From a virus: DNA of 36,233 nt. This document shows, piece by piece, positions 1 through 36,233 of the stretch. The notes under the pieces are model-generated. The model was not told where the DNA came from. It was given only the letters and a program-made list of their open reading frames with translations, and did no database searches. The DNA is taken from positions 1-36,233 of the IMG/VR virus record IMGVR_UViG_3300047547_000053. One strand, 5' to 3'. The first letter of the stretch is position 1. Each line of letters opens with the position of its first letter. The position numbers were made by a program, and so were the translations under genes.

Positions 1-60
1 CTTGATAAATGGCTCTTTGCAAACAGCGCATTTGTATGTCTTTTCTTTTTTAAGAATCAT
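1..60 (-). CDS. ninG: NinG recombination protein, N-terminal part (continues at 36233)
   Basis: The ATG at 60 overlaps the stop of the upstream gene (ATGA), so translation is probably coupled. The 20 codons present encode a Cys-x2-Cys knuckle (CAVCKEPF) and run open off the window edge. The reading frame continues in the minus-strand ORF entering at 36233. Merging the shared six bases CTTGAT places 13 residues between the second and third Cys, the spacing I remember in lambda NinG; simple abutment would give 15. NinG (Rap) is a structure-specific nuclease family protein acting on recombination intermediates. The partial status comes from where the circular map was cut. Confidence 0.85.
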   Translation of the reverse strand, partial: MILKKEKTYKCAVCKEPFIK

Positions 61-422
61 CTTTTTTCCCAGCACTCCATGCCCATGTGGTCATCAGGAT
101 GAAAAGTGATATTTTCTTTTTTAAATGAGCATATTGCAGTCATTGGATTTGCTGGATGTTGTTTTTTGAATGGAACACGTGTGAGATTTTTGCAAGTATT
201 ACAGTTTGCTTCAAATTCATTAAAAAGAGTTTTGCTTTCTTTATATGCATTATTTGAGTCAACAGAACAAACATAAGAGCCTTTTACTTGTGGAAGACAC
301 GCCCCTAAATAAATAAATTCACCGTGACTTATCACGACTAATTTTTTCGTGTATTGGCAGACATATACTCCAAAACCATAATCATCTTGAAATATAGGTT
401 CATTTAGTATTTTTCTAGTCAT
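57..422 (-). CDS. Hypothetical protein with CxxC motif
   Basis: This is a 121-residue early protein that I do not recognise. It has a C-terminal NCNTCKNL knuckle (around residues 73-80) and further Cys near residues 98 and 116, so a small metal-binding fold is possible. The middle is rich in aromatic residues and Val. It sits between ninB (8-base overlap) and ninG (4-base overlap) in the leftward operon. That position in lambdoid-like phages is usually filled by nin-region accessory genes for recombination or DNA metabolism. No function is assigned. Confidence 0.75.
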   Translation of the reverse strand: MTRKILNEPIFQDDYGFGVYVCQYTKKLVVISHGEFIYLGACLPQVKGSYVCSVDSNNAYKESKTLFNEFEANCNTCKNLTRVPFKKQHPANPMTAICSFKKENITFHPDDHMGMECWEKR

Positions 423-828
423 TTAATTTATACCCATTCAAAATAGCCCATGCAGTAGCGTATTCAATCAAGCTAGAACTGCGTTTTACACTCATTAAAG
501 CGGTAGATTCACGAAGATTGATAAATTCACCCTCTAACCCAGCGACGACTTCTGCACCTTCGCCAGTAACTGTAGCATGACCTGATACCAGTAAGACCTT
601 CACTTGCTCTGCATTTCGTTTTTCGCCATGCCATACAAATCCTGCCTTTGCTATGTCGTCACAGATTGAATGAAACTTTGCGTTTTGCTCTAACGTGCGG
701 GTTATATCACCAATTGTTACTTTTAAAACATGCCCTGCTATCAACATGGATTTAATGTAAACCCATATTTGCTGTGTTAGCACTTTATGGGCTTGTACTG
801 GCTCGCGAAGGACGAAGATTTTTTTCAT
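415..828 (-). CDS. ninB: NinB recombination mediator
   Basis: The 137-residue product has the hallmarks of the NinB family: a central RTLEQNAKFHSI segment (residues 45-56), a Trp-containing stretch (FVWHGEKRN) after it, and a C-terminal block with LRESTALMSV followed by SSLIEYATAWAI. Lambda NinB (Orf) binds single-stranded DNA and SSB and helps load annealing proteins, replacing host RecFOR. Its length is normal for the family. It overlaps both neighbours by a few bases and shares an operon with ERF, SSB and NinG, which together form a complete phage recombination set. Confidence 0.92.
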   Translation of the reverse strand: MKKIFVLREPVQAHKVLTQQIWVYIKSMLIAGHVLKVTIGDITRTLEQNAKFHSICDDIAKAGFVWHGEKRNAEQVKVLLVSGHATVTGEGAEVVAGLEGEFINLRESTALMSVKRSSSLIEYATAWAILNGYKLND

Positions 829-1388
829 TTAATCCCGTGATGTGCTTCGATTGCACGGGCGAATCTAACTGCAGTATTCCCATAATGGAAGCAAGTGTTC
901 ATAATATCATCCTCGCTCATTGGCTCTAGCGCTGGCTTTGGATATGCCATAGCATGAGAACCGCATATAGAACATTCGATCGCATTCCAGCCTAGCCTTG
1001 CCAGCCTTTCAAAGCTTTCAGGCTCTTGCTCTACTTGCTCTCGTGCTTGCGGTGATGTGTAGAGTGGCGTTAACACAGCATCAATTGCAGATGCGTTGGC
1101 TTCTGCGGATGGTTTGTCTGTGCTGAAATATCTAACGTTCATCTCTGGCGTAAAAATAGCAAACGCAACAGGCTCAATGTCCAAGGCTTGCTGCTTTGCT
1201 AGGTAGGCTTCGATGTCTTTTAGAATATCCTTCGCCTCTTGCATTTCAGCGCGATACGCCGCAGCACGGTGTGGCTTGTAGTTCTCGCCGTACTTAGCTA
1301 GGTGATCGTTTAACAACTCCTCGGTGTTATCTAGCGCGGATTCGGCGAGTGTTTTGCACCGCTCTAGCAGTTGTGTTGCTGTGTTCAT
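825..1388 (-). CDS. Hypothetical phage protein with LYTSP motif
   Basis: A 187-residue protein with a helical, Glu/Ala-rich N-terminal half (residues 1-70), a VLTPLYTSPQ segment near residue 110 and a CSICG motif near residue 140. The LYTSP signature recurs in many uncharacterised small phage proteins and has no established role. The C-terminal SEDDIMNTCFHYG portion may be a separate helical domain. It overlaps ninB by 4 bases (ATGA), so co-translation is likely. Confidence 0.75.
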   Translation of the reverse strand: MNTATQLLERCKTLAESALDNTEELLNDHLAKYGENYKPHRAAAYRAEMQEAKDILKDIEAYLAKQQALDIEPVAFAIFTPEMNVRYFSTDKPSAEANASAIDAVLTPLYTSPQAREQVEQEPESFERLARLGWNAIECSICGSHAMAYPKPALEPMSEDDIMNTCFHYGNTAVRFARAIEAHHGIK

Positions 1389-1391
1389 GTT

Positions 1392-1589
1392 TTATCCTGA
1401 AAATTTAGGTAAGTGTTTAGCTGATGGATGCCCATAATGGTAAGCAGCGCATTTACGGCACTTGTACGCCTGCATGAAATTAAACCTGCCACGCCTAGAC
1501 GCTGCATCTGCTTTCTCCAACGTCTCAAACTTTTGTTTGTTGGCGCACGACTTGGTATGCCCTTTTATCTTTTTGCGAGGCTTAGGCAT
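1392..1589 (-). CDS. Small basic Cys/His protein
   Basis: The chosen start (ATG at 1589) overlaps the stop of the LuxR-type gene (TAATG); a longer reading from 1616 is possible but lacks this coupling. The 65-residue product is strongly basic (MPKPRKKIKGHTKSC) and carries Cys at 15 and a CRKCAAYHYGH motif, a pattern of small zinc-knuckle proteins common in phage early regions. It may bind nucleic acid. I cannot assign a family. Confidence 0.65.
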   Translation of the reverse strand: MPKPRKKIKGHTKSCANKQKFETLEKADAASRRGRFNFMQAYKCRKCAAYHYGHPSAKHLPKFSG

Positions 1590-1792
1590 TATTTGATAAC
1601 TCCCTTGCGCAAGCATTCAGCCACTAAGTGAGTACCATTTAAACATCCATACTTTTTTATTGCTCGGCACACGTGACCGCCAATTGTTTTATGTGAACAT
1701 TTCAACAACCTGCCTATTTCCATGTGAGACAAGCCTTGGGCCAGTAGATCTACGATTTTTATTTCGTGAGCGGTTAGTTTAGCTGTGTTCAT
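1589..1792 (-). CDS. Stand-alone LuxR/GerE-type HTH protein A
   Basis: Translation from 1792 is preferred because GAGGTG lies a few bases upstream and the ATG overlaps the stop of a 27-codon gene; an in-frame start at 1882 would add an unrelated tail. The 67-residue protein is almost entirely a GerE-like domain: LTAHEIKIVDLLAQGLSHMEI, then the turn and recognition helix KCSHKTIGGHVCRAIKKYG. No receiver or ligand-binding domain is present, so it would act as a bare DNA binder or as a partner of host factors. A second such gene lies at 12155-12385. Candidate targets are the TAGG-N7-CCTA dyads in this genome (inference). Confidence 0.8.
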   Translation of the reverse strand: MNTAKLTAHEIKIVDLLAQGLSHMEIGRLLKCSHKTIGGHVCRAIKKYGCLNGTHLVAECLRKGVIK

Positions 1793-1872
1793 GCTTTCAC
1801 CTCTACGCTCTTTGCTTGGCGCAGGTGTGTAGGGTCGTACACCTTGCCTTCTTTGTATTCGATGTAGTTCAT
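1789..1872 (-). CDS. 27-residue overlapping small protein
   Basis: The ATG at 1872 overlaps the stop of the gene upstream (TGATG), and the TGA stop overlaps the start of the LuxR-type gene (ATGA). The product begins MNYIEYKEGKVYD and is charged. Seamless overlap on both sides is the only evidence for translation. It may be a real small protein or a coupling reading frame. Confidence 0.5.
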   Translation of the reverse strand: MNYIEYKEGKVYDPTHLRQAKSVEVKA

Positions 1873-2243
1873 CACTCACCACCTTTCATAAACCGTGCCC
1901 AATGCCCTTGCGGGTCTGCTGCACAAAATGCGTTGATGATTGCGTGGGTTTTGGATTCGTGAACTCGTCGGTATTTTAGAGCGTGTGACCCGTGGGGGTA
2001 TGCTGAATAATCGTTCGTGCAGGGCATGAAGACGCTATCAACGGGCAATCCATAAGGAATAGAGGGGTCAGTGAATGGGTCGAAGATTCGCCAAGCGTAA
2101 AAATAATAATCATTATCAATATCTCTAACAATTACTCGCCCGTAAAAATCAGTTTTTACACGTGGCCACCCCATCGTAATAGCCAATCTCACAGCCAGTT
2201 TAGTATCGCCTTCTGGCATGGCGTTGTATTCTTTTGGTGTCAT
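1872..2243 (-). CDS. Hypothetical protein (NinX/ABA-sandwich-like?)
   Basis: A 123-residue protein starting MTPKEYNAMPEGDTKLAVRL, followed by a Trp (MGW), a Tyr-rich middle, AWRIFDPFTDP and a C-terminal DPQGHWARF. The order (a short helix ending in GW, a sandwich-like core, then an INAFCAADP helix) recalls small phage proteins such as the DUF2591/ABA-sandwich group, but I see no decisive motif. It overlaps the 2240-2542 gene by 4 bases. Confidence 0.7.
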   Translation of the reverse strand: MTPKEYNAMPEGDTKLAVRLAITMGWPRVKTDFYGRVIVRDIDNDYYFYAWRIFDPFTDPSIPYGLPVDSVFMPCTNDYSAYPHGSHALKYRRVHESKTHAIINAFCAADPQGHWARFMKGGE

Positions 2244-2542
2244 TTCACTTCCTTATATTGCTTTGTCGCTTCATCAAACCAAACTTTTACAACTGACTTC
2301 CCCCTACGATTTGCTATTTCCCTTGCGGTAGCGTCAAAAGATGCCTTTTGTTGCTGCCACATTGGGCACATGGGCGTAATGCCGTCTTTGTTTTTGTTAT
2401 AAACATCAAAGCCAGACTTAAACTGTTCTACAGCAAGAGGGCAATACTTTTCGCCAGCCCTGTACGCTTTCGCTTCCTGCGCCAAAGGACACTCCCCACA
2501 CTTAGTAACTGGTGGTGGTTGCCATGAGAGTTGTGAGGTCAT
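2240..2542 (-). CDS. Hypothetical Cys-rich protein
   Basis: A 100-residue protein with four Cys-containing clusters in the first 60 residues (KCGECPL, KYCPL, PMCPMW), suggesting a zinc site. A basic helix with RRGKS follows, then a charged tail. Similar Cys-rich early proteins are widespread in phages and uncharacterised. Its start overlaps the stop of a membrane peptide gene (ATGA) and its stop overlaps the next start. Confidence 0.7.
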   Translation of the reverse strand: MTSQLSWQPPPVTKCGECPLAQEAKAYRAGEKYCPLAVEQFKSGFDVYNKNKDGITPMCPMWQQQKASFDATAREIANRRGKSVVKVWFDEATKQYKEVK

Positions 2543-2637
2543 TGAGAATCCTTATAATTTACATAAGCGATAGCCAACATTGCTATTGAGGCGCATAATA
2601 AAAATAGCCCGAATGAAAACATTAAAAAACTTTGCAT
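2539..2637 (-). CDS. 32-residue single-span membrane peptide
   Basis: ATG at 2637 overlaps the previous stop (TGATG) and TGA at 2541-2539 overlaps the next start (ATGA). The product begins MQSFLMFSFGLFLLCAS and is hydrophobic over about 25 residues, ending YVNYKDSQ, so it should be one membrane helix with a short polar tail. Such mini membrane proteins are common in phage early regions. Function unknown. Confidence 0.6.
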   Translation of the reverse strand: MQSFLMFSFGLFLLCASIAMLAIAYVNYKDSQ

Positions 2638-2759
2638 CACATAGCCTTCCCATTGGCAAGACTCTTGCCTATTTCAACAGCACACAAAAACACCGCCGCC
2701 TTAGCAGCAAGCTCTAATTGTTCGCGTGTGGGGGTTGATTTTTCTGACGAAAAACTCAT
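2637..2759 (-). CDS. 40-residue small protein
   Basis: ATG at 2759 overlaps the upstream stop (ATGA) and its TGA overlaps the ATG of the membrane peptide. It begins MSFSSEKSTPTREQLELAAK and continues as an Ala-rich amphipathic helix. There are no recognisable motifs. It is supported by tight overlap on both sides. Confidence 0.55.
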   Translation of the reverse strand: MSFSSEKSTPTREQLELAAKAAVFLCAVEIGKSLANGKAM

Positions 2760-3106
2760 ACACTATCTCCTGATAGTTTGAGGGCTTGTTGCGCGTTTTG
2801 CATTTCTGCTTTTACGTAGCCTATGTCCGCGCTTGGACTGATAGAAACAGCGCGACCAAGACGCAATAGTGCCTGATATAGAGTCCTATTAACCTCAATC
2901 AGCTTGTCTCGCTCTGCTTCAATTTGTGATAGGCGGCGGAGTTCGTCAGCCCATTCTTTTGCCGCGACAGGAAGCCCGAAAGCAGGCAGTGACATTTCAA
3001 TCTGCTCGGCATATCGTTCTGCCATAGGTCTAGGCGTTAGGTTTGTGTGGTAGCGTCTAATTTCGTTGTTAGGTGAGCCATACTGCTCTGCTTTAGTTTG
3101 TGTCAT
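2756..3106 (-). CDS. Duplicated early protein, long copy
   Basis: This 116-residue protein is a paralogue of the gene at 9214-9462 on the other strand. Over 59 aligned residues (from KAEQYGSPNNEI to RRLSQIE) I count about 50 identities. The conserved block includes ERYAEQIEMSLPA and AAKEWADELRRLS and is followed here by an extra helical, coiled-coil-like tail of about 45 residues (EAERDKLIEVNRTL). Start and stop overlap the neighbouring genes by 4 bases. Function unknown. Keeping two copies in opposing early operons suggests a dose or partner role, or a recent internal duplication. Confidence 0.8.
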   Translation of the reverse strand: MTQTKAEQYGSPNNEIRRYHTNLTPRPMAERYAEQIEMSLPAFGLPVAAKEWADELRRLSQIEAERDKLIEVNRTLYQALLRLGRAVSISPSADIGYVKAEMQNAQQALKLSGDSV

Positions 3107-3405
3107 AAAATCTCCAATAATTTATCCAAAGAATCAATCAAAACACCATCAATTGATTGAGGATGTTCGCCCATTCCACAATCAACTTCATACCATCGCA
3201 TAATCTCAAACCTGAAATTACCTTCGCCCATTGCCATAGCCGTTGTAACTGTTAACTGGTTAAACGTATCCCACATAGCCTTATAGATAACGCTATCTTG
3301 CAGAATATCGCCAATCAACTCACGTAATGGCTGTGTTGCCAACTCATTACGGTCATATGCTTCTTTCCATTTTTGGAGTAGCGCTAGTTTTTGTTCTTTG
3401 TTCAT
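3103..3405 (-). CDS. Hypothetical protein
   Basis: A 100-residue acidic protein, probably mostly helical, beginning MNKEQKLALLQKWKEAYDRNE and ending with a LIDSLDKLLEIL helix. No domain recognised. It is the first gene after a 46-base gap carrying a TAGG-N7-CCTA dyad at 3440-3454, so its transcription could be reset there. It is coupled to the duplicated gene downstream by ATGA. Confidence 0.7.
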   Translation of the reverse strand: MNKEQKLALLQKWKEAYDRNELATQPLRELIGDILQDSVIYKAMWDTFNQLTVTTAMAMGEGNFRFEIMRWYEVDCGMGEHPQSIDGVLIDSLDKLLEIL

Positions 3406-3439
3406 GGCTTTATTTTCGGCTTATTAAAAATAAATGGAA

Positions 3440-3454
3440 TAGGGATAAACCCTA
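3440..3454. promoter_or_regulatory. TAGG-N7-CCTA dyad, site 1
   Basis: TAGGGATAAACCCTA is a symmetric 15-mer (TAGGG/CCCTA arms, 5-base centre) at the stop of the 3452 gene and 35 bases before the 3405 start. It is one of four exact TAGG-N7-CCTA words that I found in the window. An operator role is inferred. Confidence 0.45.
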
Positions 3455-3685
3455 GGTTTTGCGTAAAAACTTCAAAATATAAATATGTTCTTGCAACATT
3501 GACGGCGGTATAGCTGTGTATGACGTACATGAAAAAAGTTTCTTTTGCTTCAATAACGATACATTCCTAGCCAAGCCCATAAAAGAAGCGATTTCCGATT
3601 TATCGCATTCGATGACATAAGATTCATTTACATCGAGACTGTGCAGCGCGTCTAGGTGCTTTTTGTTTTTGCTATTTCGTCGCAT
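3452..3685 (-). CDS. Hypothetical basic protein
   Basis: The product begins MRRNSKNKKHLDALHSLDV. An in-frame TTG at 3697 would add four residues; neither start has a clear ribosome site. The roughly 77-residue protein is basic, with a helix over residues 20-45 (CDKSEIASFMGLARNVSLLK) and C-terminal IPPSMLQEHIYILKFLRK. Its basic character suggests nucleic-acid contact. Family unknown. The 91-base gap before it (3698-3788) holds a 5-bp hairpin (GAAGC/GCTTC, 3747-3761) with no T-run and nothing else obvious. Confidence 0.55.
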   Translation of the reverse strand: MRRNSKNKKHLDALHSLDVNESYVIECDKSEIASFMGLARNVSLLKQKKLFSCTSYTAIPPSMLQEHIYILKFLRKT

Positions 3686-3788
3686 GGTTGTTTTCAAAAA
3701 GGTGGAGTACTCGCTGCACTGTTACGCTATTAGTTACATAGCCCTAGAAGCCCTGAGCTTCATAACAGAATCCGCTTTCCCCCATAAA

Positions 3789-4169
3789 TCAATAAGGAAG
3801 ATCGTCTGACATATCGTCAAACCCACTACCTGATGGTTTAGGCGCTGGTCGTGGCGCTTGTTCGCCACTAGGCTTGCCGCCTTGCAAAGCAACTTCGTTT
3901 ACACGGATTTCCTGCGCCTTGCGTTTTACACCGTCTTTATCGGTGTACTCGCGTTCAGTCAAAGACCCGCTAACGGTGACGTTTTGACCCTTTAGTAGGT
4001 ATTGCTTCAAAGATTCACCACGCTTACCCCATAACCCACAATTCCACCAAATAGTCGGCTTTTCTCGCCCTTGGCTATCAGCTACTGAAAAATTGAGTAC
4101 GACATTTTCGCCAACTTGTTTAAGCTCGGCATCGCGCCCTAGTTGACCTGCTACTGTGATTACGTTCAT
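3789..4169 (-). CDS. ssb: Single-stranded DNA-binding protein
   Basis: A 126-residue OB-fold SSB. It begins MNVITVAGQLGRDAELK, the standard first strand, followed by TIWWNCGLWGKRGESL and GQNVTVSGSLTEREY, and ends in a Gly/Pro-rich linker and an acidic tip DDMSDDLPY. The tip resembles the bacterial DDDIPF tail that recruits partner proteins, with Tyr replacing the terminal Phe. It would coat phage single strands during replication and recombination. It lies directly downstream of ERF with an ATGA overlap, the usual pairing of SSB with a phage annealase. Confidence 0.95.
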   Translation of the reverse strand: MNVITVAGQLGRDAELKQVGENVVLNFSVADSQGREKPTIWWNCGLWGKRGESLKQYLLKGQNVTVSGSLTEREYTDKDGVKRKAQEIRVNEVALQGGKPSGEQAPRPAPKPSGSGFDDMSDDLPY

Positions 4170-4837
4170 TTTTGCTCCTTTAATGATTCGCCATGTTTTT
4201 TAAGTGCGCTGCGTATTTGGCTAGGCAATAGACCCCAAAGCGCAATCTTTTCTTCTCCATCGGTAATGCCTTGATATTCGCCATAAGCACCGATAAGGTC
4301 ATCCGCTGCCATGCGTTCTTTGATTGCTTCGGCTACGTCAACAACAATGCTTTGACGTTTGTCGGATAGCTCAACTTTTGGCAATGCAGGGATAATTTTT
4401 GTTTTCACCTCATGTGTATGAGCGTCTGCATCGTTATCGCCCTCAGTCGGGATACAAAACGCTTGAAACGCTGCATATTTGTAAGCTGCTGACATGGCTT
4501 TGTTGGTTGCCTTGTCTCCGCTATCCATTGCTTCGCCAAACGTGCTAGCGGTATGTTTTGACCCATCCAAAGACGAAACAAAATCAAATTCAGCGTGTAC
4601 GGTTACGTAAAAAAGCGCATTACCCTTTTGGCTAAGGCGCTCGTCACAATGCCTAGACAACATGCGAGGAATAATGCACAACCCGTGTTTTGCAAGCAAT
4701 GGAGCTAAGGCGTTATAAATATCGTCAATGCCGCGAAACTTGTAAGTCGCCCCTTGTGAGTTAATCCTATCTTTAGCAATGCCAGCGGTTGCTAGTGCAG
4801 TTTGAACTGCATTAATGGCTTTGTAAACTTCCATCAT
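4166..4837 (-). CDS. erf: ERF-family single-strand annealing protein
   Basis: The 223-residue product shows the ERF core: an N-terminal helix, YKFRGIDDIYNALAPLLAKHGL, GSKHTASTFGEAMDSGDKATNKAMSAAYKYA and QAFCIPTEGDNDAD. P22 Erf and relatives anneal complementary single strands and promote genome circularisation. The C-terminal third (after about residue 150) is variable and helical. Two adjacent ATGs (4837, 4834) follow AAGAAGG; the first overlaps the preceding stop (TAATG). With SSB, NinB and NinG it makes the recombination module. Confidence 0.93.
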   Translation of the reverse strand: MMEVYKAINAVQTALATAGIAKDRINSQGATYKFRGIDDIYNALAPLLAKHGLCIIPRMLSRHCDERLSQKGNALFYVTVHAEFDFVSSLDGSKHTASTFGEAMDSGDKATNKAMSAAYKYAAFQAFCIPTEGDNDADAHTHEVKTKIIPALPKVELSDKRQSIVVDVAEAIKERMAADDLIGAYGEYQGITDGEEKIALWGLLPSQIRSALKKHGESLKEQK

Positions 4838-4932
4838 TAATCCTTCTTATATTGTTGTTCAATTAGCTTTTTAGTCTCGTCTGACTTAGCGCTATCACAC
4901 TGCTCTTGGTCGTATTGTTCTGCTTCACTCAT
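4837..4932 (-). CDS. 31-residue acidic small protein
   Basis: ATG at 4932 follows AAAGGCG, a usable ribosome site, and its TAA overlaps the ERF start (TAATG). It begins MSEAEQYDQEQCDSAK and is highly charged. Function unknown. The overlap and ribosome site support translation. Confidence 0.55.
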   Translation of the reverse strand: MSEAEQYDQEQCDSAKSDETKKLIEQQYKKD

Positions 4933-4961
4933 AGCATCGCCTTTCTAATTGATTTGTACAT
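4929..4961 (-). CDS. 10-residue mini-ORF (coupling candidate)
   Basis: ATG at 4961 directly abuts the stop of the 24-codon ORF, and its TGA overlaps the ATG at 4932. The peptide reads MYKSIRKAML. It is too short to call on content; only the tiling of starts and stops argues for it. Confidence 0.25.
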   Translation of the reverse strand: MYKSIRKAML

Positions 4962-5036
4962 TTACCTAATAACACCTAGCCCCAGTTCTCGATAGGTACG
5001 GTAAAAAAATAAATAGACTTCAATCGCGTTTTTCAT
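4962..5036 (-). CDS. 24-residue small ORF
   Basis: ATG at 5036 overlaps the stop of the TTG-initiated ORF (ATGA). It begins MKNAIEVYLFFYRTYREL. It is aromatic and basic and might associate with the membrane surface. Low information; called because of overlap on both sides. Confidence 0.35.
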   Translation of the reverse strand: MKNAIEVYLFFYRTYRELGLGVIR

Positions 5037-5131
5037 AGTGGCTCAGGTGCAAAAATAATAATAATAGTAGCGATAACAGTTATTGCAGCCAGCGACCACT
5101 CAAACCACTGTTCTTTGATGTTTTTAATCAA
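5033..5131 (-). CDS. 32-residue membrane peptide with TTG start
   Basis: TTG at 5131 overlaps the stop of the upstream gene (TTGA). The product begins with IKNIKEQWFEWSLAAITV after the start and continues through an Ile-rich run to FAPEPL, giving one clear membrane helix with a short charged N-terminus. The non-ATG start is inferred from the overlap and from the lack of any in-frame ATG. It resembles the 2539-2637 and 9818-9919 peptides in size and topology only. Confidence 0.45.
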   Translation of the reverse strand: MIKNIKEQWFEWSLAAITVIATIIIIFAPEPL

Positions 5132-5445
5132 AATGCTCTCCAAATAAATTGATCGGCTAATGCTTCCATCATCGCATCTGCTTCTTCGCATCCATCTTGT
5201 GCGTTTTTTGCCACATAGGAGAATAGCGATTCAATCGTAACTCCGCCTTTAGTGTTTAGAGCGAAAATCATCATGTCTTTGACGGTAGCGCCTTCGTGAC
5301 CGTAGTTAAATGGTGCTTTAGCTGACATATCACCACGTGCTGCCTCGATAAACGCTTTAATTTTAGTTTCGTGACTTTCCTCTGCTGACATAGGCGCGTA
5401 ATGGCGCTCTACGGCTTTCATGTTTGCTACTGATTCATCACACAT
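5128..5445 (-). CDS. Hypothetical acidic protein
   Basis: A 105-residue, Ala/Glu-rich, largely helical protein. It begins MCDESVANMKAVERHYAPM, has a KAPFNYGHEGATVKDMMIF turn near the middle and ends EALADQFIWRAF. No domain recognised. It is second in the leftward operon, just after the membrane protein at 5448. Confidence 0.65.
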   Translation of the reverse strand: MCDESVANMKAVERHYAPMSAEESHETKIKAFIEAARGDMSAKAPFNYGHEGATVKDMMIFALNTKGGVTIESLFSYVAKNAQDGCEEADAMMEALADQFIWRAF

Positions 5446-5447
5446 GA

Positions 5448-5666
5448 TTATTTACTCGCAATTATTTGAACGCATAAATTGGAGGTTAAAGAACCAGCGC
5501 CCCCCATTGCACAAGATGCAATAATTGGGTCAACACCATTTTTAACCATTTCAGATAACTTATTTTTACTATGCATAGTGCATCCAGCAGCTGAAACAGC
5601 TAATACACAAATTAATACGGCAAATAATCGCCAAATTGAATACCAAAACTTTTGATCATCATTCAT
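5448..5666 (-). CDS. Small membrane or lipoprotein-like protein
   Basis: A 72-residue protein with a hydrophobic segment at about residues 11-28 ending in SAAGC. This could be a lipobox (AAG|C at residue 29) or a plain signal anchor. The remainder includes NGVDPIIASCAMGG and two further Cys. Proteins with this anchor-plus-VDP-x-Cys pattern occur in many phages without known role. It is the first gene of the leftward operon; TAGGAG lies 8 bases before the ATG. Confidence 0.7.
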   Translation of the reverse strand: MNDDQKFWYSIWRLFAVLICVLAVSAAGCTMHSKNKLSEMVKNGVDPIIASCAMGGAGSLTSNLCVQIIASK

Positions 5667-5688
5667 CGCTATCTCCTAAAAAATAAAT

Positions 5689-5716
5689 ACCCTATGTGGC
5701 GCAACTCACACATCAA
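5689..5716 (-). promoter_or_regulatory. Candidate promoter of the leftward recombination operon
   Basis: On the minus strand, TTGATG (5716-5711), a 16-base spacer and TAGGGT (5694-5689) precede the first gene of the operon with a very short leader. The -10 overlaps a TAGGGTA half-site of the kind seen in the dyads at 5980 and 12346. The match to consensus is modest. Confidence 0.35.
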
Positions 5717-5979
5717 AACCATTACTACTACTACTAACAATTTCAAGAGGTGGCTTTGATACCCAGCTATGGGCTTTCGGGCGAAAAAACTTATTTTGAA
5801 CAACTACACCAAACCGCGATATGCTTGGCTGAAACATCGATTAAAAACATCGGCATGAACTTAATCTGCCTAGAGCGCCCTCTGCATCCTGTTAGGCTTA
5901 CTGACTTCGTATCGCTTGTCAGCTCTTATCGTTTTTTATTCGATGTGTGTATTGTTACAACTATTTGCATTAGTTGGAA

Positions 5980-5994
5980 TAGGTGTTTACCCTA
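5980..5994. promoter_or_regulatory. TAGG-N7-CCTA dyad, site 2
   Basis: TAGGTGTTTACCCTA lies just beyond the stop of the helicase-methyltransferase gene. The surrounding 19-mer GAATAGGTGTTTACCCTAT (5977-5995) is an exact reverse complement of 12345-12363. It fits the remembered GerE box RWWTRGGYNNYY. An operator role is inferred. Confidence 0.5.
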
Positions 5995-6010
5995 TGTTTT
6001 GTGGTTATTT

Positions 6011-8215
6011 TCATGCGTTTTGAAATAAATCGTTTTGTTCATTCATGGCATCTTCGATATTTTTGCAAGCAAGTTCATAGTATTGTGGTTTCAATTCAAC
6101 GCCTAGAAACCTACGTCCCATCTTTACGGCACAATATCCCTCGCTTCCAATGCCTGTAAATGGAGAAAATACCAAATCATCCTTGTTTGTCCACAAGTGA
6201 ATGCATCGCTCAATCACATCAAGCTGCAGTGGGCACATGTGTTTTTCATCATTTTCGTCACGCGCTGGCAGTTTGTTTAGTGTGCGTGATTGGTTAATGT
6301 CATCCCAAATAGGTGAAGCGTATTTTTGCCACAATGCAACTGGCAAATCATCGCCTTCGTGTTTAACTCGTTCTTCACAATCGCCAGGCTTACGCATTGT
6401 CACCACGTAATCAGGTAGCCCCATGCGGGACATAGTGCCATTCTCGCGGATTGTCTTATGAAGCAGCCCAAGTGCTTTGGTACGCTGCATAGCCACGACT
6501 GGGTCTTTCCAAATAGCCACTTCGCTGTGATAGATAAATCCCGCATCTTGAAATGCACGGATTAGATCGCCTCGAAAATCACGCAATCCAATGAATCCTT
6601 GACGCATTTTTGTCGTTGGTAAATTCATGCAATGGAATGATACATTACGCCCAGACTTCAGGATTCGGAACAATTCGCTAATAAGGTATCGCAGTTGAGC
6701 GACAAATTCCTCGTCATTTTTGCAATTACCCATATCATGGTCGCTATTTGAATATACAAATAAATCAGCAAAAGGAGGAGAGAAAACAGAATAGTCAACA
6801 CTATCGCTTTCAATTTTTGCACAAGTTTTGACACAATCACCAAGGTAAACTTTGAATCGTTCTTTTTCATAAACATCTTCGCGGTATTCATCAACGATGT
6901 TTGGTTGACCTGCTAATTCTTTATTCATAATGTCTTTCATGTTATCAATCATTTTTGTACTCATTTCGTTGTGTTGAACTTCTTTTCTTTTGATATTTTT
7001 TAGAATCTGTCCTTCATTTTCAGCTGTGAAAATGTGAACATGGACTGTTTTAGTTTGTCCAAATCTATGGCATCGGCGAACAGCTTGATAGAATTTTTCA
7101 AAAGAATCATCCATGCCTACAAACGCCATTTTTGAGCAATGCTGCCAATTCATGCCATAACCGCATATCTTTGGTTTACTGATTAAAACGCGAACGTCGC
7201 CATTGGAAAACCCTAGCATGTTTTTTGTTTTTGACTCCGCAGAATCGCTGCCTTGGACATTTACAGCACCATCAATTAGCGTCCTTAGTAACTCAGCTTC
7301 GTCGTTTAAGTGACACCAGATAAGCCACGGCTCGGATTTATTTTCATTAACAATCTTTGCTAGTGCATGGCATCGTTCATTTATTGATTCTCTTTGCGCT
7401 TTTCTACGCTCTAACATGGTTTGCGCTGGCTTGGAAAACAATTCATCGCCCATGTACTCGGTATCAATTACATGCTCATGATAGATTGGCGCATCAAGTT
7501 TGTATTTTTCTCCACTAAAGCCAATATCTGAAGGATTGCGAAGTACGACTGCCCATGTCCCCATCCATTCCCAGAATCGAGACTTCCCCCATCCTTTTAG
7601 CTTCCATGTTCCCGTATCGCCCGTATCGTTTACAAAATAAGTAGCAAGCATTTCATTGCGGGTCATAACGCCTAAAAACTCGCATTGATTTCCCAATTCC
7701 TCAAAGTCGTTAGGGCTTGGCGTTGCTGTGCAACTCAATCGGTAAGGTATGCCTTGACATGATTCAATAATGGCAGTTCTTGTTTTCCCTGTGTGAGCTT
7801 TCAAGATAGACGATTCATCTAAAACAATGCCAGATAACTCGTTAAAGTCAATCGCATCAATCCTTTCATAATTTGTAATCCATACCCCTGCATGGCTTGG
7901 ATGTTCGCCATGTGGCACTCGTTTAATATCAATCCCAAATTGAGCGCCTTGATTGATTGTTTGTTCAGAAACCGCAAGAGGCGCAAGAATAAGAACTACC
8001 CCATTTGTATGGGAGAAAACACTATCTGCCCAAGATAGCTGCATTAGTGTTTTACCTAGCCCCGTATCGGCAAAAATAGCAGCACGACCTCGACGAACTG
8101 CCCATGTGACAATGGCGTGTTGAAAGTCAAATAAGTGCTCATTTAAAGACTCTGGATTGTGCCCAGTAGCCACTTCAGCGCGGCGCTTCTTTTTGACAAA
8201 ATTATCGTAATCCAT
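6011..8215 (-). CDS. SNF2-like helicase fused to DNA methyltransferase
   Basis: The start at 8215 is chosen because AAAGGG lies just upstream; an ATG at 8230 would add five residues. Counting from 8230, the N-terminal half shows superfamily 2 helicase motifs: DTGLGKT (55-61), VLDESS (136-141), TATP (169-172) and QAVRRCHRFGQ (381-391). The C-terminal part is an SAM-dependent amino-methyltransferase with SPPF (483-486) as catalytic motif IV, and FSPFTGIGSEG (688-698) followed by RRFLGVEL as the SAM-binding motif, so the order is IV then I (beta-class). The usual Asp in the D-x-F-x-G-x-G motif is Ser here. No restriction subunit is nearby. Likely roles are phage DNA modification against host restriction, with the helicase half moving on or remodelling DNA. 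It is monocistronic, between two control regions. Confidence 0.9.
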   Translation of the reverse strand: MDYDNFVKKKRRAEVATGHNPESLNEHLFDFQHAIVTWAVRRGRAAIFADTGLGKTLMQLSWADSVFSHTNGVVLILAPLAVSEQTINQGAQFGIDIKRVPHGEHPSHAGVWITNYERIDAIDFNELSGIVLDESSILKAHTGKTRTAIIESCQGIPYRLSCTATPSPNDFEELGNQCEFLGVMTRNEMLATYFVNDTGDTGTWKLKGWGKSRFWEWMGTWAVVLRNPSDIGFSGEKYKLDAPIYHEHVIDTEYMGDELFSKPAQTMLERRKAQRESINERCHALAKIVNENKSEPWLIWCHLNDEAELLRTLIDGAVNVQGSDSAESKTKNMLGFSNGDVRVLISKPKICGYGMNWQHCSKMAFVGMDDSFEKFYQAVRRCHRFGQTKTVHVHIFTAENEGQILKNIKRKEVQHNEMSTKMIDNMKDIMNKELAGQPNIVDEYREDVYEKERFKVYLGDCVKTCAKIESDSVDYSVFSPPFADLFVYSNSDHDMGNCKNDEEFVAQLRYLISELFRILKSGRNVSFHCMNLPTTKMRQGFIGLRDFRGDLIRAFQDAGFIYHSEVAIWKDPVVAMQRTKALGLLHKTIRENGTMSRMGLPDYVVTMRKPGDCEERVKHEGDDLPVALWQKYASPIWDDINQSRTLNKLPARDENDEKHMCPLQLDVIERCIHLWTNKDDLVFSPFTGIGSEGYCAVKMGRRFLGVELKPQYYELACKNIEDAMNEQNDLFQNA

Positions 8216-8253
8216 GATTACCCTTTTCATGTAAACCCGTAAAAGAATCTAGC

Positions 8254-8302
8254 AAGTCGGCGGGTTGCCCGACCTGTCCCCCGTCAGGTTAGCTAGGGGT
8301 CA
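8254..8302 (-). promoter_or_regulatory. GC-rich structured leader of helicase-methyltransferase mRNA
   Basis: The 5' leader of the leftward transcript holds two adjacent hairpins. On the plus strand, GTCGG (8256-8260) pairs with CCGAC (8269-8273), and ACCTG (8272-8276) can pair with CAGGT (8285-8289). The first loop contains CGGG and the second CCCG, which are complementary, so a kissing interaction is possible. The patch is far richer in GC than its surroundings and has no T-run, so it is not a simple terminator. It may protect the 5' end or regulate translation (inference). Confidence 0.4.
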
Positions 8303-8304
8303 AA

Positions 8305-8332
8305 TTATTACAACTAATTTTAATTTTGACAA
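8305..8332 (-). promoter_or_regulatory. Leftward early promoter
   Basis: On the minus strand TTGTCA (8332-8327), a 16-base AT-rich spacer and TAATAA (8310-8305) make a good sigma70-type promoter for the helicase-methyltransferase gene. Transcription would start near 8298, right at the structured leader. Its -35 overlaps that of the rightward promoter. Confidence 0.55.
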
Positions 8333-8351
8333 TTAGGGTTTTCACTAATAC
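8314..8351 (+). promoter_or_regulatory. Rightward early promoter and operator region
   Basis: TTGACA occurs at 8326-8331 and TAATAC at 8346-8351; the best spacing uses TTTTGA (8324-8329) with 16 bases. Three CTAAT half-sites surround it: CTAAT 8314-8318, ATTAG 8332-8336 and CTAAT 8345-8349, the last two forming a dyad. This fits a small operator for the Cro/YdaS-like protein encoded downstream (inference). The remaining 8352-8406 stretch leads to AAAGGAG before the first gene. Confidence 0.4.
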
Positions 8352-8406
8352 GCATGTTGCCAAAAGTCAATACACTCTAACCATCAACAACAAAAGGAGT
8401 TAGAAA

Positions 8407-8607
8407 ATGATTGCAATGGCACAAATGATTACAGTTAAGATTTCTGATCTGCCTGAAATTATTTATCAATCAGATGACGTGTTTTTTACAAATTCAGGTC
8501 GTGCGGTTGTTGCATGGTCTTTTGATGGGGATGATGCTTATCAATTGGCAGTAATGATTCCAGCTAAAGGAATGACTGCTCTTGATTGTGCAAAAAAAAT
8601 GATTTAA
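8407..8607 (+). CDS. Hypothetical protein, first of rightward operon
   Basis: A 66-residue protein with AAAGGAG seven bases before the ATG. It begins MIAMAQMITVKISDLPEIIY and continues with short beta-strand-like segments (AVVAWSFDGDDAYQLAVMI). No motif is recognised. It opens the rightward early operon. Confidence 0.65.
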   Translation: MIAMAQMITVKISDLPEIIYQSDDVFFTNSGRAVVAWSFDGDDAYQLAVMIPAKGMTALDCAKKMI

Positions 8608-8619
8608 AAAGGAAAACAA

Positions 8620-8898
8620 ATGAACACAAACCACACACCAGCGCCTTGGCAGTATCTCATTGCAGATAGAGGATACATCATTACTAATGAAGATAGCTCA
8701 TATGATATTGCCGTTGTTCGTAATGTGGCGCAAAGGTTTGACAATGAAGCCAACGCCAGAGTAATGGCCGCATCGCCTGATTTGCTAGAGGCGGCAATGG
8801 TTATTGAGCGAGCCATAAAAAATAATGAGCCATTCACACGTCAAGAGCACGAGAAACTCAAAGCAGCAATCGCAAAAGCAACAGGAGAACAAGCATGA
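8620..8898 (+). CDS. Conserved phage hypothetical (TPAPW family)
   Basis: A 92-residue protein with the widespread small-phage-protein signature: N-terminal HTPAPWQY, a short beta region, then NEANARVMAASPDLLEAA and a helical tail. These proteins occur in very many early operons and have no proven function. AAAAAGG lies before the ATG, and the stop overlaps the Cro-like start (ATGA). Confidence 0.8.
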   Translation: MNTNHTPAPWQYLIADRGYIITNEDSSYDIAVVRNVAQRFDNEANARVMAASPDLLEAAMVIERAIKNNEPFTRQEHEKLKAAIAKATGEQA

Positions 8899-9224
8899 CC
8901 GACATGGACTTACTCGATTTCATGGTACGCCAATACCAAACACAGGGAAAAATGGCGCAGTCTTTAAAGCTAAGCGAAGGCGCTATCTCAAAATGGCGCA
9001 GTCGTGGTGAATTGCCAAAAGCATGGCGCATGTACTTTATGGCGCAGTTTGAGAAAAAGGGAGAAGATGAAATTGCAAAACCAGATCAATGCATGATGAG
9101 TGATTACGAAAATGCTAATGCTAATGCTTTGAATGCTTATGGTCAAAAAAATATGCGAAACAAGATGAGCGTCGAAAGCATCAATCTTCATTTTTCAAAG
9201 AGAGGAGCACAAAATGGAAGCTAA
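8895..9224 (+). CDS. Cro/YdaS-like HTH regulator
   Basis: A 109-residue protein whose first 50 residues form a helix-turn-helix: LLDFMVRQYQTQGKMAQSL, then the recognition segment KLSEGAISKWRSRGELPKAW. This matches the layout of YdaS/Cro-type repressors. The rest is Asn- and Met-rich (NANANALNAYGQKN) and probably flexible or a dimerisation tail. Lying early in the rightward operon, it is the natural candidate to bind the CTAAT sites at 8314-8349 and turn down early promoters. No opposing CI-type repressor was found. Overlaps both neighbours. Confidence 0.75.
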   Translation: MTDMDLLDFMVRQYQTQGKMAQSLKLSEGAISKWRSRGELPKAWRMYFMAQFEKKGEDEIAKPDQCMMSDYENANANALNAYGQKNMRNKMSVESINLHFSKRGAQNGS

Positions 9225-9462
9225 AGCAAAGCAATATGGCTCGCCTAACAACGAAATCAAACGCTATCCCACAAACCTAACGCAAAGACCTGTCGCAGAG
9301 AGATATGCCGAGCAGATTGAAATGTCGCTACCTGCTTTGGGATTGGCTGTGGCTGCAAAAGAATGGGCTGACGAACTTCGCCGCCTATCTCGTGTTGAAA
9401 ATGAACTCCAAGAATTACAGCAACAAATCAAAGATTTAATAGAGGAGAAAAAATATGTCTAA
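9214..9462 (+). CDS. Duplicated early protein, short copy
   Basis: An 82-residue paralogue of 2756-3106. The shared block runs from KQYGSPNNEIKRYPTNLT through ERYAEQIEMSLPA to DELRRLS, about 85 percent identical over 59 residues. The DNA is also close, including an exact run spanning TGCCGAGCAGATTGAAATGT. The C-terminus differs: a short coiled-coil-like ELQELQQQIKDLIEEKK. The overlap with the HTH gene is 11 bases. Function unknown. Confidence 0.8.
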   Translation: MEAKAKQYGSPNNEIKRYPTNLTQRPVAERYAEQIEMSLPALGLAVAAKEWADELRRLSRVENELQELQQQIKDLIEEKKYV

Positions 9463-9655
9463 ATGGAAAGACGGTACACCAAAGAGCATAAACAACGCTT
9501 TTACCCTAGCTACTAACTCAATTGATTGGAGCGCCTTAAACAGCCCAATTGGCGCGGTTAAGGGTGGTTTAAGCTCAGCTAAACAAAATGGTACACCCGT
9601 GTATTTGCCGAATAGCGCACAAGTACGGGCTTATACGAAAGCGGGAACAAAATAA
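9455..9655 (+). CDS. Hypothetical protein
   Basis: A 66-residue protein beginning MSKWKDGTPKSINNAFTLA and rich in Asn, Ser and Ala. It overlaps the preceding gene by 8 bases and the next by one (TAATG). GAGGAG lies close upstream. It has no recognised family and few secondary structure cues. Confidence 0.65.
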   Translation: MSKWKDGTPKSINNAFTLATNSIDWSALNSPIGAVKGGLSSAKQNGTPVYLPNSAQVRAYTKAGTK

Positions 9656-9831
9656 TGGCTGACATAACCATGTGTGAGGGCAATGATTGCCCTAAAAAAC
9701 AACAGTGCTATCGCTTTACAGCGGAGAAAAACCCATATCGTCAAGCATATTTTTTCCAACACCCATTACAAAAAAATGGCGATTGTGATGAATTTATCAA
9801 AATTCATGAGGTAAAAAATGAAAAAACCTAA
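9655..9831 (+). CDS. Cys-rich conserved phage protein
   Basis: A 58-residue protein with ordered Cys: MCEGNDCPKKQQCYRF, then a RQAYFFQHP segment and a final CDEF. The C-x4-C-x5-C pattern, Tyr-Arg-Phe and late C-x2-F make a small metal-binding or disulfide fold that I have seen repeatedly in phage early regions. Function unknown. It starts on the preceding stop (TAATG). Confidence 0.7.
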   Translation: MADITMCEGNDCPKKQQCYRFTAEKNPYRQAYFFQHPLQKNGDCDEFIKIHEVKNEKT

Positions 9832-9919
9832 CATCAAAACCATCGCAATCGCAGCATTTATCACAATGTCCGTGACCTTATCTATCTTTTTTATTTTACT
9901 TTACGGGGTGACAAAATGA
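9818..9919 (+). CDS. 33-residue single-span membrane peptide
   Basis: ATG at 9818 follows GAGG (9808-9811) at a usable spacing, and TGA overlaps the next start (ATGA). The sequence begins MKKPNIKTIAIAAFITM and continues as one long hydrophobic helix ending YGVTK, so the N-terminus is basic and probably cytoplasmic. Role unknown. Confidence 0.6.
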   Translation: MKKPNIKTIAIAAFITMSVTLSIFFILLYGVTK

Positions 9920-10107
9920 GTGCAAGTATCACTGGCATTGTTCTAATGTTTGTAGCGGTTTATTTAGCTGCATTTGTGTTTTCAATTAGCAAATTAGCAA
10001 ATTTTTTTAATAAAAAATATGGCGTAAAAGGATATGAAATAGCTTTGATAAGTAGTGTTTTTGGTTGGATTTTCTTAACTGGTTTAGTTCTTTTTATAAT
10101 GGGATGA
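9916..10107 (+). CDS. Two-span membrane protein
   Basis: A 63-residue protein with two hydrophobic helices (about residues 5-25 and 43-62) joined by a basic loop NKKYGVKGYE. It is paired with the preceding one-span peptide by a 4-base overlap, so they may act together at the inner membrane, for example in host takeover or superinfection exclusion (inference only). Confidence 0.65.
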   Translation: MSASITGIVLMFVAVYLAAFVFSISKLANFFNKKYGVKGYEIALISSVFGWIFLTGLVLFIMG

Positions 10108-10110
10108 AAA

Positions 10111-10368
10111 ATGAGCCTACTAACACGAATAAAAACATTTTTTGCAAAAGACGATTTAAAGTTAACCAACCATAAAGCGCGAATTTTTACGCTGCTTAGA
10201 AAAGGCTGGCACACGCAAATGGATTGCGCAAAAATGGGGCTGACGCTTAACCTATCAAAACGTCTTTGCGAGATGGAATTAGAGTTAGCGCCGCATTGGA
10301 AAATCGAGCGCCGTTGGAAGCCTACGGGCACGGTTAAATGCAAAGAATATCGCATTGTCAAAGCATGA
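10111..10368 (+). CDS. Small winged-helix-like protein
   Basis: An 85-residue basic protein. RIFTLLRKGWHTQMDCAKM, then the LTLNLSKRLCEMELE segment and a beta-hairpin region (WKIERRWKPTGTVKCKEYRIV), reads as helix-turn-helix plus wing. It lies directly before the replication gene control region, so it may regulate replication or bind its leader or promoter. Family not certain. Confidence 0.65.
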   Translation: MSLLTRIKTFFAKDDLKLTNHKARIFTLLRKGWHTQMDCAKMGLTLNLSKRLCEMELELAPHWKIERRWKPTGTVKCKEYRIVKA

Positions 10369-10505
10369 ACTACTGCCACGACTGCACCCATTACAAGCCA
10401 CTAACCTACACTAGACCACGCTGTCCAAACCCTGACGGCATCGTATGGGCAAAAGTGGCTAATAACTGTACATTTTTTATTGCAAAGATTGTTAAAAAAG
10501 TGTAG
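10365..10505 (+). CDS. 46-residue four-Cys protein
   Basis: ATG at 10365 overlaps the preceding stop (ATGA). The product begins MNYCHDCTHYKPLTYTRPRC, with Cys at 4, 7, 20 and 35, a plausible zinc knuckle, and ends in a basic tail (IVKKV). The promoter for the replication genes lies inside its 3' end. Confidence 0.6.
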   Translation: MNYCHDCTHYKPLTYTRPRCPNPDGIVWAKVANNCTFFIAKIVKKV

Positions 10506-10508
10506 AAT
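10480..10508 (+). promoter_or_regulatory. Strong promoter of the replication genes
   Basis: TTGCAA (10480-10485), a 17-base spacer and TAGAAT (10503-10508) match sigma70 consensus well. Transcription should start near 10515, giving a leader of about 140 bases before the replication initiator. Confidence 0.7.
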
Positions 10509-10514
10509 TACATC

Positions 10515-10654
10515 ACGACAAAAGTCGTAACGCTTTGGCGGCGTTTTTAGTAGGTCGGGTTTGTTATGTCATTGTGCTGTGTACCTACGCAGTCCGCCAA
10601 CCGCTAGAAATAGTGGACGATGACATAACAAACCTTTTTTATTGGAAGGTTTGT
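10515..10654 (+). promoter_or_regulatory. Structured bistable leader of the replication initiator
   Basis: Three parts are visible. First, hairpin ACGAC/GTCGT (10515-10528) and a weak terminator-like hairpin AACGC/GCGTT (10529-10545) with a T-run. Second, an 18-bp stem (10558-10575 with 10617-10634, one G-U pair) enclosing two hairpins, CTGTG/CGCAG (10577-10592) and CCGCTA/TAGTGG with a GAAA tetraloop (10601-10616), and followed by TTTTTT (10635-10640). Third, the 3' arm ACAAACCTTTT (10628-10638) can instead pair over 11 bp with GGAAGGTTTGT (10644-10654), burying the ribosome site GGAAGG. The last two are mutually exclusive. This is the architecture of an RNA switch or antisense-regulated leader. 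The trigger is unknown, and no known riboswitch class is recognised. Confidence 0.6.
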
Positions 10655-11374
10655 ATGCATTATTACAAACGGAATCTTGGCGATTACGCCAAAAAAGCTG
10701 GTAAGCTGACAATGCTACAGCACGGTTCGTACACGTTATTGATTGATGCGTGTTATGACCGTGAACAATTCCCCACGTTAGAGCAGGCGATTGAGTGGAC
10801 ATGGGCGACGACTGAGGATGAAATAAATGCCGTTAAATTTGTACTAGATAGATTTTTTAGACTTGATAAAGACAATCAATACGTACAGCCTAGAATCCTT
10901 GAAGAGTTGCTTGATTACCATAAAAAAGCAGATAAGAACAAGGAAATAGCCATTGAGCGAGAAGCAAAGCGTAAACAATACAGCACGAACCGTGCACAAG
11001 TTGTAAACGAATCGTCACCTAACCATAAACCAATAACCAATAACCATAAACCAATAACCATAGTATCTAAAGATACTAAAGCGCTTACGCGCCCAGAGTT
11101 TGTATCCGAGGATGTTTGGATTGATTTTGAAAAACTCCGCAAAGCAAAAAAAGCACCTTTGACAAAAACAGCTTTAAACGGAATACAGCACGAGGCTGAC
11201 AAGGCAGAAATAACCTTAGAGGCTGCATTGGTGATGGCTTGTAATCGCGGATGGACAAGTTTTAAGGCTGATTGGATAAAAGAATCACATGGTCGCCAAT
11301 CGGTAAACAAGCAAACAGCACTAGAAGCCCGTAACCGCCAAGCAGTCGAAGAAGCAATGAGGATGTCGCAATGA
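10655..11374 (+). CDS. DUF1376-type replication initiator
   Basis: Start ATG 10655 follows GGAAGG at normal spacing; the open frame upstream (from 10535) is the structured leader. The 239-residue protein begins MHYYKRNLGDYAKKAGKLTM, the DUF1376 signature of phage O-like/YdaU replication proteins, with a winged-helix-like N-terminal domain. A low-complexity linker encoding NHKPITNNHKPIT follows near residue 125, then a C-terminal domain with TRPEFVSEDVWIDFEKLR and GWTSFKADWIKE. Its role would be to bind the origin and recruit the host replisome, helped by the DUF6475 protein downstream (4-base overlap). Repeats inside the gene look like origin iterons. Confidence 0.85.
   Translation: MHYYKRNLGDYAKKAGKLTMLQHGSYTLLIDACYDREQFPTLEQAIEWTWATTEDEINAVKFVLDRFFRLDKDNQYVQPRILEELLDYHKKADKNKEIAIEREAKRKQYSTNRAQVVNESSPNHKPITNNHKPITIVSKDTKALTRPEFVSEDVWIDFEKLRKAKKAPLTKTALNGIQHEADKAEITLEAALVMACNRGWTSFKADWIKESHGRQSVNKQTALEARNRQAVEEAMRMSQ
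11021..11078. repeat. Iteron-like repeats and dyad, candidate replication origin
   Basis: AACCATAAACCAATAACC occurs exactly at 11021-11038 and 11042-11059, a 21-base period, with a partial copy AACCATA at 11056-11062. A perfect dyad TAGTATC-TAAA-GATACTA follows at 11061-11078. The block is AT-rich and sits inside the replication initiator gene, as iterons do in lambda O. Origin function is inferred. Confidence 0.55.
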
Positions 11375-12009
11375 ACAGCAATGAAAAGCAAGATTTTTAT
11401 AAACTTGTTAGCTCCGTCATGGACTATTACAAGCAAGATGTGTCGCCATTTTCACTTAATCTTTTTTGGGAAGCGCTCAAAGGTTTTGAGTTTGAACAAG
11501 TCAGCGCTGCACTAACAAAACACGCCATGAACCCTGACAATGGGCAATTTGCGCCAAAGATAGCCGATATTGTCAAACAATTATCTGGAACAACAACCGA
11601 TAAAGCAAAAATCGCATGGGGCAAGGTTTATGCAGCTACGGAACAAATCGGGGCGTATCAAGATGTTTGCTTTGATGATGGAATCATTCACCTAGTGATC
11701 GAAGATATGGGAGGATGGGTAAAAATATGCCGAACGGAACAAAAAGACCTAGGATACGTACAGCATCAGTTTTGCGAGGCGTATAGAGCCTATACAGGGC
11801 GTGGAAACGTCAATTATCCTAGCTACCTAGCTGGCGTAAACGGAACGGGCGAAAATATCGCGCAATTAGCACGTCGAGGAATCAAACCGCCTGAGCCGAT
11901 ATTGATAGGAGACCGTGATAAAGCTGCAAACGTCAGATTGAACGGAACAAACGAATCCCGAATCTTGGGCGCAAAGCCCGTCTATCAATTACTTGAAAGT
12001 TTAAAATGA
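11371..12009 (+). CDS. DUF6475 protein, candidate helicase loader or initiator partner
   Basis: The 212-residue protein matches the DUF6475 pattern as I know it: N-terminal YYKQDVSPFSLNLFWEAL, a helix with HAMNPDNGQFAPKIADIV, GTTTDKAKIAWGKV, and VIEDMGGWVKICRTEQKDLGY followed by FCEAYRAYTGRG. It always accompanies DUF1376-type initiators in the phages I recall, in the place of lambda P, so a role in loading the host helicase is likely but unproven. No Walker motifs, so it is not a DnaC-type ATPase. Confidence 0.8.
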   Translation: MNSNEKQDFYKLVSSVMDYYKQDVSPFSLNLFWEALKGFEFEQVSAALTKHAMNPDNGQFAPKIADIVKQLSGTTTDKAKIAWGKVYAATEQIGAYQDVCFDDGIIHLVIEDMGGWVKICRTEQKDLGYVQHQFCEAYRAYTGRGNVNYPSYLAGVNGTGENIAQLARRGIKPPEPILIGDRDKAANVRLNGTNESRILGAKPVYQLLESLK

Positions 12010-12131
12010 CCTACGAACAATCCCTAAAAGCCTACGCCGTAAAGGTGCTAGAACGAATCGTCGCAGGTGACAAAGACTATGACGATAGCGATATGCGTGA
12101 TTGCATGTGGGTTTTATTTGACCTAGGGTAA
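12006..12131 (+). CDS. 41-residue acidic small protein
   Basis: ATG at 12006 overlaps the previous stop (ATGA). The product begins MTYEQSLKAYAVKVLERIV and ends DCMWVLFDLG, an amphipathic helix with an Asp-rich turn. Role unknown. A degenerate relative of the TAGG dyad (TAGGGTAAGCACGTA, 12124-12138) spans its stop. Confidence 0.6.
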   Translation: MTYEQSLKAYAVKVLERIVAGDKDYDDSDMRDCMWVLFDLG

Positions 12132-12154
12132 GCACGTAGAAAGCAAATTAAAAA

Positions 12155-12385
12155 ATGCCGATAAAGCTAACTAAAAAACAATTGGTCGTCGTTAGAAAGA
12201 AAGCAAACGGATTACCATGCGCTGCAATAGCAAAAGAACTAGAAGTAAGCATAAAAACCGTGGACGCACACTTATGCGAGGCAATGAAGCGATGCGAGTG
12301 TAAGACATGGAGCGAGTTGATTGATTGGTATTTTTGTAGAAATGATAGGGTAAACACCTATTCAACAAAACAAAAATCACTGTAA
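12155..12385 (+). CDS. Stand-alone LuxR/GerE-type HTH protein B
   Basis: A 76-residue protein consisting of a GerE-like domain: LTKKQLVVVRKKANGLPCAAI, then KELEVSIKTVDAHLCEAMKR with the recognition helix, and a short helical tail (WSELIDWYF). It lacks any sensor domain. It is a distant relative of the leftward gene at 1589-1792. An exact TAGG-N7-CCTA dyad lies within its own 3' end and a near match 17 bases upstream of its start, suggesting autoregulation (inference). The ribosome site is weak. Confidence 0.78.
   Translation: MPIKLTKKQLVVVRKKANGLPCAAIAKELEVSIKTVDAHLCEAMKRCECKTWSELIDWYFCRNDRVNTYSTKQKSL
12346..12360. promoter_or_regulatory. TAGG-N7-CCTA dyad, site 3
   Basis: TAGGGTAAACACCTA lies in the 3' end of the second LuxR-type gene. 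Its 19-base context (12345-12363) is the exact reverse complement of 5977-5995, although the two places code for unrelated things. Confidence 0.5.
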
Positions 12386-12407
12386 TAATGAACCAAAATG
12401 ATAATAT

Positions 12408-12578
12408 ATGAAAGACGAATACGAATTTGTTGATTGGGACGAAGGAGGCAAAGTCCACAATTGGCGAAACTACATTAGTGATGGACTCCGAAGAATTTGG
12501 CACACATTTAACCGTGAGCAAAAATTAGAACTTGTACGATCGGCAGAGAAAAATGCTTCGAGAGAGGATTGGGGTTAA
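12408..12578 (+). CDS. 56-residue hypothetical protein
   Basis: It begins MKDEYEFVDWDEGGKVHNWR and continues with NYISDGLRRIWHTF and a charged helix ending EDWG. It is rich in Trp and acidic residues. No convincing ribosome site. It fills the gap between neighbours, and its stop lies one base before the next ATG, which supports it. Function unknown. Confidence 0.55.
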   Translation: MKDEYEFVDWDEGGKVHNWRNYISDGLRRIWHTFNREQKLELVRSAEKNASREDWG

Positions 12579-12579
12579 T

Positions 12580-12753
12580 ATGCAAACTATGCAAATACTA
12601 CTAACGATAGAGATAGTCTATGGCAAGCAACAAGATAGCGAAACCGTAGCCAAAGCAATCGAACAACGAACGTATAACTACATCACGGCTAGGGGCGCAA
12701 CGGTTGGTAAGTGCGTTGCGGTGGTCGTGCCAGATACCAAGGACAATGTATGA
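12580..12753 (+). CDS. 57-residue hypothetical protein
   Basis: The start at 12580 is chosen over in-frame 12532 because it follows a GAGAGGA-rich stretch and does not cut into the preceding gene. The product begins MQTMQILLTIEIVYGKQQDS and has a beta-alpha-beta look (GKCVAVVVPDT). No family recognised. The stop overlaps the next start (ATGA). Confidence 0.6.
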   Translation: MQTMQILLTIEIVYGKQQDSETVAKAIEQRTYNYITARGATVGKCVAVVVPDTKDNV

Positions 12754-12992
12754 TTACCGAAGAATACAAAAATGCACAGCGGTCACTTAATCAATTAGCA
12801 ATGGGGAATTTGATTGCCGTGGCGAAAATAAACGTAAAACCCGAAACACGCCCAGAAACCGAATTTGAATTTGAAAGCGTAAAGCTATTTGAATCACACG
12901 CAATCGTACAAAACCGATACGCTCAAAAATGCCTGCAAGATACAGCTATGAATGCAATTGCGTATCCTATTGAATGTGGTGAGTTGGCATAA
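12750..12992 (+). CDS. Hypothetical protein, last of rightward early operon
   Basis: The start at 12750 overlaps the previous stop; an in-frame extension to 12711 is unlikely. The 80-residue protein begins MITEEYKNAQRSLNQLAMG and has an acidic middle (RPETEFEFESVKLFE). Its position, last before the late promoter and terminator, is where a late-gene activator or antiterminator could be expected, but the sequence shows no HTH or zinc motif. Confidence 0.6.
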   Translation: MITEEYKNAQRSLNQLAMGNLIAVAKINVKPETRPETEFEFESVKLFESHAIVQNRYAQKCLQDTAMNAIAYPIECGELA

Positions 12993-12998
12993 CAGCGC

Positions 12999-13027
12999 TT
13001 GATTTTTTACATCGGTTGTGCTAATAT
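12999..13027 (+). promoter_or_regulatory. Late promoter
   Basis: TTGATT (12999-13004), a 17-base spacer and TAATAT (13022-13027) form a strong sigma70-like promoter reading toward the packaging genes, with a start near 13034. It is the only convincing promoter I see ahead of the 23-kb late region. A terminator follows about 25 bases later. Confidence 0.6.
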
Positions 13028-13038
13028 AGAGTCTCTCC

Positions 13039-13053
13039 TAGGTTAATAGCCTA
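13039..13053. promoter_or_regulatory. TAGG-N7-CCTA dyad, site 4
   Basis: TAGGTTAATAGCCTA lies just after the inferred late start site, a position where a bound protein would block or pause polymerase. The minus strand reads AAATAGGCTATT, which fits the remembered GerE box. Confidence 0.5.
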
Positions 13054-13056
13054 TTT

Positions 13057-13076
13057 AGCCCTTCGGGGCTTTTTTT
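13057..13076 (+). terminator. Intrinsic terminator with UUCG loop
   Basis: AGCCC (13057-13061), loop TTCG and GGGCT (13066-13070), followed by six more T. It can end the rightward early operon, but it also lies directly downstream of the late promoter, so late transcription must read through it. Confidence 0.85.
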
Positions 13077-13090
13077 CGTGAGGTAAGACT

Positions 13091-13399
13091 ATGGACGACT
13101 CCAAAGTAAAGCCGAAAAATACGGGACAGTTCGGCAAAAACAATAAAGGTAAGCCCAAGGGCGCAGTAAATAAGACTACTGGACAGCTTAAAGACATGAT
13201 TCTGAAGGCGTTAGACCAAGCAGGAGGGGAGACATACCTACTTGACCGCGCAAACGACCCTAAGACCCAATCAGCCTTTTTGCAGCTAATCGGGAAAGTG
13301 CTCCCAATGACAGTAGTCGGTGACGCCAATCAACCTTTGACGTTTACATTGGCTACCCCGTGGCTAAACCAATCCATTGCAAAGCGGAATGGGGATTAA
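13091..13399 (+). CDS. terS: Terminase small subunit
   Basis: A 102-residue protein beginning MDDSKVKPKNTGQFGKNNKG, with KPKGAVNKTTGQLKDMILKAL, GGETYLLDRA and FLQLIGKVLPMTVVG. This pattern is shared by small-terminase-like proteins found directly before the large subunit in many podo- and siphoviruses. It would recognise the packaging site and regulate the large subunit. The 3' end overlaps the TerL frame. Assignment is by pattern and position. Confidence 0.8.
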   Translation: MDDSKVKPKNTGQFGKNNKGKPKGAVNKTTGQLKDMILKALDQAGGETYLLDRANDPKTQSAFLQLIGKVLPMTVVGDANQPLTFTLATPWLNQSIAKRNGD

Positions 13400-14720
13400 C
13401 GACTATCTCCCCCGTGGTCAGTTTGTAGACTTCCACAATAGGGATGAACGATGGGCGGTATTGGTTTGTCATAGACGTGCAGGTAAGACCGTGGCATGTG
13501 TAGCCGACCTTGTTCTAAGCGCATTGGTTACATCAAAGACAGACGCAAGATATGCCTATGTGTGCCCACAATACAATCAAGCCAAAGATGTGGCATGGAC
13601 TTACATCAAGAGACTAACGGCTGATATACCCAATGTCCAATACAACGAAAGCGAACTAAGAGCTGATTTGCCAAATGGTGCGCGGATACGTTTGTATGGC
13701 GCTGACAATCCTGATAGATTGCGTGGTTTGTACTTAGACGGCGTTGTCCTTGACGAATTTGCAGATATGCGCTCAAGTGTTTGGGGCGAGGTAATACGTC
13801 CTATGTTGGCTGACCGCAAAGGCTGGGCTGTGTTTATTGGAACACCCAAAGGGCATAATGAGTTCTACCGCTGCTGGCAAGACGCACAGGGCGATGAATC
13901 GTGGTTTAAGATGATGCTCAAAGCGTCAAATAGCGGATTGATTGATTCGGATGAATTGGTAGACGCTGCCAAGGGAATGACTGACGACCAATACGCCCAA
14001 GAGTTTGAGTGCTCATTCGAGGCGGCAATTGCAGGCGCATATTATGCCAACGACCTCAAAGACGAGAATATCCATGAAGTGCCATATGACCCTAAACTAC
14101 CTGTATATACAGCTTGGGACATAGGTTACTCAGACGACACATCTGTGTGGTTTTGGCAAATGGCAGGTGGTGAAGTTCACGTTATCGACCATTACGCAAA
14201 CAACGGTCACGGCGTAGAACACTATGTTGATATGCTGAATGCCAAGAACTACAACTATGCCAAGCTAGGTAATAAACCGTTCCTATGGTTGCCACATGAT
14301 GCAAGGGCTAAGACTTTTGCTAGTGGAGGGAAATCCACGCAAGAGCAGTTTATGGCGCATGGCTACTATAGCCGTATCGTGCCTGAGCTAAGTTTGCAAG
14401 ATGGTATAAACGCCCTTAGAATGATGCTATCGAGAACGCATTTCGATAGACAAAATACATTTGATGGTGTAGAATCATTAAAATTGTATCGTAGAGAGTA
14501 TGACGACGATAAGAAAGTATTTAGAGACAAACCGCTTCATGATTGGACAAGTCACGATGCGGATTCCGCTAGATACATGGCAATTGCATATAGAGAAGCA
14601 TCACCAGAAGCTCGGCGACCTGAGCCAAAGTTTGCGTTTCGAGGGACGGATAACGGCATGACTTCACTAACACTGGACGAAATGTGGGCATTAACACCTA
14701 AACGAGATACACGCATATAA
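13389..14720 (+). CDS. terL: Terminase large subunit
   Basis: The ATG at 13389 is preferred over an in-frame TTG at 13377. The 443-residue protein has CHRRAGKT (27-34, Walker A), VVLDEF (119-124, Walker B with catalytic Glu), FIGTPKG (coupling motif, about 149-155), and a nuclease domain starting with AWDIGYSDDTS (Asp 244) and ending with HDADSARYMAIAY. It cuts concatemeric DNA and pumps it into the prohead using ATP. Length is normal. It overlaps TerS by 11 bases and ends on the portal start. Confidence 0.95.
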   Translation: MGINDYLPRGQFVDFHNRDERWAVLVCHRRAGKTVACVADLVLSALVTSKTDARYAYVCPQYNQAKDVAWTYIKRLTADIPNVQYNESELRADLPNGARIRLYGADNPDRLRGLYLDGVVLDEFADMRSSVWGEVIRPMLADRKGWAVFIGTPKGHNEFYRCWQDAQGDESWFKMMLKASNSGLIDSDELVDAAKGMTDDQYAQEFECSFEAAIAGAYYANDLKDENIHEVPYDPKLPVYTAWDIGYSDDTSVWFWQMAGGEVHVIDHYANNGHGVEHYVDMLNAKNYNYAKLGNKPFLWLPHDARAKTFASGGKSTQEQFMAHGYYSRIVPELSLQDGINALRMMLSRTHFDRQNTFDGVESLKLYRREYDDDKKVFRDKPLHDWTSHDADSARYMAIAYREASPEARRPEPKFAFRGTDNGMTSLTLDEMWALTPKRDTRI

Positions 14721-16882
14721 TGGAAACATCAAAAAGCTGGCTAGACAGTTTGGAATACGCCAAGAAAGAACAAGAATCTTGGGAAAAACGCGCTGAAAAG
14801 ATTGTCAAGCGCTATCGTGATGACCGCAGCGAGATGTCTGGCGGTAAAAAATACAACATTCTATGGTCAAACGTACGCACTCTCGTGCCGGCTGTCTATT
14901 CAAAGAAGCCAAAAGCCTATTGCCAACGTAGAAACAAAGACAGCGACCCCGTGGCTCGTTGTGCTTCAACATTGTTACAACGTGCGCTCCAATACGAGAT
15001 AGACCAATACAGCGATTACGACGAAGCGCTAAAGCACTCAGTGCTAGACCGTATGCTCACGGGGCGAGGCACAGCATGGGTGCGTTTTCAATCGGACGCT
15101 GGACACGAGGACGTGCTGGCAGAATCCACAGAAATTACAACATCGACTGATAGCAATGAACTTTGCCCGACTGACTACGTTTTCTGGAAAGATTTTAGGC
15201 ATAGCCCTGCTCGTACTTGGGACGAGGTTACTTGGGTGGCGCGGCGTGTTTATCTATCGCGTGGTGAAGGCGTGGAGAGGTTTGGCGAGGCATTCAGTCA
15301 AGTCCCACTAAGCCACGAGCCAATCGGCTTAGAGAAAATGAAGGATAACGGCGCAAACACCGAAGATATGAAAAAGGCGGTTGTTTGGGAGATTTGGGAT
15401 AAGTCCACAAAAACCGCGCTATGGGTAGCCGTTGGATATGGGTTCATCCTAGACCAAAAAGCAGACCCATTGACGCTAGAGGGCTTTTTCCCATGTCCTA
15501 AGCCATTGTTCAGCACAATGACAAGCGACACGCTAATCCCCGTTCCTGACTACACACTTTATCAAGACCAAGCTAGAGAACTAGACGATATTACTAGCCG
15601 AATCTCTAAATTAGTCGAAGCAGTCAAAATCGTAGGCGTGTACGATGCAAGCCAAAAAGGTGTCGCTCGTATGCTATCGGAAGGCTTCGATAATCAATTA
15701 ATCCCAGTGGATACATGGGCAATGTTTAGCGAAAAAGGCGGCGTAAAAGGCGCAGTTGACTTTTTACCCTTGGAAATGGTTGTTAACGCTTTACAACAAC
15801 TCTACATGGCTCGTGAACAAGTCAAACAAGTCATCTACGAAGTCACGGGAATATCCGACATTCTGCGCGGCACAAGCGTTGCAAGCGAGACAGCAACGGC
15901 GCAAAACATCAAGAGTCAATACGCAAGCCTTAGATTAAAGGACATGCAATCAGATGTGGCTAGGTTTGCAAGTGACCTACTCCGCATGAAGGCGCAGGTT
16001 ATGGCGCAGTTCTATTCGCCTGAGACATTGATTGAAATGTCAGGCATGAAGAACACGGACGATGGGCAATATCTACCACAAGCCATTCAGCTATTGAAAG
16101 ACAACAGCCTACGTGCTTATCGGATTGAGGTTGAAACCGATTCAATGATTACATTGGACGAACAGCAAGAAAAGCAAGATAGACTAGAGTTTCTCACGGC
16201 AACGGCTGGATTCTTAGAAAAAGCCATTCAAGCACCACCTGAACTCACGCCGTTATTGGGCGAACTCCTATTATTCGGTGTACGTTCGTTCAAAGCTGGC
16301 GACCAAATGGAAGGCGCGATCGAAACAGCAGTTAAACAGCTATCACAGCCAAAACCACAGCAAACACAACCTGACCCGCAAATGATGGTAGAGCAAGGTC
16401 GCATGCAGCTAGAGCAGGTCAAGATGCAAATGGCGCAACAAGCGGAACAAGCCAAAGCGCAAATGGAGCAAGCTAAAGCTCAGGCAGACAGCCAATTAGC
16501 GTTTGCCAAGATGGAGCAGGAAAAAGAGATTAAAGCGGCACAAATGGCACACGAGGAACGCATGGCAGACCTAGCCCGTGCCCACGAGTTCCAAATGGAA
16601 CAAATGAAGCAGCAAGGCGAAGATGGACGCACATCGGCTAAGTTAGAAGTTGATAGCCAAACCAAGATTCGCATTGCTGAGATGGCTTTAGAGCAAAAAG
16701 AGGCTTTGGACTTAGAAGAAGAAAACAGTACTAGTCCTGTGCAGGCAATGGCTGATATGCACGGAGAAATGCTCGGGCAAATCGGAGAATTAGCAAAAGT
16801 AATGGCTGCGCCTAGAACACGTAAATTGATGCGTGGGAAAGACGGTAAAGCTGAAGCAATGATCGAAACAATCGTAAGTTAA
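14720..16882 (+). CDS. Portal protein
   Basis: A 720-residue podovirus-type portal that forms the dodecameric entry at one capsid vertex. Diagnostic segments are an N-terminal helical region with KRYRDDRSEM, the NILWSNVRTLVPAVYSKKPK block, DPVARCASTLLQRALQYEID, DYVFWKDFRHSPARTWDEV, and the stem region around EQVKQVIYEVTGISDILRG. The C-terminal 150 residues are a Gln/Met/Ala/Glu-rich coiled coil, possibly the barrel reaching into the capsid. It starts on the TerL stop (TAATG). Confidence 0.9.
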   Translation: METSKSWLDSLEYAKKEQESWEKRAEKIVKRYRDDRSEMSGGKKYNILWSNVRTLVPAVYSKKPKAYCQRRNKDSDPVARCASTLLQRALQYEIDQYSDYDEALKHSVLDRMLTGRGTAWVRFQSDAGHEDVLAESTEITTSTDSNELCPTDYVFWKDFRHSPARTWDEVTWVARRVYLSRGEGVERFGEAFSQVPLSHEPIGLEKMKDNGANTEDMKKAVVWEIWDKSTKTALWVAVGYGFILDQKADPLTLEGFFPCPKPLFSTMTSDTLIPVPDYTLYQDQARELDDITSRISKLVEAVKIVGVYDASQKGVARMLSEGFDNQLIPVDTWAMFSEKGGVKGAVDFLPLEMVVNALQQLYMAREQVKQVIYEVTGISDILRGTSVASETATAQNIKSQYASLRLKDMQSDVARFASDLLRMKAQVMAQFYSPETLIEMSGMKNTDDGQYLPQAIQLLKDNSLRAYRIEVETDSMITLDEQQEKQDRLEFLTATAGFLEKAIQAPPELTPLLGELLLFGVRSFKAGDQMEGAIETAVKQLSQPKPQQTQPDPQMMVEQGRMQLEQVKMQMAQQAEQAKAQMEQAKAQADSQLAFAKMEQEKEIKAAQMAHEERMADLARAHEFQMEQMKQQGEDGRTSAKLEVDSQTKIRIAEMALEQKEALDLEEENSTSPVQAMADMHGEMLGQIGELAKVMAAPRTRKLMRGKDGKAEAMIETIVS

Positions 16883-16895
16883 AAAAGGAGTCCCC

Positions 16896-17300
16896 ATGTC
16901 ATTATCAAACACAACCGAAGCCGCTGCACTAGATGTATTCTTGCGCGGCACAGATCCTTCTTATCGTGCAGGCGCTACGCAGTACCTCGCATTATTCACG
17001 GCAGACCCCGGAGAATCCGCTTCGCTTGCTGCTGAAGCCACATATACGGGATATGCCCGTATCGCCTTGACTAAGGCTAGTTCATGGACTGGCACATCTA
17101 GCCCGTACACTAATACCAATCTATTGCAGTTTGGACAATGTACAGCGGGAACTAATGCGATTACTCATTTTGCCGTGGTTGATACAGCATCTGGTGCTGT
17201 GAATATGATGATTAGTGGAGCATTGTCTAGCACTTTGAACGTCACTTCTGGCATTCAGCCACAGTTTAGCGCTGGCGCATTAACTATCGCGGCTGACTAA
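16896..17300 (+). CDS. Virion structural protein, small beta-rich
   Basis: A 134-residue protein beginning MSLSNTTEAAALDVFLRGTD, with YLALFTADPGE, ATYTGYARIAL and THFAVVDTASG. This beta-rich family is common in phage late regions next to portal or capsid genes, usually annotated as a structural or tail-fiber-like protein. An AAAAAAGGAG ribosome site is excellent, implying high expression. The exact position in the virion is unknown. Confidence 0.7.
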   Translation: MSLSNTTEAAALDVFLRGTDPSYRAGATQYLALFTADPGESASLAAEATYTGYARIALTKASSWTGTSSPYTNTNLLQFGQCTAGTNAITHFAVVDTASGAVNMMISGALSSTLNVTSGIQPQFSAGALTIAAD

Positions 17301-17301
17301 T

Positions 17302-18183
17302 ATGGGCTTTGCCAACGCTGGCGAGTTTGCTAACGCTGACGAACTAGGGCAGTGTTGGATAACGCAATTTAGGAAAACAATCGCATCCGCTGCAACGACC
17401 ACGGGCGGTTGGATTGACTACTCTTATGCGCCTGGCTCACCTCCTGCCAACTTCTACGCATCTACTCCATACGCTGCTGCTTTGGTTGAAGCGGATAAAG
17501 GGATACGCATACCAGCGGTGACACCCAAGACACAGCACATGAAGGCGCTTACCTTAATGACGGCAAACACAGCGAGTACGACAAACTCTCGCCAACGCGC
17601 TATATTGTGTGATTACCTTCTTTACTACCCGTTTATTGATACAGACGCTATCGGTGAAGAGCAACTGATGGATAACACCGTGACAATACCGCGGTACACG
17701 GGCGGTAAAGTAATCGCTGTCTCTCAGTCGGCATCATCGACTATCGGCACTTTCACGTTTACTTACACGAATCAAGACGGCGTATCGGGAAGGGTAAGCC
17801 AACCGCATAGCACTTTTGTGGTTTCAGGCGGTGGGCAAGTGGTATCCGCTGACGGTGTAGGCGCTTCTTATAACCCTTATCTCTCATTGCAAAATGGCGA
17901 TGTTGCGGTCAAATCAATCGAGTCATGCACATTCACGGGCGCTGGCGGTGGATTGATGGCGTTAGTGATTGTGAAACCATTGTTTAACTCTTACATTACA
18001 CAAGAATGTAGGACTACGGGCGGTGTAGTGTTTGGCGCGGCTGATGAATTCCTAACCATGATTCACCATGCCAACATACCAACATTTAAAGACGGAGCAG
18101 TGTTAAACGTCATTGCACAAGGTACGCAAGGGTCTCTAGCTAGTTCACAGCTAGTAGGCACATTAGAAACTGTTTGGAACTAA
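17302..18183 (+). CDS. Virion structural protein, paralogue 1
   Basis: A 293-residue beta-rich protein beginning MGFANAGEFANADELGQCWI. It shares order and local similarity with the next gene: a domestic core (LLYYPFID), FTFTYTNQDGVSG, YNPYLSLQNGDVAVKSIES, a VIVKPL strand, and a late FKDGAVLNVIAQGTQGS. No signal peptide or membrane helix. Likely a capsid-surface or vertex protein, by its position between portal and scaffold. Role inferred. Confidence 0.65.
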   Translation: MGFANAGEFANADELGQCWITQFRKTIASAATTTGGWIDYSYAPGSPPANFYASTPYAAALVEADKGIRIPAVTPKTQHMKALTLMTANTASTTNSRQRAILCDYLLYYPFIDTDAIGEEQLMDNTVTIPRYTGGKVIAVSQSASSTIGTFTFTYTNQDGVSGRVSQPHSTFVVSGGGQVVSADGVGASYNPYLSLQNGDVAVKSIESCTFTGAGGGLMALVIVKPLFNSYITQECRTTGGVVFGAADEFLTMIHHANIPTFKDGAVLNVIAQGTQGSLASSQLVGTLETVWN

Positions 18184-18197
18184 CTTAGGAGCATATT

Positions 18198-19100
18198 ATG
18201 GGCTGGACTTCACAAGATGATTTAATCTTACAACTCACCACAAACGGCAAAGGCGATATGGTGACAAGCACTAAAACGCTTAATTCTGCTGGCACTGCTG
18301 GCGCTTGGACGTTGCTATCGCCTCATGCTGGATGGCCTATTGCGTCTACTTTTGCGGGTACGGATTTAACCTACGTTGCAACGGATGATACATGGAGTCA
18401 GGGAACTATCTACACGGGCGGCGATGTATCCCCTGCTACGAAACACTTCTTATCCGCTGGAGGTGTCGCGGTGGCGGCGGCTGGTGCGCCTTGGATGATT
18501 ATGGCGGTTGACTTAGTTGGATATGTCCCACTAACAACGACAAACGTATCTACAACGGGCGCAAAGACTGTAACCATGACTCCCTTGTCAAATACAGCAT
18601 CAAAAGGCGATAGATACGCCAATGGTGCGGGACTGCGTATGTTTGTCGCATCTTCGGTAGTAGCCATGGGTATAAACGCCCCGACGTGTATTATTACCTA
18701 CACAAATAGTGCTGGAACTGCGGGCAAAACAACGACCTCGTTTACGTCCACGGCTTCTATGGGTGTGGGTCAACTGTTAAACACGGGCGCGGCGGCTAAT
18801 AAATATAACCCGTTTTTACCATTGGCGGCTGGTGATACTGGCGTTCAAGACATCCAAACCCTCACATGGGCAGGCACGGCTCACGCATCAGGCTCGGTGA
18901 TTATCGGACTGTGCAAGCCTTTATGGGCGCTGCCATTACCTGCAACGGGTCTTTATCAAAAGATTGACCTAGCTGGCGCGATTCCATCGTTTAGGAAAAT
19001 ACCCGATGGTGCAAACATTCAATTCTTACTATTCCAAACGGGTGCGACTACTTCGGCTGGCACGGTAAACATTGACTTTGACTATGGCTACGGCGGCTAA
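18198..19100 (+). CDS. Virion structural protein, paralogue 2
   Basis: A 300-residue protein beginning MGWTSQDDLILQLTTNGKGD. It parallels the preceding protein: MAVDLVGYVPL, CIITYTNSAGTAG, YNPFLPLAAGDTGVQDIQT, IIGLCKPL and RKIPDGANIQFLLFQTGA occur in the same order. It is very rich in Thr, Ala and Gly, as in exposed beta-structured phage proteins. Probably a surface or decoration component. TTAGGAG precedes the ATG. Confidence 0.65.
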   Translation: MGWTSQDDLILQLTTNGKGDMVTSTKTLNSAGTAGAWTLLSPHAGWPIASTFAGTDLTYVATDDTWSQGTIYTGGDVSPATKHFLSAGGVAVAAAGAPWMIMAVDLVGYVPLTTTNVSTTGAKTVTMTPLSNTASKGDRYANGAGLRMFVASSVVAMGINAPTCIITYTNSAGTAGKTTTSFTSTASMGVGQLLNTGAAANKYNPFLPLAAGDTGVQDIQTLTWAGTAHASGSVIIGLCKPLWALPLPATGLYQKIDLAGAIPSFRKIPDGANIQFLLFQTGATTSAGTVNIDFDYGYGG

Positions 19101-19793
19101 ATGATTAGGAACAACGGCAATACATTTACGTGTAGTGGCGTTCAAAGCCTAGGGGCTGGCGCAACTCTAAGCGCTATTCCTTCGTCGCTACAAGGTAACT
19201 TTGTCCAATTCAATCGGCTAAGAAATCGATACATGGGTCAGGGCGGGATAAGCTCAAAAGCTGGATTCCCCGATGGTTATCGTCATCCTGCGGCGTGGTC
19301 TATGCCACAAAAAGGCGGCGCATTAGCGTCTCGCAATGTAACATCGTTCACTATTTCACCTAGTGGTAATGGTGCAATGGGTGCGCCTATCGACGGGTCA
19401 ACAACGATAAACATCACGGCTGATGGCACGGGTGGATTGATTACAAGCGGGACAGGCTCGGCTTCGTTTTCTATCATTCCGACGGGTAGTATTTTGGCTA
19501 CTGTGTCAACAACGGGAACGGCTGATTTTTCAATCACGACAAATACCCCGTTACTAGGAGCTTTGGCATATGTAGAAGCCAATACAACTATCACGTTTAG
19601 CGGGTCTTTGACGGCTTATGCTAAGGGGTTTATGACGGGTTCAACGGTTGATAGCACGGTGTTGACGGTTGACAATATCGCGGCAGGCGTATTAGCGGCA
19701 TCAACCACATCACCTATTTATGCAGATGTGAGAAAAGTAAACAGCTACAACGTAACAGGAAACGGGCAAGTCGGCACTGAATGGGGGCCGTAA
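19101..19793 (+). CDS. Virion-associated beta-repeat protein
   Basis: A 230-residue protein of which about residues 75-190 are a Thr/Ser/Gly-rich series of short strands with a recurring Ser-Phe-Ser-like unit (GSASFSI, TADFSI, TITFSG). The start abuts the previous stop. A similar unit begins the next protein. Probable surface-exposed virion protein. No specific family. Confidence 0.6.
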   Translation: MIRNNGNTFTCSGVQSLGAGATLSAIPSSLQGNFVQFNRLRNRYMGQGGISSKAGFPDGYRHPAAWSMPQKGGALASRNVTSFTISPSGNGAMGAPIDGSTTINITADGTGGLITSGTGSASFSIIPTGSILATVSTTGTADFSITTNTPLLGALAYVEANTTITFSGSLTAYAKGFMTGSTVDSTVLTVDNIAAGVLAASTTSPIYADVRKVNSYNVTGNGQVGTEWGP

Positions 19794-20243
19794 ATGACCT
19801 CATTTATCGGATGGGGTGATGCATGGGGTAATAGTTGGGGTTCGGCTATCGACCCTAACGCTATGCGTGGAAGTGCTAGCTTTTCATTTACTGCGGTATT
19901 AACGGTAAATGATGGAGAGATGGTGGGCAGTGCTGCCATGTCGTTTAGTGGATTACTAACACCTGATTCGCCAACACCGTCTCAACTAGACACGCACGAT
20001 GGATTCTGGCGCAAGCAATGGGAAGAAATAGCCAAACAATCCAAGGCGACGAAAAAGCTAGAGAAAAAGAAAAAAGCTACCGAAGCAAACGACTTGCCTA
20101 TCGTTGAATTGGCTAAAGAAACGCATGTAATTGAAACCGTTAAGCCTATAAAAGCAAAAAGCAATCGTTTAATAGTTGACAGAGTGATAGAATTTAACTA
20201 TGATGCGAATGATGAAGATGAAGATTTACTAATGCTATGGTAA
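19794..20243 (+). CDS. Virion-associated protein with basic coiled linker
   Basis: A 149-residue protein. The N-terminus has WGDAWGNSWGS and two SFS-type repeats (GSASFSFTAVL, GSAAMSFSGLL) like those of the previous gene. A charged helix follows (DGFWRKQWEEIAKQ, then a Lys-rich stretch around residues 80-95), with an acidic end NDEDEDLLMLW. A surface domain tied to the virion by the helical part seems likely. Inference only. Confidence 0.6.
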   Translation: MTSFIGWGDAWGNSWGSAIDPNAMRGSASFSFTAVLTVNDGEMVGSAAMSFSGLLTPDSPTPSQLDTHDGFWRKQWEEIAKQSKATKKLEKKKKATEANDLPIVELAKETHVIETVKPIKAKSNRLIVDRVIEFNYDANDEDEDLLMLW

Positions 20244-20247
20244 CAAT

Positions 20248-20589
20248 ATGTCAATTTTCACGGTAACAAACAACACAGCACAGCTAACGGCAACGCAAGA
20301 CGCTACTGATAACTTTATCGGTGGTATCCGTTTCTCCGCTAATCAATCCGCTGTCGCCAATGGGACATACACAGCAGGGACATGGGCTAACGGCATTCAA
20401 TTAAACCCAGCGGGTGCAGTATGTGTGACCAATGCAACGCTAGGCCTTCCAGCGATTAACTCCACGTCTAACGGCTTAATTTTTGACGGCAATGGCTCTA
20501 TTTGCGCTTCGATTAGTTCGATGGTGACCTATAACAATGGTTTGCCAATGGACGCAAACGGCGCATTGTGCGTCAATTTAATCCCATAG
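20248..20589 (+). CDS. Hypothetical structural protein
   Basis: A 113-residue Asn/Ala/Gly-rich protein beginning MSIFTVTNNTAQLTATQDAT. Two short similar modules end in NPAGAVCVTN and DANGALCVNL, so it may contain an internal repeat of about 65-70 residues. Short spacing to both neighbours places it in the head operon. Family unknown. Confidence 0.6.
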   Translation: MSIFTVTNNTAQLTATQDATDNFIGGIRFSANQSAVANGTYTAGTWANGIQLNPAGAVCVTNATLGLPAINSTSNGLIFDGNGSICASISSMVTYNNGLPMDANGALCVNLIP

Positions 20590-20598
20590 GAAATAACT

Positions 20599-20961
20599 AT
20601 GAGTAAAGGAAGCAACCGTCGCCCCGAAGATTTAGGCTCATTCCGAGATAGCTACGATGGAATTTTTGGTAATAAAAAGCCCGTGCGAGGTTCGTTTGTT
20701 TACGACCCCGTAACCAAGTCAATGGTTAGCAAAGAAGATTTATACGAGCTAAAAGAGATAAACGCTCCAATGGTTATGAACGACATTGCGGGATATACAT
20801 CCATGCAAACGGGTGAATGGATTGGTTCACGTTCAACCCATAGGGCTCATTTAAAGCAGCATAAATTGATTGAGATTGGAAACGAAAAAATCCAACCTCC
20901 AAAAGAGTACAAGTATGACTCCGAAGCTGTGAAGCGAGAGCTAGCACGGCATTTTAATTAA
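20599..20961 (+). CDS. Conserved head-region hypothetical protein
   Basis: A 120-residue soluble protein: VRGSFVYDPVTKSMVSKEDL, then MNDIAGYTSMQTGEWIGSRS, and THRAHLKQHKLIEIGNE. Small proteins with this SR-xx-HRxHL-Kxx arrangement often occur just before scaffold genes in podovirus-like genomes. No enzymatic motif. Possibly a head assembly factor. Confidence 0.65.
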   Translation: MSKGSNRRPEDLGSFRDSYDGIFGNKKPVRGSFVYDPVTKSMVSKEDLYELKEINAPMVMNDIAGYTSMQTGEWIGSRSTHRAHLKQHKLIEIGNEKIQPPKEYKYDSEAVKRELARHFN

Positions 20962-20979
20962 CCACAAAAAGGACTAAAA

Positions 20980-21963
20980 ATGTCAGAATTGGCTACCCAA
21001 GACGACACATCATTGCGCGACACATTGGAGTCTGCATTTACTGCGGCTGAAACGCCTGCGGAAGTTGTAGAAGCTCCCGTTGTAGAGGGAAAGCCCGTCC
21101 GTGCCCGTGATGAAGCTGGAAAGTTCGCAGCAAAAGAAGTCCCCGAACAAAGTGCGGAAATTAAAGAAGATGTTGCTCCTCCAATAGAGCAAGCAAAGGA
21201 AGAGCCTGCTCGTCGCCCACCTTCGTCTTGGAAAAAAGAAACCCAAGCAGAATGGGAAAAACTCCCCTCACACGTGCAAGAAGATGTATTGCGCCGTGAA
21301 GCCGATTTTCATAAGGGAATCGAACAGTACAAAGGGCACGCACAACGCGCAGCCTCGTATGATGCAGCTATCGAGCCTTACAAACCCATGCTTCAATCAA
21401 TGGGCGTAGCGCCTGAAGCGGCTATTGGTGAGTTATTTAAGACATACACACTACTACACAATGGTTCACAAGAAGAACGTGCAGCGGCGCTAGGTCAACT
21501 AGCCCGTAGTGCAGGATTAGAACTAGATAAAATTCAAGAGCAGCAGGTTGACCCTCGGGTACAAGACTTGATTGCTCAGAATCGGTCTCTCCAGTACGAC
21601 CAAGTACAACGAGAGCAGCAGCGCCTCAATCAACAAAGATATGAGCTAAACAGCCAAATCGAAAAGTTTTCTGAGGGTAAAGAGTATTTTAACGCCGTCC
21701 GCGATGACATGGCTGTATTCCTTGAAACAGGGAAAGCAGCAGATTTAGAGACGGCGTATGACATGGCGATATGGGCACGACCCGACCTTCGCAGTAGTTT
21801 GCTAGAACAACAAACTAAAGCGGCAGAAGAACGAGCACGTGCAGCAATGCAGCAACAAAGAGCGAAAACCGCTTCTGTGTCTGTGAGAGGTTCATCGCCT
21901 GTAAGTGGCACGAGTGCCGCGCCAACTGGTTTGAGGGAAATCCTCGAATCTCACTTCAATTAA
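20980..21963 (+). CDS. Scaffolding protein
   Basis: A 327-residue protein, highly charged and Ala/Glu/Gln-rich. The acidic, disordered N-terminus (about 1-75) ends in PPSSWKKETQAEWEKLPSHV, a segment typical of scaffold-like proteins before capsid genes. Coiled coil follows (around 205-235, 280-305), and the C-terminus is short and basic. Scaffold helps the capsid protein assemble and leaves or is degraded before packaging. The position directly before the capsid gene supports the call. Confidence 0.8.
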   Translation: MSELATQDDTSLRDTLESAFTAAETPAEVVEAPVVEGKPVRARDEAGKFAAKEVPEQSAEIKEDVAPPIEQAKEEPARRPPSSWKKETQAEWEKLPSHVQEDVLRREADFHKGIEQYKGHAQRAASYDAAIEPYKPMLQSMGVAPEAAIGELFKTYTLLHNGSQEERAAALGQLARSAGLELDKIQEQQVDPRVQDLIAQNRSLQYDQVQREQQRLNQQRYELNSQIEKFSEGKEYFNAVRDDMAVFLETGKAADLETAYDMAIWARPDLRSSLLEQQTKAAEERARAAMQQQRAKTASVSVRGSSPVSGTSAAPTGLREILESHFN

Positions 21964-21981
21964 TTTTTAAAGGATAACGAA

Positions 21982-22974
21982 ATGGCATCATTTCCCAATT
22001 TAACCGACATCGTCTCGACAACGATTCAATCCCGTAGCGGTGCTCTTGCCGATAACGCTTTGAAGCAAAACGCGCTCCTAGCTCGTTTGCAGAAAAAGGG
22101 TAACGCAAAGCCGTTTAGCGGTGGTAACGTGATTTTGCAAGAAATCATGTATAACGACACGAACACGATTAACGCTGGCTTTTACAGCGGTTATGACGTG
22201 ATCGACATTACGCCTAACAGCCCAATTACAGCAGCACAGTTTGACATCAAGCAAGCAAGTGCAGCCGTAACCATCTCTGGTCTCGACCAATTGATGAACA
22301 GTGGCAAAGAGGCGATTATCGACCTGTTAGAGTCACGCATTCAAATCGCTGAAAAGCAATTGATGAACACGCTCTCGACTGGTTTGTACAGTGACGGCAC
22401 AGGTAGCAGCGGTAAGTCTATTACAGGCTTGCAAGCGGCTATTGCCGACGCTCCTAGCTCTGGCACTTACGGCGGCATTAATCGTGCTACGTGGGCTTTC
22501 TGGCGCAATGTGGCGTTCTCGTCTGCAACTGACGGCGGCGCTGCTGCTACATCTGCAAACATTCAGTCGTACATGAATCGTGTAGCCGTTCAATTGGTTC
22601 GCGGTAATGACGCTCCTGACTTGTGCGTGGCTGACAACAACTACTATCGCCTATTCCTTGAGTCGATGCAGTCTATCCAACGTATTTCCTCTGAGGAAAT
22701 GGCGGCTCTAGGCTTCACTTCGCTCAAATACTTGGGTGCTGGTAAGTCTATGGACGTGGTGCTTGACGGCGGTATCGGCGGTGCAATCGGTTCTAACCGT
22801 ATGTACATGCTCAATACCAACTATCTGTTCCTGCGTACACATCGTGACCGCAACATGGTTCCAATCGGTGGCGAACGTCAGTCGATTAACCAAGACGCAG
22901 TTGTTAAACTTATCGGCTGGGCTGGTAACTTGACTTCTAGCGGCCCGCAGTTCTCTGCTGTCCTCAAAGCCTAA
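21982..22974 (+). CDS. Major capsid protein
   Basis: A 330-residue HK97-fold-type coat protein. Recognisable features are the N-terminal LTDIVSTTIQSRSGALADN arm, the GNVILQEIMY strand, FYSGYDVIDITP, an alpha-helical core (ISGLDQLMNSGKEAIIDLLE), the NNYYRLFLESMQ segment and a late MYMLNTNYLFLRTH. It follows scaffold, has a good ribosome site, and its codon choice is visibly more GC-rich than its neighbours, as expected for a highly expressed gene. Exact family not fixed. Confidence 0.85.
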   Translation: MASFPNLTDIVSTTIQSRSGALADNALKQNALLARLQKKGNAKPFSGGNVILQEIMYNDTNTINAGFYSGYDVIDITPNSPITAAQFDIKQASAAVTISGLDQLMNSGKEAIIDLLESRIQIAEKQLMNTLSTGLYSDGTGSSGKSITGLQAAIADAPSSGTYGGINRATWAFWRNVAFSSATDGGAAATSANIQSYMNRVAVQLVRGNDAPDLCVADNNYYRLFLESMQSIQRISSEEMAALGFTSLKYLGAGKSMDVVLDGGIGGAIGSNRMYMLNTNYLFLRTHRDRNMVPIGGERQSINQDAVVKLIGWAGNLTSSGPQFSAVLKA

Positions 22975-22990
22975 TTAAGGAGTAACCAAT

Positions 22991-23290
22991 ATGGCAACAC
23001 CATTCACAATCACGAGCCTCTCTGGGGCTGATTTAGTCTCCATCATCCCTACTGCTGACTTGACAAGTGGCGCTCAAAAAGCTGCTGCACGTCTTGGTAC
23101 GCAAGTATGGGGTTCTGATGGTAAATTGTATGTATATGCTCAGGCAAATGCATCAATCTCTGCATCGACAGCGGTTTGCACAGTCAACGCAACAACATTC
23201 TTAGTAACTGCTTCGGCTGGTTCTTATACCTCCCCAGCAACTGCTATGGTGGCTGGCGACCAAGGCTGGTTCAGCAAAGCATCTGTGTAA
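22991..23290 (+). CDS. Small capsid decoration-like protein
   Basis: A 99-residue Ala/Ser/Thr-rich protein directly downstream of the coat protein: MATPFTITSLSGADLVSIIP, AARLGTQVWGSDGKLYVYAQA and SPATAMVAGDQGWFSK. Size, beta-rich composition and location suit a head decoration or cement protein. TAAGGAG precedes the start. Confidence 0.65.
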   Translation: MATPFTITSLSGADLVSIIPTADLTSGAQKAAARLGTQVWGSDGKLYVYAQANASISASTAVCTVNATTFLVTASAGSYTSPATAMVAGDQGWFSKASV

Positions 23291-23299
23291 GGATAGATT

Positions 23300-23668
23300 A
23301 TGTCTATTCCTTCACGTTTACTCGGCTCTGGCTTATCGCCATTGGCTGCTACGAATATCTGTGGTGATGTGGCGACAACGCTCACAGCCACGGGTACGAC
23401 TAACGCCGATGCATTAGCCTTATCCGCTACTATTAACCAAGTATCCACAACCGCAGCTTCAACAGGTGTACGCCTAATGTCGCCTGAATCTGGTTCTGGT
23501 GTCGTGGTTATTAATAGCGGGGCAAATGCCTTGCTGGTTTACCCTAGCACAGGCGCACAAATCAACGCATTGACGGCAACTACTGGCGGCTTCTCAGTCG
23601 CTGCTGGTGGTCGTGCATTGTTTGTTGGTACAGGCTCGGCAAACTGGTACGCCATTTTGTCAGCTTAA
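23300..23668 (+). CDS. Beta-rich capsid accessory protein
   Basis: A 122-residue Ala/Gly/Thr-rich protein. Segments include TLTATGTTNADALALSATIN, GVVVINSGANALLVYPSTGA and GRALFVGTGSANWYAILS, which suggest a short beta-stranded fold as in trimeric decoration or capsid fiber-base proteins. It is followed at once by a strong terminator, marking the end of the head block. Confidence 0.6.
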   Translation: MSIPSRLLGSGLSPLAATNICGDVATTLTATGTTNADALALSATINQVSTTAASTGVRLMSPESGSGVVVINSGANALLVYPSTGAQINALTATTGGFSVAAGGRALFVGTGSANWYAILSA

Positions 23669-23674
23669 TCGGTG

Positions 23675-23701
23675 GGGGAGGGTTCGCTCTCCCCTATTTT
23701 T
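23675..23701 (+). terminator. Intrinsic terminator between head and tail genes
   Basis: GGGGAGGG (23675-23682), loop TTCG and CTCTCCCC (23687-23694) form an 8-bp stem with one G-U pair, followed by TATTTTT. It is strong, yet tail genes lie beyond with no promoter I can see, so partial read-through or antitermination must occur. Confidence 0.85.
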
Positions 23702-23727
23702 CACATAACCAAAAAGGGTAACCCCAA

Positions 23728-24252
23728 ATGGCTGACAATTTATCAATTCGATTTTACCAAGACAAACTCTTAATGGGTTTTGCATCTGAACAAGCTGGTC
23801 ACCCAGTTTTTGAAGATAGAGATTTTATTGAAATCACCGTCCCCGGCGATATGAATAACGTATTAAACCGTGAAGTCACGGACAAAGACAAGAGAGATTT
23901 TGCGGCATCTTATGCACGATATAAAGAAGGTTTAGAGCCTAGCGTAGAAGGCATCCCACTAGAAGCATGGGCAAGGCTAACATCGGCAACGGTAGCGAAT
24001 TACAAAGCTCTTGGAGTCAAGACGGTGGAGCATATCGCGCAAATGTCAGACCAAACTTGCAATAAAGTTGCAATGGGCGCAATGGCAGATAGGACAGCGG
24101 CTAAGGCTTATTTAGCACTAGCAAAAGACAGCGCATTAGCGCAAAAGCAGGCTTTGGAAATTGAGCGACAGAATAATCTAATCGCTGATTTACAAAGGCA
24201 AATCAACGAGCTTGCGGCAGATAAGCCCAAGCGTAAACCTAAAGAAGAATAG
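23728..24252 (+). CDS. Conserved head-tail region protein
   Basis: A 174-residue protein. The N-terminal half is beta (FEDRDFIEITVPGDMNNVLN), then GIPLEAWARLTSATVANYKA and TVEHIAQMSDQTCNKVA, a helical-hairpin-like part. A C-terminal coiled coil ends in a Lys-rich tail (KPKRKPKEE). This family sits between capsid and adaptor genes in many phages. Role unknown, possibly head completion or DNA contact. Confidence 0.7.
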   Translation: MADNLSIRFYQDKLLMGFASEQAGHPVFEDRDFIEITVPGDMNNVLNREVTDKDKRDFAASYARYKEGLEPSVEGIPLEAWARLTSATVANYKALGVKTVEHIAQMSDQTCNKVAMGAMADRTAAKAYLALAKDSALAQKQALEIERQNNLIADLQRQINELAADKPKRKPKEE

Positions 24253-24254
24253 AC

Positions 24255-25154
24255 ATGACATTACTAGAGCTTGTTCAAAATATGTGTTTGGAGGTGGGAA
24301 TACCATCTCCGACACAAGTGGTTACGTCACAAGATACGCAAATCAATCAGATTTATGCATTGGTGAACAGGCTCGGTAATGACATTACGCGAACATTTGA
24401 ATGGCAAAAACTCGACAAAGAGTACATTCTTCAAACCGTATCAACGACTTTAACAGGGACTATTACAAGTGGTTCTAAGGTAATTACGGGAATATCTAGC
24501 ACAACGGGACTTACCTCTGATTATGGTATTGACGGTAATGGTATTGCGCCATTCTCGCAAATTGTGACTGTGGATAGCGGTACTCAAGTAACGATGAACT
24601 TACCCGCTACAGCATCTGGCACGGTAGATTTAGTTTTTGGACAAGTCAACTACGCACTACCTAGCGATTGGTCTAAACAGATTCCACAAACTGAGTGGGA
24701 TAGGTCAAACCGCTGGCCATTGCTCGGGCCAAACAGCCCACAAGATTGGCAATCGTTTAAATCGGGTATCGTGTATGCAGGCCCTCGCCTTCGCTTCCGT
24801 ATCCAAGGCAATACGCTTGCGATCAATCCCCCTCCGTCGGCTAACCTGAATCTAGCTTTTGAGTACATCTCTAAGTCATGGGTTTTGGCTGACGATGGCG
24901 TAACGTATAAGAACAAATTTACAGCAGATACCGACACATTCGTTTTTGATGATTCATTAATGACAATCGGGCTTAAATTGCGCTGGCTTCAAGCTAAAGG
25001 GTTTGAATACGACTTCGCACAAAGAGAGTTTGACAGCTTGCTGAGTATGTGTAAAGGGCAAGACAAATCTGCGGCTAAGTTGTCATTAGCACCTGAAGCT
25101 GGCAGTATCCTATTGACAAACCGCAACATACCTGATGGGAACTGGAATGGCTAA
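24255..25154 (+). CDS. Tail adaptor (gp4/gp11-like)
   Basis: A 299-residue protein with MTLLELVQNMCLEVGI, the common start of podovirus head-tail adaptors, then LVNRLGNDITRTFEWQKL. An embedded beta insertion (about 60-125, TSTTGLTSDYGIDGNGI) is followed by ALPSDWSKQIPQTEWDRSN and a C-terminal helical part (LRWLQAKGFEYDFAQREFDS). It should ring the portal exit and hold the tail. Role by family resemblance and order. Confidence 0.8.
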   Translation: MTLLELVQNMCLEVGIPSPTQVVTSQDTQINQIYALVNRLGNDITRTFEWQKLDKEYILQTVSTTLTGTITSGSKVITGISSTTGLTSDYGIDGNGIAPFSQIVTVDSGTQVTMNLPATASGTVDLVFGQVNYALPSDWSKQIPQTEWDRSNRWPLLGPNSPQDWQSFKSGIVYAGPRLRFRIQGNTLAINPPPSANLNLAFEYISKSWVLADDGVTYKNKFTADTDTFVFDDSLMTIGLKLRWLQAKGFEYDFAQREFDSLLSMCKGQDKSAAKLSLAPEAGSILLTNRNIPDGNWNG

Positions 25155-26685
25155 CGGGCGCAGAATAGCAAGCACGGTTACATATTCAGCCCCTGTGGGG
25201 GGTTGGAATGCGAGGGATTCCCTAGCCGACATGGGCAAATCGGACGCGGTTATCTTGGATAACTTTGTTCCTAAAACGACAGAGGTTGTACTTCGACCCG
25301 GCTCGTCTGACCACGTTACGGGAATCACGGGAACAGTAGAAACCCTCGCGGTCTATGCAAAACCAGCAGGCACTTACACTATGTTCGGCGCGGCTGGAAC
25401 GTCTATCTATGACGTGACTACGGCTGGAGCAGTAGGCGCAGCGGTTCAAACAGGATTGTCTAACGCCCGTTGGCAAACTGTCAACTTTGCGACAACTGGC
25501 GGTAATTTCCTTTACATGGTCAACGGTGCGGATAGCCCTAGATTATGGGACGGCACAACGTGGACTGCGGTTACGGGCGTATCAACTCCTGCGATTACGG
25601 GTGTAACAACGACAAACCTTGTCCATGTCAACATATATCAGCGCAGATTATGGTTTGTTGAAAAGAACTCCATGAAAGTGTGGTACTTACCCGTTCAATC
25701 TATCGGCGGCGCGGCGCAGTCTTTTGATTTATCCTCGCTATTCGGACAGGGCGGCTATCTTCAGGCGATGGGCACGATGTCTATGGATTCGGGTAACGGT
25801 ATGGATGACCACGCTGTGTTTATCTCTAGCGAGGGAGAGGTCGCTATTTATAAAGGCATTGACCCATCCAGCGCGGCAACATGGTATCTAGTCGGTGTTT
25901 ATTCGGTTGGTTCGCCCGTGGGTCGTCGTTGCTTTGCACAGTTCGGGGCTGATGTTCTTATCATTAGCAGGGATGGATTGCTTCCCATGTCTAAGGCGTT
26001 ATTGACTTCGAGGTCTAACTCTAGCATTGCGATTACTGACAAAATCCAACAAGCGATTAGTCAATCCACAAGTGATTATGGCACTCAGTTTGGGTGGGAA
26101 GTTACTATATTCCCCGAGGAAAACTTGCTAGTTATGAACGTTCCCGCAAGTAATGGGACTTCGTATCAGTACGTCATGTACACGCTAAATGGCTCTTGGT
26201 GCAGGTTTACCGATTGGAACGCATCAACATTCGTTAGGATGGGTTCTAGCCTTTATATGGGCGTTAATGGGTCGGTTGTTAAGGTTTACTCAGGTAATAG
26301 CGATAACGGCGCACAGATTAACGGCGAGGCTCTAGCGTCTTTCCAATACCATGACGGCATGAAATTAAAACGCTACACCATGATGCGCCCCGTTTATTCC
26401 GTGGAAAGTAGCACGGCAGGTATTATTCTAGGTCTTAACTTAGACTTTAATCAAACTGCGCCAACGGGGATACCAACAACATCAACCTCAACATCAGGGG
26501 TATGGGGAACGGGTGTATGGGGGACTTTTACATGGGGCGGTGGTTATCAAGTCAATACTAAATGGCAATCCGTTGGAGGCGTGGGTTATTGCGCGGCGGC
26601 TCACATTAAAGTAAGCAGTAAATCATCGGGTTTTAAATGGCAATCCGTTGATTATATTTTTGAAAAAGGTCAAGGATTATCGTGA
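25147..26685 (+). CDS. Tail nozzle protein (T7 gp12 / P22 gp10 type)
   Basis: The ATG at 25147 is preferred (product MANGRRIASTVTYSAPVGGW); 25135 would add four residues. The 512-residue protein has the typical opening YSAPVGGWNARDSLADM, followed by LRPGSSDHVTG and blade-like beta repeats, and a late block SSGFKWQSVDYIFEKGQGLS. Nozzle proteins close the tail tip and open on DNA ejection. It overlaps the adaptor gene by 8 bases. Confidence 0.85.
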   Translation: MANGRRIASTVTYSAPVGGWNARDSLADMGKSDAVILDNFVPKTTEVVLRPGSSDHVTGITGTVETLAVYAKPAGTYTMFGAAGTSIYDVTTAGAVGAAVQTGLSNARWQTVNFATTGGNFLYMVNGADSPRLWDGTTWTAVTGVSTPAITGVTTTNLVHVNIYQRRLWFVEKNSMKVWYLPVQSIGGAAQSFDLSSLFGQGGYLQAMGTMSMDSGNGMDDHAVFISSEGEVAIYKGIDPSSAATWYLVGVYSVGSPVGRRCFAQFGADVLIISRDGLLPMSKALLTSRSNSSIAITDKIQQAISQSTSDYGTQFGWEVTIFPEENLLVMNVPASNGTSYQYVMYTLNGSWCRFTDWNASTFVRMGSSLYMGVNGSVVKVYSGNSDNGAQINGEALASFQYHDGMKLKRYTMMRPVYSVESSTAGIILGLNLDFNQTAPTGIPTTSTSTSGVWGTGVWGTFTWGGGYQVNTKWQSVGGVGYCAAAHIKVSSKSSGFKWQSVDYIFEKGQGLS

Positions 26686-27083
26686 TAACCATCGGCGAAC
26701 ACGTTTGTTTATGGGTAGCTGAGCAAATTGGACATAAATACTTTTCTGGGTCTGGTCAAGGAATTGGAATTGAAAAAAATGGTGAAATAATTTGTGGAAT
26801 TATTTTTGATAATCATCATCAAAACTCAATTCAAATGCACATTGCCTTAAAAGAAAAAGAAAAAATGACCCGTGAATTTTTTTATGTCTGGTTTGGATAT
26901 GCATTCAATCAGTTAAAAGTAAAAAAAATCATAGGAGTAATTGACAGCACAAATATAAAAGTGCTAAAATTCGGCACACATATTGGATTCATAGAAGAAG
27001 CCACTATCAAGGACGCTGGAAAACACTGTGACTTGATTATTTTGACAATGACGCGACAACAATGTCGCTTCTTGAAGGATTAA
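26682..27083 (+). CDS. GNAT-like acetyltransferase
   Basis: A 133-residue protein from a GTG start overlapping the nozzle stop (GTGA). It resembles the GNAT fold: a GIGIEKNGEIICGIIFDNHH beta-hairpin, a helix with EFFYVWFGYAFNQLKVKKI, then DSTNIKVLKFGTHIGFIEE. Phage GNATs of this type sit among tail genes with no proven substrate. AT content is higher than in neighbours, hinting at separate acquisition. Confidence 0.7.
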   Translation: MITIGEHVCLWVAEQIGHKYFSGSGQGIGIEKNGEIICGIIFDNHHQNSIQMHIALKEKEKMTREFFYVWFGYAFNQLKVKKIIGVIDSTNIKVLKFGTHIGFIEEATIKDAGKHCDLIILTMTRQQCRFLKD

Positions 27084-27086
27084 ATC

Positions 27087-27893
27087 ATGGGTTTAAATTT
27101 AGGCAAACCATCAGCACCTCCAGCGCCAGATTACACGGCGGCGGCACAACAAACAGCCGCAGGCAACTTAGAAGCTGCTCGGTCAGCAACTAAAGCAAAT
27201 CGAGCTAATCAATACACACCTTATGGCTCGCTCACATGGGCGCAAGACGCAAATAACCCCGATAGTTGGACGCAATCCATCAACCTAAACGACACAGGGC
27301 AAAGGTTACTAGACGCAAGCAATCGAAGTAGCCTAGGACTAGCTGGATTGCAAGATAGTGCCACAAGTCGAGTAGCGGATATGCAAGCAACGCCATTCGA
27401 TTATGGCTCTGTGCAAGATGTGCAAGACCAAGCCTATAAGGGCTATACCTCGCGGCTAGACCCACAATGGGAGCAGGCATCACAATCTAACGATGCAAGA
27501 TTAGCCAATCAAGGTATTGTGCAAGGCTCAGAAGCTTATAACAACGCTATGCGAACATTCAACCAAGGTAAGAATGATGCATATCGCCAAGCAAGCACAG
27601 CGGCTATCAATACAGCACCACAAACGCTACAAATGGCTCAGGCTTTGCGTAGCCAACCATTAAACGAACTAAACGCACTACGTAGCGGCTCACAAGTTCA
27701 AAATCCACAATTTAGTGGATACACTAACCAAGGACAAACGGCAGGCGCTGATTATTTAGGTGCGGCAAATGCTGGATATGGTGCGGCTAACGATGCGGTA
27801 AATGCTCAAAACGCACAAACAGGTGGATTCTTTAATGGTCTAGCCAGAATGGGCGCAGGCGCTTTAGCTGGCGGCTGGAAACCTTGGGTGTAA
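27087..27893 (+). CDS. Ejection-type internal virion protein 1
   Basis: A 268-residue protein beginning MGLNLGKPSAPPAPDYTAAA. An Ala/Gln/Asn-rich helical body contains NRANQYTPYGSLTW and RLANQGIVQGSEAYNNAMRT, and the end is Gly/Ala-rich (LARMGAGALAGGW). These signatures are typical of the first of three consecutive ejection-type proteins in BPP-1-like podoviruses. Probably packed inside the capsid and released with DNA. Confidence 0.7.
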   Translation: MGLNLGKPSAPPAPDYTAAAQQTAAGNLEAARSATKANRANQYTPYGSLTWAQDANNPDSWTQSINLNDTGQRLLDASNRSSLGLAGLQDSATSRVADMQATPFDYGSVQDVQDQAYKGYTSRLDPQWEQASQSNDARLANQGIVQGSEAYNNAMRTFNQGKNDAYRQASTAAINTAPQTLQMAQALRSQPLNELNALRSGSQVQNPQFSGYTNQGQTAGADYLGAANAGYGAANDAVNAQNAQTGGFFNGLARMGAGALAGGWKPWV

Positions 27894-27895
27894 TC

Positions 27896-29230
27896 ATGGC
27901 AACAGCAAACATTGGAAATGACTTAGAACTAGCACAGATTGACTATCAACGTAAGCAGGCACTTGCCGATGCTTTGCGTAAGCAATCAATGGAATCTCCA
28001 CAAGGTCAAATGATTGGACGTAGATACGTCGCCCCAAGTTTGACTCAAAATTTAGCTCAATTGATGGAAGGCTATCAATCGGGTCAAATGGGCAAACAAG
28101 GTTTAGAAGAACTGCGTAACGCACGTCAAGCCTACGACACACGTAGCCAAGGTGAAATGCAAAACTTCATGGGCGCAATGCGTGGCACACCTGCAAGCGA
28201 ATCACAAAACGTAGCTCCTGACGAATACGGTCAAATGACCAACCAACCGATTCAAAACCCAGCACAAGCACCTAACCAAGCTCGTGCAATGGCTCTTGCT
28301 TTGCAGTCTAAGAATCCATCTTTGCAAGCAATGGGTAGCGAGATGATGAAAAATGAGATGTTCCCTAAATTGCAGGTTGTTGGACGCTCTTTGCTTAACC
28401 CTAAAGGCGAGGTTGTCGGCACAGACCCAACGGTAGAGGCTGAAAGATTAGCTAAGACTGAAGAAGCACAACGCGCACAACGAGAAAAGATTGAGGCTAA
28501 CAAAGAATTGGCGGCTTCTCGCGCATTGGAAGCTAAACAGCGTCAAGATGAAAATCTCGCTCTGCGCCGTGAATTAGCTGGGCAAAGTAACGAAACTAGA
28601 CGAGCTATGATGATGGCTAGTCGTCAATCTGATATTCCAAAACTAAAACAGGGTGAAATATGGAATCCTGAATTGCAACGTGTAGACGCAGTAAAAGGCA
28701 GTGATACATATATCAAACAAAGCGGGGCACATGGCAAAGACTATGCTGCGTTGAATGGCATTGATACCAAATTAGATAATGCAATTGATACGATAAATAA
28801 GATTTTAGACCCTAAAAACAAAGATGCTTTTGAGTCTAATTTTGGCGGTTATAACGCGCTTATTTCTAACAAGTTCCCCGGCAAGACGCAAGACACCCGC
28901 ATGGCTATCGAGAGCCTAAAGTCAAACATGAAAAATGCAGGTTTGGAAATGATGCGGTCTGGCGGCGCAATTGGAGCAATGACCGAAAAAGAATGGCCTA
29001 TCGTAGAAGGCATGATTTCACGTATTGACCCAACACTAAGCGAAGGCGAAGCTAGGGCTGAATTGCAAAAAGTTGCGGCTTACATGGGCAAGATTAAATC
29101 TAACGCTCGTGATGCGTATAACACAGAATGGGGTAATACACAATATGTTAAACCTCAATTAGGTGGCGGCAAGCCTGCGGTAGCGGCTCCATCAGCCAAA
29201 GGCGGTGCTAAATTTTTAGGGTTTGAATAA
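27896..29230 (+). CDS. Ejection-type internal virion protein 2
   Basis: The ATG at 27896 is used; a TTG at 27884 would only add four residues. The 444-residue protein is Gln/Ala/Glu-rich with long helices (EDERLAKTEEAQRA-type region around 185-230) and a C-terminal part with KSNMKNAGLEMMRSGGAIG and MTEKEWPIVEGMI. Proteins of this pattern serve as DNA ejection or internal core proteins. Its stop overlaps the next start. Confidence 0.65.
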   Translation: MATANIGNDLELAQIDYQRKQALADALRKQSMESPQGQMIGRRYVAPSLTQNLAQLMEGYQSGQMGKQGLEELRNARQAYDTRSQGEMQNFMGAMRGTPASESQNVAPDEYGQMTNQPIQNPAQAPNQARAMALALQSKNPSLQAMGSEMMKNEMFPKLQVVGRSLLNPKGEVVGTDPTVEAERLAKTEEAQRAQREKIEANKELAASRALEAKQRQDENLALRRELAGQSNETRRAMMMASRQSDIPKLKQGEIWNPELQRVDAVKGSDTYIKQSGAHGKDYAALNGIDTKLDNAIDTINKILDPKNKDAFESNFGGYNALISNKFPGKTQDTRMAIESLKSNMKNAGLEMMRSGGAIGAMTEKEWPIVEGMISRIDPTLSEGEARAELQKVAAYMGKIKSNARDAYNTEWGNTQYVKPQLGGGKPAVAAPSAKGGAKFLGFE

Positions 29231-30921
29231 TGCCTATCGCACGTTTTCAACTTGAAGATGGTCGTGTAGCACGGTTTGAAGTGCCAGAAGGAACTACGCC
29301 TGAACAAGCGCAATTGATGATGACTGAGCATTTTTCTCCGACAAAAGCTACACCCCAAGCAGCGTCATTGTCAAAAATGGATAGAGTGCTAAAAGGCGTA
29401 ACAGACCCAATAGAAGGCGGCGCTCAGTTGTTAACTGAAATGCTACCGAAAAGCGTAGTAAACGCTGGCGATGCGGCGCAAAACTGGATTGCTGAAAAAA
29501 CAGGTTTAATGAACAAATTGCCACAAGGCGGTTCGCCTGAGTTGTTCAAACAAAACGAAGCAGCTTATCAAGCTAGACGAGGTGGAGATACCAGTACAGA
29601 TTGGGCGCGTATCGCTGGAAACGTGGTAAGCCCTGCAAATATCTTATTGGCATCAAAATTACCAATGGCAACTGCTGGCGCTGGATTAGCCGCTAAATCG
29701 GCTTATGGCGCTTTAGGTGGTGGATTGAGCGCACTAACATCTCCCGTAACTGAAGGTGATTTCTGGACAGAAAAGGCTAAACAAGTTGGCGCAGGCTCAT
29801 TATTTGGCAGCGCTACACCTGCTGTAATGAGCGGTGTTTCTAGCGTCATTAGTCCAAAGGCTTCTACTAACGAAAAACTTAATTTATTAAAAGCTGAAGG
29901 CGTAAGCCCGACAATTGGACAAACTTTAGGCGGGTGGGCTAATCGAGCAGAAGAAGCGGCGACAAGTCTGCCATTTATCGGTGATGCAATAACAGCGGCA
30001 AGAGGTCGCGCCCGTGAGCAGTTTAATAAAGCTGCAATCAATCGAGTGACAAGTCCAATTGGTGTAAAAGTTGAAGGCACAGGTCACGAAGCAGTTAAAG
30101 AAGCTGGTGACCTTGCATCTGCTGCATTTGAAAAGGCTAAACGTGATTTAGGTGGCTTTAAGTTAGACAACCAATCAATTACTGAGTTGGATAGCCTTAA
30201 AAAATTAGCAGTCTCAGGATTAGAAGGCAGAGAACGAAATACTATCAAAAAGTATTTTGATGACTATTTAAGCAAAAAAGCTCTTACATCTGACTCTTTT
30301 ATGGAATTGGATAGCAAATTATCATCTGATATTGCTAGATTCGGTAAAGGTGATGCATACCAACAAAAGGTAGCAGACGCATTAAAAGAAGTTCAAGGTA
30401 TTATCTTTAGTGCTGGCGAACGTGCAAATCCAACAGCGGCTAAAGACTTCAAAAAAGCAAAAGAAGCATGGGCGAATCTTGTTCGTTTAGAGGGGGCATC
30501 TAAGTCAGCTAAATTAACTGAAGGTGTGTTTACGCCCGGACAGTTATTAACAGGCATACAAGGAGCAGACCAAAGCGTTAGAGATAGGGCGACTGCTCGG
30601 GGCACATCTTTAATGCAAGACTTGGCTAGCGCTGGTCAATCTGTACTTGGTAATAAATTAAACAACTCAGGCACAGCAGACAGAGCTTTGTATGGCGGTG
30701 GACTTCTTGGAATTGGCGCAGGTGGAATGACTAGCCTTCCTGCTACTGCTGCATTAGTTGGAGGTGGAATTGGTGCTTATACGCCGCCCGTTCAATCTTT
30801 GCTTCGTGGCGCGGTAAGTTCTAGACCAGAAAGCGCCCAAGCGATAGCCCAAGCGCTCCGCAATCGAAGCATTATGTTCGCTCCTGCATCTGGCGCAGTA
30901 GGCGCGGAATTTTTGAAATAG
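29230..30921 (+). CDS. Ejection-type internal virion protein 3
   Basis: A 563-residue protein beginning MPIARFQLEDGRVARFEVPE, with a short beta motif followed by PEGTTPEQAQLMM, common at the N-terminus of large internal virion proteins. The middle is Ala/Gly-rich, with hydrophobic stretches around 140-165 and 475-510 that could insert in a membrane; the C-terminus ends FAPASGAVGAEFLK. It follows two other ejection-type proteins, so a role in forming the transenvelope channel is likely. Confidence 0.7.
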   Translation: MPIARFQLEDGRVARFEVPEGTTPEQAQLMMTEHFSPTKATPQAASLSKMDRVLKGVTDPIEGGAQLLTEMLPKSVVNAGDAAQNWIAEKTGLMNKLPQGGSPELFKQNEAAYQARRGGDTSTDWARIAGNVVSPANILLASKLPMATAGAGLAAKSAYGALGGGLSALTSPVTEGDFWTEKAKQVGAGSLFGSATPAVMSGVSSVISPKASTNEKLNLLKAEGVSPTIGQTLGGWANRAEEAATSLPFIGDAITAARGRAREQFNKAAINRVTSPIGVKVEGTGHEAVKEAGDLASAAFEKAKRDLGGFKLDNQSITELDSLKKLAVSGLEGRERNTIKKYFDDYLSKKALTSDSFMELDSKLSSDIARFGKGDAYQQKVADALKEVQGIIFSAGERANPTAAKDFKKAKEAWANLVRLEGASKSAKLTEGVFTPGQLLTGIQGADQSVRDRATARGTSLMQDLASAGQSVLGNKLNNSGTADRALYGGGLLGIGAGGMTSLPATAALVGGGIGAYTPPVQSLLRGAVSSRPESAQAIAQALRNRSIMFAPASGAVGAEFLK

Positions 30922-30995
30922 TGTTGCAATGAGAACTGTTGAAACAGAAGTAATTGAAATACTTAATAGTTGGTTGTCAGTCATAGGGGAAAATC

Positions 30996-32459
30996 ATGCC
31001 TTTTAACGGTTCAGGAACATTTACAGTATATACACCAGGCAATCCTATTGCCAACGGCGATACAAGCGATGCCACGTATTTTAATAATACGATGACGGAT
31101 TTTGCTACGGGGCTTTCTAACACAATGACACGAGATGGTCAAGGTGTTCCTACGGCAAACATTCCAATGGGGAATAATAAACTCACAGGTTTATCCAACG
31201 GAACTATCTCGACTGACGCAGCAGCTTATGGTCAAGTCACAGCAGCAATTACAACAGCAGCTTCAGCGGCACAAAATGGCTCACAAACCTATCTAACCTC
31301 TGTTTCAGGCACAAACACAATCACGGCTACCCTTACAGGTTTAACGGCTTATACGGCAGGTTTAACGGTTAGATTCACGGCGGCTGGAGCGAATACAGGC
31401 GCGGCGACGTTAAACATTGGCTCACTAGGCGCTATTAACGTAGTCCGTGCTGATGGTGTCGCATTGGTGACTGGCGATATTTTGTCCGCTGGTACGTATG
31501 AAGCAGTTTATGATGGCACATCGTTTAAATTGCAGGGCTCGGTAGCTCCTAGCCAATTAACTACAGCAACTCAAATCCAAACCATATCAGGCTCGGTTGC
31601 AGGTAACGATTTAACCGTAGGCGCGGGAGCTTTAACGCTTGGATTCCGTTCTATCACGCTAACAAGCGGAACGATTACAACGGTTACGGGCACTCCGTCA
31701 AACCTTGTTGTTCCTTCGGGCGCAACGCTTGGAACTACTAATGCCGTGGCTTCTAGTATTGCGGTTATCGCACTCAATAATGCAGGGACTATTGAGTTGG
31801 CAGTTATCAATACGGCTGGCGGGGTCTCATTAGACGAAACAGGTTTAATCAGCACTACTGCGATTAGCACGGGCGCTGATTTATCAAACGTCATATATTC
31901 AACAACTGCGCGGTCTAGTGTTGCTTATCGCGTTATTGGATTTATCAATAGCACACAAGCAACAGCGGGAACGTGGGCAACAACTCCTAGCCTAATCCAA
32001 GGCGCTGGCGGTCAGGCTTTGCTTAGAACAACACCACTTCAAAGCATGGTTCGCCTGAATACCGCTAATGGATATGGAAGCACAAACACACGGATTCGCA
32101 GGTTTACAAACGTCGTAGTCAATCAAGGTAGTGATATTACCTATGCCGACAGCGCGACTTTAGGCGGGTCGTTTACGATAAATACCTCGGGCGTTTATGC
32201 TTTACATTACAACGATCAATTTACGGGCAATACTGAGGTTGGATGGTCTTTAAACTCGACACAACTTTCAACGTCTATATTGTCCATCACTCAAGCGGAC
32301 ATTCTTTGTATAAACGATAGTCAAAGTGCTAACAACATGGGGTGCGCGTCCGTCACCGTTTATTTAGCGGCGGGTTCGGTGGTACGTTGTCATACAAGTG
32401 GTTCGGCTTCTGGTGTCAATACTACTGGCTGTCAAGTAACTGTTACAAGGGTGGCATAA
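30996..32459 (+). CDS. Tail fiber / receptor-binding protein
   Basis: A 487-residue protein. The N-terminal domain has FTVYTPGNPIANGDTSDATY and VPTANIPMGNNKLTGL, typical of tail-attachment parts of podovirus fibers. A Thr/Ala/Gly-rich beta shaft follows, then a C-terminal domain with GSFTINTSGVYALHYNDQFT and CASVTVYLAAGSVVRC, reminiscent of a C1q-like trimeric head. It should determine host binding. No reverse transcriptase or template repeat lies beside it, so no diversity generator is seen. Confidence 0.82.
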   Translation: MPFNGSGTFTVYTPGNPIANGDTSDATYFNNTMTDFATGLSNTMTRDGQGVPTANIPMGNNKLTGLSNGTISTDAAAYGQVTAAITTAASAAQNGSQTYLTSVSGTNTITATLTGLTAYTAGLTVRFTAAGANTGAATLNIGSLGAINVVRADGVALVTGDILSAGTYEAVYDGTSFKLQGSVAPSQLTTATQIQTISGSVAGNDLTVGAGALTLGFRSITLTSGTITTVTGTPSNLVVPSGATLGTTNAVASSIAVIALNNAGTIELAVINTAGGVSLDETGLISTTAISTGADLSNVIYSTTARSSVAYRVIGFINSTQATAGTWATTPSLIQGAGGQALLRTTPLQSMVRLNTANGYGSTNTRIRRFTNVVVNQGSDITYADSATLGGSFTINTSGVYALHYNDQFTGNTEVGWSLNSTQLSTSILSITQADILCINDSQSANNMGCASVTVYLAAGSVVRCHTSGSASGVNTTGCQVTVTRVA

Positions 32460-32460
32460 C

Positions 32461-32778
32461 ATGGGAAAACTCGCATTTAACGACGGTAACGATGGCTATT
32501 ATCAAGTGGACGTTCCTGATGGACACGCAGCTCCTGAATGGACGAGTGCTTTAATCCCTTGCGCCATACAGCCTATTGAGCAGCCTGACCCCAAAGACGC
32601 AATACGAGCTCAAATTAAGGCAATGGAAACTGAGAAGATGATGCCACGAGCTACACGAGAGTTTATGCTCTTGTTCTTAGAGGCATCGTTTACACCTGAG
32701 CAACTCTCGCAAAACATCGGCTATGCTGGCGTCAAGGCTTTCGACAATCAAATCAAAGTACTGCGCGACCAACTATGA
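32461..32778 (+). CDS. Hypothetical protein after fiber (chaperone position)
   Basis: A 105-residue protein beginning MGKLAFNDGNDGYYQVDVPD, with an acidic first half and a helical second half (TREFMLLFLEASFTPEQLSQ). It sits where fiber assembly proteins usually lie, but I see no known tail-fiber-assembly signature. Role unknown. Confidence 0.6.
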   Translation: MGKLAFNDGNDGYYQVDVPDGHAAPEWTSALIPCAIQPIEQPDPKDAIRAQIKAMETEKMMPRATREFMLLFLEASFTPEQLSQNIGYAGVKAFDNQIKVLRDQL

Positions 32779-33068
32779 TTTCAGTTTTCATACTACTCCC
32801 TCTATACTTTATATCTGTTCAGTATGAGCGCGGTGGCATATGGTCTTTGCTATTCCCCATCGTTTTAATCTCGCTCATTATTGACGTGGTTTTAAACTAT
32901 ACCGAGCTTGCTATTCTTACGCTAGATATGCCTAAGTATGGCGAGTGGACATTTAGCAAAAGACTCTCAAGATTACAATATAACGAAGGTTGGCGAGGTC
33001 ATTTTGCGCGATACATTGCCAACTGTCTAAATAAAATAGCGCCTAGTGGAAAACATATTTATGGCTGA
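32775..33068 (+). CDS. Small membrane protein, conserved in phages
   Basis: A 97-residue protein with two hydrophobic segments (about 1-17 and 23-40) and a soluble tail with WTFSKRLSRLQYNEGWRGHF and NCLNKIAPSGKHI. The tail pattern recurs in phage proteins near lysis genes. It could be a lysis accessory or a membrane anchor for the neighbouring proteins. Overlaps by 4 and 8 bases. Confidence 0.65.
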   Translation: MISVFILLPLYFISVQYERGGIWSLLFPIVLISLIIDVVLNYTELAILTLDMPKYGEWTFSKRLSRLQYNEGWRGHFARYIANCLNKIAPSGKHIYG

Positions 33069-33354
33069 CCCAACTAACTTTTTAGACATAGCGGTGATAA
33101 AAATCGCTGGTGTAGTGGGCGCACTATGCTCACTTCGATATATTAAAGGAGCATGGCATGAACGGCTCACAATGGTCGTTTTTGCTTGTTTTGCTGCTTA
33201 TCATGGCGCTGCGCCTCTTGCTGAAAAGTTTGGACTTCCTGAAGGTGTTTGTGGGCTTTTAATCGGGTTTCTCGCGGCGGCTGTGGCTGAAAAGTTATTA
33301 GAGCTAGTACAAAGCAATGAGTTATGGGCTAAGGTCAAAGCGAAATTATTATGA
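33061..33354 (+). CDS. Holin-like small membrane protein
   Basis: The ATG at 33061 is chosen (product MADPTNFLDIAVIKIAGVVG); a GTG at 33046 is possible. The 97-residue protein has about three hydrophobic segments (10-27, 38-55, 63-82) and a charged C-terminus (SNELWAKVKAKLL). Size and topology fit a class I-type holin. A second holin candidate lies at 35195. Confidence 0.6.
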   Translation: MADPTNFLDIAVIKIAGVVGALCSLRYIKGAWHERLTMVVFACFAAYHGAAPLAEKFGLPEGVCGLLIGFLAAAVAEKLLELVQSNELWAKVKAKLL

Positions 33355-33611
33355 ATACGTTGTATGTAATCGCTTCCTCTATATTGGTGGTGTTGTGTTT
33401 AATTGGAATTGTGAGCGATAAATTCCACGATAACATCATCCAAAGAATCGCTATGAGTGGCATGATATTGTCATGCGCGGGGTTTATCTATCAAATGCAT
33501 CTCGGTAACTTGCCGACTAATTTTGAATTGTTCGTGATTTCAGTATCATTATATGCAATAGCAACAACATGGAAACTACGCGATGGACGAGACCAAAACA
33601 GCAAAGAATGA
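33351..33611 (+). CDS. Small membrane protein of lysis region
   Basis: An 86-residue protein with hydrophobic helices at about 1-22, 33-50 and 60-74. The first resembles an uncleaved signal anchor (YVIASSILVVLCLIGIVS). It overlaps its neighbours by 4 and 29 bases. It might be an antiholin or spanin-like partner, but no lipobox is present. Unassigned. Confidence 0.55.
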   Translation: MNTLYVIASSILVVLCLIGIVSDKFHDNIIQRIAMSGMILSCAGFIYQMHLGNLPTNFELFVISVSLYAIATTWKLRDGRDQNSKE

Positions 33612-34773
33612 CCTTGCAAGTCTATTAAGAGACTTTGCCCAAGGTGCTAGTAATAGCGCGGCAACCAACGTGGCTATCCCCGTGGACGCTATCGCATGGC
33701 TATTGCGAAAAAGCGGCGTAAACATACCGCCAAACCCCGTTATGGGTAGCGATTGGATGGCTGAAAAAGGATTGACGAGAGAGCCAAAAAACAAACTCGC
33801 TGGCTTAGTTGGCGACATGGCTGGAATGGTTGCACCTTTCGCGGCTGCGGCTAAAGCGCCTCAAATTGCAAAGGGATTATTAGCGGCTGGCGATGCTATG
33901 CCTATGGGCAGTAAGTCTGTACAAAGCATGTCTAAAGCTAGTCCTATGGCTGATAGGGGCGCTATCGTATGGCATGGCTCACCTCATAAATTTGATGCGT
34001 TTGATGCAAGCAAAATTGGCACGGGTGAAGGTGCGCAGGCTTATGGGCATGGGCTTTATTTGGCTGAGTCGCCTAGTGTTGCTGGAGAATATAGAAAAGC
34101 ATTAACTGGCAATCATAATTTAGACCAATTTAATCCGACAGTAAATGGTGAAATTGTAAATTCTCCAGTTGTTAAAAACATAATTAGAAGCGGAAGAACG
34201 CCAGAAGATTTTATTTCCTCGATGCAAAGAAAATTAGACTCTCAATTAGTAGATTTATCAAAAGCAAGTAAGGCTGATGAATTGGGTATTGGCATATCAG
34301 ATTACGATCTAGCCATGCAAAATGTAAATGCCACTAAAAAAATGATAAATGAAGCCAATGGATATATTGGTAAAAACATAAAAAATGAGCCGCTTGGAAG
34401 TATCTACAAAGTAGACCTACCAGACGAACACATAGCAAAAATGCTAGATTACGATTTGCCAATAAATCAGCAAAGCCCGCAAGTTTTAGAGGCTTTGAAT
34501 AAAAGCGGAATGTTAGAAAACGCAAGAAAATCAGGTGGATTTGCAGAAAAAGATTATGCTAATTTAATGCAAGGGAGGCATTTATTGCCAGCGTCAAGAA
34601 ATGGAGGTGGTGCAGAATCTTCCAATATGTTGCGCGATGCTGGTATCCCCGGTATCAAATACCTAGACGGCGGCTCACGTATTGCAGGTCAAGGCTCATC
34701 AAACTATGTCGTATTCCCCGGCAATGAACGTCTATTAAAAATACTAGAACGTAACGGTCAAACACTTCCATGA
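33583..34773 (+). CDS. ADP-ribosyltransferase-like protein (polyvalent-type domain)
   Basis: A 396-residue protein. Residues 1-115 form a helical leader with a Gly/Ala-rich stretch (LAGLVGDMAGMVAPFAAAAK). Residues 125-170 carry WHGSPHKFDAFDASKIG and GHGLYLAESPSVAGEY, matching the first NAD-binding strand (His 131) and the Tyr strand (Tyr 159) of ADP-ribosyltransferase folds. SIYKVDLPDEHIAKMLDYD (about 263-280) and GSSNYVVFPG near the C-terminus complete the pattern seen in polyvalent-protein ARTs. It could be carried in the virion and modify a host target on entry. Activity is not shown; the substrate is unknown. Confidence 0.7.
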   Translation: MDETKTAKNDLASLLRDFAQGASNSAATNVAIPVDAIAWLLRKSGVNIPPNPVMGSDWMAEKGLTREPKNKLAGLVGDMAGMVAPFAAAAKAPQIAKGLLAAGDAMPMGSKSVQSMSKASPMADRGAIVWHGSPHKFDAFDASKIGTGEGAQAYGHGLYLAESPSVAGEYRKALTGNHNLDQFNPTVNGEIVNSPVVKNIIRSGRTPEDFISSMQRKLDSQLVDLSKASKADELGIGISDYDLAMQNVNATKKMINEANGYIGKNIKNEPLGSIYKVDLPDEHIAKMLDYDLPINQQSPQVLEALNKSGMLENARKSGGFAEKDYANLMQGRHLLPASRNGGGAESSNMLRDAGIPGIKYLDGGSRIAGQGSSNYVVFPGNERLLKILERNGQTLP

Positions 34774-35195
34774 ATGAAGCCATAATAAAGCGCAGCGAAA
34801 GCACTGACGAAGGGACTTCTGGCGTTTTATCTTTTGGCAGTCAGATGCTTTTTACGATGGAGCTACCTTGGCGCGATAATATGCCTAGAATGTCGTGCAT
34901 CCCCGTTGGTAAGTACACTTGTTCGATAGTACGTAGCCCAAAGTTTGGCAAGGTGTATGAGATTAAAAACGTGCCTAATCGTAGCCATGTTTTGATTCAT
35001 TCGGCTAACTTTGCGGGGAATAGTGACTTAGGATACAGCACTCAATTACACGGCTGTATAGCGCCTGCTACACGGCTTGGAACGATGCGAAACTCGAAGG
35101 GTGATATGCAACTAGCTGGATTAGTTTCTCGCGCTGCATTGACTCAATTTATGCGATGGGCTGATGACAAGCCATTTACTTTAAGGATTGAATAA
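34770..35195 (+). CDS. DUF5675-like protein, candidate peptidoglycan-active enzyme
   Basis: A 141-residue protein resembling DUF5675: GVLSFGSQMLFTMELPWRDN, then CIPVGKYTCSIVRSPKFGKV and HVLIHSANFAG. His 77 is followed by 16 residues and His94-Gly95-Cys96, spacing like the L,D-transpeptidase/YkuD signature H-x(14-17)-[ST]-H-G-C, except that Leu replaces Ser/Thr. Placed between the ART-like gene and a holin-like gene, and with no other endolysin found, it is the best lysis enzyme candidate. Alternative: a structural or immunity role. Confidence 0.65.
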   Translation: MNEAIIKRSESTDEGTSGVLSFGSQMLFTMELPWRDNMPRMSCIPVGKYTCSIVRSPKFGKVYEIKNVPNRSHVLIHSANFAGNSDLGYSTQLHGCIAPATRLGTMRNSKGDMQLAGLVSRAALTQFMRWADDKPFTLRIE

Positions 35196-35737
35196 TGTTT
35201 TTATCACTACTATCGCCACTTTTAGGCTCGGCTCTAGGCGGTCTTTTTGCATGGCTAAAAGGCAATCAAGATTTACAAAGCAAAAGACAAGACCAAGAGT
35301 TCGAGATTAAAAAACAATCGCACGAACTAGCTTTGCGAGACAAAGATATTGAAGTCGCAAAAGCTGAGGCACAAGGGCGCAAAGATGTGGCTATCGTAGA
35401 AGGCGAGGCTATTATTGAATCTGCGCGGTTTAAAGCTATTGCTGATGTTGACAAGGCTGACCAAGTAACCGCTGACGAGATTAAAGCGGCTGGATGGTGG
35501 GGTTGGTTGTTAGTTATCGTGTCGGCTATGCGTAAATCAGTTCGCCCATTGTTAACTTACGTGATGATTGGCTCTGCATTGGCTATCAATTTTAAGGTGC
35601 TTAAATACTTTTTAGCCGATTGGGACGGATTAGAAGCAGACCAGCAATATGAAGCGGGTATGCAATCAGTCGCATGGGTTCTAACTCAGGCAAGTGGCAT
35701 CATCACTTATTGGTTCATGACGCGCAAAACTAACTAA
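35195..35737 (+). CDS. Three-TM holin-family protein (GTA_holin_3TM type)
   Basis: A 180-residue protein. A hydrophobic N-terminal segment (LLSPLLGSALGGLFAWLKG) is followed by a charged coiled coil (about 28-95), then WWGWLLVIVSAMRKSVRPLL, YVMIGSALAINF and VAWVLTQASGIITYWF as further membrane segments. The layout resembles the 3-TM holin family of gene transfer agents and phages. Last late gene; it overlaps the opposing ninG stop by 8 bases. Confidence 0.7.
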   Translation: MFLSLLSPLLGSALGGLFAWLKGNQDLQSKRQDQEFEIKKQSHELALRDKDIEVAKAEAQGRKDVAIVEGEAIIESARFKAIADVDKADQVTADEIKAAGWWGWLLVIVSAMRKSVRPLLTYVMIGSALAINFKVLKYFLADWDGLEADQQYEAGMQSVAWVLTQASGIITYWFMTRKTN

Positions 35738-36233
35738 TCAACGACTTCATTCTCTTGTAATCACTTGTTAAAGCCTGCAAGCCTTCGATTGCGTATTTCC
35801 TCACACATTGGTCTCGCTCTAATAAATCTAAGAATGTCTCGCCTATCCTAGCTTTCAATCCTTGGCGATATTCAACAGCATTGCCAGATAGATAGCGGTT
35901 ACATTTTTTACATTGCCCATGTGCATTGTCAGGGTGAAAGCGAAGATGTGGAGCGCTACCAACAGAACGATAATGTCCGCAATCGTAACCTCCACCTAGC
36001 GCTTCTTGCTTTAACGGCACTCCGCACGAGATACAAGGCTTATCTGCGTCTCTAGCCCTGATGTAAGCATTAAACGCTTTTTGCGCGTCCTTCATGTAAT
36101 CTGAGCGAGATTTCAGTTTTTCTTTTCGCGCTTTCACTTCTTTTTGTTCTAGCTTTTCTCGCTTGTCCTTGGCATAAGTAATGGCGCAATCGGTAGAGTT
36201 TTGACATACTTTTTGCCACGGCGAACGCTTGAT
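35730..36233 (-). CDS. ninG: NinG recombination protein, main part (start at 1-60)
   Basis: The frame is open to the window edge; the visible part begins IKRSPWQKVCQ and continues through a Lys/Glu-rich helix, then YIRARDADKPCISCG, YDCGHYRSVG, NAHGQCKKCN and YRQGLKARIGE. These are hallmarks of NinG, including the Cys pairs of its metal site and the His-bearing core. The true N-terminus lies at 60..1 after circular joining. An internal Met at 36137 is not the start. Confidence 0.93.
   Translation of the reverse strand: MKRSPWQKVCQNSTDCAITYAKDKREKLEQKEVKARKEKLKSRSDYMKDAQKAFNAYIRARDADKPCISCGVPLKQEALGGGYDCGHYRSVGSAPHLRFHPDNAHGQCKKCNRYLSGNAVEYRQGLKARIGETFLDLLERDQCVRKYAIEGLQALTSDYKRMKSLIS

Follow-up and report, generated by a model that had tools for sequence, protein, structure and literature searches.

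The leader in front of the first replication gene of a 36.2-kb virus record (IMGVR_UViG_3300047547_000053, analysed over its full 36,233 nucleotides and called the window below) is, as judged from sequence and covariation, a member of a new and widespread RNA family without an Rfam entry, which we name class A. With moderate confidence, we interpret this leader as a conserved RNA switch that contains pseudoknots and acts in cis from the 5' end of the phage replication (early) operon. The switch probably acts by exchange of pairing partners at the ribosome-binding site (RBS), and translation would be the controlled step. About 140 class A relatives were found, which come from viral contigs, from prophages and from genomes of Burkholderiaceae.

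Folded as one RNA, a check proposed in the first-pass annotation, the 146 nt from 10515 to 10660 reach -56.7 kcal/mol as compared to -35.6 +/- 3.8 kcal/mol for dinucleotide shuffles (z -5.5, 0/200) and are thus far more stable than expected. The individual elements are listed in Table 1. The promoter, announced as strong, is present and at 9/12 is good instead of strong. The 18-bp stem (10558-10575 with 10617-10634; P2) exists with 94% complementarity, and the two hairpins inside it (10577-10592 and 10601-10616, the latter with a GAAA loop) as well as the six T behind it lie where they had been described. A hairpin with a T-run at 10529-10548 had been regarded as an extra element. The hairpin is there but it is not extra: it is helix H1, the loop of which pairs with 10595-10600. 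This loop pairing (PK1) and a second pseudoknot (PK2) had both been overlooked. The alternative pairing of the P2 3' arm with the ribosome site, given as 11 bp, comprises nine perfect base pairs (10628-10636 with 10646-10654) and reaches 11 bp only with two additional G-U pairs; GGAAGG lies at 10644-10649 and the ATG at 10655-10657. Ahead of H1 the window carries a further 5' hairpin at 10515-10528, ACGACAAAAGTCGT, which is absent from the relatives. The reading frame of the replication gene is open upstream across the entire leader from a TTG at 10535 (10535-10654), probably by chance.

Table 1. Elements of the leader and the first genes of the operon in the window.
Feature	Position	Strand	Remarks
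Promoter, sigma-70-like	10480..10508	+	TTGCAA-17-TAGAAT
5'-terminal hairpin	10515..10528	+	ACGAC-AAAA-GTCGT; predicted fold; outside the family model
Whole family match, model R1	10526..10639	+	63.7 bits, E 2.7e-15; window outside the training set
H1 hairpin	10529..10545	+	10529-10533 with 10541-10545, loop TTTGGCG; 4/5 pairs covary
PK1, 5' side	10535..10540	+	TTGGCG; partner CGCCAA at 10595-10600
PK2, 5' side	10550..10555	+	GTAGGT; partner ACCTAC at 10583-10588
P2, 5' arm	10558..10575	+	GGTTTGTTATGTCATTGT; double changes in 17/18 pairs of family P2
P3 hairpin	10577..10592	+	10577-10580 with 10589-10592; family covariation analysis
PK2, 3' side	10583..10588	+	ACCTAC, in the P3 loop; pairing by family covariation
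PK1, 3' side	10595..10600	+	CGCCAA, P3/P4 junction; pairing by family covariation
P4 hairpin	10601..10616	+	10601-10606 with 10611-10616; GAAA loop
P2, 3' arm	10617..10634	+	ACGATGACATAACAAACC; pairs with 10558-10575
P5, 5' side	10628..10636	+	ACAAACCTT; final part of the P2 3' arm; may pair with 10646-10654 instead
U-run, terminator-like	10635..10640	+	directly 3' of P2
Ribosome-binding region	10644..10654	+	GGAAGGTTTGT; P5 3' side is 10646-10654
DUF1376/primosomal-like replication gene	10655..11374	+	PF07120 E 1.3e-17; PHROG 6451 E 1e-31; first after the leader
DUF6475 gene, helicase-loader-like	11371..12009	+	next after the DUF1376 gene

The family was delineated from 80 relatives of the DUF1376 gene of the window, the leaders of which were compared side by side. 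Some of them resemble the leader of the window: a hairpin bearing a TTGGCG loop is followed by a long stem and a CTGG..CCAG hairpin, after which come the junction TCCGCCAAC, another hairpin of small size, a U-run and the ATG. A scan of IMG/VR for TTGGCGG..CAGTCCGCCAA returned at least 120 stretches, a few of them by chance. An alignment of 41 class A RNAs from which the window was left out (A2) gave rise to the covariance model R1, by which class A is defined. In this alignment 96.5% of the cells are paired and 31 pairs show double changes; the covariation score is 0.516, as compared to 0.166 in shuffled and at most 0.096 in slid controls. R1 was built without the window and yet matches it at 63.7 bits, which argues that the window is a genuine class A member, though a divergent one as typical members score about 100 bits. 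All six class A helices (H1, PK1, PK2, P2, P3 and P4) are present in it. The model matches the leaders of 13 of the 80 relatives of the gene.

Over 61 distinct rows, 95.6% of the cells in the six helices are paired and 36 of the 43 pairs exhibit double changes, with a covariation score of 0.522 versus 0.164 in shuffled and at most 0.09 in slid controls, the latter being about 40% paired. Covariation among relatives, named beforehand for both alternative stems as a test of the switch, is evident in P2. PK2 covaries in all pairs, 7/7 in the 41 rows of A2 and 5/5 in the 61 rows. PK1 showed no variation in A2, the search pattern having imposed it, and a second test used patterns in which PK1 was free. 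These yielded the compensated variants TTGACGG/CCGTCAA, TTGGAGG/CCTCCAA and TTGGTGG/CCACCAA with one exception (L372), and over the 61 rows PK1 is 99.7% paired with double changes in 4/6 pairs. In the divergent member L079, PK1 reads TGGGGA/TCCCCA and P3 is altered on both sides; in the members L435 and L436, P3 reads CCGG/CCGG. Since class A members were gathered by motif patterns, P3 and the U-run look more conserved than they really are.

A plain DNA similarity search with the leader in phage records returned chance matches only, because the stems covary, and pattern and model searches were needed. Most pattern matches in genome contigs were themselves due to chance; the real ones are L253 and L303, found by pattern, and L435 and L436, found by the model. 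The cultured DUF1376 phages AbP2, FGH and X14 gave no class A match, and a weak match in MR13 (18.9 bits) without P3, P4 and U-run was dismissed. In Rfam 15 scans of the window and about 20 relatives, with E values admitted up to 2 in the case of the leader and up to 5 in that of some relatives, no family matched class A.

The position of class A within phage genomes is uniform at both ends. Hexamers resembling a -10 element peak 10-13 nt upstream of the H1 loop throughout the family, from which the class A RNA is taken to begin at the transcription start site (TSS). Forward promoters are found at 44% of class A leaders versus 6% in shuffles. At the other end, the ATG follows 7-14 nt past the U-run in 125/142 cases. 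The window has both the 5' promoter and the start codon just past the 3' end. Each of 24/24 long records contains exactly one class A leader. The genes that follow belong to unrelated replication families and are mostly initiators, namely DUF1376 primosomal proteins, DnaD-like loaders, O-like initiators, primase and ParB-like proteins; the remainder are small unknown proteins and HNH or GIY-YIG endonucleases. Thus the leader had correctly been placed before a DUF1376 replication gene in this phage, but the family is not tied to that gene and serves the replication or early operon whatever its first gene. Small unknown proteins of 60-85 aa with a shared ...LT..Q... motif are often the first ones after the leader (L113, L201, L188, L145, L189 and L143). 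A tyrosine integrase was found in 3/25 records and not in the window. L303 is a class A leader in the cultured Polynucleobacter sp. UK-Kesae-W10, with an HTH repressor on one side and a replication gene/loader pair on the other, and the leaders L435 and L436 derive from two GC-rich genomes that belong to the family of the Polynucleobacter host. In the public annotation of MW202462.1 (L428; 817-1059 and 1027-1728), an antisense ORF covers the class A RNA and the replication gene that begins 7 nt past this RNA is omitted.

Concerning the mechanism, the lower part of P2 would compete with both P5, the helix between the end of the P2 3' arm and the ribosome site, and PK2. With lower P2 zipped the ribosome site would be free, so that the closed stem would represent the ON state. 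With lower P2 open, in the PK2 state, its 3' strand would fall onto the ribosome site, and the first replication gene would not be translated. In addition, part of the transcripts probably end at the U-run behind P2, which would yield a short RNA next to a readthrough mRNA, an arrangement known from phage IsrK.

Several comparisons bear on this exchange. The end of the P2 3' arm together with the U-run is complementary to its own RBS region, with a group duplex energy of -6.46 versus -4.14 +/- 0.44 kcal/mol (0/5000 group permutations), and the own P5 partner beats the average of the others in 10 of 11 groups. P5 is predicted to cover at least half of the Shine-Dalgarno G residues in 84/92 leaders. 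Removal of the P2 5' arm lowers the predicted mean openness of the RBS from 0.64 to 0.47, with a decrease in 115/127 cases. By nearest-neighbour estimates lower P2 (-11.1 kcal/mol) and PK2 plus P5 (-12.7 kcal/mol) are near balance; in the window the same estimates give -12.8 for P5 alone and -25.1 for the full P2. P5 is weak in some members (-3.0 in the TGGG group), and the gene behind L303 begins at a distance of 78 nt. In most members PK2 adjoins the base of P2 without a linker while the P3 loop lies at the opposite end of the 18-bp stem, a geometry from which PK2 and a fully closed P2 would exclude each other; in the window a 2-nt linker between PK2 and P2 relaxes this conflict. Of the two-fold switch first proposed for this leader, a structured leader beginning at the TSS and a P2 3' arm with two competing partners, one of them the RBS, have thus been retained, and the complementarity holds at the level of the family.

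The RBS-exchange model contains a tension, in that the state with P2 closed would terminate transcription and yet free the RBS, so that control of transcription and control of translation would work against one another. The U-run present in most members fits termination of transcription at least as well as it fits the switch. Class A could be a transcription attenuator in which P2 and the U-run form an intrinsic terminator, PK2 (with PK1) acts as antiterminator and the complementarity to the RBS is secondary. Five to nine T follow the base of P2 directly in nearly all members, and P2 is strongly conserved by covariation. A stable stem followed by a U-run is found in the window (P2, T6), but this arrangement is not universal: the GC-rich L435 and L436 are without U-run and nevertheless retain a P5-like GGTCT/AGACC complement ahead of the ATG. 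Loss of the U-run with retention of this complement speaks for translation, more than for termination, as the function that has been conserved, even though the predicted local minimum-energy folds of these two fragments depart from the exact 5-bp GGTCT/AGACC helix. Furthermore, P5 is maintained beyond chance, the conservation of the U-run is inflated since it served to recognise members, and a consensus terminator scan did not flag P2 of the window, the stem being too long for the scan rule. Attenuation is a possible but rather unlikely account.

An RNA with two functions, as described for IsrK of the Gifsy-1 prophage of Salmonella, would explain the coexistence of a terminator and RBS pairing. 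IsrK has its own promoter, a structured RNA and a terminator, and the short RNA acts in trans; in the readthrough mRNA one of two alternative folds conceals the first RBS, and the states are near-isoenergetic (PMC4825925). Applied to class A, a short terminated RNA would open the RBS of an inactive readthrough mRNA in trans, and leader dosage would set expression. The two systems are alike in the layout of promoter and terminator, in an alternately hidden RBS and in nearly equal energies of the alternative states. They differ in that no double pseudoknot has been described for IsrK and that IsrK pairs with sequence inside the ORF and controls the antirepressor/antiterminator path (PMC4825925). 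The Rfam scans revealed no sequence relation, the IsrK family matching none of the class A RNAs scanned. In its mode of action, IsrK is the closest precedent, class A not being a member of its family, and a full IsrK-type action in trans we consider to be a little less probable than attenuation.

A trans-acting sRNA gene merely located ahead of the operon would likewise have a 5' promoter and a terminator-like 3' end, and the neighbouring class int-alpA is filed as sRNA by Rfam; the always tight spacing to the start codon across unrelated genes and the complementarity to the local RBS make this very improbable. Hardly more credible, and if anything less so, is a put-like RNA that modifies RNA polymerase leaving the promoter (processive antitermination): it would suit a single copy per genome at the very point where transcription of the early operon starts, but P5 and the end at the RBS would be unexplained and no known put family matched in Rfam. 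Antisense copy control of the initiator mRNA as in plasmids, the logic invoked by the first-pass annotation, would agree with loops suited to kissing and with a place before replication initiators, but it fails almost completely, as reverse-strand promoters are depleted at class A leaders (5.7% versus 17.7% in shuffles) and none is present in the window.

The RepZ leader of IncI/IncB-type plasmids combines a pseudoknot with RBS access to control a replication initiator and needs an antisense RNA. Class A shares the pseudoknot, the RBS and the initiator with RepZ and differs from it by this depletion of antisense promoters. In preQ1-I/II and SAM-II riboswitches, pairing of the Shine-Dalgarno region depends on a pseudoknot in the 5' UTR. 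Class A, in contrast, has few conserved unpaired bases and hence no obvious ligand pocket, and it precedes replication initiators instead of genes of metabolism; no riboswitch family matched in the Rfam 15 scans at the E limits given above. HDV-like ribozymes are built as a nested pseudoknot P1/P2/P3/P4 with a J4/2 strand that bears the catalytic C. The helix order of class A is the same, with PK1 in the place of P1, but a ribozyme was rejected: the P4 3' arm abuts the P2 3' arm in the alignments and leaves no J4/2, and no HDV family matched in Rfam. PK2 also differs from the P1.1 of these ribozymes. Int-alpA (RF02996) is, like class A, an RNA of phages and mobile elements, and a variant of it (class B) sits before DUF1376 and ends at the RBS. 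Its sequence and helix order are different, and membership was rejected as RF02996 gave no match in the window or in the class A records L089 and L099.

Class B leaders occupy about 25 of the 80 loci of the DUF1376 gene and are mostly sub-threshold int-alpA matches (22-32 bits). An internal segment of class B has two pairing partners, a proximal copy (0/5000 permutations) and a copy at the ribosome site (2/5000), as exemplified by L064, in which AGACCC meets GGGTCT twice. Two different RNA folds before one gene thus have the same two-partner design, and this suggests that int-alpA-like RNAs act as 5'-UTR switches and not as sRNAs. In L041, L044, L064, L077 and others, class B lies about 100 nt upstream of DUF1376. 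The L014 phage harbours two int-alpA-type RNAs (G034:C1:23208 and 24459), one of them above the Rfam cut-off at 41.2 bits, and the phages of L058/L116 and L079 possess both class A and class B leaders. A third type, class C (L039:3784-3925, L075:626-766, L456, L497 and L437), consists of a UACCAG hairpin and a downstream hairpin with complementary CUGGUA, which may kiss, followed by a U-run, GG and ATG.

Class A is common in freshwater and Burkholderiales phages and places two covarying pseudoknots where phage DNA replication is decided upon. Its association with many unrelated initiator families suggests that replication is controlled in a modular manner, by RNA leaders that can be swapped, and int-alpA-like RNAs, so far filed as sRNA, may be re-read as probable 5'-UTR switches. 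The prophage of the cultured Polynucleobacter sp. UK-Kesae-W10 makes class A amenable to experiments. More speculatively, and in our estimation rather improbably, the terminated leader could accumulate with phage DNA copies and open or close the RBS of whatever initiator the phage encodes through loop-loop contacts and exchange of the P2 arm, which would constitute an RNA-only sensor of gene dosage or timing. If so, the unrelated RNA folds of classes A, B and C would have converged on the logic of RBS exchange before phage replication genes.
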